Positions 1-64,000 of a stretch of 64,000 nt of DNA are shown here, piece after piece (position 1 is the first letter of the stretch; each line of letters begins with the position of its first letter). The DNA is from Bacteroidales bacterium (GTDB taxonomy: Bacteria; Bacteroidota; Bacteroidia; Bacteroidales; UBA6680). Location: NCBI GenBank assembly GCA_025210735.1, contig JAOARD010000062.1, positions 1 to 64,000 of the forward strand, read 5' to 3'. The notes beneath the pieces are model-generated. The model made no database searches. It saw only the letters and a program-made list of their open reading frames with translations, and had not been told where the DNA came from. Made by a program: the position numbers and the translations under genes.

Positions 1-391
1 ATATGTGATTATTTTTTAATTCTCAAAATTATTTTTCAACTTTTTTTCATCGCTCAATCTGTTAAAAACAGACCAACCTCAAAAGCTATAATCACCTATC
101 AACCACCATGTTATTCAATCAACGTGTGCCTCTCTCAAAGCAGGTGCAAACATAGAGCTCTTTTGTTGTGTTTCCAAATAAAAACAGCTCTTTTTTTGAA
201 CTTTTTTAACAGCTAAAAAGTAGTGCGTTGATAATGAAGCCTTAATTCAAATTATAATTTTCAGATTCTAACAAGACAAATTAACATACATTAGTTTTTA
301 TTACAAATTATTAAATACTCTCTCTACATATATTAGTATATTCGCACTATTAATAATTTGAAAATTCTATAAAAATCACCAAAAAGCAGAT
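1..391. other. intergenic region, no gene seen
   Basis: AT-rich stretch before the first gene. I see no credible open frame, RNA gene or strong hairpin. Its right end should hold the promoter of the glycosyltransferase at 392. Confidence 0.6.
337..344 (+). promoter_or_regulatory. possible -7 box (TATATTCG)
   Basis: TATATTCG differs by one base from the Bacteroidetes -7 consensus TAnnTTTG and lies 48 nt before the start codon at 392. The same octamer occurs upstream of ppiD at 16355. No clear -33 TTG was found, so this is tentative. Confidence 0.3.
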
Positions 392-1126
392 ATGAGAAAC
401 ATTGTTTTGATCCCTACTTATAACGAGAAAGAGAATATATCGAATATTATACATGCAATTTTTGATTTGCAACAGGTGTTTCACATACTTATTATTGATG
501 ATAATTCACCAGATGGCACAGCATCTATAGTAAAAGATCTGCAGAAAAAATTCGAAAACAGGTTACATATTATAGAGAGAGCCGGAAAATTAGGATTAGG
601 AACAGCATATCTTGCCGGATTTAAATGGGCACTGGAGAACAAATATGATTATATAATGGAGATGGATGCCGATTTCTCTCATGATCCGAAAGATCTTCCG
701 AGATTATTAGCCGCTTGTATTAATGATGGTGCAGATGTATCTGTAGGGTCAAGGTATATTTCCGGAGTAAATGTTGTAAACTGGCCAATGGGGCGTGTAC
801 TCCTGTCCTACTTTGCTTCAGCATATGTAAGGTTTATTACACGTATGAAGATAAGAGACACTACTGCCGGCTTTGTTTGTTACTCTGCAAAGGTTCTACG
901 TTGCATAAACAGAGATAAAATTAAAATGCGCGGATATGCATTTCAGATAGAGATGAAATTTACTGCATGGAAACTTGGTTTTGATATTAAAGAGGTACCA
1001 ATAATATTTACCGATAGAAAAGAGGGAGCTTCGAAAATGAGTGGTGGAATATTTAACGAAGCAGTTTGGGGTGTAATAAAAATGAAGGTAGCTAGTTTCT
1101 TTAAAAAGTACAGGTGCGCAGAGTAG
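392..1126 (+). CDS. polyprenol-phosphate mannosyltransferase-like family 2 glycosyltransferase
   Basis: 244-aa GT-A glycosyltransferase of the dolichol/polyprenol-phosphate mannose synthase type. These enzymes move a sugar from a nucleotide donor to a polyprenyl phosphate at the inner face of the cytoplasmic membrane. Visible motifs are IPTYNE (residues 7-12), DDNSPDG (36-42), the metal-binding DxD in MDADFSHDP (91-99), and the late SRYISG and DTTAGF blocks typical of the family. The length matches soluble DPM1-like forms, with no C-terminal membrane domain. The ATG at 392 precedes the first conserved strand directly. It is separated by 110 nt from the dihydroorotase downstream on the same strand. 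The exact donor and acceptor cannot be told from sequence. Confidence 0.9.
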   Translation: MRNIVLIPTYNEKENISNIIHAIFDLQQVFHILIIDDNSPDGTASIVKDLQKKFENRLHIIERAGKLGLGTAYLAGFKWALENKYDYIMEMDADFSHDPKDLPRLLAACINDGADVSVGSRYISGVNVVNWPMGRVLLSYFASAYVRFITRMKIRDTTAGFVCYSAKVLRCINRDKIKMRGYAFQIEMKFTAWKLGFDIKEVPIIFTDRKEGASKMSGGIFNEAVWGVIKMKVASFFKKYRCAE

Positions 1127-1236
1127 ATTTATCAATACTATAAAATATACAACAGTTTATTTATACATAAATGAACAATAATGTATGATATCATCTTATT
1201 ATCTATAGTTGATATACAATCAGAAAAATAAAAGCA

Positions 1237-2589
1237 ATGAAGAATTATCTTATAAAAAATGCACTTATAGTAAACGAAGGCGATATTATCAGTGGTTCTG
1301 TGTTAATAATAGATGGTATTATTAAAAAGATATTTGAAACAGATCACGATGATATAGATATAGATTACAATAATACAGAGGTTATTGATGCTGAATGCAA
1401 CTATTTGATGCCTGGTATTATTGACGATCAGGTACATTTCAGAGAGCCTGGTCATACTCACAAAGGAGAGATATCAACTGAATCAGCTGCGGCAGTTGCA
1501 GGAGGTATTACTACATATTTTGAGATGCCAAATACAACACCTCAAACAACAACAATAAGTGAATTAGATAAAAAGTTTGATCTTGCAAGAAAGAAATCAT
1601 TAACAAACTTCTCTTTTTACCTTGGGGCTACAAACGATAATATTGAAGAGATAAAGAGGATTGACCCTATAAAGGTGTGTGGTTTAAAGGTATTTATGGG
1701 TTCTTCAACAGGAAATATGCTTGTTGATAACGATGAAAGTTTGAATAAGATATTTAAAGACAGCCCTGTTATTATAGCTACACACTGCGAGGACGAGGCT
1801 ACGATAAGAAAGAACACCGAGAAATATAAAGATGAATTTGGAGAAGATGTTCCTATTGAATACCATCCTATAATAAGAAGTGAAGAGGCTTGCTATAAAT
1901 CTTCAAGCAAAGCTGTTGAATTAGCAAAAAAACATAATGCCAGATTACATATACTACACCTTAGTAGTGCTAAAGAGTTAGATCTTCTTAAATCTGATGT
2001 TCCTTTAGCCGACAAAAGAATAACAGGTGAAGTATGTGTACATCATTTGTGGTTTGATGACCGAGATTATAAAAAACACGGCACAAGGATAAAGTGGAAC
2101 CCTGCAGTTAAATCTGAGAAGGATAAATCGGGATTATTTAACGCTCTTATAACTGATAAACTGGATGTTATTGCTACAGATCATGCTCCACATACCTGTG
2201 AAGAAAAAGATAATAAATATTTTAATGCTCCATCAGGAGGACCTCTTGTACAACACTCACTAGTTGCTATGTTGGAGTTTGTGACTCTTGGAAAAATTGA
2301 CATAACAAAGGTTGTAGAGAAAATGTGTCACAATCCGGCAACACTTTTTAATGTAAAACAGAGAGGTTTTATTAAAGAGGGATACCATGCAGATCTTGTA
2401 ATTGTTAACACAGACTCGCCATGGGTAGTAGAAAAAGAAAACATACTATATAAATGTAAGTGGTCTCCGTTTGAAGGAACATTATTCAGCTCTAAGGTTA
2501 CGCATACATTTGTAAATGGTAATCTTGTATATAATAATGGTACAATAAACAGCAAGTATAAAGGAAGAGCTGTTGAATTTGACAGATAG
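1237..2589 (+). CDS. pyrC: dihydroorotase (class I type)
   Basis: 450-aa amidohydrolase for the third step of de novo pyrimidine synthesis, interconverting carbamoyl-aspartate and dihydroorotate in the cytoplasm. Seen: the N-terminal metal motif DDQVHFREPG (63-72), GLKVFMGSSTG with the candidate carboxylated lysine K151, ATHCED (H183), LHILHLSSAKE (H238), and TDHAPHT (314-320) with the catalytic Asp. The usual HxH of the first motif reads QVH, so the first His is replaced by Gln; from memory this is shared by other Bacteroidetes dihydroorotases, so it is probably not inactivating. The stop is followed after 3 nt by the start of the next gene, which implies co-transcription. Confidence 0.93.
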   Translation: MKNYLIKNALIVNEGDIISGSVLIIDGIIKKIFETDHDDIDIDYNNTEVIDAECNYLMPGIIDDQVHFREPGHTHKGEISTESAAAVAGGITTYFEMPNTTPQTTTISELDKKFDLARKKSLTNFSFYLGATNDNIEEIKRIDPIKVCGLKVFMGSSTGNMLVDNDESLNKIFKDSPVIIATHCEDEATIRKNTEKYKDEFGEDVPIEYHPIIRSEEACYKSSSKAVELAKKHNARLHILHLSSAKELDLLKSDVPLADKRITGEVCVHHLWFDDRDYKKHGTRIKWNPAVKSEKDKSGLFNALITDKLDVIATDHAPHTCEEKDNKYFNAPSGGPLVQHSLVAMLEFVTLGKIDITKVVEKMCHNPATLFNVKQRGFIKEGYHADLVIVNTDSPWVVEKENILYKCKWSPFEGTLFSSKVTHTFVNGNLVYNNGTINSKYKGRAVEFDR

Positions 2590-2592
2590 AAT

Positions 2593-3531
2593 ATGACAAA
2601 AAGGGTATTAATAGTTGACAAGACACATAAAATTTTAACTGAAATATTAACAGACAAAGGATTTTCATGTGAGGAATTCAGTGGTAAAACATTAGAAGAT
2701 CTTGAATCTGTTATTGGCAACTACACAGGAGCTATTATCAGAAGTAAATTTACTTTTAACAAAGATTTACTTGACAAGGCAACAAACCTGAAGTTTATTG
2801 GCAGAGTTGGTGCCGGAATGGAGAGTATAGATGTTGAGTATGCCGAGAGTAAAGGTATAAGATGCTACAACTCACCTCAGGGTAATATGGATGCAGTAGG
2901 AGAACATGCTGTAGGTATGCTTTTGGTTCTTTTGAACAACCTTTTTACTGCAAACTATCAGGTTAAAGGTGGTATTTGGAACAGAGAAGAGAACAGAGGT
3001 TCTGAGATAAAAGGCAAAACTGTAGGTATTATCGGATACGGAAACATGGGATCTACTTTTGCCAGAAAAATAAGTGGGTTTGGTGCTAATGTTATATCAT
3101 ATGATAAGTACAAGACAAACTACAGCGATGGTTATACTATTGAAACAAGTCTGGATACTTTGATGAACGAATCTGACATTATAAGTTTACATGTACCACT
3201 TACTGACGAAACAAAATACATGATTGACAGTAAGTTTATAGATAAAGTACGTAAACCTTTTATTCTTATAAACACAGCAAGAGGGCCTGTTGTTAATACC
3301 GCTGATCTTATTCAGGCAATTGATAACAATAAAATTGTTGGTGCCGGGCTAGATGTTCTTGAGTTTGAGGAAACCTCTTTTGAAAATGTCTCTATGTATG
3401 AGAACAAAACATTTAAAGAGCTTGTAAAAAAGGAGAATGTTATACTATCGCCACATATTGCTGGGTGGACACACGAATCAAAAATAAAACTGGCAAAGAT
3501 ACTTGCTGAAAAGATAATTGAGAATCATTAA
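2593..3531 (+). CDS. D-isomer-specific 2-hydroxyacid dehydrogenase (phosphoglycerate dehydrogenase-like)
   Basis: 312-aa NAD-dependent dehydrogenase with the split catalytic and nucleotide-binding domains of the family. The Rossmann glycine motif is GYGNMG (148-153). HVPLTDETKYMI (200-211) and LINTARGPVVN (225-235, catalytic R230) follow. E259 in LEFEE and H288 in SPHIAGW complete the Arg-Glu-His set. There is no C-terminal ACT domain, so it is the short form. 3-phosphoglycerate oxidation for serine synthesis is the best guess, but substrate is not determined by these motifs. Translation is probably coupled to the dihydroorotase 3 nt upstream, and transcription ends at the strong hairpin just after the stop. 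Confidence 0.88.
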   Translation: MTKRVLIVDKTHKILTEILTDKGFSCEEFSGKTLEDLESVIGNYTGAIIRSKFTFNKDLLDKATNLKFIGRVGAGMESIDVEYAESKGIRCYNSPQGNMDAVGEHAVGMLLVLLNNLFTANYQVKGGIWNREENRGSEIKGKTVGIIGYGNMGSTFARKISGFGANVISYDKYKTNYSDGYTIETSLDTLMNESDIISLHVPLTDETKYMIDSKFIDKVRKPFILINTARGPVVNTADLIQAIDNNKIVGAGLDVLEFEETSFENVSMYENKTFKELVKKENVILSPHIAGWTHESKIKLAKILAEKIIENH

Positions 3532-3535
3532 TAAC

Positions 3536-3562
3536 AAACGGGGGATTACAAGTCCCCCGTTT
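3536..3562. terminator. strong bidirectional terminator hairpin
   Basis: Perfect 10-bp stem (AAACGGGGGA with its complement), loop at 3546-3552, flanked by A and T tracts. It sits between convergent genes ending at 3531 (+) and 3587 (-), so it can serve both. Confidence 0.88.
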
Positions 3563-3586
3563 CTATTATATATTATGTAATATTTA

Positions 3587-4621
3587 CTATCTGAAAGAGA
3601 TACCAAGACCTCCTGAAAGAACATTGTACTTGCCAACAGTATAATCTACATGTATAGTCACAACGGCCATCTTAACTCTTAATCCTGCATTAAAATCAAT
3701 TCCGCTATTATCAAATTTCAGATCAAAAGGATCTTTAATTGTTTGTGTTGATACTAATTTACCTGCTGGATTAAACGCAACCGGATATGTTCCGTTTAAC
3801 ATAGCTTTTGTTGTTGCTGTACCATATCCTGCACCAACATACAGGTTAATAAACGGGAAGTTAGCCCCTACAAGTAATCTTCCTGTAAAAGCACCTGCAT
3901 CAAGTTTTATCTCCTGATCATTAAATGAAACTCCATCATCTCCGGCAAAATCAATTCCGTATGTAGAGTTAACACTTGTATAAGCTCCCATAACTGTCAT
4001 TGCCAAAAACGGAACACGCTTAATTACAGGTATAGCCTCTGAAAATTGCCAGCGAGCACCAAGACCCCACATACCAACTTTAAAGTCTGCCAGTTTAACT
4101 TGCGGAGAGAAGCGTCCCATTATCTCAAAGTTTTTAGGTAGTCCTAAACCAACCTTAAACATTGGCAATGGTAAGTGACGAAAATCTAATCCTTCTGGTA
4201 ATTTAACCCCAACAACAATAGGATTACCACTTAAGTCGTTAGTCTGCCAACCAACGGTAGGGATATTCGAGTTATCTCCAATTATTGTAGGACTGGTTCC
4301 ATTTGTTGTTGTAAATCCCGGATATTTATCAACAATTGATTGGATATCAAATGTACTTGCCGATTTTGGTGCAGTAACCCAACTTGCAGTAACAGTTACA
4401 TCAAATCCAAGTGTAGAGTGTACTTTAGATGTATTATACCATCCTGAATTCAATCCAACACCAAACATCTCGCCATAAGGATTCATGTACTCCTGAAAAA
4501 TATCCTTAGCAAGCGCCGGCGATTCCTTTGCCATAGACGCTAACACACCAAGCTCCCCCTGAGCCATTACACTTCCCATTGAGAAGCATAGTGTTAATAT
4601 TAATACAATTCTTCTAACCAT
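3587..4621 (-). CDS. secreted beta-barrel-like protein, possibly DUF6588 family
   Basis: 344 aa with a clear signal peptide (MVRRIVLILTLCFSMGSVMA, cleavage about residue 20). The mature part has alternating Gly/aromatic-rich strands, many hxhxhGhG stretches and a C-terminal aromatic-containing strand ending GISFR, as expected for an outer-membrane barrel. It resembles what I remember of DUF6588 proteins of Bacteroidetes, but I cannot confirm that. It is followed on the opposite strand by the shared terminator and has no obvious operon partner. Aspartate kinase lies upstream on the same strand with a 62-nt gap. Function unknown. Confidence 0.8.
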   Translation of the reverse strand: MVRRIVLILTLCFSMGSVMAQGELGVLASMAKESPALAKDIFQEYMNPYGEMFGVGLNSGWYNTSKVHSTLGFDVTVTASWVTAPKSASTFDIQSIVDKYPGFTTTNGTSPTIIGDNSNIPTVGWQTNDLSGNPIVVGVKLPEGLDFRHLPLPMFKVGLGLPKNFEIMGRFSPQVKLADFKVGMWGLGARWQFSEAIPVIKRVPFLAMTVMGAYTSVNSTYGIDFAGDDGVSFNDQEIKLDAGAFTGRLLVGANFPFINLYVGAGYGTATTKAMLNGTYPVAFNPAGKLVSTQTIKDPFDLKFDNSGIDFNAGLRVKMAVVTIHVDYTVGKYNVLSGGLGISFR

Positions 4622-4683
4622 GATTATTTGTTTATTTGTTTGAATCTTTGTGGAAGATAAACAAATAACTTAATAATGGCAAA

Positions 4684-5931
4684 TCACCTAATAACAAACC
4701 TTGCAATTGATCGTGTTCTTTGTTCCATGAAAATAATCTTGTCTTTCAACTCTCGCTGAAGAATATCGTCAGTATAGTAACGCACTGTAAGAAGAACAAG
4801 ATTATCATTATACTTTACGTTATACATATCAGATAATTCTGTTATAAGATCGTGTACATTATATGTAGTATCAATACATACAGAAAAGTTTACTGCTGAG
4901 CTCTGAATCATATTTGCCTTCACCTTATACTTATCAAGTATAGAGATCAGTTCATTCAATCTATCGTCAATTACAAACGATATATCTTTAGGCGAAACTG
5001 ACAACAATATCTGATCATCTTTTACTATTAACACAGGCGATACAATTTTAGTATCAGTATGGGTTATTACTGTTCCGGTAACAGAAGGATCGATAAATGA
5101 CTTTACATAAAGGTTTATATTAGCATTATGCAGAGGTTTAATTGTTTTAGGATGAATAACCTTAGCTCCGCTATATGCTAGTTCAACGGCCTCCTTATAC
5201 GATATCTTTGGTAATACATGCGTATTTGTAAACTTCTTTGGATCTGCATTAAGTATTCCGGGAACATCTTTCCATATAGTAACGCTCTCAGCTCCTATTA
5301 ACGATGCTATAACAGAAGCAGTGTAATCTGATCCTTCGCGTCCTAATGTTGTTGTTGTACCAAATGTAGTTGATGCTATAAAACCTTGTGTTATATATGT
5401 ATTTACACCTGTAAAGTTGAGTTTCTGCTGAGCCAGACCTTTAGACAAATCATAATCTATCTCAGCCTGACAATAATTATCATCTGTTTTTATAACATTT
5501 CTGATATCAACCCACAGATTCTTTATCTTACACATATTAAGGTAAGAGCTAATTATTCTTGTAGACAACAATTCTCCGAACGAAACAATTTGGTCATATT
5601 CGTAATCGTAATTACTATTAGGTTCCTCACTCAGTTTTTCATTTAAATGATTAAATATCTCTTCAATCAAAAGATTAACTTCTGAACAACACTCTACAAA
5701 AAGTTCTTTAATAATACTCAGATGAAAAGCCTTAATATCATTAAATTGATTATAAAGATTTTTATCAGAGGACATATACATCTTATGCAGTATCTCAAGT
5801 TTATTTGTTGTTTTATCCAACGCAGATACAACAACAACTTTATTCTCTAAATCGTTACTCAGGATACTTACAATATTTCTTATCGCATCAGCATCTTTAA
5901 CTGAAGCTCCTCCGAATTTATAAATCTTCAT
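4684..5931 (-). CDS. lysC: aspartate kinase
   Basis: 415-aa monofunctional aspartokinase, which phosphorylates aspartate to open the lysine/threonine/methionine/DAP pathway. The start MKIYKFGGASVKD contains the nucleotide-binding KFGG(A/T)S motif (5-10). The block TLGREGSDYTASVIA and the block TIWKDVPGILNADPK form the kinase core. The C-terminal 140 residues (from about 280) carry two ACT-like regulatory units, suggesting allosteric feedback control. Length fits the monofunctional class, and no homoserine dehydrogenase domain is fused. The 236-nt gap to fbp on the other strand holds the divergent promoters. Confidence 0.93.
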   Translation of the reverse strand: MKIYKFGGASVKDADAIRNIVSILSNDLENKVVVVSALDKTTNKLEILHKMYMSSDKNLYNQFNDIKAFHLSIIKELFVECCSEVNLLIEEIFNHLNEKLSEEPNSNYDYEYDQIVSFGELLSTRIISSYLNMCKIKNLWVDIRNVIKTDDNYCQAEIDYDLSKGLAQQKLNFTGVNTYITQGFIASTTFGTTTTLGREGSDYTASVIASLIGAESVTIWKDVPGILNADPKKFTNTHVLPKISYKEAVELAYSGAKVIHPKTIKPLHNANINLYVKSFIDPSVTGTVITHTDTKIVSPVLIVKDDQILLSVSPKDISFVIDDRLNELISILDKYKVKANMIQSSAVNFSVCIDTTYNVHDLITELSDMYNVKYNDNLVLLTVRYYTDDILQRELKDKIIFMEQRTRSIARFVIR

Positions 5932-6116
5932 TCTCTGCAGTAATTTAAATTGTGCGCTATTACCAAATATATATATTGAATCACAAAATTATACAAAATA
6001 TGTTTATTAATATGTCTTTTAACTGAAACTGCTAATCTACTTAACATTATCAGTGAACCATATTAATAAAAAAGCATAAAAACAGGAACAATTATTTATT
6101 AATCAACAGAATATTA

Positions 6117-6124
6117 TATTTTTG
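6117..6124 (+). promoter_or_regulatory. putative -7 box (TATTTTTG) for fbp
   Basis: Exact match to TAnnTTTG, 43 nt upstream of the fbp ATG in the divergent aspartate kinase/fbp intergenic region. No convincing -33 TTG is visible. Confidence 0.4.
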
Positions 6125-6167
6125 TTTCAAATTATAATCAATAATTAATTCAAACATATCAGAAAAC

Positions 6168-7172
6168 ATGTCGAGTTATAATCTAATTACCTTAAATGAA
6201 TTTATAAGTACACGACAAGCTAATTTCCCATATGCAAAAGGAGAGCTAACAAGACTTCTTCACTACATAGGACTTGCGGCCAAGATTGTAAACAAAAAAG
6301 TTAACAAGGCCGGATTGGTTGATATTCTAGGGGAAGCAGGGAATACAAATGTGCAGGGAGAAGATCAGAAGAAACTCGATGTTTTTGCCGATATTGAGTT
6401 TATAAAAGCGTTAAAGGCAAGTGGTGAGTGCTGTGGAATAGCCAGCGAAGAGAATGATGAGATAATAACATTTGACGATGAACTTGCCCGTGATGGTAAT
6501 TATATTGTTTGTATTGACCCGCTTGACGGATCATCAAATATTGATGTAAATGTATCAATAGGTACAATATTCTCAATATACAGACGTAAATCTAAGAGAG
6601 GCGAGAAAGCTCAACTTATGGATTTCCTTCAACCAGGAAGAGATCAGATTGCAGCTGGTTACATTATTTACGGGTCGTCTACAATGCTTGTTTATACCAC
6701 TGGTAATGGTGTTAATGGTTTTACTCTTGATACCGCAATTGGTGAGTTTTGCCTGTCTCATCCGGATATTAAAACACCGGATAAAGGAAAAATATACTCA
6801 ATAAACGAAGGTAACTACCCTCACTTTCCTGATGGCGTTAAAAAATATATTAAATATTGTCAGGAGATTAATGGCGAATCAAACCGTCCGTATACTTCCA
6901 GATATATAGGATCACTTGTTGCTGATTTCCACAGAAACTTGCTTAAGGGTGGTATATATATATATCCGGAAACAGCAAAAGACAAAAGAGGAAAGCTTAG
7001 ACTACTTTATGAATGTAATCCTATTGCTTATATTGCTGAACAAGCTGGAGGAAAAGCGATAGATGGATATAAGAGAATAATGGAAGTTGAACCGGAATCT
7101 CTTCATCAGAGGATACCTTTCTACACCGGATCAAAAGAGATGGTTGATACAGTAGAAGATTTTCTGAAATAA
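6168..7172 (+). CDS. fbp: class I fructose-1,6-bisphosphatase
   Basis: 334-aa gluconeogenic phosphatase hydrolysing fructose-1,6-bisphosphate. Metal-site motif DPLDGSSN spans 117-124, with acidic EEND at 94-97 upstream. The substrate loop [18 protein letters not shown] and the AEQAGGKA block near the C terminus are typical of class I enzymes. Length matches the family (about 330 aa). It is a single gene with its own promoter candidate and its own downstream terminator, so probably monocistronic. Domain content distinguishes it from the IMPase-like protein at 26580, which shares only the DPLDG metal motif. Confidence 0.95.
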
Positions 7173-7192
7173 CTTATCAGTTAAACAATATC

Positions 7193-7232
7193 AAAAGACC
7201 AAACAGTTAGTTTTCTAATTATTTGGTCTTTT
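7193..7232 (+). terminator. fbp terminator
   Basis: 11-bp stem AAAAGACCAAA (7193-7203) pairs with TTTGGTCTTTT (7222-7232), followed by further T residues. It begins 20 nt after the fbp stop. Confidence 0.85.
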
Positions 7233-7285
7233 TGCTCTTTATGCAATACGCCCCAAACAACTAAAAGCTTAATACATTATTAATA

Positions 7286-10200
7286 ATGCCAAATAATATG
7301 GATTCTATATTAGATAAAATACAAAAAAGTTCAAGGGGAGCTGATCTGATAAACAAGATTAATAGTAACAACAGATATAGAATCAGCTTAAAAAATCTAT
7401 CAGGGTCATCAAAAAGTTTATATTCAGCTGCAATAAGTAGTAACATAAACCGAATTCATTTTTTTATACTACCTGAAAAAGAAGATGCGGCATACTTTAT
7501 TAACGACCTTGAGAATATAATGCCCCAGCATAGAATCAGCTTCTTTCCTTCGTTTCTTAAACACAGTACCAGACACGGACAAGCCGAAAAATCAAATATT
7601 ATTCTCAGAACTGAGGTTCTTAATCAGATAAACAACTATGATAATAAATATCCCCTTTTTATTGTAAGCCATACAGAGGCTGTTATTGGTAAAGTGTTAT
7701 CTAAAAATAATATGTCAGATAATACATTAAAGCTATCTGTTGGTGAAACTGTATCAATGGAGTTTATTGAGGATGTATTAAATGAATATAATTTTGAAAG
7801 GGTTGACTTTGTTTATGAGCCGGGGCAGTATGCGGTACGCGGAGGTATTATTGATGTTTTCTCTTTTGCCGGAGAACAACCATACCGAATAGATTTTTTT
7901 GGCGATGATGTTGAGAGTATAAGAATGTTTGATATTGAAACACAGCTGTCTGATAACAAGTGTGATTCTATTGAGATTATTCCTAACCTGCAAAACATTG
8001 TTAATAATGAAACTGCTGAATTAATAACAAATATTATCCCTGACAATAGTATTGTATGGAGCAGTAATATGTCTTACATATTTAAACATGCAGAACAACT
8101 GTACAACAACGCAAATCTGGAATCAGATGAAGAAGATATAAACACAAACCAATTAATTGCAACAAAAGAGGAGCTGGAGAAATCATTAAACAGATTATCT
8201 ATTGTAGATATTACATCAAAGAATCTCAAAGAGGTTGACAACGAGATATCATTTGAAACATCGCCGCAGCCCAACTTTAACAAAAACTTTGAGATACTTG
8301 CAGATAATTTTGAAAAGAACCAGAATGATGGATATACAAATATTGTTCTGTCAAGTTCTCCAAAACAGATAGAGAGACTAACAGCAATATTTAACGATAT
8401 AAGAGAAGGAGTAACATTTACAGATCTCCCGAATGTAATACACGAAGGTTTTATTGACCACTCTCTGAAGCTGTGCTTTTACACAGATCATCAGATATTT
8501 GAACGATACCATAAATTCAAGCTCAAAGGAAATTTTGAGAAAAAGGATGTAATATCTATTAAAGAGATAAACAATATGCAGCCTGGCGACTTTGTGGTAC
8601 ACATTGATCATGGAGTTGGTAAATTTGGCGGATTGGTTAAGTCAAAAGAGAATGGAAAAGTAAAAGAAGCTATAAGACTTATCTACCGCGATAATGATAT
8701 ACTTGATGTAAGTATACATAACCTGCACCGAATATCTAAGTTCAAGAGTAAAGATAGTACCCCACCAAAAATGAATAAACTTGGTACAGGGGCATGGCAA
8801 AGACTTAAGCAGAGTACCAAGAAAAAGGTAAAGGATATAGCAAAGGAGCTGATTGCTCTATATGCTAAACGAAGAGAGCAGAAAGGTTTTGCTTTTACTG
8901 AAGACAATTACCTTCAGCAAGAGTTGGAAGCCTCATTTATATATGAAGATACACCGGATCAGCTTAAGGCAACAAAAGCTGTTAAACGCGCCATGGAAAA
9001 AGATATACCGATGGATATGCTTATTTGTGGCGATGTAGGATTTGGTAAAACAGAGGTAGCAATAAGAGCCGCTTTTAAAGCAGTGTGCGATAATAAACAG
9101 GTAGCAATACTTGTACCAACAACCATATTGGCTCTTCAACACTACCACTCTTTCAAAAAGCGACTAAAAGATTTTCCGGTAAATATTGACTATGTAAGTC
9201 GTCTGAAAAAGGCAAAAGAGCTTAAACAGTCAATCAACGATCTTAAGAGTGGTAAAACAAATATAATTATAGGTACACATAAACTTGTTGGTAAAGATAT
9301 TGTATTTAAAGATCTTGGTCTGTTAATTATTGATGAGGAACAACGCTTTGGTGTTGCAATGAAAGAGAAACTAAAAAAGCTAAAGGTTAATGTAGATACT
9401 CTAACTCTTACCGCTACCCCAATACCACGTACACTACAATTCTCATTAATGGGAGCGCGAGATCTTGCTATCATAAACACTCCACCACCAAACCGTCATC
9501 CTATACTTACAGAACTTCATACATTTAATGAAGAGGTTATAAAAGAGACTATACACACAGAAATTGAACGTGGAGGGCAGGTATTCTTTATAAACAACAG
9601 AGTACAGAATATAGAAGAGATTGCTGCACTGGTAAACAGATTGGTTCCGGATGTGAGAACAGTTGTTGCACATGGGCAAATGGAAGGAAAAGTGTTAGAG
9701 AAAATAATGCTCGATTTCATTAATCACGAATTTGATGTACTTATTGCAACTACAATTATTGAGTCAGGTCTTGACATACCAAATGCAAACACAATAATAA
9801 TAAACAATGCACACCAATTTGGTTTGAGTGAGCTGCATCAGTTAAGAGGACGTGTTGGACGATCAAACAAAAAAGCATACTGTTATCTTTTAGCACCACC
9901 AGTTACAACAATAACACAAGAGGCAAGAAGAAAACTTACCGCAATTGAGAATTACAGCGATCTTGGTAGTGGAATGAACATTGCTATGCAAGATCTTGAT
10001 ATAAGAGGAGCTGGAAATATGCTTGGAGGTGAACAGAGTGGATTTATATCTGATATAGGTTTTGAGACTTATCATAAAATTCTTTCAGAAGCGGTACAAG
10101 AACTTAAAGAGACTGATTTTAAAAGTGTATTTGAGTCGCACGAAAACATTGATTTACATAAAAAAACTGCAACATTTATATCAGATTGTCAGATAGATAC

Positions 10201-10645
10201 CGATTTGGAAATTCTTATCCCTGATCATTACATATCAAACACAACTGAGAGAATAAAGCTATACCGAGAACTTGACAATATAAGTGAATCAGAATCACTT
10301 ACAGAGTTTGAAAACAACCTTACCGACAGATTTGGAGAACTACCTCAGGTAACACGCGATTTATTAAATATTGTTAAACTTAGGTGGAAAGCCATTGAAC
10401 TTGGCTTTGAAAAGGTTATACTTAAGAACAAAATAATGATAATACACTTTATTCATAATAAAGAATCAATGTATTATCAGTCGCCAGTATTTATGGAGGT
10501 AATACAAAAAGTACAACAAAATTCCTCTGTATTTAAGATGCGAGAGAAGAGTGATAAATTAACATTAGTAACAAATAATATAAACAGTGTGCAACAAGCA
10601 TTAGACATAATTAACAGACTTGACATAAACCAAACAGAAAACTAA
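7286..10645 (+). CDS. mfd: transcription-repair coupling factor Mfd
   Basis: 1119-aa DNA translocase that removes RNA polymerase stalled at lesions and recruits the UvrABC repair machinery. Order: UvrB-homology N-terminal region (about 1-380), the RNA polymerase interaction domain (about 420-500, starting near the MQPGDFVVHIDHGVG block), the SF2 motor with Walker A GDVGFGKT (582-589), Walker B DEEQ (683-686) and TLTATPIPRTLQ, then the GRVGRSNKKAYCY motif VI block and a C-terminal D7-like domain. Full family length, no lesion seen. coaX starts 8 nt after the stop, so mfd heads or joins the downstream cluster. Confidence 0.97.
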   Translation: MPNNMDSILDKIQKSSRGADLINKINSNNRYRISLKNLSGSSKSLYSAAISSNINRIHFFILPEKEDAAYFINDLENIMPQHRISFFPSFLKHSTRHGQAEKSNIILRTEVLNQINNYDNKYPLFIVSHTEAVIGKVLSKNNMSDNTLKLSVGETVSMEFIEDVLNEYNFERVDFVYEPGQYAVRGGIIDVFSFAGEQPYRIDFFGDDVESIRMFDIETQLSDNKCDSIEIIPNLQNIVNNETAELITNIIPDNSIVWSSNMSYIFKHAEQLYNNANLESDEEDINTNQLIATKEELEKSLNRLSIVDITSKNLKEVDNEISFETSPQPNFNKNFEILADNFEKNQNDGYTNIVLSSSPKQIERLTAIFNDIREGVTFTDLPNVIHEGFIDHSLKLCFYTDHQIFERYHKFKLKGNFEKKDVISIKEINNMQPGDFVVHIDHGVGKFGGLVKSKENGKVKEAIRLIYRDNDILDVSIHNLHRISKFKSKDSTPPKMNKLGTGAWQRLKQSTKKKVKDIAKELIALYAKRREQKGFAFTEDNYLQQELEASFIYEDTPDQLKATKAVKRAMEKDIPMDMLICGDVGFGKTEVAIRAAFKAVCDNKQVAILVPTTILALQHYHSFKKRLKDFPVNIDYVSRLKKAKELKQSINDLKSGKTNIIIGTHKLVGKDIVFKDLGLLIIDEEQRFGVAMKEKLKKLKVNVDTLTLTATPIPRTLQFSLMGARDLAIINTPPPNRHPILTELHTFNEEVIKETIHTEIERGGQVFFINNRVQNIEEIAALVNRLVPDVRTVVAHGQMEGKVLEKIMLDFINHEFDVLIATTIIESGLDIPNANTIIINNAHQFGLSELHQLRGRVGRSNKKAYCYLLAPPVTTITQEARRKLTAIENYSDLGSGMNIAMQDLDIRGAGNMLGGEQSGFISDIGFETYHKILSEAVQELKETDFKSVFESHENIDLHKKTATFISDCQIDTDLEILIPDHYISNTTERIKLYRELDNISESESLTEFENNLTDRFGELPQVTRDLLNIVKLRWKAIELGFEKVILKNKIMIIHFIHNKESMYYQSPVFMEVIQKVQQNSSVFKMREKSDKLTLVTNNINSVQQALDIINRLDINQTEN

Positions 10646-10653
10646 TTTACATA

Positions 10654-11373
10654 ATGAATCTGATAATAGATATTGGTAATACAAGAACAAAGTTAGCTAC
10701 ATTCTGCAACAACAAAATTACCGATATATACACAGCAGAAAGCAATGCTATTGAAGATATTAACAACTATATTGAAAGCAAAAACTATATCAACTGCATA
10801 ATATCGTCTGTAAAAAAGAGTAATATAGATAGCTTCAGTATAAAAGATATAAATACTATAGTATTTAATCATAAGACACCCATACCTGTTAAAAACTGTT
10901 ATAAAACACCGGAAACGCTTGGTCTTGACAGGCTGGCTGCCGTTATTGGCGCAACAGAGTTGTATCCCGGAAAAGATATAATGGTAATTGACAGTGGTAC
11001 GGCAATAACCTACGATTTTATTGATCGTAACAGAAACTATCTGGGCGGAAATATATCACCTGGTATACAGATAAGATACAAAGCATTAAACTGCTTTACA
11101 GACAATCTTCCGTTGCTCAGCAAACAAGATTCTGATATAGGAGTTGGTAAAACAACTGAGAGTGCAATAGTTAATGGCGTGCAAAACGGCATAGTTTTTG
11201 AAATTGAAGGATATATTAACCACTTTAATGGAAAAAATGAAGACTTAACAACAATAATTACAGGAGGAGATGCTCTTTTTTTTGATAAAATCATAAAAAA
11301 TAACATCTTTGTGAATCAAAATTTAGTACTAATCGGGTTAAACAGAATTCTAAATCATAATGTTGAAAATTAA
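10654..11373 (+). CDS. coaX: type III pantothenate kinase
   Basis: 239-aa ASKHA-fold kinase for the first step of coenzyme A synthesis. Seen: phosphate-binding DIGNTRTK (6-13), GLDR (90-93), DSGTA (113-117) and GGNISPG (131-137), then TGGDA near the C terminus. Type III enzymes need a monovalent cation and resist CoA feedback. The gene overlaps the next start by 14 nt, as in the conserved Bacteroidetes cluster running from coaX to ppiD. Confidence 0.95.
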   Translation: MNLIIDIGNTRTKLATFCNNKITDIYTAESNAIEDINNYIESKNYINCIISSVKKSNIDSFSIKDINTIVFNHKTPIPVKNCYKTPETLGLDRLAAVIGATELYPGKDIMVIDSGTAITYDFIDRNRNYLGGNISPGIQIRYKALNCFTDNLPLLSKQDSDIGVGKTTESAIVNGVQNGIVFEIEGYINHFNGKNEDLTTIITGGDALFFDKIIKNNIFVNQNLVLIGLNRILNHNVEN

Positions 11374-12661
11374 AACCATATTAACACTTGCGTTATTCCT
11401 TACTATTTTTCAGGCATATGGACAGGAAAATACTCAGTCTCCATATTCAATGTTCGGAATAGGTCTATTAAATTCAAAAGGATTTGATATGAATAATGCA
11501 ATGGGAGGGACAGGAATTGGACTAAGGAAAGGAAACAAAATTAATCTTCTGAACCCGGCCTCATTCACCAGCCAGGATACCATGTCATTTATTTTTGACG
11601 TTGGTGTAGCTGGTACTTTTTCAAACTACAAAAGTTCTAGCGCTGAACAAAATTTCTTTGCTGGTAATATAGATCATATTGCTCTTGGATTTCCGGTAAC
11701 TAAATGGTGGAAAAGTGCAATTGCACTAGCTCCATATTCAAGCATGGGATATGATTTTACAGTAAAAGAGACTGATAAAAAACTGTTTCAGTATGCTGGT
11801 AATATAGAGTACCAGTATAAAGGTAAAGGAAATATTAATACACTATATTTTGGTAACGCATTTAAGTTAACAGATAATATTTCTGTTGGTGTAGGTGTAA
11901 ACTATGTATTTGGTACGCTTAACAAATCATACAATTTAAAATTTGTTGACGATGCAAATACTAACGGATTTGACGATACATTCAAGGATATTAAATATCA
12001 TATATCTGATTTTGCTTTTGAGTTTGGTGCACAATATAGTGGTGGCGATAATAAACTATCATACACATTAGGAGCAACAATTGCAACAAACTCTAAATTA
12101 AGCGTAAAACAAGATGAGTTTTACCGAATAGAGAGATATACAAGCAAAGGTGCTATTAATATTATTGATACTATAACATTTTATGAAGATAAAAAATCAA
12201 GCTACAAAGTTCCATTAACATTTGGTTTTGGAGGATCGGTTAACTTTAACAAAAAACTTCTTGTAGCTGCCGACTTCAAATACAGCCAATACGATTCTGA
12301 TAATATACTATTTAATCAGAACCGTAATGTAAAACAGAACGACTCTTGGTACACTGGTGTTGGTTTAGAATATACTCCAAACTATCTTGCACCTAAGGGG
12401 TATCATAAAAGAATAAACTACAGATTAGGTGGTTTTGTTGAAAAAACACCGTATAATATAAATAATACAGATATCTATAAGTATGGTTTAACAGTAGGTT
12501 TAGGACTACCATCAAGATATTCTAAAACAAGCTATAACATATCAGCACAGTTTGGTGTGTTTGGTACACAAGATAACGGAAACATCGAAGAGAAGTTTGC
12601 TAAGGTTACATTAAGTATAAACTTCCACGATATATGGTTTATCAAACGTAAATATGACTAA
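11360..12661 (+). CDS. outer-membrane beta-barrel protein of the coaX-lptC cluster
   Basis: 433 aa with a signal peptide (MLKIKTILTLALFLTIFQAYG, then QENTQSPYS). The N-terminal mature segment PYSMFGIGLL and the Gly-rich, alternating hydrophobic strands throughout suggest a FadL/PorV-like outer-membrane barrel. Its position between coaX and the TPR protein is conserved in many Bacteroidetes as I recall, next to LPS-transport and periplasmic-folding genes. The first 14 nt overlap coaX in another frame, implying translational coupling. Exact function not known. Confidence 0.85.
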   Translation: MLKIKTILTLALFLTIFQAYGQENTQSPYSMFGIGLLNSKGFDMNNAMGGTGIGLRKGNKINLLNPASFTSQDTMSFIFDVGVAGTFSNYKSSSAEQNFFAGNIDHIALGFPVTKWWKSAIALAPYSSMGYDFTVKETDKKLFQYAGNIEYQYKGKGNINTLYFGNAFKLTDNISVGVGVNYVFGTLNKSYNLKFVDDANTNGFDDTFKDIKYHISDFAFEFGAQYSGGDNKLSYTLGATIATNSKLSVKQDEFYRIERYTSKGAINIIDTITFYEDKKSSYKVPLTFGFGGSVNFNKKLLVAADFKYSQYDSDNILFNQNRNVKQNDSWYTGVGLEYTPNYLAPKGYHKRINYRLGGFVEKTPYNINNTDIYKYGLTVGLGLPSRYSKTSYNISAQFGVFGTQDNGNIEEKFAKVTLSINFHDIWFIKRKYD

Positions 12662-12672
12662 AAACAAGCGAT

Positions 12673-14010
12673 ATGAGACTATTTAAAAAACTATTAATCA
12701 TTACAGGTATCCTGCTGATTGCAAATGCTGCATTTGGTCAGAGTCAGTATTGGAAAAATCCAAAATACGGAAAGGATAGTGTAGAGAGAGTTACCTATGT
12801 AAAGAACAAATCAATTTACAGAGAATTCTTAAAGAACAAGAACTACAAAGATGCATATCAACCTTGGAGATGGATTTACAACAATGTTCCGGCTGCAAGT
12901 AAAAATACTTATCTTGATGGTGTAAAGATCTACAAATGGTTCATCAAGAAAGAGAAAGATGCTACTAAAAAGCAACTATATGTAGATACTCTTATGATGG
13001 TATATGATACACGTGTAAAATACTTCAAAAAAGAGGGATATGTTCTTGGTCGTAAGGCTGTAGATCTTCTTAAATACAGACCAGAAGCTGTTGAAGATGC
13101 TTACGCTATGGTAAACAGATCTATTGAGTTAAGAAAAAAGAGAACTGATTATACAGTACTATACTGGAAAGTTAAACTTGCTGAATCACTATTTAAAGAT
13201 GGTAAAAAAGGTGCAGACGAGGTTCTTAATGCATATGCTATTGCTTCTGAAATAGCTGATTACAATATAGCTAACAATCCTAAAAAGAAGGCTTCATATC
13301 AGTCAACTAAAGAAAATTTTGAGAAGATATTTACTGATAGTGATGCTGCCAGCTGTGAGAATTTAATAGCTCTTTATACTCCTAAGTTTGAGGCTGAGCC
13401 TACAAATGCTGAGTTATTAGAAAAGATTACTACTATTCTTTCTGATAGAGAGTGTAAAGATTCTGAATTATTTGCAAAAGCATCAGAAAATCTTTACAAG
13501 GTTAGCCCAACACCTAAGGCTGCTTACATGCTTGCAGAGCTGTTTAAGTCAAAAGGTGAGTATGCTAAAGCTAAAAAGTATTACCTTGAAGCAAGTAATA
13601 ACGAGACTAATCTTGAGGACAAGTCAAACATGTTAGTTGCTCTTAGTTATCTAATGAATGGTAACATAAAAAGCCCTCAGGAGGCTGTTAAATATGCTAA
13701 ACAAGCAATATCTGCAAACCCAAAGAATGGTAATGCATACATGATTCTTGGTCTTTCATATGCTTCAATACAGAAGTACGGACCAAACGATCTTACTGCA
13801 AAAGCTGTATACTGGATTGCTGTTGATAACTTTGTTAAAGCAAAAAGAGTTGATCCAACACTTGCTGAGAAAGCGAATAACTACATTAAAGTTTATTCAC
13901 AATACTTCATTGAGAACAAGCGTGCATTCTTCTACGATCTGCAAGATGGTCAGACATACAAGTTTGATGGATGGATTAAAGAGACAACAACCGTAAGAAT
14001 TAAAAAATAG
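12673..14010 (+). CDS. periplasmic TPR-repeat protein
   Basis: 445 aa, signal peptide ending near AAFGQ (residue 23). The mature protein is helical and Lys/Tyr-rich. Tetratricopeptide-like pairs are visible in the second half, for example AYMLAELFKSKGEYAKAKKY and the unit around AVKYAKQAISANPKNGNAY. Probably a periplasmic scaffold acting with the barrel protein upstream or with LPS export. Its stop codon overlaps the GTG start of lptC by one base. Enzymatic motifs are absent. Confidence 0.88.
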   Translation: MRLFKKLLIITGILLIANAAFGQSQYWKNPKYGKDSVERVTYVKNKSIYREFLKNKNYKDAYQPWRWIYNNVPAASKNTYLDGVKIYKWFIKKEKDATKKQLYVDTLMMVYDTRVKYFKKEGYVLGRKAVDLLKYRPEAVEDAYAMVNRSIELRKKRTDYTVLYWKVKLAESLFKDGKKGADEVLNAYAIASEIADYNIANNPKKKASYQSTKENFEKIFTDSDAASCENLIALYTPKFEAEPTNAELLEKITTILSDRECKDSELFAKASENLYKVSPTPKAAYMLAELFKSKGEYAKAKKYYLEASNNETNLEDKSNMLVALSYLMNGNIKSPQEAVKYAKQAISANPKNGNAYMILGLSYASIQKYGPNDLTAKAVYWIAVDNFVKAKRVDPTLAEKANNYIKVYSQYFIENKRAFFYDLQDGQTYKFDGWIKETTTVRIKK

Positions 14011-14627
14011 TGAATAATATACATTCATTAAAAAATATAAGAAACATCATAGCTGCCATAAGTGTAGCTATGATGTTTTTTGCTTGTAAAAACAAGATAG
14101 AGACAGTTGCTGCTATTGAAGATCCAAAAGCAAGACCGTCTAACATAGTCATGAATCTTAACTCAACATATAGCGATTCATGTTTTATTAATATGAGATT
14201 CCTTTCGCCTGAGGTTCTTATATACGATAATGTTGAAGAACCATACTGGGACTTTCCTCAGGGGTTAACTGTATACAAATTCAACGCTAAAGGCGATACT
14301 ATATTTAGTGTTACTGCAAAATATGCTATATACTATGAACCAAAAGGATTGTGGGAAGCCCGCAATAATGTAGTTGTTGTTAGCGAAAACGGACGTACAC
14401 TATATACCGAATTACTATACTGGAATACCAAAGAAAAACGCATTTATACAGATCAGAATGTAAAACTGGTTGATAGCGAAAATACATTATATGGTAAAGG
14501 CCTGGAATCTGACGAAGCAATGACTGACCCAAAGTTCACAAAAGGATCAGGAAGCATATTTGTTGAAGACAAAAAAAAGGAAGAACAGAAATTAGAACCC
14601 GCAAACGATAAAGAGCTCCGGAAATAA
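14010..14627 (+). CDS. lptC: LPS export protein LptC
   Basis: 205 aa. The start is a GTG sharing one base with the preceding stop; later ATG codons fall inside the export signal and would destroy it. An N-terminal hydrophobic segment ends in FFACK, a lipobox-like site. The body matches LptC/OstA-fold jellyroll strands: DSCFINMRFLSPEV, LTVYKFNAKGD, LWEARNNVVVVSENGRTL and LYTELLYWNTKEKRIYTD, the last being the typical block of Bacteroidetes LptC. It would hand LPS from the inner-membrane LptBFG to the LptA bridge. The ATPase LptB lies elsewhere in this window at 46271. Confidence 0.9.
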   Translation: MNNIHSLKNIRNIIAAISVAMMFFACKNKIETVAAIEDPKARPSNIVMNLNSTYSDSCFINMRFLSPEVLIYDNVEEPYWDFPQGLTVYKFNAKGDTIFSVTAKYAIYYEPKGLWEARNNVVVVSENGRTLYTELLYWNTKEKRIYTDQNVKLVDSENTLYGKGLESDEAMTDPKFTKGSGSIFVEDKKKEEQKLEPANDKELRK

Positions 14628-14630
14628 AAA

Positions 14631-14819
14631 ATGGCAGGTAACAAAAAAACAATATTATCTGAAATTATGTGGATAGCTGTTGCTATTGCAACAATGGTTG
14701 CAGTAGTAATATCTATAACAAAAGCTGACTATAAACAGACATTTTATTTTTCTCTGTTAACAATAGTTTCTATCTTTATGTATATTATAAAGCGTAGAAT
14801 TAGAAAGTCACAGAACTAG
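14631..14819 (+). CDS. small two-TM membrane protein
   Basis: 62 aa with two predicted membrane helices (about residues 10-28 and 36-52) and a positively charged tail KRRIRKSQN. It fits tightly between lptC (3-nt gap) and the CBS-domain protein (3-nt gap), so it is surely a real gene of this operon. A small protein at this position is common in the cluster. Function unknown; it may assist the GldE-like neighbour or LptC. Confidence 0.85.
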   Translation: MAGNKKTILSEIMWIAVAIATMVAVVISITKADYKQTFYFSLLTIVSIFMYIIKRRIRKSQN

Positions 14820-14822
14820 AAG

Positions 14823-16085
14823 ATGAGTAATCTGCTAATTATCATTATAACAATTATTTTTTCGGCATTCTTCTCCGGAATGGAGATCGCTTTTATCTCA
14901 GCCAACAAACTTAGATTAGAGCTCGACAAAAAGGGGAAATCTGTTCCCGCCAAAATAATATCTATATTCACAAACAACAGTAGCAGATTTATATCAACAA
15001 TGCTTGTTGGTAACAACATTGCATTGGTTATATATGGTATTGTAATTGCACAATCATTAGAACCAACAATAGCAAGATTTGTAGATTCAGAAACAATTAT
15101 ACTTGTACTACAAACTATAATATCAACAGCAATAATACTTGTTACTGCTGAGTTTCTGCCAAAAACATTCTTCAGAATAGCACCAAATGCATCGTTAAAA
15201 CTATTCTCAATACCACTCTACATATTCTATATATTGTTATATCCAATATCCGGACTAACAATTCATATATCAAACTTCATAATAAAACGTGTTCTAAAAG
15301 CCAGATCTGACGACGATAACCAAAAATATGTTTTTAGCAAAATAGATCTTAATGATCTTATTACCACAACAGGTACACAAGAACAACATCAGGAGGTAGA
15401 AGAAGAGGTAAAGATATTTAAAAACGCACTTGATTTCTCTGAAGTAAAGGTTAGAGAGTGCCTTATACCAAGAACAGAACTTACCGCAATTGAAATAAAC
15501 TCTGAAATAGATGAGCTAAATAAGATGTTTGTTGCAAGCGGACATTCTAATATACTGGTTTACAAAGATAATATAGATAATATTATAGGCTACATTAATG
15601 CCAAAGATCTGTTCAAAAATCCAAAAACCATTAAGGCTAAACTAAAAAACATACCAATATTTCCTATGGTTATGTCTGCCGAAAAAGTGTTGGACAGTCT
15701 GTTATCTAAGAAAAAAAGCATTGCTCTGATTGTTGATGAGTTTGGTGGTACTGCTGGTATTGTAACTATTGAAGATATTATTGAGGAGATATTTGGCGAG
15801 ATACAGGATGAACATGATGTTGAGGAGACAATGGTACAACAACTGGAAGATAACTCATATCTGATATCGGCACGTGCAGAGATTGATTATCTAAATCAGG
15901 AGTACGGTTTTAACCTGCCTGAGAGTGAAGATTACGAAACGCTTGCCGGACTGATTCTTCACACATACGAAAGCTTTCCTAAGATAAATGAAACAATTAC
16001 AATTAACCAGTTCGGGTTTAAAATAACAGAAGCTTCAGAAAACAAACTCGAAAAGGTTCTCCTAACAATAAACAGTGAATCATAA
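14823..16085 (+). CDS. gldE: GldE-like CNNM/CBS-domain membrane protein (HlyC/CorC family)
   Basis: 420 aa. The N-terminal DUF21/CNNM domain has about four membrane segments in residues 1-150. A paired CBS module follows (about 210-330: [14 protein letters not shown] and [21 protein letters not shown]), then a C-terminal CorC_HlyC domain (about 345-420). The family is implicated in divalent-cation transport; the Bacteroidetes branch is named GldE after gliding, but non-gliding species also keep it. No other gld genes are visible here, so gliding cannot be inferred. Confidence 0.9.
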
Positions 16086-16401
16086 TTTTTGTGTAAAAAA
16101 TCAATTCCTTACACAATATTACAAATTTAAATACATATCTCTCTACACAAGGTTCTTTACAACATAAATCACAGTTTAAAAGAGTATTACAATAAATAAA
16201 TCTGATTTTAAATATCTATCAACAATATTTAATTTATCTGTTTACTCTTAACATTAGATAACCATAAAACCATATTTACTTTGCAACATACCATTTATTA
16301 ACACTTTATTGATAAATTATAAAGATTTAAATATCCGTCAATCTATTATTTTATTATATTCGTAGCCTGAAAAAAGAATAAACATCAAAATAATCAAATA
16401 A
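16086..16401. other. 316-nt intergenic region before ppiD
   Basis: AT-rich, no open frame or RNA gene seen. The distal part carries a candidate promoter for ppiD. No convincing terminator hairpin follows the GldE-like gene, so some readthrough is possible. Confidence 0.5.
16355..16362 (+). promoter_or_regulatory. possible -7 box (TATATTCG) for ppiD
   Basis: One mismatch to TAnnTTTG, 39 nt upstream of the ppiD ATG; identical to the octamer at 337. The -33 element is not obvious. Confidence 0.35.
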
Positions 16402-18504
16402 ATGGCAACATTAGAGAAAATAAGAAAGAGAGCGGGAGTCTTCGTTGCAGTGGTTATCGGTTTGGCACTTGTTACATTTGTTTTGGGTGACTTTATGAAA
16501 TCCGGAGGATCAATGTTTACAAATGATCAGTACGAGATAGCTGAGATTGCCGGAAACTCTATCCCTGCCCAACGCTATGACGCTAAAGTTGAGGATCTTA
16601 AAGAGATAAATAAACTATTCTCAGGAGGAGCTGCAATTGACGAAAGAATGACTGAAAGCATCAGAAATCAGGCGTGGGAACAAATTGTTAGAAAAAACGT
16701 ACTTGAGGACGAGTATGAGGAACTAGGTATTAAAGTTTCTGATAAAGAACTTGAGAATATGGTTTGGGGAAACAATGTTCACCCTTACATTAAGCAGTTT
16801 TTCGGAAACCCTCAAACAGGAGAAGTAGATCGTGCAGCTATTGAAAATTTCATAGCTTCAATGGACATGGATCAAACTGGTAGAAGTCGTATTATTTGGG
16901 ATTACATTGAGAAACAAATCCTTACAGAGAGAGCTTATACAAAATATAACAATCTTATTAAGAAAGGGCTTTTTGTTACAGATCTTGAGGCTGACGCAAA
17001 CCTTATAGCTTCTGCTAAAAAAGTAGACTTTAGCTATATTGTAAAAAGATATAACTCTGTTGCCGACAGCACTATAAATATTTCCGAGTCTGATATAACA
17101 AAATATTACAATAATCACACAAACGATTATAAACAATCTGCATCAAGAGATATTGAGTATGTTGTTTTCCCTATTGAGCCATCAAAAGAAGATTTTGCTT
17201 ATGCTGAAAAGTGGATTACAGATATCAAATCGGAGCTTGAAACAACTACAGATCCAATGGATTTTGCAAATGCAAACTCAGATGTAAAGAGTCCTGCTAC
17301 AGATTACACACAAGAGGCTCTTCCTGTATTGTTTAAATCAATGTTTGATGCTGAAAAAGGTTCAATTATGGGTCCTGTTCTTGATAACAAGACTTATAAG
17401 ATTGCTAGACTTGTTGATGTAAAGATGGTTCCGGATTCAGCAAAAGCAAGACACATTCTTATTCAACCTTTAGGACAAGATCCAGCAGCAATTGCAGTAG
17501 CAAAAGCTAAAGCGGATAGCTTGTTAAATGCTATAAAATCAGGAAGCGATTTTGCAACACTTGCAAAAGAGTTCTCTAAAGATCCGGGATCAGCTCCTGA
17601 TGGTGGAGATCTTGGTTGGTTTAAGCCAGGTATGATGGTTAAGCCTTTCAACGATGCAATATTTGAAGGTAAAAAGAACGATATTAAGTTGGTTGAAACA
17701 AACTATGGTTTCCATATCATTAATGTTTTAAATCTAAGCCCAAAATCAAAGAGAGTTAATATAGCTGTTATTGAGCGTGCTGTTGTTCCAAGTCAGAAAA
17801 CCCGTCAGACAATATATGCTGAGGCTAGTAAATTTGCAGGAACAAACAGAACTCTTGAGACTTTTAAAGCTGCTGCTGCTGAAAATAATTACAACAAACG
17901 TGTTGCAAACTACCTAAGAGAGGGTGAGAAGAACATCAGCGGTCTTGAAAAACCAAGAGCAATGGTACGTTGGGCATATAATACTGAACTAAACACAGTA
18001 TCTGATATCTTTGAATTTGGAAACAACTTTGTTGTTGCAGCTCTTTCTTCTATTCGCGAAGAGGGTATTGCTCCACTTGAAGAGGTTCGTACACAAATTG
18101 AATATAAGGTTAAGCAAGATAAAAAAGCAGAGAAGCTTATTGCTGAACTAGATAAGTATAACAATGCTACATCAATACAGGAGATTGCTTCTGCAGAGAA
18201 CACTCAGGTTGTTGATGCTAACGATATCTCATTCACAACATTCTCAATCCCTTCAGCAGGTATTGAGCCAAGTGTAATTGCTACTGCAGTTGTTTCTGAA
18301 AATGGTTCTATCTCTGCTCCTATTAAAGGAAGCAACGGGGTTTACGTTATTCAGATTAACAATGTTAAAGAAGGCAACAAAGGTGATGTAACAGCTGAGG
18401 CTAAGAAACTTCTTCAGCAACTTGAGAGTCGTGAATACTACGAAGCATTTGCTGCACTTAAAAAAGCTGTAGGTGTTGTTGATAAAAGAGCTAAATTTGA
18501 GTAA
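16402..18504 (+). CDS. ppiD: SurA/PpiD-type periplasmic peptidyl-prolyl isomerase
   Basis: 700-aa membrane-anchored foldase. One N-terminal membrane helix (about residues 11-29) is followed by a SurA_N-like chaperone domain (about 35-170). A parvulin domain lies near 345-440 with ARHILIQ, FATLAKEFSKDPGSAPDGGDLGWFK (split by convention) and NYGFHIINV. A second, degenerate parvulin-like segment extends toward the C terminus. It would help outer-membrane and periplasmic proteins fold at the inner-membrane surface. It ends the coaX-lptC-gldE cluster and is followed by a strong terminator. Confidence 0.93.
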   Translation: MATLEKIRKRAGVFVAVVIGLALVTFVLGDFMKSGGSMFTNDQYEIAEIAGNSIPAQRYDAKVEDLKEINKLFSGGAAIDERMTESIRNQAWEQIVRKNVLEDEYEELGIKVSDKELENMVWGNNVHPYIKQFFGNPQTGEVDRAAIENFIASMDMDQTGRSRIIWDYIEKQILTERAYTKYNNLIKKGLFVTDLEADANLIASAKKVDFSYIVKRYNSVADSTINISESDITKYYNNHTNDYKQSASRDIEYVVFPIEPSKEDFAYAEKWITDIKSELETTTDPMDFANANSDVKSPATDYTQEALPVLFKSMFDAEKGSIMGPVLDNKTYKIARLVDVKMVPDSAKARHILIQPLGQDPAAIAVAKAKADSLLNAIKSGSDFATLAKEFSKDPGSAPDGGDLGWFKPGMMVKPFNDAIFEGKKNDIKLVETNYGFHIINVLNLSPKSKRVNIAVIERAVVPSQKTRQTIYAEASKFAGTNRTLETFKAAAAENNYNKRVANYLREGEKNISGLEKPRAMVRWAYNTELNTVSDIFEFGNNFVVAALSSIREEGIAPLEEVRTQIEYKVKQDKKAEKLIAELDKYNNATSIQEIASAENTQVVDANDISFTTFSIPSAGIEPSVIATAVVSENGSISAPIKGSNGVYVIQINNVKEGNKGDVTAEAKKLLQQLESREYYEAFAALKKAVGVVDKRAKFE

Positions 18505-18525
18505 TAGCTAATATATAATGATATT

Positions 18526-18558
18526 AAAAGGTTATCGATAGTCGGTAACCTTTTTTTT
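18526..18558 (+). terminator. ppiD terminator
   Basis: Stem AAAAGGTTA (18526-18534) pairs with TAACCTTTT (18546-18554) and runs into eight T residues. Confidence 0.88.
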
Positions 18559-18822
18559 ATGTCTAAAATCTTCTATAAGTTATTAACAACTGTTGAAATC
18601 CAGAACAACAGAATAATTATTCAATATCAGTAGGATTACATTATATACGAAATTAACTACGTCACATCTATTTACATACTGATATCACATTAAACAGATC
18701 CACAAACTACTCACCAACAATACTATAAAGAATTATATTGGGTCAATACAGACAATTAGATTACAAAAATGTGTATTAGAAATAGAGACGGTTGCAAACA
18801 GAACAGTGAAAAGCCTTTAAAA

Positions 18823-18856
18823 TTAAAAAAGCAGATCCTCTGATGAGAAACTGCTT
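18823..18856 (-). terminator. mgtE terminator
   Basis: Read on the minus strand, AAGCAG (18856-18851) pairs with CTGCTT (18834-18829) and is followed by a T run. It lies 24 nt beyond the mgtE stop. Confidence 0.65.
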
Positions 18857-18879
18857 CTTATATTTAATCATACCTTTAA

Positions 18880-20238
18880 TTATCCTAAAATTATAAATAG
18901 ATAACGTGCAATTAACAAATATATTGCCATACCCACAATATCATTTGAGGTGGTTATAAATGGCCCTGTGGCGAGTGCCGGATCAATCTTAAATTTATCA
19001 AGCAGTATAGGAACTATTGTACCAAACAACGATGCAAAAATAATAACTGCTACCATTGCTATAGCAATTGAAAGTGTTAACGGCCACGAGTTACCTGTAA
19101 GGAAACTATAGCCAAATATAATACCTCCCAGAATTAGTGCATTCAGCATAGCAACCATAAACTCCTTCAGCAATTTATTTACTGTACTCTGCTGTTTATG
19201 CCCACCGGCAATACTCTGCACTACAATTGACGACGATTGTACACCAACATTACCACCCATAGCGGCAATAAGTGGCATAAACGATGCCAGCCCAACATAT
19301 TTATGTACCTCCTCTTCAAAGAAACCAATAATAACCGATGCAGCAATACCACCACCAAGACCAATTGCCAGCCATGGTATACGTGCTCTGGTAAGCAGCC
19401 ATACACTATCCGATGATTCAACATCCTCAGAGATACCGGATATCATCTGGTAATCCTTCTCGGCCTCTTCACGAATTACATCTACAACATCATCAATGGT
19501 AATACGTCCTACCAAACGACCTATTGCATCAACAACAGGCAGCGCAACAAGGTCATACTTCTCCATTACAGCAGCTACATCTTCTCTTTCGGTATCTACT
19601 TTAACAGATATTATATCCCTCTTACACAGCTCTTTTATCCGCGCTCTGGGATCGTTTGTTAATAACTTCTTTAAAGGTAGTGTTCCACGCAGAATATCGT
19701 CATCGTCAACAACATAAACGTAATACACCTCATCTATATCCTCAGCCTGCTTACGCATCTCGCGCAAACATGTTAATATTGTCCACTCCTCATTAACCTG
19801 AATAAGCTCCTTGGCCATAAGACCACCAGCGGTATCCTCATCGTAATTCAAAAGATCAACAATATCACCAGCCTGCTCAACATCATCAATATGCTGAAGT
19901 ACCTCTTCCTGCTTCTCCTCAGGCAAATCACCAATAACATCGGCAGCATCGTCAGAGTCCATATTGTCTATAAATTTCCTGGCAATTACCTCACTCGGTA
20001 ATACCTTCAGAAATCGCTCTCTGTCATCTTCTTCAAGCTCAACAAGAACATCTGCAGCCTTCTCATCATCAAGTAACAGGTATAAAAATCGCGCCTCATC
20101 TATCGATATCTCATCATAAATTTCAGCAATATCTGCGGGGTGCAGATTCTCAATCTTAGATCGTGCACTATTCGCATCCTCTTCAGCAATAAAATGCTTT
20201 AACTCCTCAATATACTCTTTTGTTAATTCAAACTCCAT
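18880..20238 (-). CDS. mgtE: magnesium transporter MgtE
   Basis: 452 aa from the chosen ATG at 20238. The frame is open to an ATG at 20256, but the codons in between spell AAAGGAGGAGGT, a strong ribosome-binding site directly before ATGGAG, so the downstream start is preferred. Domains: acidic MgtE N domain (about 20-125, HPADIAEIYDE, LLDDEKAADVLVELEEDDRE), two CBS domains (about 130-255), then five membrane helices (about 280-452) with the conserved MPLIAAMGGNVGVQSSSIVVQ pore block. Mg2+-gated channel of the inner membrane. Last gene of the long minus-strand run. Confidence 0.94.
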   Translation of the reverse strand: MEFELTKEYIEELKHFIAEEDANSARSKIENLHPADIAEIYDEISIDEARFLYLLLDDEKAADVLVELEEDDRERFLKVLPSEVIARKFIDNMDSDDAADVIGDLPEEKQEEVLQHIDDVEQAGDIVDLLNYDEDTAGGLMAKELIQVNEEWTILTCLREMRKQAEDIDEVYYVYVVDDDDILRGTLPLKKLLTNDPRARIKELCKRDIISVKVDTEREDVAAVMEKYDLVALPVVDAIGRLVGRITIDDVVDVIREEAEKDYQMISGISEDVESSDSVWLLTRARIPWLAIGLGGGIAASVIIGFFEEEVHKYVGLASFMPLIAAMGGNVGVQSSSIVVQSIAGGHKQQSTVNKLLKEFMVAMLNALILGGIIFGYSFLTGNSWPLTLSIAIAMVAVIIFASLFGTIVPILLDKFKIDPALATGPFITTSNDIVGMAIYLLIARYLFIILG

Positions 20239-20303
20239 ACCTCCTCCTTTCTTCATTTACCATAAAACCGCTTACATTACAACATATCTATTATATGCTG
20301 ATA

Positions 20304-21083
20304 CTATACGGTTTCAGAGGCTTTGTGTAATAAACAGCTAAACTCTATAAAATCCTCTACACTCATCTGTTCCGGACGTCGTCCTAACCACTCGTGTGTA
20401 AAACCAGAATCGCCAATAATCTGTTTAAGAGAGTTTCGCATAGTTTTTCGTCGTTGATTAAATGCAGCCTTAATAACCCTTTTAAAGAACTTATCAGGAC
20501 ATCCAATATCAACCCTGTTATTACGCTCAAGACGTATTACAGCACTCTTAACCTTTGGCGGTGGATTAAAAACTCCCTCTCCCACAGTAAAAAGATACTC
20601 AATATTATAGTAAGTTTGTAATAAAACGCTCAATATTCCGTACGACTTATTCCCGTGAGGTGATGCAATTCGCTCTGCAACCTCCTTCTGAATCATTCCT
20701 ACAGAGAGAGGAATTCTCTCCTTATTCTCAAGTATCTTAAAAAATATTTGCGACGATATATTATATGGGAAATTCCCAATTACAGAGAAACTACCATCAA
20801 AAACTTTATCAACAGGTAACTTCAGAAAATCACCATCAATTATTCTGTTCTCCAGTTCCTCATATTTATCAGATAAATAAGCTACTGATTCTTTATCAAT
20901 TTCAATAACCTTTAAATCAATATCCTTCTGTATCAGATATTGCGTAAGCACTCCCATACCCGGTCCTATCTCAAGTACCGAATCCGGACTTTTAACCATT
21001 AATGCCTCTACTATATTTTGAGCAATATTCTGATCTGTTAGAAAATGCTGTCCCAGATTCTTTTTTGGTCTTACTAACGCCAT
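20304..21083 (-). CDS. rsmA: 16S rRNA dimethyladenosine transferase
   Basis: 259 aa from ATG 21083; the frame extends 22 codons upstream, but the conserved start MALVRPKKNLGQHFL fixes this one. It dimethylates two adjacent adenosines in helix 45 of 16S rRNA, a late 30S assembly step. Seen: LGQHFLTD, SAM motif EIGPGMGVLT, acidic IEIDKE, and the catalytic IV motif NFPYNISS (N-x-P-Y). C-terminal block FNQRRKTMRNSLK is typical. Confers kasugamycin sensitivity in other bacteria. The next minus-strand gene, mgtE, follows after a 65-nt gap. Confidence 0.95.
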   Translation of the reverse strand: MALVRPKKNLGQHFLTDQNIAQNIVEALMVKSPDSVLEIGPGMGVLTQYLIQKDIDLKVIEIDKESVAYLSDKYEELENRIIDGDFLKLPVDKVFDGSFSVIGNFPYNISSQIFFKILENKERIPLSVGMIQKEVAERIASPHGNKSYGILSVLLQTYYNIEYLFTVGEGVFNPPPKVKSAVIRLERNNRVDIGCPDKFFKRVIKAAFNQRRKTMRNSLKQIIGDSGFTHEWLGRRPEQMSVEDFIEFSCLLHKASETV

Positions 21084-21221
21084 AAACAAATAATTAATCC
21101 GATTTTCAATTGCGGCAAATTTCACAATAATTGTTAGTAATTCAAACAATTATTAAAAAAAGAGGAAAATTAATAATCAATAAGTTACTTGATATAAGGT
21201 ATTATTGGCAAGTATGTATAC

Positions 21222-22415
21222 TTAATTTGCTTCTGATCTGGTATCAAGTGCATCTCTTAGCCCGTTACCAAGCAGCGTAAAAGCAAGAACCATAAGCATT
21301 ATTGCCACACCCGGTGCTATTGCCAGATATGCTTTATCCATTATAATATATCCGTAATGCTCTTTTATCATATTACCCCACGACGGAACCGGAGGCTGAA
21401 CGCCAATACCAAGAAAACTTAAACCAGCCTCTATTAATATTGCAGATGCAAAATTGGCTGCCGATATTATTATTACCGGATTAAGTGCATTAGGCAATAT
21501 ATGGCGTGTAATTATTCTGTAGTTACTAAGTGCCAATGCACGTGCAGCCTCAATATACTCCTTCTCTCTTATACTCAGCACCTGTCCTCTTACTACCCTT
21601 GCTACTTCAACCCACATTGTTAAACCAATAGCAATAAATACCTGCCAAAACCCTTTACCAAGAATCATGGTTATGGCAATTACCATAAGCAGTGTTGGTA
21701 CCGACCAAACAACATTTACAAGCCACATAATAGCGTTATCAACACGTCCTCTGTAATAACCGGCAATTGCTCCAAGAAATATCCCGAATATAAGCGATAT
21801 TGCAACAGATATAAAACCTACCGATAATGATACGCGTGTTCCTATCAACAGTCTCGACAACATATCGCGACCATATCTGTCTGTTCCTAACAGAAACGAC
21901 TCCTCAACAATATTGTTATTCAACAACGCCTGTTTTACATCGCTGTATGATATCTTATGATGCTCTCCGCTTATATCAACAAAACTATAATAACCATTAA
22001 CTAAATCGGGCAATTCACCTTGTTTTACACTATAGCAAACATCTATAATATGGTAGCTATGTTCCAGCCCTTTAATATTGTCGCTACCTGCATACTCAGT
22101 AACAACTACATTATCTCCGGAAAAACTGATAGTATCAACAGGAACACTTATATATATGTTCTTCTCGCCAAACAGCATATTATAGAAAAACGAATGCTCT
22201 TTATACTCACTGTTTTTCTTAACAAGCAGAAAGTTTACATCTGTACCGGGCGACAGGGTACTAAGTTCAATGTGCTGCGTATTTGCATATGGCGCACTAT
22301 CCGGAACAATAATATATCCTAACAGAGCCACAACAGCAGAAAGGCTTATAAATATTATACTAACAAGAGCAGCCTTGTTTCTAACAAGTGTCTGTATAGC
22401 CCCTCTCCTATTCAT
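21222..22415 (-). CDS. OppC/DppC-type ABC transporter permease (orphan)
   Basis: 397 aa from ATG 22415. This start overlaps the upstream glycosyltransferase stop by 8 nt, which suggests coupling; a longer frame to 22445 is less likely. One membrane helix (about 16-40) is followed by an extracytoplasmic segment of about 120 residues, then GTDRYGRDMLSRLLIGTRVSL and the BPD_transp_1 domain with five helices. The EAA loop region reads EAARALALSNYRIITRHILPNAL (shown across two blocks). Family role: peptide or nickel uptake permease. No DppB, ATPase or binding protein lies next to it, which is unusual. Confidence 0.88.
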   Translation of the reverse strand: MNRRGAIQTLVRNKAALVSIIFISLSAVVALLGYIIVPDSAPYANTQHIELSTLSPGTDVNFLLVKKNSEYKEHSFFYNMLFGEKNIYISVPVDTISFSGDNVVVTEYAGSDNIKGLEHSYHIIDVCYSVKQGELPDLVNGYYSFVDISGEHHKISYSDVKQALLNNNIVEESFLLGTDRYGRDMLSRLLIGTRVSLSVGFISVAISLIFGIFLGAIAGYYRGRVDNAIMWLVNVVWSVPTLLMVIAITMILGKGFWQVFIAIGLTMWVEVARVVRGQVLSIREKEYIEAARALALSNYRIITRHILPNALNPVIIISAANFASAILIEAGLSFLGIGVQPPVPSWGNMIKEHYGYIIMDKAYLAIAPGVAIMLMVLAFTLLGNGLRDALDTRSEAN

Positions 22416-23526
22416 AATAATCAACCCCCTTCCACGTAAAACCACTGCGCTTGACTGAGAAGAATGCCATTGCTACAAAATATACAATATAAAACAGCTG
22501 ATTCGTGGCAAAATGCTTTAACCAATCTCTCTTGTTAAAGTATTTTAGAATCTGAAGAACCATACGTCTGTTCAGTATTGATATATAGAGAAGATAAGCT
22601 ACACCTATAGCTGCATTTATCGGGTTAAATATTGCTGACACAAACAGTGCAATAAGGCTCAGATAGACAAAAAGACTTATCAATACCACAAATACCGTTG
22701 ATTTGTCTCTGTAACTCCTTCCTTTTGCTCCCCAACGTTTTCGTTGATTAACAAAATCTGACAACCATGGTTCAACATTTGTTGTTACCAGGTTATACCT
22801 GTGCAGAGCAAAGCAGATATTATTCCTGTGTTCACGCTTAGCCGCATGCAACAGAAAAACATCATCGCCCGTTTGTGTATTAAAATAGAGATCAGATATA
22901 TTGTTAAGATAGAATCTCTTATCAAATGCCATATTAGATGAGCTACACATAATGCTGTTGTTCATTCCGGCCATACCGGCTGATATTGTCTGCATTGCAG
23001 CATAGTCCTGCGCCTGAAAATAGTAAAATCTGCCGGAGATATTTGGTTTCATAAGTACCGGACCAAATACCAAATCGTATACACCAGACTGATAAAAGCT
23101 ACCCATTATTGTTAACCAATCGTCGCCAACACGGCAATCGGCATCTGTTGTAACAATAACCGAATACGACGAATTTTCTACTCCGGTAAGCAGTGCTCTT
23201 TTCTTACCTTCTCCATCGTTGTTTATTACCCTGAAATTATCGAGCCCTTTTATATTCTCCTCTACAAAAAAGAAACTCTGATCTGTTGAGTTATCGTTAA
23301 CAAATATAACCTCAAAATTATCGTAGCAAAGTGCTTTAAGATCGTTTATTAACAGGTGTATATTATTCTGCTCATTCTTAAAAGGTATTACCACACTAAA
23401 CCATACCTCGTTATCAGGAATATCAACCTTACTACTTAATTTGGCAATACGCCTCCACCCTTTAAATATATAAAGGGCAAATACAGTATAAATAACAATT
23501 GCCAACGTAGCCGGTATAATTATCAC
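22408..23526 (-). CDS. membrane-bound family 2 glycosyltransferase
   Basis: 372 aa. N-terminal membrane helix (about 3-22), GT-A domain with VVIPFKNEQNN, FVNDNSTDQS and TTDADCR, then the processive-type Q(x)2RW-like QRKRWGAKG, then three C-terminal helices. Resembles poly-beta-linked polysaccharide or glycan-assembly transferases that use a nucleotide sugar at the inner membrane. Its ATG overlaps the aminotransferase stop by 4 nt and its stop overlaps the permease start by 8 nt, so it is embedded in the operon. Acceptor unknown. Confidence 0.88.
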   Translation of the reverse strand: MIIIPATLAIVIYTVFALYIFKGWRRIAKLSSKVDIPDNEVWFSVVIPFKNEQNNIHLLINDLKALCYDNFEVIFVNDNSTDQSFFFVEENIKGLDNFRVINNDGEGKKRALLTGVENSSYSVIVTTDADCRVGDDWLTIMGSFYQSGVYDLVFGPVLMKPNISGRFYYFQAQDYAAMQTISAGMAGMNNSIMCSSSNMAFDKRFYLNNISDLYFNTQTGDDVFLLHAAKREHRNNICFALHRYNLVTTNVEPWLSDFVNQRKRWGAKGRSYRDKSTVFVVLISLFVYLSLIALFVSAIFNPINAAIGVAYLLYISILNRRMVLQILKYFNKRDWLKHFATNQLFYIVYFVAMAFFSVKRSGFTWKGVDYYE

Positions 23527-24659
23527 TTCTTAAAATATTTTTTTAGTTCAATTACTGCTGCTTCAATCTCCTCTTCTGTTCTGGCTATATTCACTCTTAT
23601 AAAGCTACTGCAATTATCTGAGAAATGAATACCCGGAATCACTGCCACCTTATGTTCTTCATACAGATCTATAGCAAATCTGAAACCATCTGTATATCCC
23701 TCGGGCAACTCAGCCCATACAAAGTAACCACCATCTGTTTTAGGTATTCTGAACCCTAACTCTGTAAGTATACTGCTTAAATAAGCATAGTTCTTCATCA
23801 GATTATTACGCAATCCGGTAAGATAACTATTACCAAAGTTATAACTCTTCAGATACTTTACCAGAGCCTTCTGAAAAAGTGCAGGGGCGCATAACCCTGT
23901 ATAATCATGTATACTTCGTATCTCAGACATATTATCTTTATCGCAAACAAGATATCCAATACGCCATCCGGTAATAGACAACATCTTAGAGAAACTGTTT
24001 ACATAAAACAACCTCTTATTATTAACATCTAAAAGCTGATACGGTTTACCGTTGAAATACAAATCTTTATATACTGCATCAAACACTATATAAAAATCAA
24101 GTTCATCTGATAACTCTAACAGTTTTTTAAGATCACTCTCACTTAACGATAATCCATAAGGATTACCGGGTGATCCTATAAATATCAGCTTAACCCCATT
24201 CTCTGTTATTGTTGTAGCAAGATGATTAAAATCTATACCCTGATCTCCCATCTGATAGTTAATAAACGAACCTGAGAATATTGGTGGCAGGTTTTTATAA
24301 CTCTCATATACCGGATCAAATGCCAGTGTTGCAAAGCCGGAACCAAGCTTGTTGTTAAGATATATATACAGTAACGATAAAGCCTCTGTTGCTCCCTGAA
24401 CAACCAATACATTATCATTCTCTAACTTCTGTTGCTGTTTATGATAATCTTTTATTACCTCTACAAGTTCCGGGTCGCCATTACCTGCCGCATATTGGTG
24501 ATATGGTTCGTAAACAATATCGCTTAAACAGTCAAGCAACTCTTTGGGTGGCATAAACCCCGGTATTCCCTGTGCCAGATTTATCCCCCCGCTCTGCTTA
24601 ACCTTGTTGCTCATAAAGCTTATAAGCGATCCTTTTGGCATTTCATATATGTTCTGCAT
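23523..24659 (-). CDS. PLP-dependent class I/II aminotransferase (methionine/aromatic-type)
   Basis: 378-aa fold-type I aminotransferase. Seen: GGINLAQGIPGF (24-35) substrate-arm region, QGATEAL phosphate-binding block, GSPGNPYG (the Asn that contacts PLP), and NSFSKMLSITGWRIGY with the Schiff-base lysine. C-terminal FIRVNIAR supplies the carboxylate-binding Arg. Closest in style to YbdL/kynurenine-type enzymes that use methionine or aromatic donors; the exact substrate is not decided. Overlaps the downstream glycosyltransferase by 4 nt. Confidence 0.92.
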   Translation of the reverse strand: MQNIYEMPKGSLISFMSNKVKQSGGINLAQGIPGFMPPKELLDCLSDIVYEPYHQYAAGNGDPELVEVIKDYHKQQQKLENDNVLVVQGATEALSLLYIYLNNKLGSGFATLAFDPVYESYKNLPPIFSGSFINYQMGDQGIDFNHLATTITENGVKLIFIGSPGNPYGLSLSESDLKKLLELSDELDFYIVFDAVYKDLYFNGKPYQLLDVNNKRLFYVNSFSKMLSITGWRIGYLVCDKDNMSEIRSIHDYTGLCAPALFQKALVKYLKSYNFGNSYLTGLRNNLMKNYAYLSSILTELGFRIPKTDGGYFVWAELPEGYTDGFRFAIDLYEEHKVAVIPGIHFSDNCSSFIRVNIARTEEEIEAAVIELKKYFKK

Positions 24660-24668
24660 AAATGTATC

Positions 24669-25550
24669 TTAATAAATTAATATTACTGCCGCCCCGGCAA
24701 GCATTATAACTGTTGCTATTGACTTACGCAACAGGTTGGTATCCTTAAACAGCGTTCCGCCAATAACCGCAGCAAAAAACACCGATGTTCTCTTTAACGA
24801 TAATACCATTGCAACATTACCAGCCTTTACAGCCTCAATCTGTGTGTATCTGTATATTATAGTAAATATACTTACCAGTAGTATCCACTTCCAACTAATC
24901 TTTACACTATGTGCCAGTGAGTGCTTTCCGTTTTTAAAATAGAGTACTATTACAAATATAGAGAAATGAATAAACAGAAACAGGTGTTGCCATGCAAAAA
25001 ACGTAACCGGATTAAGTTTATAACCAGATAGTAATATTTTATCTAAAATTGATGTCAGTGTAAATATTCCGAGCGCTATAAGTATATAAATACGCCCCTT
25101 TGTTTTTATAAACAGTTTAAACGGATCAAGGATACCTTTACCTTGTCCTAACTGCAATGCATACGTTCCTGCCAGCAGTAATCCCATACCAATCCACTCT
25201 GCTCCGGATACTGTATGTCCGGGTATCACATATCCGGCTATTGCAACCAGACCCGGCGTAAGAACAAGCAGCGGCAATGCTCCACTTATCTGCATATTCT
25301 TAAGCCCTTTCATAATAAACAGAAACGATAATGCTCCAAGAAAAGTCTTTGCAAATAGTATATACATTCGTGGCTCAAATAACGAAACATTATCTGATGC
25401 CCAGAAGAATGGTATAGATAAAACAAGATTAAAAAACGCAAGAATAAATGAGAAGTTAAGTGCCTTATCTTTTATTAAGGCTTTCTTCTCTACTATTGCC
25501 GCTGAGGCAGAAAATAGTGCAGATATTAATGCTAACAGGTACCAACTCAT
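24669..25550 (-). CDS. EamA/DMT-superfamily transporter
   Basis: 293 aa with about ten hydrophobic helices arranged as two EamA halves (about 1-140 and 150-293). N-terminal MSWYLLALISALFSASAAI and the late block MVLSLKRTSVFFAAVIGGTLF are typical of drug/metabolite exporters. Start overlaps the upstream glycosyltransferase stop by 4 nt, and a 9-nt gap separates it from the aminotransferase. Substrate unknown; context suggests an amino-acid-derived or glycan precursor. Confidence 0.88.
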   Translation of the reverse strand: MSWYLLALISALFSASAAIVEKKALIKDKALNFSFILAFFNLVLSIPFFWASDNVSLFEPRMYILFAKTFLGALSFLFIMKGLKNMQISGALPLLVLTPGLVAIAGYVIPGHTVSGAEWIGMGLLLAGTYALQLGQGKGILDPFKLFIKTKGRIYILIALGIFTLTSILDKILLSGYKLNPVTFFAWQHLFLFIHFSIFVIVLYFKNGKHSLAHSVKISWKWILLVSIFTIIYRYTQIEAVKAGNVAMVLSLKRTSVFFAAVIGGTLFKDTNLLRKSIATVIMLAGAAVILIY

Positions 25551-26557
25551 AAAGTGCCTTTAAGTTTATCAAATGTTCTGTTTCCTTTTATAAAATACTG
25601 ATTAATGATACCTGTTTTACCAAGCGATATATGATTTGCATCTCGGTCTCTCTTTTTATAATATTTACCAAACATACCATAGAAAGAGAAATGAGCCTTT
25701 ATAACAGCAACAAAGAATTTTAATTTACCTTTAGCCAGATAACTCATTGCCGCAACACCATCAAGAATCATTCTTATAAATAGTATACCAAAAAGTTTTC
25801 CCGATGGCAGATTCTTTAACAGCATAAGCAGATTATTTCTGTGATTCAGAAATACCTTTTTAGGGTTTAGTTCAGACAGTGTTCCTCCTCCCAGATGATA
25901 TACTGTACTCTGAGGTACACATATAGCTCTGTAACCTCTGTTTTTTACCCTCCAACAGAGATCTATCTCCTCCATATGCGCAAAGAAATCCTCATCAAGT
26001 CCGCCAAACTTACGGTATATATCAGACCTGATAAACAGACATGCTCCTGTTGCCCAGAAAACCTCTGCAACAGTATCGTACTGTCCTCTGTCCTGCTCTA
26101 CTGTATCAAATATTCGTCCTCTGCAAAACGGATATCCATATCTGTCTATATACCCTCCTGCAGCACCTGCATATTCAAATTTATCCTTATCCTTATAATC
26201 CTTTATCTTTGGCATAGCAACAGCAATGGTACTGTCACTCTTCATTTTATCTATTATTGGTGGTAACCAGTTCTCGGTTACAGCAACATCTGAGTTTAAT
26301 ACAACAAAATACTCTGCATCTATAATATTAAGAGCTCTGTTATATCCTCCGGTAAACCCATAGTTTTTATCAAGCTCTATAAGCTCAACACCCGTAAAGG
26401 TGCGCTTTACAAAATCAACAGAACCATCTGTAGATCCATTATCTACAACATAAACCTTTGTATCGGGAATGTCAGAATATTTTACAACCGATGGCAAAAA
26501 CTCCTCTAATAAGTGTTCTCCGTTCCAGTTAAGGATAACAACAGCAGTAGTAATCAT
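25547..26557 (-). CDS. family 2 glycosyltransferase (rhamnosyltransferase-like)
   Basis: 336 aa, GT-A fold. Visible blocks are AVVILNWNGEHLLEEFLPSV (5-24 approx.), VYVVDNGSTDGSV, NSDVAVTENWLPP with the DxD-like metal site, WATGACLFIRSDIY and GGLDEDFFAHMEEIDLCWR. This pattern is typical of WbbL/RfbF-type O-antigen or exopolysaccharide rhamnosyltransferases, though the sugar cannot be told. A weakly hydrophobic patch (about 245-275) may contact the membrane. Lies 22 nt after the IMPase and overlaps the EamA gene by 4 nt. Confidence 0.92.
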   Translation of the reverse strand: MITTAVVILNWNGEHLLEEFLPSVVKYSDIPDTKVYVVDNGSTDGSVDFVKRTFTGVELIELDKNYGFTGGYNRALNIIDAEYFVVLNSDVAVTENWLPPIIDKMKSDSTIAVAMPKIKDYKDKDKFEYAGAAGGYIDRYGYPFCRGRIFDTVEQDRGQYDTVAEVFWATGACLFIRSDIYRKFGGLDEDFFAHMEEIDLCWRVKNRGYRAICVPQSTVYHLGGGTLSELNPKKVFLNHRNNLLMLLKNLPSGKLFGILFIRMILDGVAAMSYLAKGKLKFFVAVIKAHFSFYGMFGKYYKKRDRDANHISLGKTGIINQYFIKGNRTFDKLKGTL

Positions 26558-26579
26558 GTGCGTCCTCTATGTTTTGTTG

Positions 26580-27374
26580 TTATGCTAAACGGCTCTTTAC
26601 AACCTCAAATACTACATTAAACAGCGGTCTGTTAGATGCTATAATCTCTTTACCATGAATATAGTTCTCCTCGCCTCTGAAATCTGTTACAATACCTCCC
26701 GCCTGTTCAACAATAAAGGCTCCGGCTGCTACATCCCATGGCTTAAGGCTATACTCAAAAAATGCATCAAATCGTCCGGCTGCTACATAAGCAAGGTCTG
26801 TTGCTGCAGATCCAAGACGTCTTACACCAGAGGTTTCGCGCATAAAGTGCTCAAGCGTACTAAGAAAATCACGGGTTTTACTATAGTCGTAATAAGGAAA
26901 TCCGGTTGCAATAAGCGAACGCGAGAATGTATCTCTTGACGATGTACTAATTGTTTTACCATTCATAAATGCTCCGCCATCTTCCCAGGCATAAAAGCAC
27001 TCATCAAGGCTAATCTCATATACAACGCCAAGAATTGTTTTGCCACTACGTTGCAGAGCTATACTTACAGCAAAAGGCGATATTCCGTTTATGAAGTTTG
27101 TTGTTCCGTCAAGTGGGTCAACAATCCAGTTATAAACCTCACCCTTCTTATCGCTTGTTCCCTCCTCAGCAATAAAACCAGACTCAGGGATAAGCATCGA
27201 CAATCCGTCAACAATCATCTTCTCTGCATTCTTATCTACATAGGTAACAAAGTCATGTTCACCCTTTTTCTCAATATCATCGCTCTTTACAACCTGTTGC
27301 TGCGATCTAATAAATTCTCCTGCCTCTTTGGCAACAGCAATAACTCCGTTTGTAAGCTGCTCTTTTAATTCCAT
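26580..27374 (-). CDS. inositol monophosphatase family protein
   Basis: 264 aa, Li+-sensitive phosphatase fold. Metal ligands appear in AEEGTS (E70-E71), VDPLDGTTN (85-93) and WDVAAGAFIVEQAGG near the C terminus. SuhB/CysQ-like enzymes act on inositol-1-phosphate, PAP or similar; the motifs alone do not choose. The length matches SuhB (about 265 aa). Lies between mtaB (26-nt gap) and a glycosyltransferase, in the same transcription direction. Confidence 0.92.
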   Translation of the reverse strand: MELKEQLTNGVIAVAKEAGEFIRSQQQVVKSDDIEKKGEHDFVTYVDKNAEKMIVDGLSMLIPESGFIAEEGTSDKKGEVYNWIVDPLDGTTNFINGISPFAVSIALQRSGKTILGVVYEISLDECFYAWEDGGAFMNGKTISTSSRDTFSRSLIATGFPYYDYSKTRDFLSTLEHFMRETSGVRRLGSAATDLAYVAAGRFDAFFEYSLKPWDVAAGAFIVEQAGGIVTDFRGEENYIHGKEIIASNRPLFNVVFEVVKSRLA

Positions 27375-27400
27375 AGTATAACAATTAAAACCGACAAAAT

Positions 27401-28708
27401 TTATTCCTCAACTCTGCCAATATATACAGGGGTATCCTTTAACTCCTCTAAGTTAATATTGATTATCTTACCAGTCAAATCATTATCTGATATTACCTCA
27501 ACTTTTATGTAATTATCGGTATAACCATATGTAACGCCACTCTTTTTTGTATGCTCAAACAGCACCGGACGTACAGATCCGTTCTGGCTACGATAGAACT
27601 CAATATGTTTTTTGTCTGATATGTTATGCAACGTCTTACTACGTTCATTTATTGTTTTTGCATCTACCTTACCCTCCATACGTATTGTAGAGGTATTAGG
27701 CCTCTCTGAGTATGAGAATACATGCAGAAAGCTTATATCAAGCCCTTCAATAAAATTGCATGTCTGCTCAAACAACTCATCACTCTCGCCCGGAAAACCG
27801 GCAATAAGGTCAACACCAATAAATGCATCTGGTATAACCTTTTTAATATATTTTATTCTGTTTGCAAACAATGCAGTATCATATTTACGTCGCATAAGCT
27901 TTAAAATATGATCGGTACCTGCCTGCAGTGGTATATGGAAATGTGGTAAAAACTTGTTGCTCTGTGCCACATAATCAATTATCTCATTTGTTATAAGGTT
28001 AGGCTCAATAGACGATATACGTATACGCTCAATACCCTCTACCTGATCAAGAGCCTTTACAAGATCAAAGAACGACTCTCCGGTTGAACGCCCAAAATCG
28101 CCTATATTAACACCTGTTAATATCACCTCTTTTATACCAGATTTTGCTATCTCCTCCGCCTGCTTTACTGTTTCTGCAACGCTATTGCTTCGGCTGCGTC
28201 CTCGTGCAAGAGGTATGGTACAGTATGAGCAGAAATAGTCGCAACCATCCTGAACCTTAAGGAACGAACGTGTTCTGTCGCCCTGACTATAAGCCGGACT
28301 AAAATCTCTGAGAGCTTTTGTTTCGCAGGTATGAACCTCTGCCTGCGGATGTTTCTGCAACTTATCAATATGCGTAAACAGATTCATCTTATCCTTTGAG
28401 CCAAGTACAATATCAACACCCGGAATCTCTGCAATCTCTTTAGGTTTAAGCTGTGCATAACACCCAACCACCGCAACATAAGCATCCGGATTCTGTTTTA
28501 TAATTTTCTTTATTGTCTGTCGGCACTTCTTATCGGCCTGCTCTGTAACCGAGCAGGTATTAATTACATATACATCAGCAACCTCATTAAAAGGCACTAC
28601 ATCGTAATTATTACTATTAAAATCTCTCGATATTGTTGATGTCTCAGAGAAGTTTAGCTTACATCCCAATGTAAAAAAAGCTACTCTCTTTCTGTTGTCA
28701 ATCTTCAC
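27401..28708 (-). CDS. mtaB: tRNA t6A37 methylthiotransferase MtaB
   Basis: 435-aa radical-SAM enzyme that adds a methylthio group to N6-threonylcarbamoyladenosine at position 37 of ANN-decoding tRNAs. N-terminal UPF0004 domain holds three Cys ligands of the auxiliary cluster (C16, C52, C83). The radical-SAM motif CDYFCSYC gives C156, C160, C163. C-terminal TRAM domain (about 370-435). FFTLGCKLNFSE and CTIPLARGRSRS favour the MtaB branch over MiaB and RimO. First gene of the minus-strand run. Confidence 0.94.
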   Translation of the reverse strand: MKIDNRKRVAFFTLGCKLNFSETSTISRDFNSNNYDVVPFNEVADVYVINTCSVTEQADKKCRQTIKKIIKQNPDAYVAVVGCYAQLKPKEIAEIPGVDIVLGSKDKMNLFTHIDKLQKHPQAEVHTCETKALRDFSPAYSQGDRTRSFLKVQDGCDYFCSYCTIPLARGRSRSNSVAETVKQAEEIAKSGIKEVILTGVNIGDFGRSTGESFFDLVKALDQVEGIERIRISSIEPNLITNEIIDYVAQSNKFLPHFHIPLQAGTDHILKLMRRKYDTALFANRIKYIKKVIPDAFIGVDLIAGFPGESDELFEQTCNFIEGLDISFLHVFSYSERPNTSTIRMEGKVDAKTINERSKTLHNISDKKHIEFYRSQNGSVRPVLFEHTKKSGVTYGYTDNYIKVEVISDNDLTGKIININLEELKDTPVYIGRVEE

Positions 28709-28987
28709 GTTATCTGTCCTTCCTCAATTATTCAGTCGGCAAAATTAACAAATAAAAAAGTACAAATATGTAATACTGTAAAAAATAGCAATATAACCTC
28801 TCAATTTATTTACAGATACAGGATATTACAATACTACCGTTAACATATCTTCTATTAAAAACTGACAGTATGAGACTATGATATTTCGGGTATTGTTTAT
28901 GTTAATTTTTAAACCAATAACATATAAATCTTCAAACGCTGTATGGGTATAAATCTTATATTTACATGCTTAATAAACAATTTAATC

Positions 28988-30490
28988 ATGAGACTATATG
29001 CTTACCTAACAAGGCTTGTAACTGCGTCTCTTATTATTATAGCTATCACCGGATGCTGTAATAATGGCGAGAGCGCTTCGAAAGAGGAGATAAACACTCT
29101 TATTACAAACCTGAAGAACAAGAAAAAACATGTTGATAACACACCCGTAAAGGAGTACAAAAGTGTTATAGATATTAACGGACAAAAGGTAGATGTACCA
29201 TTTGTGTTCTATCCTGAACCACCAAGAGAAGAGGGACAGACAGATGTAATTGAACTTAAGTGCGATCCTATTGAGACAGTAAGGGTGGCATTTATTGGTC
29301 TTGGTATGCGCGGTAGCAGTGCTATACACCGCTTTGTACATCTTGAAGGAGTAAAAATTGTTGCTCTTTGCGATGTTGTACCTGAGAATGTAAAGAAGGC
29401 TCAGGAGAAACTTAAGGAGTCTGATTTTCCTAAAGCAGATGAGTATACAGGTGCTGAAGACTGGAAAACTATATGCGAGCGCGATGATATAGATCTTGTG
29501 TATGTATGCGCTCACTGGGATCTGCATACGCCTATAGCTGTATATGCAATGGAGCACGGTAAACACGTTGCTACAGAGGTGCCTGCTGCTCTTACAATTG
29601 ATGAGTGCTGGCAACTTGTAAATACTGCCGAGAAGACCCGCAAACACTGCATTCAGCTAGAGAACTGTATGTACGATTTCTTTGAGATGACAACACTGAA
29701 TATGGCACAAAAAGGTGTGTTTGGCGAGATTGTTCATGCTGAGGGAGCTTATATACACGACCTTAGATGGCTTAACTTTGACGAAGAGAATGGTTACTGG
29801 AATATGTGGCGTCTTAAGCATCTGGAAAAAGAGGATGGCAATACATATCCTACACACGGGTTTGGTCCTTTGTGTCATGCTATGAATATTCACCGTGGCG
29901 ATAAGATGGATTTTATTGTATCGGTATCAAGCGATCAGTTTGGTATGACAAAGTATGCACGCGAGAAGTTTGGAGCAGACTCTGAGTATGCAAAAAGAGA
30001 TTACCGCAAAGGAGATATGAACACATCGATTGTTAAAACCGGAAAGGGTAAAACAATTATGATACAGCACGATGTAACAAGCCCGCGACCATACAGCCGT
30101 ATTCACCTGTTGAGTGGTACCGAAGGGTTTGCACGTAAGTGGCCAAACAAAGGCATTGCTCTTGAACCGGATGCTCATAATTTTGTAGCCCAAAACACAC
30201 TTGATGCTCTTATGGAGGAGTATGAACACCCTATTACTACTGAGGTTGGTAAAAAGGCTAAAGAGGTAGGCGGACATGGTGGCATGGACTTTATTATGGA
30301 TTATCGTCTTATATATTGTCTGCGTAATGGTTTACCTCTTGATCAGGATGTTTACGATGCAGCTGAGTGGTCGGCAATTGTTGAGTTATCTAAGAAATCG
30401 ACTGAGAATGCTGGTATTCCGGTTAAGGTTCCTGACTTTACACGTGGTGCATGGAATAAAGTAAATACTGTAACGTACTATACAAAATAG
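28988..30490 (+). CDS. Gfo/Idh/MocA lipoprotein, GH109-type glycosidase
   Basis: 500 aa from ATG 28988; an upstream frame to 28943 is rejected because MRLYAYL begins a normal lipoprotein signal ending in ITGCC. Rossmann NAD-binding block FIGLGMRGSSAIHRF is followed by VALCDVVPENVKKAQ, then VCAHWDLHTPIAVYAMEHGK and EVPAALTIDECW. The segments ENCMYDFFEM and THGFGPLCHAMNIHRGDKM match GH109 enzymes, which cleave alpha-N-acetylgalactosaminides by an NAD-dependent redox-elimination route. Predicted to be surface or periplasmic and used on host or environmental glycans. Function is by family resemblance. Confidence 0.92.
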   Translation: MRLYAYLTRLVTASLIIIAITGCCNNGESASKEEINTLITNLKNKKKHVDNTPVKEYKSVIDINGQKVDVPFVFYPEPPREEGQTDVIELKCDPIETVRVAFIGLGMRGSSAIHRFVHLEGVKIVALCDVVPENVKKAQEKLKESDFPKADEYTGAEDWKTICERDDIDLVYVCAHWDLHTPIAVYAMEHGKHVATEVPAALTIDECWQLVNTAEKTRKHCIQLENCMYDFFEMTTLNMAQKGVFGEIVHAEGAYIHDLRWLNFDEENGYWNMWRLKHLEKEDGNTYPTHGFGPLCHAMNIHRGDKMDFIVSVSSDQFGMTKYAREKFGADSEYAKRDYRKGDMNTSIVKTGKGKTIMIQHDVTSPRPYSRIHLLSGTEGFARKWPNKGIALEPDAHNFVAQNTLDALMEEYEHPITTEVGKKAKEVGGHGGMDFIMDYRLIYCLRNGLPLDQDVYDAAEWSAIVELSKKSTENAGIPVKVPDFTRGAWNKVNTVTYYTK

Positions 30491-30665
30491 TTTAAATTAA
30501 GGGTGAAGAGTTAGGGGTGGTTGTTGATTTGCTATTGGTCATTAGTCATTGGTTAATCATTGGTCGTTAGTCTTTAGCTGGACATTGACTGTTGGTCTTT
30601 AGGAGTCATTGGTTCTTAGCTTTTAGTCATTGGTTGCTGGTCGTAGCTCTTCGCTCTTATTTTTA
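30491..30665. repeat. degenerate GTCATTGGT-type low-complexity tract
   Basis: About 150 nt built from variants of TTAGTCATTGGT, GGTCATTAG and GGTCGTTAG. No open frame and no tidy period. It appears to be eroded simple-repeat DNA between two genes. Confidence 0.7.
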
Positions 30666-30673
30666 TTGCAATT

Positions 30674-31309
30674 ATGAAATACCTGTTTTCCCTTATTATC
30701 TGTTTATTTATATACTGTTCTGCACAATGCTCTGGTAAAGAGATAAAACCCACAATATATTTTACTGCCGATGAGGTGGCTTTTCTTAACAAGTTTGTTG
30801 ACAGCTTTGATGACTATTGTAAACAACTTACCGGAAAGGATGATATCAGAAGTGCCTATTTCGGAATGTTTGATTGTTTCTGGGATAAAAGATATCCCGG
30901 AGAGGCTCTGCAAACTTTAAAAATAGAGAAGTTCAGAGAGAAGTGGCCTTTTAAGAGGATATACAACAACGATATATTCGATAAAATATGGGGTGTATAT
31001 ACCTGGAACAGACCCGACAGAGATGATCCAAATAGTTTTGAGCGAGTAAGAGAACTGAAGTTAGGTTCCAGAAGCGACTATCTGTTATATCTGTTTAACG
31101 AACTTAGTAAGGATTATCCCCGAATAAAGTTTTATGTTGAAAATATTAATATGACGGGCGGAATGGCTGGTGCAGGGATATTGGTATTCAGAAAAGAGAT
31201 ATACTACCAAATACTGGACATTACAGACAAAAGAGTAAGAATGTTCTACGCAATACACTTCTATACCTTTGCAAGCACATATGACCTTGTTGATATTGTA
31301 GATTGGTAA
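30674..31309 (+). CDS. secreted protein of unknown function
   Basis: 211 aa with a signal peptide (MKYLFSLIICLFIYCSAQCSG; cleavage about residue 20). The mature part is charged and rich in aromatic residues (FDCFWDKRYPGEALQTLK, WGVYTWNRPDR, FYVENINMTGGMAGAGILVF). I do not recognise the family. It lies between two repeat tracts with no operon partner, so it could be lineage-specific. The coding potential looks real: a full signal sequence and an unbroken frame. Confidence 0.75.
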   Translation: MKYLFSLIICLFIYCSAQCSGKEIKPTIYFTADEVAFLNKFVDSFDDYCKQLTGKDDIRSAYFGMFDCFWDKRYPGEALQTLKIEKFREKWPFKRIYNNDIFDKIWGVYTWNRPDRDDPNSFERVRELKLGSRSDYLLYLFNELSKDYPRIKFYVENINMTGGMAGAGILVFRKEIYYQILDITDKRVRMFYAIHFYTFASTYDLVDIVDW

Positions 31310-31310
31310 A

Positions 31311-31397
31311 GTAAAGACGTTGCGTGTAGTGGAGACGTTGCATGCAACGTCTTTACTGTATAGTCTTTTGGCAACAGTTGCATGCAACGTCTTTACC
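31311..31397. repeat. dispersed palindromic element with two palindromes
   Basis: Two copies of the palindrome core GTTGCATGCAAC, each followed by GTCTTTAC, lie 40 nt apart (centres near 31342 and 31382), with a third degenerate half-copy at 31311. The spacer between them starts TGTATAGTCT. The same two-palindrome layout, with a similar spacer start, is found repeatedly inside the CRISPR array. Confidence 0.88.
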
Positions 31398-31403
31398 TTG
31401 TTT

Positions 31404-32129
31404 CTATCTTATATCTTCGGCATTACCTGATTTGCGATTTGATATAACCCTGTTTATATCATCAACTACAGTGGTTAGTTCTTCATACAATGCACCGTAT
31501 TGTGTTACATCTGCAATTGCCATAACCTCTACATATGCAAGCAACTCTTTGTTTACTTTATTACGTATCTCAGGCAAAAGTTTTGATGCCGATATCTCTT
31601 TTTTATGCTCAGTCTGCTTAATAATATTCTCACTAACCGAGTCCTTCCACTCCTCTGTTACAGTAACCATAGCATTAAAATATTTGGCTGTATGAGCCAA
31701 ATCGCCATTAATTATTGCTGCTATATCTGCCGACTGAAGATCCTTAATAAGTGAATCCATTGATACTGTCTGATCTTTGTATGACTGACTAATTATCTCT
31801 AAACCATAACGATCAAGAACACTAAATACAATATCGGCTGCTTTACGTTCAGCCTCATTATCAGAGAATGTAAGTCCTTTTATCACATAATAAAACGCGC
31901 GTAGAGTATTATCTCTTCTGAAATCCATTACATTAAGCTCAGATTTCAGAGTATCTCTGTTAATAGCTTCTGTTAAACTATCATACAGATAAACAACCTT
32001 ATCAGTAATGAGTACCATATAGGTATCTGACGACAGATTACTTCTCTTAATAACTTTAATGATGTTACCCAATACAAAGTTCAGGTCGTTTACATTAGCT
32101 TTTGAATAAATTCTTAAAACTTTTCTCAT
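31404..32129 (-). CDS. DUF6261-like protein
   Basis: 241-aa mostly helical cytoplasmic protein, no signal peptide or membrane segment. Blocks such as NTLRAFYYVIKGLTFS, AADIVFSVLDRYGLEI and the C-terminal LLAYVEVMAIADVTQYGALYEE (split here by convention) resemble Bacteroidetes DUF6261 proteins as I remember them. These are of unknown function and often sit in repeat-rich or accessory regions. No neighbour on the same strand. Upstream is nearly 1 kb of non-coding repeats. Confidence 0.75.
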   Translation of the reverse strand: MRKVLRIYSKANVNDLNFVLGNIIKVIKRSNLSSDTYMVLITDKVVYLYDSLTEAINRDTLKSELNVMDFRRDNTLRAFYYVIKGLTFSDNEAERKAADIVFSVLDRYGLEIISQSYKDQTVSMDSLIKDLQSADIAAIINGDLAHTAKYFNAMVTVTEEWKDSVSENIIKQTEHKKEISASKLLPEIRNKVNKELLAYVEVMAIADVTQYGALYEELTTVVDDINRVISNRKSGNAEDIR

Positions 32130-33106
32130 ATGGTGATTTATTAGTTTTCATTTAACCGGTATTACAGATAACCGGTATATTTCATGCTCTTTCGGCAGCT
32201 TTATGTAGCTGCAATTTTTATATGTATAAGAAAGTTAAGGACAAATTATTTAAAAGTCAATGGTTTGTCTATTTTTTATTTTCCGGATATAGCTTCGTAT
32301 TATAATCTCCTTATTTCGTAAATAACCATTCTCATGCTTAGTTTCATTTATTTTAAAACCCTATAGGTGTAAAAACTACACTCATAAATAATCTAATTAT
32401 CAGACAATATCTTACCATTTGCTACAACAATCTAATCAGATATCACAAACACTATATACAGTGAAACTAACATCATTTACTTTTAGTGTATATAGTTACA
32501 GGAAGCACAAAAAGCATTTACTGTAAGGATGAAAAAAGTTCCAGGAACGTAAAAAGCTATTACCTTTTATGCTTCCGGCGCGTTGGTTAGGGTTATAGTA
32601 ATAGCAAATTGATGTTTCGGAAAATCTCTCAGGCAAAAAGCTATTTCCACAACCAATATTTTTTTTGTCGACCAAAAAGTATTTACCGCAAGGGTGAGAA
32701 AAATTCATAAAGTGCAGAAAGCTATCACCTTTTATGCTTCCGGCGCATTGGTTAGGGCTACAGTAATAGCAAATTGATGTTTCGGAAAATCTCTCAGGCA
32801 AAAAGCTATTTCCACAACCAATATTTTTTTTTGTCTACCAAAAAGCTTTTACCGCAAGGGTGAGAAAAATTCAGAAAGTGTAAAAAGCATTTACCTTTTA
32901 TGCTTCCGGTGCGTTGGTTAGGGCTACAGTAATAGCAAATTGATGTTTCAGAAAATCTCTCAGGCAAAAAGCTATTTCTGTAACCTTAGTTTTTTTTATA
33001 GCCTCCAGAAAAAGTTGTTGCAGCAACAAAAAATTATCTGGCTTACAGTTATTATAAAATAACATTACAGTTATCTTTATATCTTATAACCAAAACACAC
33101 TATGTT
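32130..33106. other. 977-nt non-coding region upstream of the Cas13b locus
   Basis: Contains a small hairpin GCAGCT/AGCTGC (32195-32212), a triplicated 165-bp satellite (32507-32995), and the probable promoter region of the CRISPR-associated genes (for example TATCTTTA at 33072-33079, one mismatch to TAnnTTTG). No credible gene. Confidence 0.6.
32507..32995. repeat. tandem satellite, three copies of about 165 bp
   Basis: The landmark GCTTCCGG recurs at 32571, 32736 and 32902 (165 and 166 nt apart). Long stretches such as the GCAAATTGATGTTTC block are almost identical in each copy. Inside each unit a short motif like CAAAAAGCTATTTCC recurs about every 40 or 83 nt (near 32507, 32550, 32634, 32673, 32715, 32799, 32838, 32880, 32965), suggesting an older 41-nt subunit. 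Confidence 0.9.
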
Positions 33107-33699
33107 ATGAACCCTAATACCGATTATGTATACAACTCTATAAGAGAATCGTTAAAATTTGTTGAGACAAAACATGCTGGTCTGTTGGTTGTAAACAGCG
33201 GATTACTATTTGGTATATTCACAATATATAAAGAGGTGAATATGTTAAACAACTGGCTTATAATACTACCTGCAATACCATTTATTATCTCAATAGCTCT
33301 GTCGTTATATGCATTTTACCCAAGATTTAAACGCAAAAAGAGTAAGAAGCCAGACATAAACCTGTTTTTTGCAGAGGGTGTGGCACAACAGACACCTGAT
33401 AAACTAAAAGAGCTTATTAGTGCGACAATACAGTTGAGAATAATCTTATTACCTGGATACATACAACAGCAAAAATTACCGCTAAAAAATATCGTCTGTT
33501 TCGCAAAGCTGTTTTAGGAACAATTGCCGGTATTGTTGTATCTGTGTTATATACACTTTTGTGTGTTATATGCAACATTAGCTGATACATATTAAAACAG
33601 CATATACAGAGTTGTTCTCTGGTTATTATTGTAATATGCATTATAGCTATATACTTTAGTTTTAGCTACAACACATATAATTCAGCCCCGGAATTATAG
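33107..33699 (+). pseudogene. decayed transmembrane CRISPR-accessory gene (Csx27-like or DUF5706-like)
   Basis: An intact frame of 136 aa starts at 33107 but is not the whole gene. Residues 1-110 hold two membrane helices (HAGLLVVNSGLLFGIFTIYK and NWLIILPAIPFIISIALSL). After about 33436 the frame becomes unrelated, while the frame one base back continues as ENNLITWIHTTAKIT, AKKYRLFRKAV and a third helix to a TGA at 33583. That frame then stays open with a fourth hydrophobic helix to a TAG at 33697. So a 1-nt deletion near 33436 and perhaps a nonsense change disabled a protein of about 160-197 aa. Position fits type VI-B1 csx27, which encodes a multi-TM protein; the N-terminal style also resembles the DUF5706 Pycsar effector family. 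Confidence 0.7.
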
Positions 33700-33756
33700 A
33701 TATGTTGACACCAAACGGTGCTATTAATATACTGTTTAACAAAAAAACTGAACATT

Positions 33757-36700
33757 ATGTCAGAAAGATCATATATAAATGATAGAGATAAAAGAGAGAA
33801 GGAGCGTTTAATGGTTCCAATGGCTATATACTCTAATATTGCCACATCGTCTGTTGAGAAGATTGTTAATATCGATAAAAAAGCTGATAATGAGGATGCG
33901 TTATTAACATTTATAAAAAATCATAAAACATATAAAGATGAAGATAAACCAGAGTTTATATTTAAGCTACAGAACAATATATACCTGTTTGACTGGCTTA
34001 TAAAAAACGAAATACTTCTTAAACAGAGTGATAACGAAGAGATAATAAGAACCAACTTTACACACGCTGTTGAACTACTTGAACTTCTGAACTATATTAG
34101 AAACATTCATGCACATACAGAACATACAACCATAAAAATTGAGTATTTTCTCAACAACAAACCGCATATAAAAGATGCTATTACAACACTGTACAATATA
34201 GCCACATACAATGCTGGAGTTGCACTACCTGCAATATATAGCGGACAACGGGCTATATTTGAGTTTACCAGAAGTAACAACGGAGCAGAGTTTATTACCG
34301 ACAGAGATGGTAACAAGATAAATGGTTCTTTTGACAATAAATTTACTCTTACAGGATATATATTCTATATATCGCTGTTTCTGTTAAAGCATGAGGTCAG
34401 CGATTTCTTAAATGCACTTGAGCAGAGTGTATACACTTTTAATAAGATAAAAGAGAGACAACAATTCCGCGATACAAACCCTAAGAAACAGTATCCTGAA
34501 GAGCTGGTAAATAAACGTAAACACTTTTTATATGCGCGCAATGTGTATACACAGTTTGCAATAAGAGGACATATAGATACGCTTTTTAACAGCAGTGAGT
34601 ACATCACTCGTGAGCGTGCTCTATCTGTTATGGAGTATCTTAAACGTTGCCCGGCAGAGCGTTTGGTTACACCATTTGCCAATAGTGCCAATAAAGACTG
34701 GGAGATAGAGAACAGAGAGAGCAGTGATATATATCTTGACCCACATAAAGAGGTTAGATTAACAGGCTATAACCAACAATATCCGCTGAGAGAGAAGAAT
34801 AAGTTTTTTGAATACGCTGTACAGTATCTGTATGAGGAGATGCAAACCCTTGGTATGTACAACAAAGATGAAAACAAATGGTTATGGGCACTACATGCTC
34901 CGGCAGCAATGCTGAATGAGCAGAAGAGAGAGTATAACAACAAAAGGATTCCTAAACATAAAAAGTATATATGGGATATACCTGACAACGAAAACTATAT
35001 AATAAATGATCGTGGTGAGAATAATGGATTCCCGTTCTTCTTTGAACGTGGCAAAGATGGCAGTTATAACCATGCTCTGTTCAGGTTAGAGAGAGGTTCT
35101 GGCGATAAGAGTAAGGTTGTTATAGGTAAACTCAGTGCCGATACACTATGCACTATTCTTGAAAACTATCTGTACAGATTCCCTGTAAAAAAAAATACAC
35201 AAGTAAAGTGGAAAGAGAGAAAGAAATTCTTTAATATACTGTTTAAAAATATATTTAACCAGATAGAGGGTAAGTGTAATACAGGACGAGGCAACGGAGA
35301 GAGAGTTACTATCACTAAGAAACAGATAAAGAACAAGATTGAGATACTGCGCAACAGAGAGGCTGAGAAGATAAAAGAGATAGAGGATGTTGATGAGAGA
35401 AACAGCAGGATCAGATTTGGTGGGCATAATCACCATGTTAAGGCTACCTATATAGCAAAAACATGGAATAAGATGATTATGTACGGACAGGAGAACAATC
35501 CGGCTCATGCCGAGGATTACAATGGTATTACTGGCGGAAAGAGTGGTTATATGGAGATAGTACGCCTGCTTACCGAACTGGGCAGCAGAAGAGATACCGC
35601 TGTAACACAACCTGTGTTAGATGAGCTTTTCAGAAATCTTAAAGGCCTAGGAAATAAACAGAGAATAGGAAACAACTACTACGCATTAATAAACAAGCAG
35701 ATAAGAGTGTCTGGTATTATGGGTAACTCCGGATCTCCTGAACCCATAAAGAAGAAAAAAACACTTAACGATCTGTACAAACAGGCTAAAGAGTATAACC
35801 AGGCTATTTTAAACAGAATGGAGCAGAGGCTTGATGGTGAATTTAATGCCGACGAGTGGCATCCTAACGCTGAGATGCGCTGGCTAAAGCTGCGCGACAA
35901 CAGAACACCACAAGCAGCAAACTATATGGAGAGACCTCCTAAGGATAGAGATACCGGTATATATAATGTTGATAAACACTTCTACTCTGTTGTGGGTGTA
36001 AAGTATATAGATCAGATAGAAGTTGGACGGGATAGTAACTGTTTATCAAAAACCCGTTTATGTTCGCTGCATAACAGAATATATCCGGGTGCAAATAATA
36101 ATACACTTCTGTATAAGCAGTTTTACAATACCAATGTTTGGGACAATATAAGCAGATCGGACAGACAGAGGTTGTTTAATATTAAAAGACAGGATACAAT
36201 ACTGTCGCATATTGCATACTATTATACAATAAAGATAGAGGATGAGTATCAGAACAGAACATTATCGTCGTTAGAGTTTGATAAAGACAATATCACAATC
36301 CCTGTTAACCGGATATTTATAAATACATACTACAGGTATCTTAAGCAGAACAGGTATCGTATGATTCCGCAACAGATAAAGAGTATTGCCGATATTGTTA
36401 CAGATAACAACCTTATAGAGAGTAACACAATTAGCTTTGCACCTATTGTAAAAAAGAGAAAGGCTGACCTTACAAATGATGAGCGTTTCTCGTTCCTTTC
36501 GGTTGAAGAAAAAAAGATGAGATGGTACGAGGCAAATCAGTTAGCAGATAAAAAGCTTAAAGATATTAAGGAGGATACTGTTTTTATAAGGATAACTGAA
36601 AACCCCGACAGGTTCTATCTGGCAGATATTATTACAGGCTATAACATATGCCGAATGGCATTTGTAGACAGACTATTGAGGATAGAGAGAGATACTGTAA

Positions 36701-37008
36701 AACAATTTAATCTTACATCAGACAAAGGGTATATTGATTTTAAAGATGTAATGTTGGCACTGCAGAGTAACTACAACCTTAGCCAGTATCAGGCAGAGAC
36801 ATTAAGAAACTTACGCAACTGTGCTATGCACAATGAGGTACCAACAGGTAATCTGTTACCGGACAGCAATAACCTTATAAAGAGGGTTAAGGATAACAAC
36901 AGAGAGGAGACCGGAGATGAGTATATAGACTTTTTTGGCAGAGGTACAGAGATTATAAATGAGATATATAGTAAGACAGAGAGTAGAACAGAGAAAGCAA
37001 AACTATAA
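33757..37008 (+). CDS. cas13b: Cas13b, type VI-B CRISPR RNA-guided ribonuclease
   Basis: 1083 aa from ATG 33757 (MSERSYIN); the frame is open to a GTG at 33718, but no conserved sequence lies there. Two HEPN RNase motifs of the form RxxxxH are present: R115-H120 (RNIHAH) and R1020-H1025 (RNCAMH). They lie near opposite ends of the protein, the diagnostic layout of Cas13b rather than Cas13a or Cas13d. The interior is Lys/Arg/Asn/Tyr-rich with no RuvC, HNH, Walker or helicase motif. Cas13b processes its own crRNA and cleaves target RNA, then nearby RNA. The CRISPR array follows 126 nt downstream on the same strand; no cas1 or cas2 is present. Length is in the usual 950-1200 aa range. Confidence 0.96.
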   Translation: MSERSYINDRDKREKERLMVPMAIYSNIATSSVEKIVNIDKKADNEDALLTFIKNHKTYKDEDKPEFIFKLQNNIYLFDWLIKNEILLKQSDNEEIIRTNFTHAVELLELLNYIRNIHAHTEHTTIKIEYFLNNKPHIKDAITTLYNIATYNAGVALPAIYSGQRAIFEFTRSNNGAEFITDRDGNKINGSFDNKFTLTGYIFYISLFLLKHEVSDFLNALEQSVYTFNKIKERQQFRDTNPKKQYPEELVNKRKHFLYARNVYTQFAIRGHIDTLFNSSEYITRERALSVMEYLKRCPAERLVTPFANSANKDWEIENRESSDIYLDPHKEVRLTGYNQQYPLREKNKFFEYAVQYLYEEMQTLGMYNKDENKWLWALHAPAAMLNEQKREYNNKRIPKHKKYIWDIPDNENYIINDRGENNGFPFFFERGKDGSYNHALFRLERGSGDKSKVVIGKLSADTLCTILENYLYRFPVKKNTQVKWKERKKFFNILFKNIFNQIEGKCNTGRGNGERVTITKKQIKNKIEILRNREAEKIKEIEDVDERNSRIRFGGHNHHVKATYIAKTWNKMIMYGQENNPAHAEDYNGITGGKSGYMEIVRLLTELGSRRDTAVTQPVLDELFRNLKGLGNKQRIGNNYYALINKQIRVSGIMGNSGSPEPIKKKKTLNDLYKQAKEYNQAILNRMEQRLDGEFNADEWHPNAEMRWLKLRDNRTPQAANYMERPPKDRDTGIYNVDKHFYSVVGVKYIDQIEVGRDSNCLSKTRLCSLHNRIYPGANNNTLLYKQFYNTNVWDNISRSDRQRLFNIKRQDTILSHIAYYYTIKIEDEYQNRTLSSLEFDKDNITIPVNRIFINTYYRYLKQNRYRMIPQQIKSIADIVTDNNLIESNTISFAPIVKKRKADLTNDERFSFLSVEEKKMRWYEANQLADKKLKDIKEDTVFIRITENPDRFYLADIITGYNICRMAFVDRLLRIERDTVKQFNLTSDKGYIDFKDVMLALQSNYNLSQYQAETLRNLRNCAMHNEVPTGNLLPDSNNLIKRVKDNNREETGDEYIDFFGRGTEIINEIYSKTESRTEKAKL

Positions 37009-37134
37009 TAAATACAGTAATATCAGGATATAAAAACTTACGCACTATCTGCTCTTTGACATGCTGAAACAATACGTTTAACAAGACTATTTAATAGTTT
37101 AAAATATTATATTTAAACCAATTACAGAACACTA
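37009..37134 (+). promoter_or_regulatory. probable CRISPR leader
   Basis: 126 AT-rich nucleotides between cas13b and the first repeat, with a conspicuous GCTCTTTGACATGCTG segment at 37051-37066 that could supply a -33 TTTG. A matching -7 box is not clear. The repeat orientation implies transcription toward the array on the plus strand. Confidence 0.5.
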
Positions 37135-37500
37135 GCTGTAACTACCTACTGTTTAAGAGGTACATACAGTAATTCATTATTAGATTCGCTACCTTTCAAT
37201 GCTGTAACTACCTACTGTTTTAGAGGTACATACAGTTTTTAAAATCTGTGTTCGTTTTATTGCATTGCTGTAACTACCTGCTGTTTAAGAGGTACATACA
37301 GTCACAAGCCCACCAACCCATTTCACCACGTTGCTGTAACTACCTGCTGTTTAAGAGGTACATACAGTAGATTTCGCATACACACGACCTTTTACAACGC
37401 TGTAACTACCTGCTGTTTTAGAGGTACATACAGTTTTGAAATGACTTTTTTCTCCTCTAATTCCGCTGTAACTACCTGCTGTTTAAGAGGTATATTCAGT

Positions 37501-37570
37501 TGTTGGAGACGTTGCACGCAACGTCTTTACATGGTTGTGGAGAGATATACAACAGATCGACTTCGATAAG
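37501..37570 (+). repeat. array-embedded palindromic element, 70-nt copy
   Basis: Starts TGTTGGAGACGTTGC, contains the hairpin GACGTTGC/GCAACGTC and the ATATACAACAGATCGACTTC tail, truncated by 13 nt relative to the 83-nt form. Follows a repeat with an altered end (TATATTCAGT). Confidence 0.9.
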
Positions 37571-37672
37571 AGATAGCTTGCCTGCTGTTTAAGAGGCACA
37601 TACAGTGTGACAATACTAAGCTTCATTTGGTTAACAGCTGTAACTACCTGCTGTTTTAGAGGTATATACAGT

Positions 37673-37805
37673 AAGTGGCGACGTTGTATGCAAAGACTTA
37701 CCGTATAGTTTGAGAGGTAGCTGTTGGAGACGTTGCACTGCAACGTCTTTACATGGTTGTGGAGAGATATACAACAGATCGACTTCGACAGAAGAAAGTT
37801 CGTTT
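37673..37805 (+). repeat. array-embedded palindromic element, 133-nt copy
   Basis: Full two-palindrome form: a degenerate first palindrome (starts AAGTGGCGACGTTG), the 50-nt offset second palindrome GACGTTGCACTGCAACGTC, and the AGATCGACTTCGACAGAAG tail running to the variant repeat at 37806. Confidence 0.9.
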
Positions 37806-38171
37806 GCTGTATCCAGTCTCTGTTTAAGAGGTACATACAGTAGCGTCAATTAGTTGTGTGAGGAGGTTCTTGCTGTAACTACCTGCTGTTTTAGAGGTAC
37901 ATACAGTTCCTGAAGTGAAAGAGTCTGACCAGTAAGAACTGTAACCACCTGCTGTTTAAGAGGTACATACAGTACTTTTTCTAAGGGGTAGGAATCCATG
38001 TATGCTGTAACTACCTGCTGTTTAAGAGGTACATACAGTGCAATCTGCTGATTAATGTGTAATCCTTGTGCTGTAACTACCTACTGTTTTAGAGGTATAT
38101 ACAGTTAAAGAAGTAGTCAAATAAATTGTTGAACAGCTGTAACTACCTGCTGTTTTAGAGGCACATACAGT

Positions 38172-38304
38172 AAGTGGCGACGGTGCATGCAATGGCGTTA
38201 CCGTATAGTTTGAGAGGTAGCTGTTGGAGACGTTGCACGCAACGTCTTTACTTTGTTGTTGAGAGATATACAACAGATCGACTTCGACAGAAAAAAGCTT
38301 GTTT
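38172..38304 (+). repeat. array-embedded palindromic element, 133-nt copy
   Basis: Decomposes as 30 nt (AAGTGGCGACGG...), 20 nt (CGTATAGTTTGAGAGGTAGC), 30 nt with the palindrome, 23 nt ending ATATACAAC, and a 30-nt tail starting AGATCGACTT. Confidence 0.9.
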
Positions 38305-38405
38305 GCTGTATCCAACCGCTGTTTAGAGGTACAGACAGTCCGCTTACAGTGCTTAGCTTTTGTATTACCGCTGTAACTACCTGCTGTTTTAGAGGCATAT
38401 ACAGT

Positions 38406-38488
38406 TGTTGGAGACGTTGCGTGCAACGTCTTTACTTTGCTGTTGAGAGATATACAACAGATCGACTTAGATAGGAGGCAACTCGCCT
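38406..38488 (+). repeat. array-embedded palindromic element, 83-nt copy lacking the first 50 nt
   Basis: Begins directly at TGTTGGAGACG, so the first palindrome unit is absent. Its tail diverges from the others (TTAGATAGGAGGCAACTCGC). Confidence 0.88.
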
Positions 38489-38656
38489 GCTGTATCCAAC
38501 TGCTGTTTTAGAGGTACATACAGTACCAACTTTAAGTCACTCGCTAACTTTAAGGCTGTAACTACCTGCTGTTTAAGAGGTACATACAGTTTTCTCATTA
38601 TCCAATATTCTCCATGTTCGGCTGTAACTACCTGCTGTTTTAGGGGTATATACAGT

Positions 38657-38789
38657 AAGTGGCGACGGTGCATGCAATGGCATTACCGTATAGTTTGAGA
38701 GGTAGCTGTTTGAGACGTTGCACGCAACGTCTTTACATGGTTGTTGAGAGTTATGCAACAGATCGACTTAGACAGAAGAAAGCTTGTTT
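38657..38789 (+). repeat. array-embedded palindromic element, 133-nt copy
   Basis: Nearly identical to the 38172 copy, including CGTATAGTTTGAGAGGTAGC, with the second palindrome GACGTTGCACGCAACGTC intact. Confidence 0.9.
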
Positions 38790-38891
38790 GCTGTATCCAA
38801 CCGCTGTTTTAGAGGTACATACAGTTTTATTTCAAGTGATTTGATTCGCTCTGCAGCTGTAACTACCTGCTGTTTTAGAGGTACATACAGT

Positions 38892-38974
38892 AAGTGGCGA
38901 CGGTGCGTGCAACGTCTTTACATGCTTGTTGAGAGATATACAACAGATCGACTTCGACAGAATAAAGCTTGTTT
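38892..38974 (+). repeat. array-embedded palindromic element, 83-nt hybrid copy
   Basis: Starts as the first palindrome unit (AAGTGGCGACGGTGC) but continues as the second (GTGCAACGTCTTTAC), as expected if recombination between the two palindromes removed exactly one 50-nt unit. Confidence 0.88.
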
Positions 38975-39076
38975 GCTGTATCCAGTCTCTGTTTAAGAGG
39001 TACATACAGTCGGAAATTAAACAGGTTATACGTTCTTTTTGCTGTAACTACCTGCTGTTTTAGAGGTATATACAGT

Positions 39077-39209
39077 AAGTGGCGACGGTGCATGCAATGG
39101 CTTTACTGTATCGTCTGAGAGATAGCTGTTGGAGACGTTGCGTGCAACGTCTTTACATGCTTGTTGAGAGTTATGCAACAGATCGACTTCGACAGAAAAA
39201 AGCTTGTTT
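39077..39209 (+). repeat. array-embedded palindromic element, 133-nt copy
   Basis: Full form with TTTACTGTATCGTCTGAGA between the palindromes, closer to the trailing remnant at 39246 than to the 38172 and 38657 copies. Confidence 0.9.
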
Positions 39210-39245
39210 GCTGTATCCAACCGCTGTTTTAGAGGTATATACAGT

Positions 39246-39325
39246 AAGTGGCGACGGTGCATGCAATGGCTTTACTGTATCGTCTGAGAAAGATGTTGGA
39301 GACGTTGCGTGCAACGTCTGTACAT
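39246..39325 (+). repeat. trailing element remnant after the last repeat
   Basis: Directly after the final repeat the same element begins again (AAGTGGCGACGGTGCATGC) and runs through the second palindrome GACGTTGCGTGCAACGTC before homology ends. The array therefore terminates inside an element copy. Confidence 0.85.
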
Positions 39326-39364
39326 AACTTTTTGTTTCTTCATTTTCGCTTCATGTTGGTGGTG

Positions 39365-39372
39365 TAGTTTTG
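39365..39372 (+). promoter_or_regulatory. putative -7 box (TAGTTTTG)
   Basis: Exact TAnnTTTG match 47 nt upstream of the lipoprotein start at 39420. It lies after the element remnant, so the gene seems to be transcribed independently of the array. Confidence 0.4.
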
Positions 39373-39419
39373 CTTATGTACAATAAAAATGAGATTAAAC
39401 TATTTAAAAACTGATTACT

Positions 39420-40289
39420 ATGAGAACCATTAATTTTTTTAAAGCGTTGCTTTTTGGACTTGGATTAATAGCGGTAATGGCTTCGTGTGAGAAGAACGAC
39501 AACAAAACAACAGAGGTTAATGCTGACGTTGCTCTTGACGAGGATTTTGTATCGGTAATGTATGAAGAGGTAGAGGATCTTGGTGATGAGGCTGTGGTAT
39601 ATTACGAAGAGAGCCAGGGAAGAATGGCAAAACCCGGAATAGGAAAGTATGCACGTCTGGGGCAGTGTGTTAAGGTTACTAAAGAGAAGGATAGTGACAA
39701 TGTAAAGGTTACTATTGATTTTGGAGAGACCAACTGTACCGGTAAAGATGGTCGTGAGCGCAGGGGTAAAATTATTGTTGAGCATTCAGGATCGTACTGG
39801 GACAACAACAAAACTATTAACTACTCATTTGAAGATTTCTTTGTAGATAACAATCAGATTACGGGTACAAAGGTTGTTAAAAGATATCTTAATGCCGATA
39901 ATCACAGGCAGAGTGATGTAACTGTAAATGGTAAGATTATTCTGGCAGACAATGAGGGTGAGATTACACGTACAGCAGAACATACAAGGATTGTTGTAGA
40001 GGGATCGCCTACATATTATAAGCATGATGATGTGATAGAGCTTACCGGAAATGCTACAACAACATTCCCTGATGGTACACAAATTACATGCGAAATAACA
40101 TCGCCTTTGGTAAGAAAGCATGAGTATGGTTGCATGAGGTATTTCGTAGCAGGAACAAAGAGTATTGTTGACAGAGAGGGTAAAACAATAATTATTGACT
40201 ACGGAAATGGTGAGTGCGACAACCTGGCTACTGTAACTAAAGATGGAGAGACAACAACAATTACGTTAAAAAGAAAGAAGCGTTTTTAG
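39420..40289 (+). CDS. lipoprotein of unknown function
   Basis: 289 aa. Signal sequence ends in VMASCEK, a lipobox with Cys at residue 23. The mature protein is beta-rich and charged, with repeated strand-like segments (VKVTIDFGETNCTGKDGRERRGK, split by convention; SDVTVNGKIILADNEGEITR; EITSPLVRKHEYGC). It contains four Cys after the lipid anchor (in GQCVKV, ETNCTG, EITCEI and EYGCMR) plus one in GNGECDN. I cannot assign a family with certainty; similar proteins occur in other Bacteroidetes. It stands alone next to the CRISPR array, with its own promoter candidate. Confidence 0.8.
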   Translation: MRTINFFKALLFGLGLIAVMASCEKNDNKTTEVNADVALDEDFVSVMYEEVEDLGDEAVVYYEESQGRMAKPGIGKYARLGQCVKVTKEKDSDNVKVTIDFGETNCTGKDGRERRGKIIVEHSGSYWDNNKTINYSFEDFFVDNNQITGTKVVKRYLNADNHRQSDVTVNGKIILADNEGEITRTAEHTRIVVEGSPTYYKHDDVIELTGNATTTFPDGTQITCEITSPLVRKHEYGCMRYFVAGTKSIVDREGKTIIIDYGNGECDNLATVTKDGETTTITLKRKKRF

Positions 40290-40345
40290 ATTAATATAGA
40301 GTGTCATTGCAAAGGATGACGAGAACTTGTTTTTTCATTGTAACG

Positions 40346-40373
40346 TACCCGGTGCAGAGATTGCTACCGGGTA
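40346..40373. terminator. hairpin TACCCGGT/ACCGGGTA
   Basis: 8-bp perfect stem with a 12-nt loop, 57 nt after the lipoprotein stop. No T run follows, so it may be a Rho-type or bidirectional structure, or part of a dispersed GTCATTGC-type repeat seen just before it at 40303. Confidence 0.45.
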
Positions 40374-40511
40374 TGTGTGAATAAATAATTTTTAATAGCC
40401 ATATAATATTTATATTTTTAGATAATTATGTTTATATCAACTTTATAAGATAAGGATATAACATATTACAACAAGAGGGGAAGGATTTTAGAGGATTAAA
40501 TTGATTGAGCT

Positions 40512-40775
40512 ATGTTTAAAAAGGTTGTAATAATTGTACTATTCATAATATCTACCGCAGTAGCAGGATTTAGTCAGCAGACAAAAACACAGAAACAGAA
40601 GCAGAAGGTTAAGACTAAACCAAAAACTGAGGTTATTAAGCGTGTTCCTAAAAACAGGACTACTGTTAAAAAACGGAATGCTATAATCAGAAAAAAGGGT
40701 GCTGCTGCCAACAGAAAGGTTATGAAAAAGGTACAGAAGAAGCAGAGACGTATTAAGAGAGTTAGACGAAGATGA
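40512..40775 (+). CDS. tiny secreted, highly basic protein
   Basis: 87 aa: signal peptide (MFKKVVIIVLFIISTAVAGFS, cleaved before QQ) and a 65-residue mature part that is about 45 percent Lys plus Arg with almost no acidic residues, ending KKQRRIKRVRRR. The stop overlaps the next start by 4 nt, which supports a real gene. Probably binds an anionic surface such as LPS, peptidoglycan or nucleic acid; this is inference. A similar protein with no close sequence match is encoded at 60677. Confidence 0.78.
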   Translation: MFKKVVIIVLFIISTAVAGFSQQTKTQKQKQKVKTKPKTEVIKRVPKNRTTVKKRNAIIRKKGAAANRKVMKKVQKKQRRIKRVRRR

Positions 40776-41644
40776 TAAGAAGACTTTTGGTGTCCTTTTT
40801 TATCTGTGCATCTGTATTGCAGGCTACAGCACAGGGTGGTGATTATGTTGATACTGTATATACAGTTGTTGACAGTGTAGAGTTTGAGGCCGATACTGTT
40901 TATATTGAGGATAGCAGAATGATTATTCTTAATGCAGGGTTTATGAATCAGAAGAGCAGGTTTGTTACAGATACTATATCAACAAATCCGGCACTGTTTT
41001 TTAATTTCTTTTATAATGGTAAATCGGGGTTTGCCGCACAACTATCGGTAAGCAGAATATTCAGAGGCAGCGAACCTACCTACGATACACAATTAAAGAT
41101 TGGATACGAGAAGAGCTTTGGCAGGTTTGATGTATCGTTACTTGGCGGGTTGCACAGATTCAAAGGCGATGAGTTGCTTGAGGGTATAAACTATAAGTAC
41201 TCAGCCGATGCCGGGCTTGCTTTTAATCCGGGTACCTTCTCGTTATATGCCGACTATACATTTATGTCGGGCAAAAGCAATAACTCTTTTCTGAATATTG
41301 GCGTATCAAAGTATTTTGATATTGAGGGCATATTTAAGGATGATGATGTTATTACTATTGAGCCAAACATCTATATGGTGTTTGCATCGGATTACTGGAT
41401 ATTTGACGATGTAAATAATCAGATAGAGCACAGGGTACGCAGAAGTATATCAAGAAAAGGGTATACCGAGAATGTGTTCTCGCTGTTCAGTACAGATATG
41501 GGGGCATCTGTATCGTATACAAACAATAACTTTATGGCAACCGCATCTGTTCTTAGTTCGTTTACATCAAACAAGTATAAACATCTCAGAATAGAGAATC
41601 AGACTTCGTATATGTTGTCGTTTATATATATGATAGAGCTATGA
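40772..41644 (+). CDS. secreted barrel-like protein linked to a two-component system
   Basis: 290 aa, signal peptide MIRRLLVSFFICASVLQATAQ. The mature part starts with an acidic, Asp/Val-rich segment (DYVDTVYTVVDSVEFEADTV), then shows about ten alternating amphipathic strands with Gly turns (FAAQLSVSRIF, SLYADYTFMSGKS, TIEPNIYMVFASDYWIFD) ending in YMLSFIYMIEL, as in outer-membrane barrels. It overlaps both its neighbours by 4 nt, so it is translated with the small basic protein before it and the response regulator after it. Family not recognised. Confidence 0.8.
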   Translation: MIRRLLVSFFICASVLQATAQGGDYVDTVYTVVDSVEFEADTVYIEDSRMIILNAGFMNQKSRFVTDTISTNPALFFNFFYNGKSGFAAQLSVSRIFRGSEPTYDTQLKIGYEKSFGRFDVSLLGGLHRFKGDELLEGINYKYSADAGLAFNPGTFSLYADYTFMSGKSNNSFLNIGVSKYFDIEGIFKDDDVITIEPNIYMVFASDYWIFDDVNNQIEHRVRRSISRKGYTENVFSLFSTDMGASVSYTNNNFMATASVLSSFTSNKYKHLRIENQTSYMLSFIYMIEL

Positions 41645-42315
41645 GAGTATTAATAGTTGAAGACGAAAAAGATCTGGCACAAGAGATAAATGAGTTTCTT
41701 ACAAATGAGCACTACAACTGCGATGTTGCTCATACAGGCGAAGATGCATCAGAAAGTCTTGCTGTAAATATGTACGACTTTGTTCTGCTTGATATAGGAT
41801 TACCTGATTATAACGGGCTTGATCTGCTTAAGGAGGCAAAGGAATATAACTCAGAGGCATATTTTATAATAATAACCGCACGTGGCGAGATTGAGGATAA
41901 GGTAAAGGGGCTTGATCTTGGCGCCGATGATTACCTTGCCAAACCATTTGCTCTGCTTGAGCTGGGATCGCGTATAAAGGCTATTGCACGCAGAAAGTTT
42001 GGTAATAAAACGCATCTGTTGCAGTTTGGTAATTTTGCTGTAGATATAAACAAACGTATTCTGTTTTTTGATGACAAACCAATTGATCTTACCAAGAAGG
42101 AGTATGAACTCATAAGTTACTTTGTTCTTAACAAAAACAGGGTATTAAACAGGCTTCAGCTAACCGAGCATATCTGGGGCGACTTTTATGAAAACGATTT
42201 TGACTCAAACTATATTGATGTTCATATAAAGAATATAAGAAAGAAACTTGCCACATACGATGATACCAAATGGATAAAGACGGTACGTGGTATTGGGTAT
42301 AAATTTGAGCTATAG
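41641..42315 (+). CDS. OmpR/PhoB-family response regulator
   Basis: 224 aa. Receiver domain 1-120 with acidic pocket E7-D8, phospho-acceptor D51 (FVLLDIGLPD) and the conserved Lys of DYLAKPF (near 101). C-terminal winged-helix DNA-binding domain (about 130-224) with LTKKEYELISYFVLN, the recognition-helix region SNYIDVHIKNIRKKL and TVRGIGYKFEL. It should regulate transcription on a signal from the histidine kinase, whose start is 1 nt past the stop. The two genes plus the small basic and barrel-like proteins form one operon. Confidence 0.95.
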   Translation: MRVLIVEDEKDLAQEINEFLTNEHYNCDVAHTGEDASESLAVNMYDFVLLDIGLPDYNGLDLLKEAKEYNSEAYFIIITARGEIEDKVKGLDLGADDYLAKPFALLELGSRIKAIARRKFGNKTHLLQFGNFAVDINKRILFFDDKPIDLTKKEYELISYFVLNKNRVLNRLQLTEHIWGDFYENDFDSNYIDVHIKNIRKKLATYDDTKWIKTVRGIGYKFEL

Positions 42316-42316
42316 C

Positions 42317-43648
42317 ATGAGAATGTTCAGAGGCAGATTAAAGAATCAGTTAACGCTGTTTAATGCGTTCTCTAAACTACTAATATTCGGTGTTCTGCTA
42401 CTGCTTATCCCCTACTCTATCAACAAAATATCTATAAAAAACACCGATAATAATCTGTATAAAAAGCTTGATCAGTTATATGATATTATCGACTCTACAG
42501 GTATTGAGTCTTTTATTGATGCCGATTCTGAGATAAGATCGTATGGTAGTTATAATATTCTTAAGGCAGAGTATATATCTATTGAGCAGGTACAGACCGA
42601 CTCGTTATATGAGAGCATTGAGAGTACACGGCGTATTATTGAGGATGAGATTGTTGATTATCGTGTAATAAGTGCTGTTTTTGGGTATGATGAGAATGAG
42701 TATTATCTGATTGAGATAGGAAGGAGTATTAACGATATTGTTGATTTTAAACGAACACTACAACGTTTTATTCTGATATTTCTGCTTATTGTAATAGTAA
42801 TAACTGTTGTTGTTGATATCTCGTTTATACAGTCGTTGCTGCGACCTTTTGACCATATAATAAGTAAATTAAAGCGGAGTACATCTCCTCATAATTTCGA
42901 TTACTCTCCTGTTAAAACAATGTCGTCTGATTTTATGTATCTTGAGAATAGTATAAACAACCTTATGCGCAATATTGAGATACGTTTTAACGACGAGCGG
43001 GAGTTTATAAGTAATGTATCGCATGAGTTATTAACACCAATAAGTATTATTCAGAACAAGATAGATAATAGTCTGAACAGCGAGGATATCCCCGTTAATA
43101 TTGTTAATAAACTGGTAGAATCAAAAAAGACACTTAACAGATTAACTGTAATGATACGCACTCTGTTACTGATGTCGAGAATTGAGAATAATGAGTTTAT
43201 TAAAAGCGACAGTATAGATTTAAAACAGGTTGTTGATGATGTTATAGAGGAGATATATATAATGATTCAGGCAAAAGAACTTAATCTTATATCTGACATT
43301 AATAGCGATCTGCCTGTTGTTAAAGGAAATAGAGATCTGATATTTAATCTGATATTTAACCTTGTTACAAATGCAGCTAAACACACCCCTGAATCAGGCT
43401 CTGTAGATATTAATCTATCTGTCAATACTGATGTTCTTATGTTTAAGATAAGAAATAGCGGCAGTGGTATAAATAAAGATGTTATTCCGGAGATGTTCAG
43501 CAGATTTAAGAGGTTTGATAACAGCAGTGAAGGTTATGGCATTGGTCTTGCTCTTGCTAAAAAAATTGCTGATTACCACAATGTGTTAATATCTGTTGAT
43601 TCTGATAGTAACAGCTACACAGAGTTTACTCTACAATTCAGAATATAA
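42317..43648 (+). CDS. sensor histidine kinase
   Basis: 443 aa from ATG 42317, chosen over an in-frame codon at 42287 because it sits immediately after the regulator stop. Two membrane helices (about 19-34 and 151-172) enclose a periplasmic sensor region of about 115 residues. Then a HAMP-like linker, HisKA domain with SNVSHELLTPIS (H236), and HATPase_c with N box NLVTNAAKHTP, the G1 GSGI and the G2 GYGIGLALAKKI. Membrane-bound partner of the adjacent OmpR-type regulator. The cue is unknown, though the two secreted proteins upstream may be sensed. Confidence 0.95.
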   Translation: MRMFRGRLKNQLTLFNAFSKLLIFGVLLLLIPYSINKISIKNTDNNLYKKLDQLYDIIDSTGIESFIDADSEIRSYGSYNILKAEYISIEQVQTDSLYESIESTRRIIEDEIVDYRVISAVFGYDENEYYLIEIGRSINDIVDFKRTLQRFILIFLLIVIVITVVVDISFIQSLLRPFDHIISKLKRSTSPHNFDYSPVKTMSSDFMYLENSINNLMRNIEIRFNDEREFISNVSHELLTPISIIQNKIDNSLNSEDIPVNIVNKLVESKKTLNRLTVMIRTLLLMSRIENNEFIKSDSIDLKQVVDDVIEEIYIMIQAKELNLISDINSDLPVVKGNRDLIFNLIFNLVTNAAKHTPESGSVDINLSVNTDVLMFKIRNSGSGINKDVIPEMFSRFKRFDNSSEGYGIGLALAKKIADYHNVLISVDSDSNSYTEFTLQFRI

Positions 43649-43656
43649 TCTATAAA

Positions 43657-43691
43657 AAAAGAGCAACCGTTATAATAACAATCACTCTTTT
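43657..43691. terminator. bidirectional terminator
   Basis: AAAAGAG (43657-43663) pairs with CTCTTTT (43685-43691), with an inner GTTAT/ATAAC pairing. It lies between the convergent histidine kinase and clpP genes. Confidence 0.7.
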
Positions 43692-43712
43692 AAACACATA
43701 CTTTATAATATC

Positions 43713-44387
43713 TTATTTATTGCGCAGAAGTACTTCATCAATCATTCCGTACTCTTTTGCCTCTGCTGAGGTCATCCAGTAATCTCTGTCAGAATCTTTC
43801 TCAATTCTAGAGAACTCATTTCCTGAATGTGTTGCAATAATTTCGTATAGTTCTTTCTTAAGTTTCTGAATCTCTCTTGCAGTAATCTCAATATCAGAAG
43901 CCTGTCCTTGAGCACCACCCATTGGCTGGTGTATCATTACTCTAGAGTGCTTAAGAGCCGAACGTTTACCCTTGGCTCCGGCAGTAAGAAGTACTGCACT
44001 CATAGATGCTGCCATACCTGTACATATTGTAGCTACATCTGATGAGATATATTGCATAGTATCATATATTCCTAATCCTGCATATACAGAACCTCCCGGC
44101 GAGTTAAGGTATATCTGAATATCTTTATTAGGATCTGTTGACTCAAGGAACAGTAACTGTGCCTGAATAATGTTTGCAACATTATCGTCAATAGGTACTC
44201 CTAAAAAGATTATTCTATCCATCATCAGACGTGAGAACACATCCATAGATGCAATATTAAGTTGACGCTCTTCAATGATCGTGGGTGATATGTAGCTGTT
44301 ATGTACAGAAGAGTACTTCTCCATTGTAAGGCTACTGATTCCTTGATGCTTTGTAGCAAACTTTTTAAACTCGTCCTGATAATTCAT
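43713..44387 (-). CDS. clpP: ATP-dependent Clp protease proteolytic subunit
   Basis: 224-aa serine peptidase forming the tetradecameric ClpP chamber. Catalytic triad by motif and spacing: S128 (TGMAASMS), H153 ([10 protein letters not shown]) and D202 (RDYWMTS); the spacings 25 and 49 equal those of E. coli ClpP. An N-terminal extension of about 30 residues precedes the core. It works with ClpX or ClpA; no clpX lies here, but tig lies upstream in the same direction, a frequent arrangement tig-clpP-clpX in bacteria. Confidence 0.96.
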
Positions 44388-44604
44388 ATTTGTAGATTTA
44401 ATTCATCTGTTTGTTAATACTTAATATATTGGTGCAACTTCTAACTTAAAATAAAAGTTTTATTCATGTGAATATAACCATTATCTGTTACAGATACATT
44501 TTATCTGCTTATAATTGTTTTCGGTTGCCAGACGGAACCAACATAATTATTATTCTCATATAGGAGGAGATATTTTGTTATGCTCGTTTCATCTATATAT
44601 TAAA

Positions 44605-44642
44605 TATAAAAAAATAATTCCGATTAAAAACCGGAATTATTT
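44605..44642 (-). terminator. trigger factor terminator
   Basis: 11-bp stem (44612-44622 with 44632-44642, AAATAATTCCG and complement) followed on the minus strand by a run of T residues. It lies just past the tig stop at 44667, so clpP has its own promoter downstream. Confidence 0.85.
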
Positions 44643-44666
44643 CTAAATATTGATATGTGAGAATAT

Positions 44667-46025
44667 TTATTTCTTTTCGAAGAATTTTCCGAACTCCTCT
44701 TTTGATATCTCTTTCTCCTCTACTTTAATAAGATCTTTAACTGTTGAGTTAACCTTATCTTCGTAGATACGCTCGTACATCTTCTTAACCTCTTCCTTAT
44801 TCTTAAGGATCTCTTTTGAGTACTGCTCAAGTTGCTCATCAGTAAGGTTCATCATTCCGTAGTAAGCAAACTGCTGTGCAGTCATCTCTTTAGCAAGCTC
44901 AAGAACATCTTTCTCCTCTACCTTAATCTCTTTCTCCTTAATGATAGTGTCCTTAATAAGCTGCCACTTCATATCGTCAGCAAATAACGGGAACTCCTCA
45001 TCAATCTGCTCTTTTGTAAACTTACCTTCGTTAACCATAAGCAACCAACGCTTAAGGAACTCCTCAGGAAGATCAAACTTAAACTTCTTAACAAGCTTCT
45101 CTTTAACATCAATAGCAAGTTTGTAATCGCTATCTTTTGAAAGGTTCTGAGAAATCTCCTCATCAACCTTAGCGTGGTGCTCCTCTTCAGAGTTAACAAC
45201 ACCCTCGCCATAAAGCTTATCGTAAAAATCCTGATTAATCTCAGCATTAATAAAACGCTTAATCTCAGCAACAGTAAATCTGAAGTTTCCTTCAATCTCA
45301 GCAACCTGATCTTTTTCAACTCTTAACATTGCAGCAATCTCAGAGTCGTTAGGGAATGCCTTCTTAAGATCAAAATCGATAATATCTTCAACTTTACCAC
45401 CAACAAATTGCTTAGCAATCTCTTCGTCTTTAATAGTATCAACAGAGATAGTAGCCTCATCAGCAGCAACGCCACCTTCAAGTACAGCACCTTCAGCATC
45501 AAGTTGCTCAAGCTTACCTTTAACCATCTCAGTACCTTCAATAGTATCAACAATAATAAACTCACCAAGTCTGCGAGTCTGATTATCGATAAATGACGAT
45601 CTCATCTCCTCGTCGATAGCTATCTTATAGTAGTTAATTTTATCTCTCTTAGATAATTTGATCTCGATATTTGGTGCCAAACCAAGCTCAAAAGCAAACT
45701 CAAAATCTGTTTGATTATCCCAATCAATGTCTGCCTGCTCATCCTCCTTTGGAAGAGGCTCACCAAGGATATTTAATTTCTCTTCTCTGATATGGCTGTT
45801 AATACCGTCAAGGATAATTTTATTTACCTCCTCAACAAGAACCGCTTTTCCGTACATTTTCTTGATCATACCAAATGGCACTTTCCCTGGACGGAAACCG
45901 TCTATACGAGCCTTTTTAGTATAGTCTTTAAGTACAGTACTTACTTTTTCTGAATAATCCTCAGCAGTTACCTGTATCTTAAGTACTGCGTTTAATTCGT
46001 CGATATTCTCTCTGCTTATATTCAT
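44667..46025 (-). CDS. tig: trigger factor, ribosome-associated chaperone
   Basis: 452 aa. N-terminal ribosome-binding domain with the signature GFRPGKVPFGMIKKMYG (about 43-59), close to the usual GFRxGKxP. The middle region (about 150-250) matches a PPIase-type FKBP segment in a diverged Bacteroidetes form, and the C-terminal arms are long, charged helices (from about 260). It shields nascent chains at the exit tunnel. A tRNA gene lies 90 nt upstream in the same direction. Confidence 0.93.
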   Translation of the reverse strand: MNISRENIDELNAVLKIQVTAEDYSEKVSTVLKDYTKKARIDGFRPGKVPFGMIKKMYGKAVLVEEVNKIILDGINSHIREEKLNILGEPLPKEDEQADIDWDNQTDFEFAFELGLAPNIEIKLSKRDKINYYKIAIDEEMRSSFIDNQTRRLGEFIIVDTIEGTEMVKGKLEQLDAEGAVLEGGVAADEATISVDTIKDEEIAKQFVGGKVEDIIDFDLKKAFPNDSEIAAMLRVEKDQVAEIEGNFRFTVAEIKRFINAEINQDFYDKLYGEGVVNSEEEHHAKVDEEISQNLSKDSDYKLAIDVKEKLVKKFKFDLPEEFLKRWLLMVNEGKFTKEQIDEEFPLFADDMKWQLIKDTIIKEKEIKVEEKDVLELAKEMTAQQFAYYGMMNLTDEQLEQYSKEILKNKEEVKKMYERIYEDKVNSTVKDLIKVEEKEISKEEFGKFFEKK

Positions 46026-46115
46026 TTGTTTGCTTTTTTAAAAGAGAAGTTAAATTGTCATAATTTTAAAAAACCGCAGAAACCTTTTTTTCAAAAGGTT
46101 TGAGCGGTCATCTTT

Positions 46116-46200
46116 TGGTGCGGATGAAGGGACTCGAACCCCCACGCCTCGCGGCACTAGATCCTAAGTCTAGCGCGTCTACCAATTTCGCCACATCCGC
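46116..46200 (-). tRNA. tRNA-Leu (anticodon TAG)
   Basis: Minus-strand gene starting GCGGATGTGGCG, with D-arm AATTGGTAGACGC, anticodon stem CTAGA/TCTAG around the loop CTTAGGA (anticodon TAG), a class II variable arm, TTCGAGTC in the T arm and acceptor CATCCGC plus A. The 3' CCA is encoded (46118-46116). All stems are intact. Confidence 0.96.
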
Positions 46201-46270
46201 ATGTGCATCGTTTATTAAGGCGGTGCAAATATAAGTTGTTTTTTTATTCTGCCAAAACTTTTAACAAAAA

Positions 46271-46999
46271 TTATTGCTTTCTAAGCTCAAAATTTTGTCC
46301 CAGATACACCTTCTTCACCTGCTCATCGTTTGCAAGTTCCTCTGCTGTACCTGCCTTAAGCAATCTACCCTCAAACAGCAGATATGCCCTGTCGGTAATT
46401 CTTAATGTCTCATGTACATTATGGTCGGTTATAAGAATACCAATATTCTTCTCCTTAAGCTTTATTACAATCTCCTGAATATCCTCAACAGCAATAGGGT
46501 CTACTCCTGCAAATGGCTCATCAAGTAATATAAACTTAGGGTTTATTGCCAAACATCGGGCTATCTCCGTACGTCTTCTCTCTCCTCCCGAAAGCTGAAT
46601 ACCAAGGTTCTTTCTTATATGGTTAAGACTAAACTCATCTAACAAGCTCTCCAGTTTAGCCTTCTGCTCTTTCTTACTTAGTTTGGTCATCTCAAGAACC
46701 GACATTATGTTGTCCTCAACAGATAACTTACGGAATATTGATGCCTCCTGTGCCAGATATCCAATACCCAACTGCGCTCTTTTATATACCGGAAGTTTTG
46801 TTATCTCCATATCGTCAAGGAATATACGCCCCTCATTTGGCACAATAAGTCCCACTGTCATATAAAATGTTGTTGTTTTTCCTGCTCCGTTGGGTCCAAG
46901 AAGTCCAACAATCTCACCCTGCTCAACAGCAACACTAACACCTTTTACTACGGTACGTTTTTTATATTTCTTTACAAGATTATCTGTATGTAACTTCAT
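46271..46999 (-). CDS. lptB: LPS export ABC transporter ATP-binding protein LptB
   Basis: 242-aa ABC ATPase. Walker [10 protein letters not shown] (35-43), Q-loop near [10 protein letters not shown], signature [13 protein letters not shown], Walker [14 protein letters not shown] and H-loop TDHNVHETL. The [15 protein letters not shown] and [11 protein letters not shown] blocks are typical of LptB rather than other ABC ATPases. It powers LPS extraction with LptF and LptG from the inner membrane. Stand-alone here; lptC is at 14010. Confidence 0.94.
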
Positions 47000-47163
47000 C
47001 TGTATTAATTTTCTTTTTTATTGTCACATTAAGCATAATCAGAAACCACACATTCCTGTTTAACTATATATGACAAAATTTGTATACCAAAAATGGTTCC
47101 AAACTATTATCTACATCAAATTTGATGTGCTGCTAAGATAATAAATCATTTGTTTGTACAGAG

Positions 47164-47979
47164 TTATTTTTGATCTGCTTGCTTTTTTTGGATACGTTGT
47201 TTGCGTTTTGCAAACTGTATGGTTATCTCAAACATTATTAAGAGTGGTAACGAAACAATTAACAAACTAAAGATATCGGGCGGTGTAATTATTGCTGCCA
47301 ATAGCATTATTATAACAATTGTGTGTTTGCGATATGATGCTACTTTTTTTATTGTAACCACGCCTGCTTTAATAAGCATATACAGAATCAATGGCAACTC
47401 AAACATAATAGCAGTACCTGCAACAAGTACAGCAATAGTACTTACGTACGATTGCAGCTTAATATTATTAAGTACATCGTGACTTATTCTGTAACCTGAA
47501 AAAAAGTGTATTGTTAATGGTACTATAACAAAGTACGCAAACAGAGCTCCTGTAATAAATAGTATGTTAGCAGACATTATCCATTTTACCGATTCTCTCT
47601 TCTCTTTTATATGCAGAGCCGGTTTTGCAAAAATCCACATCTGCCATAATATATAAGGCGATGCTAAAATAATTCCGGCAAACAGTGCTATATATATATG
47701 TGCATTAAATTGTCCGGCAAAATTATAATTTGTTATTGGCAGAGAATTGCTGTTTATACATAGATTATGTCTGTTAAAAACTTCGGCACAATAACAGAAT
47801 AGTTTGTTTGTAATAAATTCAGGTTCTTTAGGAGCAAAAATAATGTTTTCTACAATCCAGTTTCCAAAAACAAAAGCCACTATTGCAAACAGTAAAGTTG
47901 CAACAGAGGCCTTTATTAAATGTATTCTAAGATCGTTGAGATGCTCCAGATAGGTCATCTCATTCTTGTTTTTGCCCAT
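47164..47979 (-). CDS. tatC: twin-arginine translocase subunit TatC
   Basis: 271 aa with six membrane helices. N-terminal signature MTYLEHLNDLRIHLIKA is the conserved TatC start (normally L-x-EL(R)). An insert of about 40 residues around residues 45-90 contains three Cys (FCYCAEVFNRHNLC), which is uncommon in TatC but seen in some Bacteroidetes. The late ITPPDIFSLLIVSLPLL block is typical. TatC binds the twin-Arg signal and, with TatA/B, exports folded proteins. The upstream gene, kdsD, is in the same direction with an 11-nt gap. Confidence 0.93.
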   Translation of the reverse strand: MGKNKNEMTYLEHLNDLRIHLIKASVATLLFAIVAFVFGNWIVENIIFAPKEPEFITNKLFCYCAEVFNRHNLCINSNSLPITNYNFAGQFNAHIYIALFAGIILASPYILWQMWIFAKPALHIKEKRESVKWIMSANILFITGALFAYFVIVPLTIHFFSGYRISHDVLNNIKLQSYVSTIAVLVAGTAIMFELPLILYMLIKAGVVTIKKVASYRKHTIVIIMLLAAIITPPDIFSLLIVSLPLLIMFEITIQFAKRKQRIQKKQADQK

Positions 47980-47990
47980 CAGATATTAAA

Positions 47991-48956
47991 TTATACTACT
48001 CCTTCAGAAATAATATCATGTATATGAACCATTCCCAAATAGTTATTATCTCTGGTAACTATTAGCTGCGTAATATTATTATCTTCCATTATATTAAACG
48101 CTTTTGCTGCCATGGTCTCCGGCTCAACTGTTTTTGGATTTACCGACATAATATCTTTTGCCTTTGTATCTTTTATATCAAGATTTTTTGCAAGCATACG
48201 CCTAAGATCACCATCAGTAATCATTCCTACCAGTTTATTATCATCATCTGTTACCGCTGTTGCACCAAGTCTTTTAGATGATATCTCAAGAATAACACTG
48301 TTAATATCGCTGTTGATATTCACCTCTGGCTTTTCGTTACGCACAAGCAGATCATCAACCTTAACATATAGTTTCTTACCAAGTGCGCCCCCCGGATGCA
48401 CACGTGCAAAATCACTGCTAGAGAATCCTCTTACCTCAAGAAGCGATACAGCAAGAGCATCGCCCATTACCAATTGTGCGGTTGTACTTGATGTTGGAGC
48501 AAGGTTATTAGGACACGCCTCTTTATCTACCTTTGCCTTTATTACATAATCTGAACGCTGTGCAAGAAAAGATTCGGTATTTGACACCATACCAATCAGC
48601 AGGTTTCCAAATTTCTTAATTAACGGCACAAGCACTTTAATCTCCGGTGTATTACCGCTCTTTGATATACATAAAACTATATCATCTTTCTGAATAATTC
48701 CCAGGTCGCCATGAATAGCATCTGCTGCATGCATAAACAACGAAGGTGTACCTGTTGAATTTAATGTAGCAACCATTTTATTGGCAATGTTTGCACTCTT
48801 ACCAATACCCGTAATAACCAATCTGCCATTACTATTATAAATTTTTTCCACTATTTCAGAAAAATCTTCATCTACATAATCAGCTAGCTTTTTAATAGCA
48901 TTAGCTTCTGTGTTTATGGTCTTTATAGCTGTCTCTGTTATATTCTTGGCATTCAT
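47991..48956 (-). CDS. kdsD: arabinose-5-phosphate isomerase (KDO synthesis)
   Basis: 321 aa: SIS sugar-isomerase domain (about 30-180) with GRLVITGIGKSANIANKMVAT, LNSTGTPSLFMHAADAIHGD and the SSTTAQLVMGDALAVSLL block, then two CBS domains (about 210-321). It converts ribulose-5-phosphate to arabinose-5-phosphate, first step to KDO of the LPS inner core. No separate kdsC was seen. The stop is 11 nt before tatC. Confidence 0.94.
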   Translation of the reverse strand: MNAKNITETAIKTINTEANAIKKLADYVDEDFSEIVEKIYNSNGRLVITGIGKSANIANKMVATLNSTGTPSLFMHAADAIHGDLGIIQKDDIVLCISKSGNTPEIKVLVPLIKKFGNLLIGMVSNTESFLAQRSDYVIKAKVDKEACPNNLAPTSSTTAQLVMGDALAVSLLEVRGFSSSDFARVHPGGALGKKLYVKVDDLLVRNEKPEVNINSDINSVILEISSKRLGATAVTDDDNKLVGMITDGDLRRMLAKNLDIKDTKAKDIMSVNPKTVEPETMAAKAFNIMEDNNITQLIVTRDNNYLGMVHIHDIISEGVV

Positions 48957-49112
48957 AATATATACTGTTCTTTTATTAAAAAAGTAAAATATGCTCAGTA
49001 GTTTTAAAAATTATTGTAAATTTAAGTTACAAATGTATGGATTTTATTTCATATTGATTGATAATATAGACCCTGCTGAACAGGGATGTAAAATAAAGCT
49101 TTCACATATAAT

Positions 49113-51305
49113 ATGAGTTCAGAAGCTGAGAAGACGTTAACTGAGGTGTTAAAAAAGCACTTTGGTTTTGATAGTTTTAAAGGTAATCAGGAGGCGATAA
49201 TACGCAACGTTCTCTCCGGGAACGACTCGTTTGTTCTGATGCCCACAGGAGGAGGAAAATCATTGTGCTATCAGTTACCGGCAATAGTGTCGGAGGGTAC
49301 TGCAATTATAATATCTCCGCTTATTGCGCTTATGAAGAATCAGGTAGATGCAATGCGCGCATTCAGTGAACAGGATGGTGTTGCTCATTTTATCAACTCT
49401 TCGCTTACAAAGAGCGCTGTTAACCAAGTAAAAGAGGATGTATTGTCTGGGAAGACAAAACTTCTTTATGTAGCCCCAGAATCGCTAACTAAAGAAGAAA
49501 ACGTAAACTTTTTAAAATCGATTAATATATCGTTTTATGCCATTGATGAGGCACACTGTATATCTGAATGGGGACACGATTTCAGACCCGAATACAGACG
49601 CATACGTCCTTTAATAAACGAGATAGGCGAAGCACCTATTGTTGCACTTACTGCTACGGCAACACCAAAGGTTCAGCTTGATATTCAGAAGAATCTGGGA
49701 GTACTGGATGCTACTGTTTTCAAGTCTTCGTTCAGAAGAGAGAATCTCTACTACGAAGTAAGACCAAAGATTAATGCAACAAAAGATATAATAAAGTATA
49801 TTAAGGCCAACACTAATAAGAGTGGTATTATATACTGCCTTAGCCGAAAAAAAGTTGAAGAGCTTGCCGAGGTGTTAAAGGTAAATGGTGTTAAAGCACT
49901 GCCTTATCATGCCGGTATGGATGCTGCAACACGCTCCGGAAATCAGGATAAGTTCCTGATGGAAGAGGTTGATGTAATTGTTGCAACTATTGCTTTTGGA
50001 ATGGGTATTGACAAACCAGATGTAAGGTTTGTTATACACTATGATATACCAAAGAGTCTTGAAGGATATTATCAGGAGACCGGACGTGCCGGAAGAGATG
50101 GAGGCGAAGGACGTTGTATTACATTCTATAGCTATAAAGATATCATTAAGCTTGAGAAGTTTTTGCAGGGTAAACCTGTTGCTGAGGCTGAGATTGGTAA
50201 GCAATTACTTACAGAAACTGCCACCTATGCAGAATCTGCTCTGTGCCGTGTAAAACTTCTGCTAAGTTACTTTGGCGAGCATATGGAATCGGGCTGTGGC
50301 AACTGCGACAACTGCCTGAACCCTAAAACTGAGTTTGAAGGTCAGGAGTATATTGTAAAGGTATTGGAGTGTATTATGGCAGTTAACCAGAAATACAAAT
50401 CAGATCATATTTCCAATATACTGGCCGGTAATGCTACCTCAAACATAAAGTCATATAATCATCATACTATTGATGTTTTTGGCTCTGGTAAAGATAAGGA
50501 TGCAAAGTTCTGGAATGCTGTAATAAAACACGGTCTTATTCATCATCTTATAAATAAGGATATTGAAAACTATGGTCTTCTTAATCTGTCAGAAACAGGA
50601 CTAAAGTATATTAAAGAGCCTTATAGTATAAAGATGGTTGAGGATCATCAGTATGCCGAGGGCGATGATATTGGTGTAGGGCCAACACCATCTGCCGGAG
50701 CAGCTGTTGTTGACAAGGAGCTATTCCTTATTCTTAAGGATTTGAGACGTAAGATTGCACAGAAGTTAAGCCTTCCGCCATTTATTATCTTTCAGGATCC
50801 ATCTCTTGAAGATATGTCTATCCAGTTTCCTATAACCGTTGAGGAGCTTCAGAATATCTCTGGTGTAGGTACAGGTAAGGCTAAAAAGTATGGTAAGGAG
50901 TTTATTGAACTTATTGCAAAGTATGTTGAAGAGAGAGACATTGTAAGACCAATGGATATGGTTGTTAAGTCTGTTGTTAAAAAGTCTGGTATGAAGGTAT
51001 TCATTATTCAGGCTATTGACAGAAAAATGCCTCTTGATGATATTGCTGAGTCAAAGAAAGTATCAATGGACGATCTGCTGAATGAGGTTGAGTCTATAAT
51101 TAATTCAGGGACAAAGCTGGATATTACTTATTACCTAGAGCAGGTAATGGATGAAGATAAGATAGACGATATTTACGATTACTTTAAAGAGGAGGCCGAA
51201 TCGGAATCTATTGCTGATGCTCTTGAAGAGCTGGGTGAAGAGGATTACTCTGAAGAGGAGGTGAGACTGGTAAGAATTAAATTTATATCAGAATTAGGTA
51301 ATTAA
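49113..51305 (+). CDS. recQ: ATP-dependent DNA helicase RecQ
   Basis: 730 aa. SF2 core with Q-motif FGFDSFKGNQEAI, Walker A PTGGGKSLCYQLP, Walker B DEAH in IDEAHCISEWGHDFRPEY, TATATPKVQ, and motif VI YYQETGRAGRDGG. The RQC domain holds the zinc Cys cluster ESGCGNCDNCL (four Cys with CRVKLL). An HRDC domain spans about 530-605, and the C-terminal extension is acidic and ends about residue 730, longer than E. coli RecQ (about 610). Unwinds DNA at stalled forks and in recombination. Confidence 0.96.
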   Translation: MSSEAEKTLTEVLKKHFGFDSFKGNQEAIIRNVLSGNDSFVLMPTGGGKSLCYQLPAIVSEGTAIIISPLIALMKNQVDAMRAFSEQDGVAHFINSSLTKSAVNQVKEDVLSGKTKLLYVAPESLTKEENVNFLKSINISFYAIDEAHCISEWGHDFRPEYRRIRPLINEIGEAPIVALTATATPKVQLDIQKNLGVLDATVFKSSFRRENLYYEVRPKINATKDIIKYIKANTNKSGIIYCLSRKKVEELAEVLKVNGVKALPYHAGMDAATRSGNQDKFLMEEVDVIVATIAFGMGIDKPDVRFVIHYDIPKSLEGYYQETGRAGRDGGEGRCITFYSYKDIIKLEKFLQGKPVAEAEIGKQLLTETATYAESALCRVKLLLSYFGEHMESGCGNCDNCLNPKTEFEGQEYIVKVLECIMAVNQKYKSDHISNILAGNATSNIKSYNHHTIDVFGSGKDKDAKFWNAVIKHGLIHHLINKDIENYGLLNLSETGLKYIKEPYSIKMVEDHQYAEGDDIGVGPTPSAGAAVVDKELFLILKDLRRKIAQKLSLPPFIIFQDPSLEDMSIQFPITVEELQNISGVGTGKAKKYGKEFIELIAKYVEERDIVRPMDMVVKSVVKKSGMKVFIIQAIDRKMPLDDIAESKKVSMDDLLNEVESIINSGTKLDITYYLEQVMDEDKIDDIYDYFKEEAESESIADALEELGEEDYSEEEVRLVRIKFISELGN

Positions 51306-51324
51306 TATTAAACATATTATCATT

Positions 51325-51355
51325 AAAGCTGTCCTAAATAAGACAGCTTTTTTTG
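51325..51355 (+). terminator. recQ terminator
   Basis: Stem AAAGCTGTC (51325-51333) with GACAGCTTT (51342-51350), then a T run. Confidence 0.88.
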
Positions 51356-51418
51356 TATTATAAAAGAGTTATAAACAATAGTTCACTATTAGCTGATATA
51401 ACCTAATAACTATATTAT

Positions 51419-52312
51419 ATGAGTAAAACAATTCTACAATGCAGTGGTATAACCAAAAGATATGGTGTGATTACTGCTATTAATAACCTACATACCACCA
51501 TAAAACAAGGTGAGGTGTGGGGAGTACTTGGCCCTAACGGTAGTGGAAAGACAACAACCCTTGCTGTTATTACGGGTATCATTAAAGCTAATTCAGGTAA
51601 CTTTACCTGGTTTGATCAGGAGTACAAACCTGAGCTTATGAAGAGTATGGGAATTCTTTTGGAGACACCAAACTTCTATCCGTATATGTCGTTGGTAAAA
51701 AACCTGAAGATATATGCTAAGATAAAGGGTGTGCCTGAATCTGATATTCCAAGAGTATTAAAATTGGTTAACCTTTATGACCGAAGAAAATGGGCATTTC
51801 AGACCATGTCGTTAGGAATGAAACAACGTCTGGCTCTGGCAACATGTCTGCTGGGCGATCCGGATGTACTTATTCTGGATGAACCTACAAATGGTCTTGA
51901 CCCTCAAGGAATATCAGAGGTAAGAGAGATAATTATAAACGAAGCAAAGAAAGGAAAGACAATAATACTTGCCAGCCACATCTTAAGTGAGGTTGAAAAG
52001 ATATGTACACATGTTGCTATCCTGAAGAAAGGAAATCTACTTGCATCAGGTAAAGTATCTAACCTGCTTGATGCATCGCCAAAATTCATTCTTGTTTGTA
52101 AAGATGCAAAACTACTTGGTATTGATCTTGAGAAGGATAAATTGATTAACTCTTATGAGGAGATTGATGAGAAAACCATTAATGTTACTGTTACATCTGA
52201 ATATAGTATTGAAAAGATTAGTAAACGTTCATTTGAGCTTGGTTACACTCTGCTTAAGATTGAAGCTGTAAAGGACGATCTTGAGAAACATTTTATGGAG
52301 ATTATTAAGTAG
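51419..52312 (+). CDS. ABC transporter ATP-binding protein (ABC-2 type)
   Basis: 297 aa. Walker A GPNGSGKTT (about 37-45), Q-loop LLETPNFYP, signature SLGMKQRLALA, Walker B VLILDEPTNGLDP and H-loop ASHILSE. Followed after 25 nt by a membrane protein of the ABC-2 permease type, so the pair forms an exporter of unknown substrate. The ETPNFYPYMS Q-loop block is characteristic of the CcmA/NatA-like group found with ABC-2 permeases. The start ATG lies 68 nt after the recQ terminator. Confidence 0.92.
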   Translation: MSKTILQCSGITKRYGVITAINNLHTTIKQGEVWGVLGPNGSGKTTTLAVITGIIKANSGNFTWFDQEYKPELMKSMGILLETPNFYPYMSLVKNLKIYAKIKGVPESDIPRVLKLVNLYDRRKWAFQTMSLGMKQRLALATCLLGDPDVLILDEPTNGLDPQGISEVREIIINEAKKGKTIILASHILSEVEKICTHVAILKKGNLLASGKVSNLLDASPKFILVCKDAKLLGIDLEKDKLINSYEEIDEKTINVTVTSEYSIEKISKRSFELGYTLLKIEAVKDDLEKHFMEIIK

Positions 52313-52337
52313 TTAATTAATGAAATTTGAGTAGACA

Positions 52338-53180
52338 ATGAAAAAATTATTACAAATAGAGTGGCTTAAGCAATCGTCGTTTGCGGGATTTAACGTGCTT
52401 CTAATTATTCACTTCTTCCTTTTTGCGCTAACAATTCTTGGGGTATCGGCTGCCTCAACAAATGGAGTATCATTAGGCGGTGCCCTTTTTAAATTCCCTA
52501 ATGCATGGTCGGTAGTACCATGGATTGCATCGTGGTTTAACCTGTTTTTAGGTTTAATTGCAATAATAATTACAGGTAACGAATTCTCATATAAAACATT
52601 CAGACAACAGGTTCTTTGCGGACAGAGCAGATCAAATATCATTTCCGGAAAGGTTATTATGCTGGGAGTACTAAGTATATATGCATTTATTCTTACATTC
52701 ATCACAACATCAGTTGTAGGATTAATATATACTACAGATTATGATCTTGTAAGTTTCTGGGATGGTTCTGAGATAATGCTTGTGTACTTTGTGCAAACAT
52801 TTGCATATATGGCAATGGGAATGATGATATCTACACTTATAAGGAATAATGCACTTAGTATAGTTCTATACTTATGTTATGCTTTATTTGTTGAGTGGAT
52901 TTTCCGTTTGATTATTAATGCTTTTACAACAAGTAGTATTACCGAGTTTTTCCCTATAAAGATAATATCTAACCTTACTCCTCTTCCAGATTTCCTTAAC
53001 ATGCTTACCAGCACTGCCGGAATGACAATAGAAGGAGGTGGCGCACCAAACGTAGGGCTTAGTCAGGAGGCATTTGTGTCGCCACCAATGGATATATCTG
53101 TTACAGTACCAATTGCTATAGCATATATTGCTATATTTTTGTTTATTACATATTATTCTGCAAATAAAAAGAATTTGTAA
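52338..53180 (+). CDS. ABC-2-type permease
   Basis: 280 aa with about six membrane helices (about 17-37, 59-79, 108-130, 148-168, 177-198, 257-275). The block TGNEFSYKTFRQQVLCGQSRSN is the conserved cytoplasmic loop of this permease group, which suggests contact with the ATPase upstream. A poorly conserved extracytoplasmic loop of about 55 residues lies between helices 5 and 6. Probable partner of the ATP-binding protein at 51419. Confidence 0.9.
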   Translation: MKKLLQIEWLKQSSFAGFNVLLIIHFFLFALTILGVSAASTNGVSLGGALFKFPNAWSVVPWIASWFNLFLGLIAIIITGNEFSYKTFRQQVLCGQSRSNIISGKVIMLGVLSIYAFILTFITTSVVGLIYTTDYDLVSFWDGSEIMLVYFVQTFAYMAMGMMISTLIRNNALSIVLYLCYALFVEWIFRLIINAFTTSSITEFFPIKIISNLTPLPDFLNMLTSTAGMTIEGGGAPNVGLSQEAFVSPPMDISVTVPIAIAYIAIFLFITYYSANKKNL

Positions 53181-53253
53181 TAGCTATTGACTTGTAAAAA
53201 GCTTTTTCATAACTTGTATATAGTAGTTATTGATTACCAGTAATATTTATGTT

Positions 53254-54270
53254 ATGAAAAAGCTTTTTGTTGTATTCATATTCATCGTTATAGGTCTTTG
53301 TGCAGCCGCACAACCTACCCTTACCTTTTCTAAAAATGCTTATAAGCCGGGGTTAGCCAGCAAAATGGCTATGATTGATTACATTGAACCCGGAGACTCT
53401 GGTACTAATGTATTATGGGATTTCTCGAAACTTGCTTTATACGATACCGTTGATACAAAGATGGATACCATAAACTACTATTACAAAGGTTGGTTTCTGG
53501 GTGAAGTTAAGCTTGAGCTAAAAGAATTTAACTATAGTTTCTTCTTTGATATATCGCGCGATAGTATTTTAAATGTAGGTTATGCATATTCACGTAGCGA
53601 TTCGGTTGTAAGATATACCGACCCGATATTAAAACTCTGTTTTCCGCTGATTTATGGTATAGAGAAGAGAGGACCCATTAACGGTAAGTATTATGAGCAG
53701 GGGCTTACAGCAGGAGTAATTGAGGGTGATTATATGTTTAAGTCGGATGCATGGGGTAAATTAATACTTCCCGACGGACAAGAGTTTGAAAATGTATTAC
53801 GTATTAAATCGGTTCGTAATATAAAGATGAAGGGAGAGAAACGTTCTTTTCAGCACAGAAATGTATCATATAAGTGGTACAGCCCATATGTAAGATATCC
53901 GTTGCTTTCTATTAGCAATACAGATATGGTTGATGGGGAACGCGTAAGACAACAAAAACGAGGAATGTACCAGCTGGATATAAAACGTGACACATCAGAG
54001 ATTGATCCGCGATTAAAACAGTTTTACGCTCTGGCTGATATATATATTGAGTATGAACTTGAAGAGGATTGCATAGTAAAAGGCAAACTGATTGACGAAT
54101 GGGGACAGGTACATCAGGTACTGTTTGAGGAGTATCAGATAGCCGGAAGTTATGATAAAACAATAAAAAGATCGCATATTCCTGAAGAGTTAATTGATGG
54201 TAGTCTTGTAATAGAGATGCTTGATCAGGAGTATGAAAAATTTGAAGAGAAAATAATTAAATTATTTTAA
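53254..54270 (+). CDS. secreted protein of unknown function
   Basis: 338 aa from ATG 53254; the frame is open 8 codons further, but MKKLFVVFIFIVIGLCAAA begins an ordinary signal peptide. The mature part starts QPTLTFSKNAYKPG and is strand-rich with many Tyr, Asp and Lys, and the segment FKSDAWGKLILPDGQEFENV is reminiscent of secreted Bacteroidetes proteins of the type IX or barrel-associated class. No enzyme motif seen. It closes the plus-strand run and ends at a strong terminator. Confidence 0.8.
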   Translation: MKKLFVVFIFIVIGLCAAAQPTLTFSKNAYKPGLASKMAMIDYIEPGDSGTNVLWDFSKLALYDTVDTKMDTINYYYKGWFLGEVKLELKEFNYSFFFDISRDSILNVGYAYSRSDSVVRYTDPILKLCFPLIYGIEKRGPINGKYYEQGLTAGVIEGDYMFKSDAWGKLILPDGQEFENVLRIKSVRNIKMKGEKRSFQHRNVSYKWYSPYVRYPLLSISNTDMVDGERVRQQKRGMYQLDIKRDTSEIDPRLKQFYALADIYIEYELEEDCIVKGKLIDEWGQVHQVLFEEYQIAGSYDKTIKRSHIPEELIDGSLVIEMLDQEYEKFEEKIIKLF

Positions 54271-54327
54271 ATAAAATTATCAGTATATGGAAGCATAAAG
54301 CAAAAACCACACTTTTTACAACAACAG

Positions 54328-54357
54328 CAGGATGCCATCAGGCATCCTGTTCTTTTT
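54328..54357 (+). terminator. terminator after the 53254 gene
   Basis: 9-bp stem CAGGATGCC (54328-54336) with GGCATCCTG (54341-54349), tetraloop ATCA, followed by T-rich sequence. It also lies at the 3' end of the convergent folA, so it may serve both. Confidence 0.85.
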
Positions 54358-54847
54358 ATTTTATTCTTTCAAGATCAACAAATGCATATTCAATATCGTC
54401 CTGTTTACTCTCCCTTCTATATGTCTCTCTCCACTCATTATAATTTATATCCGGAAAATAGACATCGGCCTCGGGTGTTATGTTAACTTTAGTAAGATAT
54501 AGTTTATTTGCCAGTGGCATTGCTTCCTTATAAATAGCACCACCACCAATAATAAACACCTCGCCGTCAGTCTCAGATATTCTAAGAGCTTCATCAAGTG
54601 AGTTAACTATCTCTACACCTTCAATATTAAGATCTTTGTTACGCGATATTACAATATTCCTGCGCTTTGGTAACGGACGACCTATAGACTCATATGTCTT
54701 TCGCCCCATTATAATTGTGTTACCACTGGTTATAGATTTGAATCGTTTAAGATCCTCTGATATATGCCAAATCAGATCGTTATCTTTACCTATAGCCATG
54801 TTGTTGGCAATTGCCACTATAATTGATATATTCATGTTACAAGCCAT
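54356..54847 (-). CDS. folA: dihydrofolate reductase
   Basis: 163 aa from ATG 54847, or 159 aa from ATG 54835 where the standard start MNISIIVAIANNMAIG lies; the second looks more natural. It makes tetrahydrofolate for thymidylate and purine synthesis. Seen: NNMAIGKDNDLIWHISEDLKRF (active-site D of the D/E-L-x-W-H region), IIMGRKTYESIG, VISRN, and VFIIGGGAIYKEAM. Four nt separate it from thyA, which feeds its product into it. Confidence 0.95.
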   Translation of the reverse strand: MACNMNISIIVAIANNMAIGKDNDLIWHISEDLKRFKSITSGNTIIMGRKTYESIGRPLPKRRNIVISRNKDLNIEGVEIVNSLDEALRISETDGEVFIIGGGAIYKEAMPLANKLYLTKVNITPEADVYFPDINYNEWRETYRRESKQDDIEYAFVDLERIK

Positions 54848-54850
54848 ATA

Positions 54851-55645
54851 TTATACTGAAATATCACCCTTAATATGCGGGTGGCTTTTATAGTTTACTA
54901 TCTCAAAATCATTATACTCAAAATCAAACACTGATTTAACATCCTTATTCAGTTTAAGCTGAGGCAAAGACATTGGATCCCTCGATATCTGTAACTTTGC
55001 CTGCTCAATATGGTTAGTATATATATGAGCATCGCCAAGTGTATGAACAAACTCACCAGGCTCTAATCCGGTTACCTGAGCCATCATATGTAACAATAAA
55101 GCATATGAGGCTATATTAAATGGTACACCTAAGAATATATCGGCACTACGCTGATATAACTGACAAGACAATTTACCATTAGCTACATAAAACTGAAACA
55201 TTATGTGACACGGAGGCAGAGCCATATTGTCAATCTCAGCAACATTCCATGCACTTACAATATGTCTTCTTGAATCCGGATTATTTTTTATTGAATCTAT
55301 TACCTCTGATATCTGATCGTACGTTTTTTTATCAGCTCCTTGCCATGATCGCCACTGGCTACCATAAACAGGCCCAAGGTTACCTTCCTCATCGGCCCAC
55401 TCATTCCATATTCTCACATTATTATCCTGCAAGTACTTAATATTTGTGTCGCCTTTAAGAAACCACAACAATTCATGTATTATAGATTTTGTGTGCAATT
55501 TTTTTGTTGTTACCAACGGAAATCCATCAGCCATATTAAACCGCATCTGATATCCAAAAACACTTATTGTTCCGGTTCCGGTTCTATCCTCTTTCTTTAT
55601 ACCATTTTCAAGTACATGCTCAATAAGATCTAAGTACTGTCTCAT
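54851..55645 (-). CDS. thyA: thymidylate synthase
   Basis: 264 aa, matching E. coli length. Catalytic Cys at C146 in [10 protein letters not shown], phosphate Arg R21 in EDRTGTGT and R126-R127 in DSRRHI. It methylates dUMP to dTMP using methylene-THF. Order thyA-folA is the classic pair recycling folate, with only 3 nt between the stop and the possible start of folA. Confidence 0.97.
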
Positions 55646-55756
55646 ATGTCAAAATTTGTCTTTTAAAGGTCATATGGAACTTGCATTTTAGTAATTCCCT
55701 TGTACGAGAAATTCCTTTGTTCATGCTCGTTTCATTTAATATATGTGGTTTATATA

Positions 55757-56494
55757 CTATATATAACTTTTCAACTCTACATTGTTGTTATAATACACTG
55801 CATAAGTATTACAACTTATCCAGTCGCCCAGATTAACATATCTGGCATCTTTCTCCATCTCAATAATCTCCGGGATATGTCTGTGACCAAAGATAAAATA
55901 GTTAAAATACTCCTTCTCAAGAACCGATTCTGCATGCTGATACAACCACTCCTTTTTACCAAACGATACAGGTTTTTCCTGACTATATCTGCTTGACACA
56001 CTCCATCTGTTGGCAATCCACACAGCACAGTTTGGGTGAACTCTTGCAAATAACCATTGCAATATTTTATTATGAAATACCCTCTTAAGCATCTTGTATC
56101 CACCATCGCCGGGGCCTAATCCATCGCCATGTGCCAGATACATCTTTGTATTGTCTACCTGCAATGTAAAAGGCTCTCTGTGTATAATCACATTCAACTC
56201 CTCTTGCAGATAATCAAACATCCAGACATCGTGGTTACCAATAAAAAAATGTATCTCTATTCCTGAGTCAGATAGTTCTGCTATTTTACCAAGGAAACGG
56301 GTAAAACCTCTTGGAACAACCTTTTTCCATTCAAACCAAAAGTCAAATATATCACCTAAAAGGAAGATCTTTTGTGCATCATGCTTTATCTCATCAAGCC
56401 ATTTTACAAACAGCTTCTCCCTATCTCTGCTCTCTGCATATCCAGGTAAACCTAAATGCAGATCTGATGCAAAATAAATCTTATCTCTACTCAC
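55757..56494 (-). CDS. lpxH: UDP-2,3-diacylglucosamine diphosphatase
   Basis: 245-aa calcineurin-like phosphoesterase for step 4 of lipid A synthesis, on the cytoplasmic face of the inner membrane. Metal motifs: ASDLHLG (D11, H13), LLGDIFDFWFEW (about 45-56), FIGNHDVWMFD and AHGDGLGPGD, then FGHRHIPEI near the C terminus. The 245-aa length and the GD(x)FDFWFEW block support LpxH over LpxI. It is followed on the minus strand by thyA and folA, 112 nt away. Confidence 0.93.
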   Translation of the reverse strand: MSRDKIYFASDLHLGLPGYAESRDREKLFVKWLDEIKHDAQKIFLLGDIFDFWFEWKKVVPRGFTRFLGKIAELSDSGIEIHFFIGNHDVWMFDYLQEELNVIIHREPFTLQVDNTKMYLAHGDGLGPGDGGYKMLKRVFHNKILQWLFARVHPNCAVWIANRWSVSSRYSQEKPVSFGKKEWLYQHAESVLEKEYFNYFIFGHRHIPEIIEMEKDARYVNLGDWISCNTYAVYYNNNVELKSYI

Positions 56495-56499
56495 CGTTA

Positions 56500-57657
56500 T
56501 TATTTAAGTTGATTCTCTATTCGTATCTCCAGTTTTTTAAGAGTGAGATTCTTTCCTACTATCTCATTCTTACTGTTTATAAGAAAGTATGATGGTACCT
56601 GCTGTATATTCCAAATACGTGTTTGTAAACTATTAGGGAAATTTGCATCGTTAACATTTATCCAGTTTAACTGATCAAATTTAATTAGCTTTTTCCATGC
56701 TGCAACATCTGCATCAAGCGATACTGCATACACCTCAAATCCACGATCTTTATATTTGCTATATACCCCTTTTAGCGCAGTATTAAATGCCACACAATTT
56801 TTATTAGATACTGACCAAAAATACAACATCTTAAGCTTACCATCAACTGAGCTAAGTTTTATGCTATCGCCATTTACATTTGGTAATTCCAGATCCGGCA
56901 ACGACGATTCTGAGCTATTCATATAGTCAACTACAACAGATGCATTATATGTACTCTCCATCTCCAGGTAATCTTTCTTAAGCACAGCCACCCTTCTGTT
57001 TTTTGGATACTTTGCGCTTAATGAATCAACCACCATCTTTATAAATGGTAAATCACTTGATCTGTTTAGTATATATCTCTTATCGCGACTATATTTCTGA
57101 TATATAACAAATATTGATGCCAGTGAGTTATAATTCTTGTTCAAAAATCTACGAGACATGTTTCTCTGCTTAGCAAACAGACTCATATACACTTTATCCA
57201 TCTCTTTCTTTCTTTCAGAAGATAAAGTTCCGGCAAGGCTCTCTTTTGCAAATATTGCCTGTAACGAATCAATACTATATTCTGTTCTGTGAAGATTTTT
57301 TGTTGCCTCAACCATAAGTTCAGCATCTTTTGATCCTTCAACACTAAAGTTGTTAACAAAATCTTTACCAACATTAAATTTAATCTCCTCTTCGGGATTT
57401 ACCAACAGATTCATTATATCACCGGCTGAGCTTTTTACAGATACAAATATTGGTTCTGTTATCTGTCCTTCATAACTCAATGATTTATCACTTGCAAGTA
57501 TAGCTGAATCAAGAATAGTAGTCTTGTTTGTTGTAACTTCTGACAAAGTAACTTTATCATATTCCGATCCGGTAAATGTTCCCTCAATCTTAACATTATT
57601 CTGTTTACACGAAGCCAAAGCAATGGCACATATAGCAAATAAATATATACGCTTCAT
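56500..57657 (-). CDS. thioredoxin-fold lipoprotein with DUF4369-like domain, CxxC incomplete
   Basis: 385 aa. Lipobox in ALASCKQ (C17). The N-terminal strand-rich half (KIEGTFTGSEYDKVTLSEV, VNPEEEIKFNVGKDF) looks like DUF4369. The C-terminal half has the thioredoxin order: LPDLELPNVNGDSIKLSSVDG, KMLYFWSVSNKNCVAF, then YAVSLDADVAAWKKL and VPSYFLINSKNEIVG. The usual WCxxC is replaced by SVSNKNC, keeping only the resolving-side Cys. It thus probably lacks normal disulfide-oxidoreductase activity. Family genes often sit next to each other, as here. Confidence 0.88.
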   Translation of the reverse strand: MKRIYLFAICAIALASCKQNNVKIEGTFTGSEYDKVTLSEVTTNKTTILDSAILASDKSLSYEGQITEPIFVSVKSSAGDIMNLLVNPEEEIKFNVGKDFVNNFSVEGSKDAELMVEATKNLHRTEYSIDSLQAIFAKESLAGTLSSERKKEMDKVYMSLFAKQRNMSRRFLNKNYNSLASIFVIYQKYSRDKRYILNRSSDLPFIKMVVDSLSAKYPKNRRVAVLKKDYLEMESTYNASVVVDYMNSSESSLPDLELPNVNGDSIKLSSVDGKLKMLYFWSVSNKNCVAFNTALKGVYSKYKDRGFEVYAVSLDADVAAWKKLIKFDQLNWINVNDANFPNSLQTRIWNIQQVPSYFLINSKNEIVGKNLTLKKLEIRIENQLK

Positions 57658-57666
57658 AGTCTAAGG

Positions 57667-58827
57667 TTATTTTAAAGTTTCAATTTTATCTAATAATTCT
57701 TTTGCCCTTATATGCGACTCTATAAGTTTACCATATCTGTTTATTATAAATCCGGTAGGCAAAGCCTTTATACCATATTCTTTTATATAAGCAGATTCTG
57801 ATAACATAGTATCACATACATTTATTCCTACGGGCAAATATCTGTTTATAATATTCTTAAATTCGTCTGTATCTTTCTCTAACCAAACAGTATAGAGCAG
57901 TATCTTTTTTGTATCTTTCTTTCCGGCAATCTTTTTTAGTATATCCAGTTCGTCCTCAAAATTCTTATTATCTGTACTCAAAAAACTAAGATAGATATAT
58001 CGTCCGCCATACAGAGGCAGGTATTTTTTTACGCCTGCTGTGTCGGGCAATATTACAACAGGAGCTCTGCTCCCAATGTTCACTGAATCAGCATTACTTT
58101 TACTATACAGGATATCTCTCTTTAACCTGTTCACCTCATCATGAAAATGGTTAAAAAATCCATAATCAGAATACTGATTTTTCAGCATAGAGTCAACAAG
58201 AAAAAATAGCTTAATATCAGAATCCTTATCTAAAACAAATCTGTTATTATCATATCGTTCGCCCAGTGCTAACAGAGCCGATAATTTGTTGCTATTATCA
58301 TATATATACCTCTTAACTTCTTCTTTATGACCGTTTATTACACTGTCTGCAATGTTTTTCAGCGATACTCTAACTGAGTCAACATTCTCTGCCATCATAT
58401 TATCAAGAAACTGTTTATGCAGACTATTTAATGTAGCTATATAATTTCGACCCTTCTTCTTTAATAACAAAAATTTCTGCGACTCTTCAGATCCGGTAAT
58501 TACATGATCATCAATTGAGTTATTAAGAATCACATTTATCTTGTCTCCCGGATTAACTATAACAGGTATATTCTCTGTTTTTGTTTTTATTATGAGATAT
58601 TTTGAGTGCTTTACAACCTCCTTAAAACTATAACTCTCTGCATCTATTTCTATTGCGAGTTCAACCAACGAATCAGGATACACCTGACACAACGATATAA
58701 AATCGTTATTGCTATTACGCTTAATCTCTATTGAATATTCATTAGGATTTCTACGGGCACAGGAAAGCACTATTACTGCTGTAACTACAAATAGTAAACG
58801 AATAATGTTTTTGTTAAAATTCCCCAT
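57667..58827 (-). CDS. thioredoxin-fold lipoprotein paralog without active-site Cys
   Basis: 386 aa from ATG 58827. Lipobox VLSCARR. Same architecture as the neighbour: strand-rich N half (IIKTKTENIPVIVNPGDKIN) then GSRAPVVILPDTAG, GGRYIYLSFLSTDNKNFED, and an ALPTGFIINRYGKLIESH block at the end. In the position of WCxxC it reads FLSTDNKNF, so both catalytic Cys are missing. Gap to the next gene is 9 nt, so they form a pair. Most likely an accessory or structural thioredoxin-fold protein. Confidence 0.88.
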   Translation of the reverse strand: MGNFNKNIIRLLFVVTAVIVLSCARRNPNEYSIEIKRNSNNDFISLCQVYPDSLVELAIEIDAESYSFKEVVKHSKYLIIKTKTENIPVIVNPGDKINVILNNSIDDHVITGSEESQKFLLLKKKGRNYIATLNSLHKQFLDNMMAENVDSVRVSLKNIADSVINGHKEEVKRYIYDNSNKLSALLALGERYDNNRFVLDKDSDIKLFFLVDSMLKNQYSDYGFFNHFHDEVNRLKRDILYSKSNADSVNIGSRAPVVILPDTAGVKKYLPLYGGRYIYLSFLSTDNKNFEDELDILKKIAGKKDTKKILLYTVWLEKDTDEFKNIINRYLPVGINVCDTMLSESAYIKEYGIKALPTGFIINRYGKLIESHIRAKELLDKIETLK

Positions 58828-59066
58828 TACGAATATCAATTGTTGCTTTTTAGTGTCAAAAGTAATTTTTTTTCGGGATTTATCATCTTTTAATGATCTT
58901 GATTTGTCACCATCAGATATTTTGTGATATACATATTTGATATGCTATTTATTATTGATGATTCAGAATCATATAGATGTTTACCAATACAGAAATAAAC
59001 TTATTGCCTCTACTTTTGTTTTGATCAACAGTAGCAAAGAAGTATGTTAACAGCTAAAACGTTTTA

Positions 59067-59096
59067 TTGGCAATACTGACATTATTCTTAATTTTG
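59067..59096 (+). promoter_or_regulatory. promoter of ribF
   Basis: A -33 TTG (59067-59069) and an exact -7 TAATTTTG (59089-59096) are separated by 19 nt, the spacing expected in Bacteroidetes. The start codon follows 21 nt later. Confidence 0.65.
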
Positions 59097-59117
59097 CTAA
59101 AAATATAGATTAGAACA

Positions 59118-60044
59118 GTGAAAATATACAGAGATCTTGATACAGTAGAGGCTAATGATGTTGTTGCTACCATTGGTATTTTTGATGGTGTGCACATTGG
59201 TCATAAATTTCTTCTTGACGAACTTAAAAAAGTTGCCAGAGAGAGAGGAAAAGAGTCGTTGGTTATTACCTTCTGGCCTCACCCCAGAGTTGTGTTACAA
59301 AAAAACGGGGCTGATAAATTAAGATTTCTCACAACAATTCAGGAGAAGATTGTTTTGCTTGAAAAACAAGGAATAGACAATCTCTTTATAATCCCATTTA
59401 ACAGACAGTTTGCATCGCTTGGTGCTTGTGAGTTTGTAGAAAAATATCTTGTAAACAAACTTAACATTAATCATCTTATTGTTGGTCATAATCATTCCTT
59501 TGGAAAAAACGGTGAGGGCAATTTTAAAACACTAAGTGAGTGTGCTGATAAGTTTAATTTCTCAATAAGCCAGTTGGGTAGCAAAAACCTTAACGAACGT
59601 AAGATTAGTTCAACAATTATAAGAAATTGCCTGTTAAACGGCGATACTGAATTAGCTGCCGATCTGTTGGGTTACAACTACTGTTTAAGTGGTACAATTG
59701 TTAAAGGCAGACAGTTAGGGCGTGAAATTAACTTCCCTACAGCAAACCTGTTGCTAAACCACCCGTTTAAACTTGTTCCTAAAAGCGGAGTATATGGTGT
59801 ATCTGTAGATCTTGACGGAAACAAGTATTTTGGCATGATGAACATTGGTACCCGACCAACAATTGAGGGAGACGATTCACTGTCAATAGAGGTTCATCTG
59901 TTTAATTTTAATGCTGATGTATACGGACACAACATAGCCGTTAACCTGCACTTTTATATAAGAGAGGAGATGAAGTTCAACAATATTAACGAGCTAAAAC
60001 AGCAGCTTGAGAAAGACAAAGTTTTTGTTTTATCACGTTTTTAA
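59118..60044 (+). CDS. ribF: bifunctional riboflavin kinase/FAD synthetase
   Basis: 308 aa with a GTG start at 59118. FAD synthetase half (about 1-180): ATIGIFDGVHIGHKFLLDEL with the HxGH nucleotidyl motif, and VGHNHSFGKNGEG. Riboflavin kinase half (about 185-308): LLGYNYCLSGTIVKGRQLGR, NFPTANL, GVYGVSVDLDG, NIGTRPTI, and VHLFNFNADVYG. It makes FMN, then FAD. Stands alone with a recognisable promoter. Confidence 0.96.
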   Translation: MKIYRDLDTVEANDVVATIGIFDGVHIGHKFLLDELKKVARERGKESLVITFWPHPRVVLQKNGADKLRFLTTIQEKIVLLEKQGIDNLFIIPFNRQFASLGACEFVEKYLVNKLNINHLIVGHNHSFGKNGEGNFKTLSECADKFNFSISQLGSKNLNERKISSTIIRNCLLNGDTELAADLLGYNYCLSGTIVKGRQLGREINFPTANLLLNHPFKLVPKSGVYGVSVDLDGNKYFGMMNIGTRPTIEGDDSLSIEVHLFNFNADVYGHNIAVNLHFYIREEMKFNNINELKQQLEKDKVFVLSRF

Positions 60045-60077
60045 ATAAAAAGTATTGATATCTGCTTAAATCAGAAT

Positions 60078-60533
60078 CTAATTATATACAAATAATGTTG
60101 TTCCGTTTAACGAAGCATTATATCTTTTTAAAGGATGTCCTCCTTCATTTGAGAAACCCTCATTAGTAAGCAGGTACACCTTCTTGGTTTTAGGGCACGT
60201 TGCCGTAGGAACAGATTTACTTAACTCAACTGATTTTGAGAGATCCTCAGGTGACGTAGCATCATAAGCATAGAAATCTGTAAGCGATGCTCTGTAAAGT
60301 ATTATTCCATGTTTATTATAACCGTAAAATCCTTTGTATATAATCTTTGAATTCCCAATAGCGGTAAGCGTATTAAATTCCGGAAGATTAATATTAACAC
60401 TAAAGTTAACAGGTATTGTAGGTATAGGATGAACTGAATCTTTTTTACATGCCGAAGCTGCAATTATAAATATAAGCACTATAGTAACCTTCTGTATCTT
60501 TTGCAGAAATATTGTAGTATTAAACTGTCTCAT
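60078..60533 (-). CDS. degenerate Rieske-like lipoprotein
   Basis: 151 aa. Signal sequence ending in IIAASACKK, a lipobox at C29 or nearby. The C-terminal two thirds follow the order of a Rieske-type [2Fe-2S] fold in Bacteroidetes lipoproteins: GYNKHGIILYRASLTDFYAYDA, then a TATCPKTKKVYLLTNEG segment where a CPxCGS type loop would be, then GGHPLKRYNASLNGTTLFVYN. Only one Cys of the expected Cys-His/Cys-His set survives, so it probably binds no cluster. Convergent with ribF, gap 33 nt. Confidence 0.7.
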   Translation of the reverse strand: MRQFNTTIFLQKIQKVTIVLIFIIAASACKKDSVHPIPTIPVNFSVNINLPEFNTLTAIGNSKIIYKGFYGYNKHGIILYRASLTDFYAYDATSPEDLSKSVELSKSVPTATCPKTKKVYLLTNEGFSNEGGHPLKRYNASLNGTTLFVYN

Positions 60534-60676
60534 AACGCATAATTTTTATTCTGTTATAATAGAGCAAAGCTATCAAACCTTTTGTTCACAGGCAAAAATA
60601 GAAAATTTGTACACCAATGCTCAATATCTTTTATTATATTTATAACGAATAATGATACAAAAGTATTTGATTTGAT

Positions 60677-61015
60677 ATGGGTAAGCGTTGTATATACTTT
60701 CTGTATTTTTTTCTAATTCTGATTTTCTCTGCACAGCAGTCTTATTGTCAATCTGCAAATAAGGATGTTTTCGGTAAAAAAGGTCAGTCTGCTAAGGTTA
60801 GAAACAAAGCAGTGAAAGCACATAAAAAACGTTTGGCAAGACAAATGGAGAAGCCAAAAGAGTTTACCAAGAGAGAAAAGAAGGCAAAAAAGGAGATGGA
60901 AAGACTTAAGAAAAAACATCTCAAAAACCAAAGTAAAGAGGTTAGAAAACGTATTAAAAGAAATGCTAAAGCGGCTCGAAAAAGAGAGCGAAAAAGAAAA
61001 AAAGGAAGAAGATAG
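60677..61015 (+). CDS. tiny secreted, highly basic protein
   Basis: 112 aa with a signal peptide (about 24 residues, MGKRCIYFLYFFLILIFSAQ then QSYCQ) and a mature part of about 88 residues that is roughly half Lys plus Arg, forming long helical stretches and ending KRERKRKKGRR. Stop is 2 nt before the next gene. Resembles the 87-aa protein at 40512 in design, though the sequence is different. Could bind LPS or nucleic acid; no family is known to me. Confidence 0.78.
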   Translation: MGKRCIYFLYFFLILIFSAQQSYCQSANKDVFGKKGQSAKVRNKAVKAHKKRLARQMEKPKEFTKREKKAKKEMERLKKKHLKNQSKEVRKRIKRNAKAARKRERKRKKGRR

Positions 61016-61017
61016 TA

Positions 61018-61422
61018 ATGGATGATTTCGGGAATATTATATATATAGTTTTAACGCTGATTCTTTTGGTTGGCTCTGCTCTACGCAAAAAGAAAAAACC
61101 GAATCAGCAAAGACAAGTAAAAAAAAGGGTTACAGAATCTGTATTTGACGATATTTTTGGTGTTGATTCAGAATCTGCTGAACAGGATATATTCGAATCA
61201 ATATCGGCTAATAGAGTTCATACATTTGAATCAGCTACAGAACCTCCTGTAATAAAAGAAGAACCTCTTACAAAGAAGTATACCGAAACAAAAACCGGGA
61301 ATATAAGTACATTTGATTTTGATCTGGAAGAGGAGGAGGAAGAGAAGTATATAGACAAAGACTCTTTTGATCTTAAAGATGCCGTTGTAAAATCTATAAT
61401 TCTCGAACGCAAACATTTTTAA
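61018..61422 (+). CDS. small membrane-anchored acidic protein
   Basis: 134 aa. One N-terminal membrane helix (about 6-22: NIIYIVLTLILLVGSAL) followed by a basic cytoplasmic stretch (RKKKKPNQQRQVKKR), then an acidic low-complexity domain (FDLEEEEEEKYIDKDSFDLKDA) and a C-terminal AVVKSIILER motif typical of Bacteroidetes membrane-anchored proteins of unknown function. Coupled to the basic protein by a 2-nt gap. Opposite charges suggest the two products might interact, but they sit on different sides of the membrane. Confidence 0.75.
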   Translation: MDDFGNIIYIVLTLILLVGSALRKKKKPNQQRQVKKRVTESVFDDIFGVDSESAEQDIFESISANRVHTFESATEPPVIKEEPLTKKYTETKTGNISTFDFDLEEEEEEKYIDKDSFDLKDAVVKSIILERKHF

Positions 61423-61466
61423 ATCAGTATAGTAAACATATACTGGAATCATTAAAATATATTGTT

Positions 61467-61474
61467 TATATTTG
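61467..61474 (+). promoter_or_regulatory. -7 box (TATATTTG) of greA
   Basis: Exact TAnnTTTG match. Start of transcription would fall about 61480, directly at the first leader hairpin. Confidence 0.5.
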
Positions 61475-61479
61475 TATCG

Positions 61480-61514
61480 AAAGGGTTCCGATTTTCGGGA
61501 TTCTTTTATTTTTT
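61480..61514 (+). terminator. hairpin at the start of the greA leader, terminator-like
   Basis: 11-bp stem AAAGGGTTCCG (61480-61490) with CGGGATTCTTT (61496-61506) including three G-T pairs, followed by T-rich sequence. It can end transcription of the upstream genes or act in the greA leader. Confidence 0.65.
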
Positions 61515-61552
61515 ATAATAATCACTAAGAAAATAGTTAGTTAACTTAACCG

Positions 61553-61600
61553 GATCGGAGTGTTTGTATTGCGACCTTTAATTTTTTTGTCACACCGATC
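61553..61600 (+). promoter_or_regulatory. second hairpin in the greA leader
   Basis: GATCGG (61553-61558) pairs with CCGATC (61595-61600), extended by GTG/CAC after one mismatch; the long loop includes a run of seven T. The ribosome-binding site lies 21 nt downstream. Confidence 0.5.
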
Positions 61601-61632
61601 GATAATTTAAAATTTGAAATAAGGAGGATATC

Positions 61633-62106
61633 ATGTCAAAAATATCTTATGTTACTGAAGATGGTTTAAAAAAGCTTCAGGATGAATTGAAACAGCTTAA
61701 AACAGTTGAACGACCAAATATAAGCCAACAAATTGCAGAAGCCAGAGATAAAGGCGATCTGTCTGAGAATGCAGAGTACGATGCAGCAAAAGAGGCTCAG
61801 GGATTACTTGAACTGAGAATATCTAAACTTGAGGATGTTATTGCTAACTCTCGTGTTCTTGATGAGAAGATGATTGATACATCATCTGTACAGATATTAA
61901 ATAAGGTTAAACTAAAAAACCTTAAAAACAATGCTGTAATGGAGTATACTATTGTTTCAGAGAGCGAAGCAAATCTTAAAGAGATGAAAATTTCTGTATC
62001 TACTCCTATTGCAAAAGGATTACTTGGAAAGAAAGTAGGCGATGTTGTTGAGATTAAGGTTCCATCAGGAGTAATGGAGTTTGAGATAGTTAACATTTCA
62101 GTATAA
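61633..62106 (+). CDS. greA: transcription elongation factor GreA
   Basis: 157 aa, full length. Coiled-coil N domain (about 1-78) with KISYVTEDGLKKLQDEL, RPNISQQIAEARDKGDLSENAEYDAAKE (two blocks) including the tip acidic residues D and E, then the C-terminal FKBP-like domain ending GLLGKKVGDVVEIKVPSGVM. It enters the RNA polymerase secondary channel to cleave backtracked RNA. A strong ribosome-binding site AAGGAGG (61621-61627), unusual in this window, precedes ATG by 5 nt. Confidence 0.96.
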   Translation: MSKISYVTEDGLKKLQDELKQLKTVERPNISQQIAEARDKGDLSENAEYDAAKEAQGLLELRISKLEDVIANSRVLDEKMIDTSSVQILNKVKLKNLKNNAVMEYTIVSESEANLKEMKISVSTPIAKGLLGKKVGDVVEIKVPSGVMEFEIVNISV

Positions 62107-62122
62107 CCAAATAAACAATATT

Positions 62123-62518
62123 ATGGCATCTATATTTTCTAAAATTGTTAAGGGAGAAATACCCTCATACAAGATTGCAGAAGACGAAAACTTCTATGCT
62201 TTTCTGGATATCTTTCCGCTGGGTAAAGGTCATACATTGGTAATACCTAAAAAAGAGACTGACTATATATTTGATATAAACGATGAGGAGTATGCCAACA
62301 TGTTTCTTTTTGCAAAACGTGTTGCCAAAGCAATTGAGAAAGTTATAGAATGTAAACGTATTGGTGTTGCTGTATTAGGTCTTGAAGTTCCTCATGCCCA
62401 CATACATCTGATTCCGTTAAACGACGAAACAGATATCAACTTCTCTAATCCAAAACTTAAGTTATCAACTGAAGAGTTTAACGAAATTGCAAAAAAGATA
62501 TCTTCAGAATTTGAATAA
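62123..62518 (+). CDS. HIT-family nucleotide hydrolase
   Basis: 131 aa. Histidine triad H91-x-H93-x-H95 (VPHAHIHLIPL), with the N-terminal FSKIVKGEIPSYKIAEDE block of the Hint/HinT branch. Likely a purine-nucleoside phosphoramidase. Starts 16 nt after greA, so probably co-transcribed with it. Confidence 0.94.
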   Translation: MASIFSKIVKGEIPSYKIAEDENFYAFLDIFPLGKGHTLVIPKKETDYIFDINDEEYANMFLFAKRVAKAIEKVIECKRIGVAVLGLEVPHAHIHLIPLNDETDINFSNPKLKLSTEEFNEIAKKISSEFE

Positions 62519-62552
62519 TCACCCATAAAGTATTTATATATCTAGATTTTTG

Positions 62553-62560
62553 TATATTTG
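62553..62560 (+). promoter_or_regulatory. -7 box (TATATTTG) of the small ferredoxin gene
   Basis: Exact TAnnTTTG match 28 nt before the chosen ATG at 62589. It argues against a start at 62550, which lies inside it. Confidence 0.5.
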
Positions 62561-62588
62561 CATAAAATCAGGTAATAAAATTGTTTTT

Positions 62589-62783
62589 ATGGGTAAAGTT
62601 GCAATTGTAAAGGAACAGTATTGTCCAAAAAATCATGCATGTCCTACACTATCGGCATGTCCAACAGGAGCAATATCACAAAAAGATATATTCTCGGCTC
62701 CTACAATCAAAGAAGAAGAGTGTATTGGTTGCGGATTATGCGCAAGATCGTGCAGAGCATATGAAATGGTTCAGATAAAATAA
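62589..62783 (+). CDS. small ferredoxin-like protein with 4Fe-4S motif
   Basis: 64 aa from ATG 62589. Seven Cys: C12, C18, C24, then C45-x2-C48-x2-C51-x3-C55. The second set is a standard [4Fe-4S] motif (ECIGCGLCARSC), though Pro does not follow C55. The first set has the spacing x5-x5 before ACPTGAI (C24-P) and resembles the N-terminal iron-sulfur region of archaeal/eukaryotic ABCE1. Probably carries two clusters with C24 and C55 exchanged between them as in 2[4Fe-4S] ferredoxins. Monocistronic, with a terminator immediately after its stop. Confidence 0.85.
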   Translation: MGKVAIVKEQYCPKNHACPTLSACPTGAISQKDIFSAPTIKEEECIGCGLCARSCRAYEMVQIK

Positions 62784-62813
62784 AAAAATGCAGTGTAGTC
62801 ACTGCATTTTTTT
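62782..62813 (+). terminator. ferredoxin gene terminator
   Basis: 14-bp stem around GCAGTG/CACTGC with loop TAGT (62796-62799) and a T run. Confidence 0.9.
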
Positions 62814-62839
62814 ATTCATATTACACGCATCATAATATT

Positions 62840-63022
62840 TTACGCCTCCTTTACAGAGTAGAAACAGCGTTTAGGCGAATCTATAATGCCTTCTGTTTTT
62901 AACACCTTAATTGCCTTATCAACCTCTTTTTTATCAATAGCAGCCACCTCCGCTATTTCACCTGCCTTTAAAGGTTTATCTGCACCTTTTAATACATCAA
63001 GAACTTTCTCTTTAATCTCCAT
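62840..63022 (-). CDS. mini winged-helix protein
   Basis: 60 aa. The whole protein is one winged-helix fold: EKVLDVLKGADKPLKAGEIA helix-turn, the recognition helix DKKEVDKAIKVLKTEGII and a wing SPKRCFYSV. Similar mini MarR/wHTH proteins are found in Bacteroidetes and other anaerobes, possibly as DNA-binding regulators or as partners of larger proteins. Opposite in direction to the neighbours. A single Cys lies in the wing (RCF). Confidence 0.8.
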   Translation of the reverse strand: MEIKEKVLDVLKGADKPLKAGEIAEVAAIDKKEVDKAIKVLKTEGIIDSPKRCFYSVKEA

Positions 63023-63120
63023 TTTTAAAAATTTAAATCTTGTTTACACAAACAAGTATATTTTTAGATTGTTCAATCCCATATTTTTAATAAATTTAGA
63101 GATGTATTTAATAGCCTATT

Positions 63121-64000
63121 ATGCAACCATTTTTCTTTTGGAATTTACTGGAGGAGCATAGTTCTGTTATTATACCACTACTATACTACCTGATGGTTTT
63201 TTTAATGTCTGTAACACTTATCAGACAAAACAGAGCTCCTATTAAAACAATAGCCTGGCTAATGGTTATTGTCCTGATTCCTATTGCCGGAATTATTGCA
63301 TATATATTCTTTGGCAGATACCTTAAAAAAGAGAGGCTATTTGATGATAAAAAAGCCATTGATGCTAAACTAATAAAGAAGATGGATCCGCTGTTTGTAC
63401 CTGATCTGAAAAAGATAGAAGGTATTGAGCTGTCTGATACACTGCACAGTAAACTGAATATTATAAAACTGCTTATTAACAACAGTAAATCGCGTTTTAC
63501 ATCAAATAATAGTGTTACAATTCTTCAGAATGGATATAACACATACAAGGAGATATTTGAGCAACTTGCTGAGGCTAAAAAATTCATCCATTTTGAATAC
63601 TATATAATTGAGGAGGGAGATATTGCCGACAGATTAAAGAAGTTATTTATTGCAAAAGCAAGAGAGGGAGTAAAAGTAAGGGTAATATACGACTATGTAG
63701 GCAGTCTTAGTCTTAGTAACAAATATGTTGATGATCTGAAAAACGAAGGTGTTGAGATATACCCGTTCTTACCCGTAAGATTCGGAAAACTAACCAGCAA
63801 GATAAACTACCGTAATCATCGCAAAATAATTGTTATTGATGGTGTTACCGGATTTATGGGCGGTATTAACATTGCCGATAAATATATATACGGTAACGAA
63901 TTAGGACAGTGGCGCGATACACATATGAGAATAGATGGTGAAGCAGTAGACTCACTTAACCTGATATTTATTACTGATTGGTATTATCTTAGCGATGAGA
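63121..64000 (+). CDS. cardiolipin synthase (partial, cut by window end)
   Basis: First 293 codons of a PLD-superfamily phosphatidyltransferase from ATG 63121; it runs off the right edge. Two N-terminal membrane helices (about 15-33 and 45-67, PLDc_N type, ending IAYIFFGRYLKKERLF) are followed by the first HKD catalytic region: YRNHRKIIVIDGVTGFMGGINIADKY, written across two blocks, with H and K of the HxK(x)4D motif present. It condenses two phosphatidylglycerols in the cytoplasmic membrane. The second HKD motif would lie beyond the window. Confidence 0.92.
   Translation, partial: MQPFFFWNLLEEHSSVIIPLLYYLMVFLMSVTLIRQNRAPIKTIAWLMVIVLIPIAGIIAYIFFGRYLKKERLFDDKKAIDAKLIKKMDPLFVPDLKKIEGIELSDTLHSKLNIIKLLINNSKSRFTSNNSVTILQNGYNTYKEIFEQLAEAKKFIHFEYYIIEEGDIADRLKKLFIAKAREGVKVRVIYDYVGSLSLSNKYVDDLKNEGVEIYPFLPVRFGKLTSKINYRNHRKIIVIDGVTGFMGGINIADKYIYGNELGQWRDTHMRIDGEAVDSLNLIFITDWYYLSDE

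Follow-up and report, generated by a model that had tools for sequence, protein, structure and literature searches.

The window analysed here, a 64,000-nt stretch of DNA from a Bacteroidales bacterium of the genus UBA6680, contains a CRISPR array in which seven of the 17 repeat sites are composite, each consisting of a long interval and both of its bounding repeats. On balance, we favour the explanation that this is the real array of a divergent type VI-B-like system, in which a fossil array end and a REP cluster became a composite repeat that then spread by recombination between repeats. We know of no agreed explanation for the long repeats of type VI-B arrays; this locus and its counterpart in a sister species suggest how such repeats could arise, from an array fossil and a REP palindrome, and how they could multiply while leaving the spacers undisturbed.

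The array occupies positions 37135 to 39245 on the + strand and holds 24 copies of a 36-nt repeat (DR; array consensus GCTGTAACTACCTGCTGTTTTAGAGGTACATACAGT) and 23 intervals. Sixteen of these intervals are exactly 30 nt long, each with a unique sequence, and the remaining seven measure 70, 133, 133, 83, 133, 83 and 133 nt. Our count therefore agrees with a sequence-only reading of positions 37501-39325, correctly placed, which had reported that seven of 23 intervals were 70, 83 or 133 nt instead of 30. Counted by repeat site, ten simple and seven composite sites are separated by sixteen 30-nt spacers, all bordered on both sides by intact repeat ends. Each composite is 142-205 nt long and is ordered as DR, insert (70, 83 or 133 nt) and second DR copy. 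The features of the locus are as follows.

31316-31402, + strand: REP cluster of the same family as in the array, outside the array and between two convergent genes
33107-33517, + strand: PycTM-like two-transmembrane protein, 136 aa, candidate accessory (PADLOC 2TM/PycTM, E 5e-12; Pfam PF18967, 8.5e-5, below cut-off)
33718-37008, + strand: divergent Cas13b-like effector, 1096 aa, with RX4H HEPN motifs near both ends (RNIHAH, RNCAMH)
37009-37134, + strand: AT-rich presumed leader that separates the effector from the first repeat and, in the sister, is conserved within a block of 94% identity (32824-37302)
37135-37464, + strand: five simple 36-nt repeats and five 30-nt spacers
37465-37606, + strand: composite A1 (36 + 70 + 36), second repeat copy without its 5' end
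37637-37841, + strand: composite A2 (36 + 133 + 36)
37872-38135, + strand: four simple repeats and four 30-nt spacers
38136-38339, + strand: composite A3 (36 + 133 + 35)
38370-38524, + strand: composite A4 (36 + 83 + 36), first REP absent
38555-38590, + strand: simple repeat at the A4/A5 junction
38621-38825, + strand: composite A5 (36 + 133 + 36)
38856-39010, + strand: composite A6 (36 + 83 + 36), with a 50-nt deletion that fuses the first and second REP
39041-39245, + strand: composite A7 (36 + 133 + 36), the last repeat site of the array
Parts of A7, + strand: REP1 39077-39106; REP2 39127-39156; decayed DR about 39152-39181; relic-spacer-sized stretch of 28 nt 39182-39209; second DR copy 39210-39245
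39246-39325, + strand: array trailer, a REP cluster in the form of a truncated composite directly 3' of the last repeat

The effector side is presumed to be the leader side, as the distal repeats are the degenerate ones in a distant homologue. Each long interval directly follows a repeat with 0-3 mismatches to the consensus, as expected from the earlier statement that the long intervals begin exactly at a repeat end. The companion statement, that the first 13 nt of each closing repeat are altered, was too strong: the 5' region is indeed altered, but by 3-6 differences that all fall within nt 7-14. Exceptions to this pattern are the copy at 37571, which has lost its 5' 12-13 nt, and the second copies in the sister, which differ at three positions or none. 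A search of the array's spacers against phages found no targets.

The palindrome GACGTTGCRYGCAACGTC, said to be present in all seven inserts, is exact in six of them; in the seventh (38892-38974) the first arm reads GACGGTGC, a fusion of both palindromes. Outside the array, this genome carries eight further copies, in intergenic clusters with GTGGC/GCCAC flanks, and two congeners carry 12 and 7, with a reversed control giving 0. The palindrome is thus a short sequence dispersed beyond chance, a genus-wide REP-like motif. With 15 copies in the genome, seven of them in or at the array, against none for the reversed control, and with the same layout recurring in an independently assembled sister genome, the regularity of the array is beyond chance, as had been claimed. 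Longer matches to the insert tail were found in the array only, whereas the palindrome itself is genus-wide. Because all inserts contain this array-only tail and a second repeat copy, they appear to represent one unit that was copied within the array. The proposal that palindromic elements had invaded the array at fixed positions therefore holds as far as the dispersed genomic nature of the palindrome and the regularity of the composites are concerned, but not as independent invasion. Three of the REP hairpins inside composites (38225-38250, 38409-38434 and 39130-39155) score as terminator-like, compared with 1.2 expected, and such hairpins could reduce transcription of the distal spacers. The genus has another dispersed repeat, an intergenic sequence of ~100 nt at 55642-55739, two copies of which (79-81%, in both orientations) lie on the sister's array contig.

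The same locus is present in a sister metagenome-assembled genome of the genus UBA6680 (L005, L007), in which the effector is 95% identical. The sister array has nine repeat sites, two of them composites (inserts, 134 and 142 nt), and after the last repeat it carries its own version of the element. The two arrays have no spacer in common (best pair, 17/30). Since every spacer differs and yet both lineages have composites, the composites would have outlasted a complete turnover of spacers; so, judging from this one sister locus, they appear to be a lasting array feature that spreads inside the array rather than random insertions. Related strains lacking the element had been named as grounds for rejecting the earlier reading, and in the one sister looked at the element is present.

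The partial copy of the element reported after the last repeat is also there, at 39246-39325. This trailer is 93% identical to the start of the A7 insert, with identity dropping to 78% for A2, and the sister's first insert and trailer likewise share about the first 77 nt, so that the insert of each species resembles its own array end. Between the species, the REP2 arms are conserved and the tail is about 75% identical. Homology between the two loci extends from 31422 to 37302 with one gap and is then confined to the repeats, and the downstream flanks differ. The sister's downstream flank was found in the present genome on another contig, C60, where it begins at an orphan stretch of REP and DR sequence, with identities of 74% over 167 nt followed by 88% over 842 nt. 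Its position beside this orphan stretch suggests that the old trailer of the array lies on C60 and that the array in the window was joined to another flank through a REP cluster. The array end would thus coincide either with a REP-mediated rearrangement or with a misassembly in one of the drafts.

Compared with the DR, single copies of the insert tail gave p values of 0.004-0.13, most of them below 0.05, and the reading of the tail as a decayed DR followed by a 28-nt spacer-sized stretch is moderately supported, although the match scores are modest. Two further findings lend support to a decayed DR. First, three decayed copies of the DR are present in the sister's trailer, and the final one is fused to a REP. 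Second, the orphan REP-REP stretch on C60 (C60:44300-44420; L056 2800-2918) ends in TTGTTGTTGAGAGGTACATACAGT and appears to show a less decayed form of the composite tail; nowhere else in the 5.6 Mb, the array excepted, is there an exact DR 3' end (15 nt). A conserved self-targeting guide in the tail was considered and rejected: genome matches were only weak, and the 28-nt stretch differs at 10/28 positions between A7 and the sister composite B1 (counted by eye). A search of Rfam matched no family.

We therefore propose, as the explanation favoured above, that an intergenic REP cluster became joined to the distal end of an old array, which would have produced a fossil mini-array of the form DR-REP-dr-relic spacer-DR'. 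Homologous recombination or gene conversion among the repeats would then have carried copies of this composite unit to further repeat sites, a process that would leave the 30-nt spacer lattice undisturbed. As each spacer directly precedes an intact DR, ordinary spacer-DR crRNAs could presumably still be cut at all sites; the composite would be tolerated and may occasionally yield a long-repeat crRNA like that of type VI-B systems. The spread of the unit is partly borne out by the sequences. In a four-gamete test of the seven composites, from which columns with misaligned palindromes were left out, 56/153 informative site pairs failed, corresponding to at least 8 disjoint exchange intervals in a count that ignores repeated mutation. 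The variable sites thus do not fit one tree, which argues against simple descent by duplication. Moreover, the first DR of the composites carries T at nt 29 in 5/7 cases compared with 1/10 simple repeats (p 0.03), suggesting that the insert takes DR sequence along when it is copied. Exchange between repeats, by homologous recombination or gene conversion, would account for the spread most simply. Against this scheme, neither a donor nor an intermediate of the copying came to light.

A different explanation is that the composites function as long direct repeats and that the effector reads DR-insert-DR' as one long hairpin and makes long crRNAs, as reported for Bergeyella zoohelcum. Type VI-B arrays are reported to give rise to two crRNAs, a short one of 66 nt and a long one of 118 nt that comes from an 88-nt composite repeat (Smargon et al. 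2017, summarised in PMC8209922), and long repeats in which 5' and 3' fragments of the 36-nt repeat surround an intervening sequence are on record (PMC8209922); the earlier verdict that the layout was unlike any known array was therefore too strong. The present array resembles these systems in its 36-nt repeats, its 30-nt spacers and a subset of repeats that are longer, and the seven composites here and two in the sister are all lengthened by intervening sequence with DR sequence at both ends. It differs from them in that its composites are 142-205 nt long, number seven in the array, start with a complete DR and carry a genus-wide REP palindrome, and in that its effector is a distant relative of Cas13b. 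Even so, the composites are an enlarged, REP-bearing form of the known type VI-B long repeats and not a new category.

Their persistence in two species, with REP2 arms that are conserved beside a tail only about 75% identical, is in keeping with a function, as is the prediction that all nine composites pair their DR arms across the insert, fully or partly. However, the nested fold was rejected as proof of function because shuffled inserts and plain consensus tandem DRs are predicted to fold alike, and the changes in the second repeat copies showed no significant selection for preservation of the hairpin. An intact first DR right after each spacer makes a short crRNA available everywhere. In addition, no composites are present in a 36%-identical homologue locus with about 32 repeats, or, as judged by repeat spacing, in three canonical Cas13b arrays (one of them at a contig end and just five repeats long), which indicates that such systems do not need composites. 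We consider it rather unlikely that the composites are maintained as functional long repeats. A related idea concerns the hairpin between leader and repeat that blocks extraneous crRNA from the first repeat in type VI systems (PMC13187072). The situation here is similar in that the second copy sits downstream of non-spacer sequence and could give unwanted crRNA; it is dissimilar in that an ecrRNA-type block of this copy by the insert tail was not consistently predicted, nor did prediction support a block of the first repeat by the leader. Whatever the composites do, ten simple and seven long repeats occur together in this natural array, which offers a site-by-site comparison of processing.

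The composites might instead have multiplied during spacer acquisition, the integrase copying a whole composite as one long repeat with each spacer gained. Their occurrence in adjacent pairs or triples and the exact 30-nt lattice would agree with this, and adjacent composites show a slightly greater similarity to each other in the middle segment (p 0.03, post hoc), which could mean duplication of this kind and to that extent counts against exchange between repeats. However, simple repeats lie leader-side of the composites and between them, so that copying at the leader end would need further events, and alleles are scrambled among the composite copies. The sister has a Cas1, but none was found in the present genome, which is 97.7% complete, and on that basis the array may have ceased to acquire spacers on its own. 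Multiplication through acquisition thus seems improbable. A bolder suggestion is that the composites serve as recombination platforms, 142-205 bp of homology and the genome-wide REPs allowing strains to swap spacer blocks and the locus to join new flanks. If this were true, a type VI array without adaptation genes of its own would renew its memory by recombination. The turnover of spacers around persisting composites and the change of flank at the REP end of the array fit this suggestion, but nothing in the present results requires it, and we regard it as a long shot.

It is very improbable that a REP element mobilized by a RAYT-type transposase was inserted independently next to the repeats. 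The palindrome is of the dispersed, GC-rich and often clustered kind (GTGGCGACGTTGCRYGCAACGTCGCCAC type) that characterizes REP/BIME/REPIN elements, and Y1_Tnp-family genes exist in these genomes. Unlike such elements, the array copies are locked into a composite with DR sequence and are copied along with the DR, together with the long array-only sequence held in common by the inserts. The search for a linked RAYT that the sequence-only reading had suggested did find RAYT-like genes, but none of the nine Y1_Tnp loci examined (2-3.3 kb each) has a REP of this family alongside. There is also no target-site pattern except the DR itself, whereas independent insertions would be expected at differing offsets within the repeats. 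An assembly artefact, for which the draft state of the genomes and the departure of the downstream flank from the sister exactly at the array end (a possible misjoin) could be cited, can be set aside almost completely, as the seven composites are distinct in sequence with unique spacers on both sides and the separately assembled sister has the same architecture, internally too.

The effector, which ends 126 nt upstream of the array, is best called divergent Cas13b-like, probably a distant Cas13b relative. The locus is type VI-B-like in having a large effector with two RX4H HEPN motifs near its ends, 36-nt repeats and 30-nt spacers, and in lacking cas1/cas2. The curated Cas13b family NF038190 does not recognize it, matching over the C-terminal HEPN only (E 2.3e-5, 23.9 bits against a cut-off of 150). 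An hhalign comparison with PspCas13b gave E 1.4e-4 over the HEPN-2 region; the probe sequence is taken to be PspCas13b, and its own NF038190 score of 732 bits shows that it is a Cas13b. No sequence match was found in the PDB and no Cas13b match in PADLOC, and the AlphaFold model (pLDDT 35) was unusable. One homologue from another family of the order shares 34-36% identity with the effector and conserves the second HEPN motif. Among the several hundred Bacteroidia genomes searched, clear occurrences of the effector were limited to 3, and no related loci were found in viral contigs. The effector may form a branch of type VI-B that has yet to be described.

The gene directly upstream of the effector encodes a PycTM-like protein in 3/3 loci (33107-33517; L031 17784-18263; L028 9411-9977), and is full-length in the same place at the sister (159 aa) and distant homologue loci. 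The copy in the window may be broken, as a 1-nt gap relative to the sister DNA shifts its frame after about residue 100. It is possible that this Pycsar-effector-type protein is a membrane partner in place of Csx27/Csx28; a full-text literature search for Cas13 together with PycTM found no paper. The locus would also mark a distant branch of Cas13b-like systems in which the candidate membrane partner is a different one. A repeated intergenic sequence (32508-33024) that lies just 5' of the effector operon is about 87% identical to one that immediately precedes the orphan array end on C60 (L056 2460-2803).
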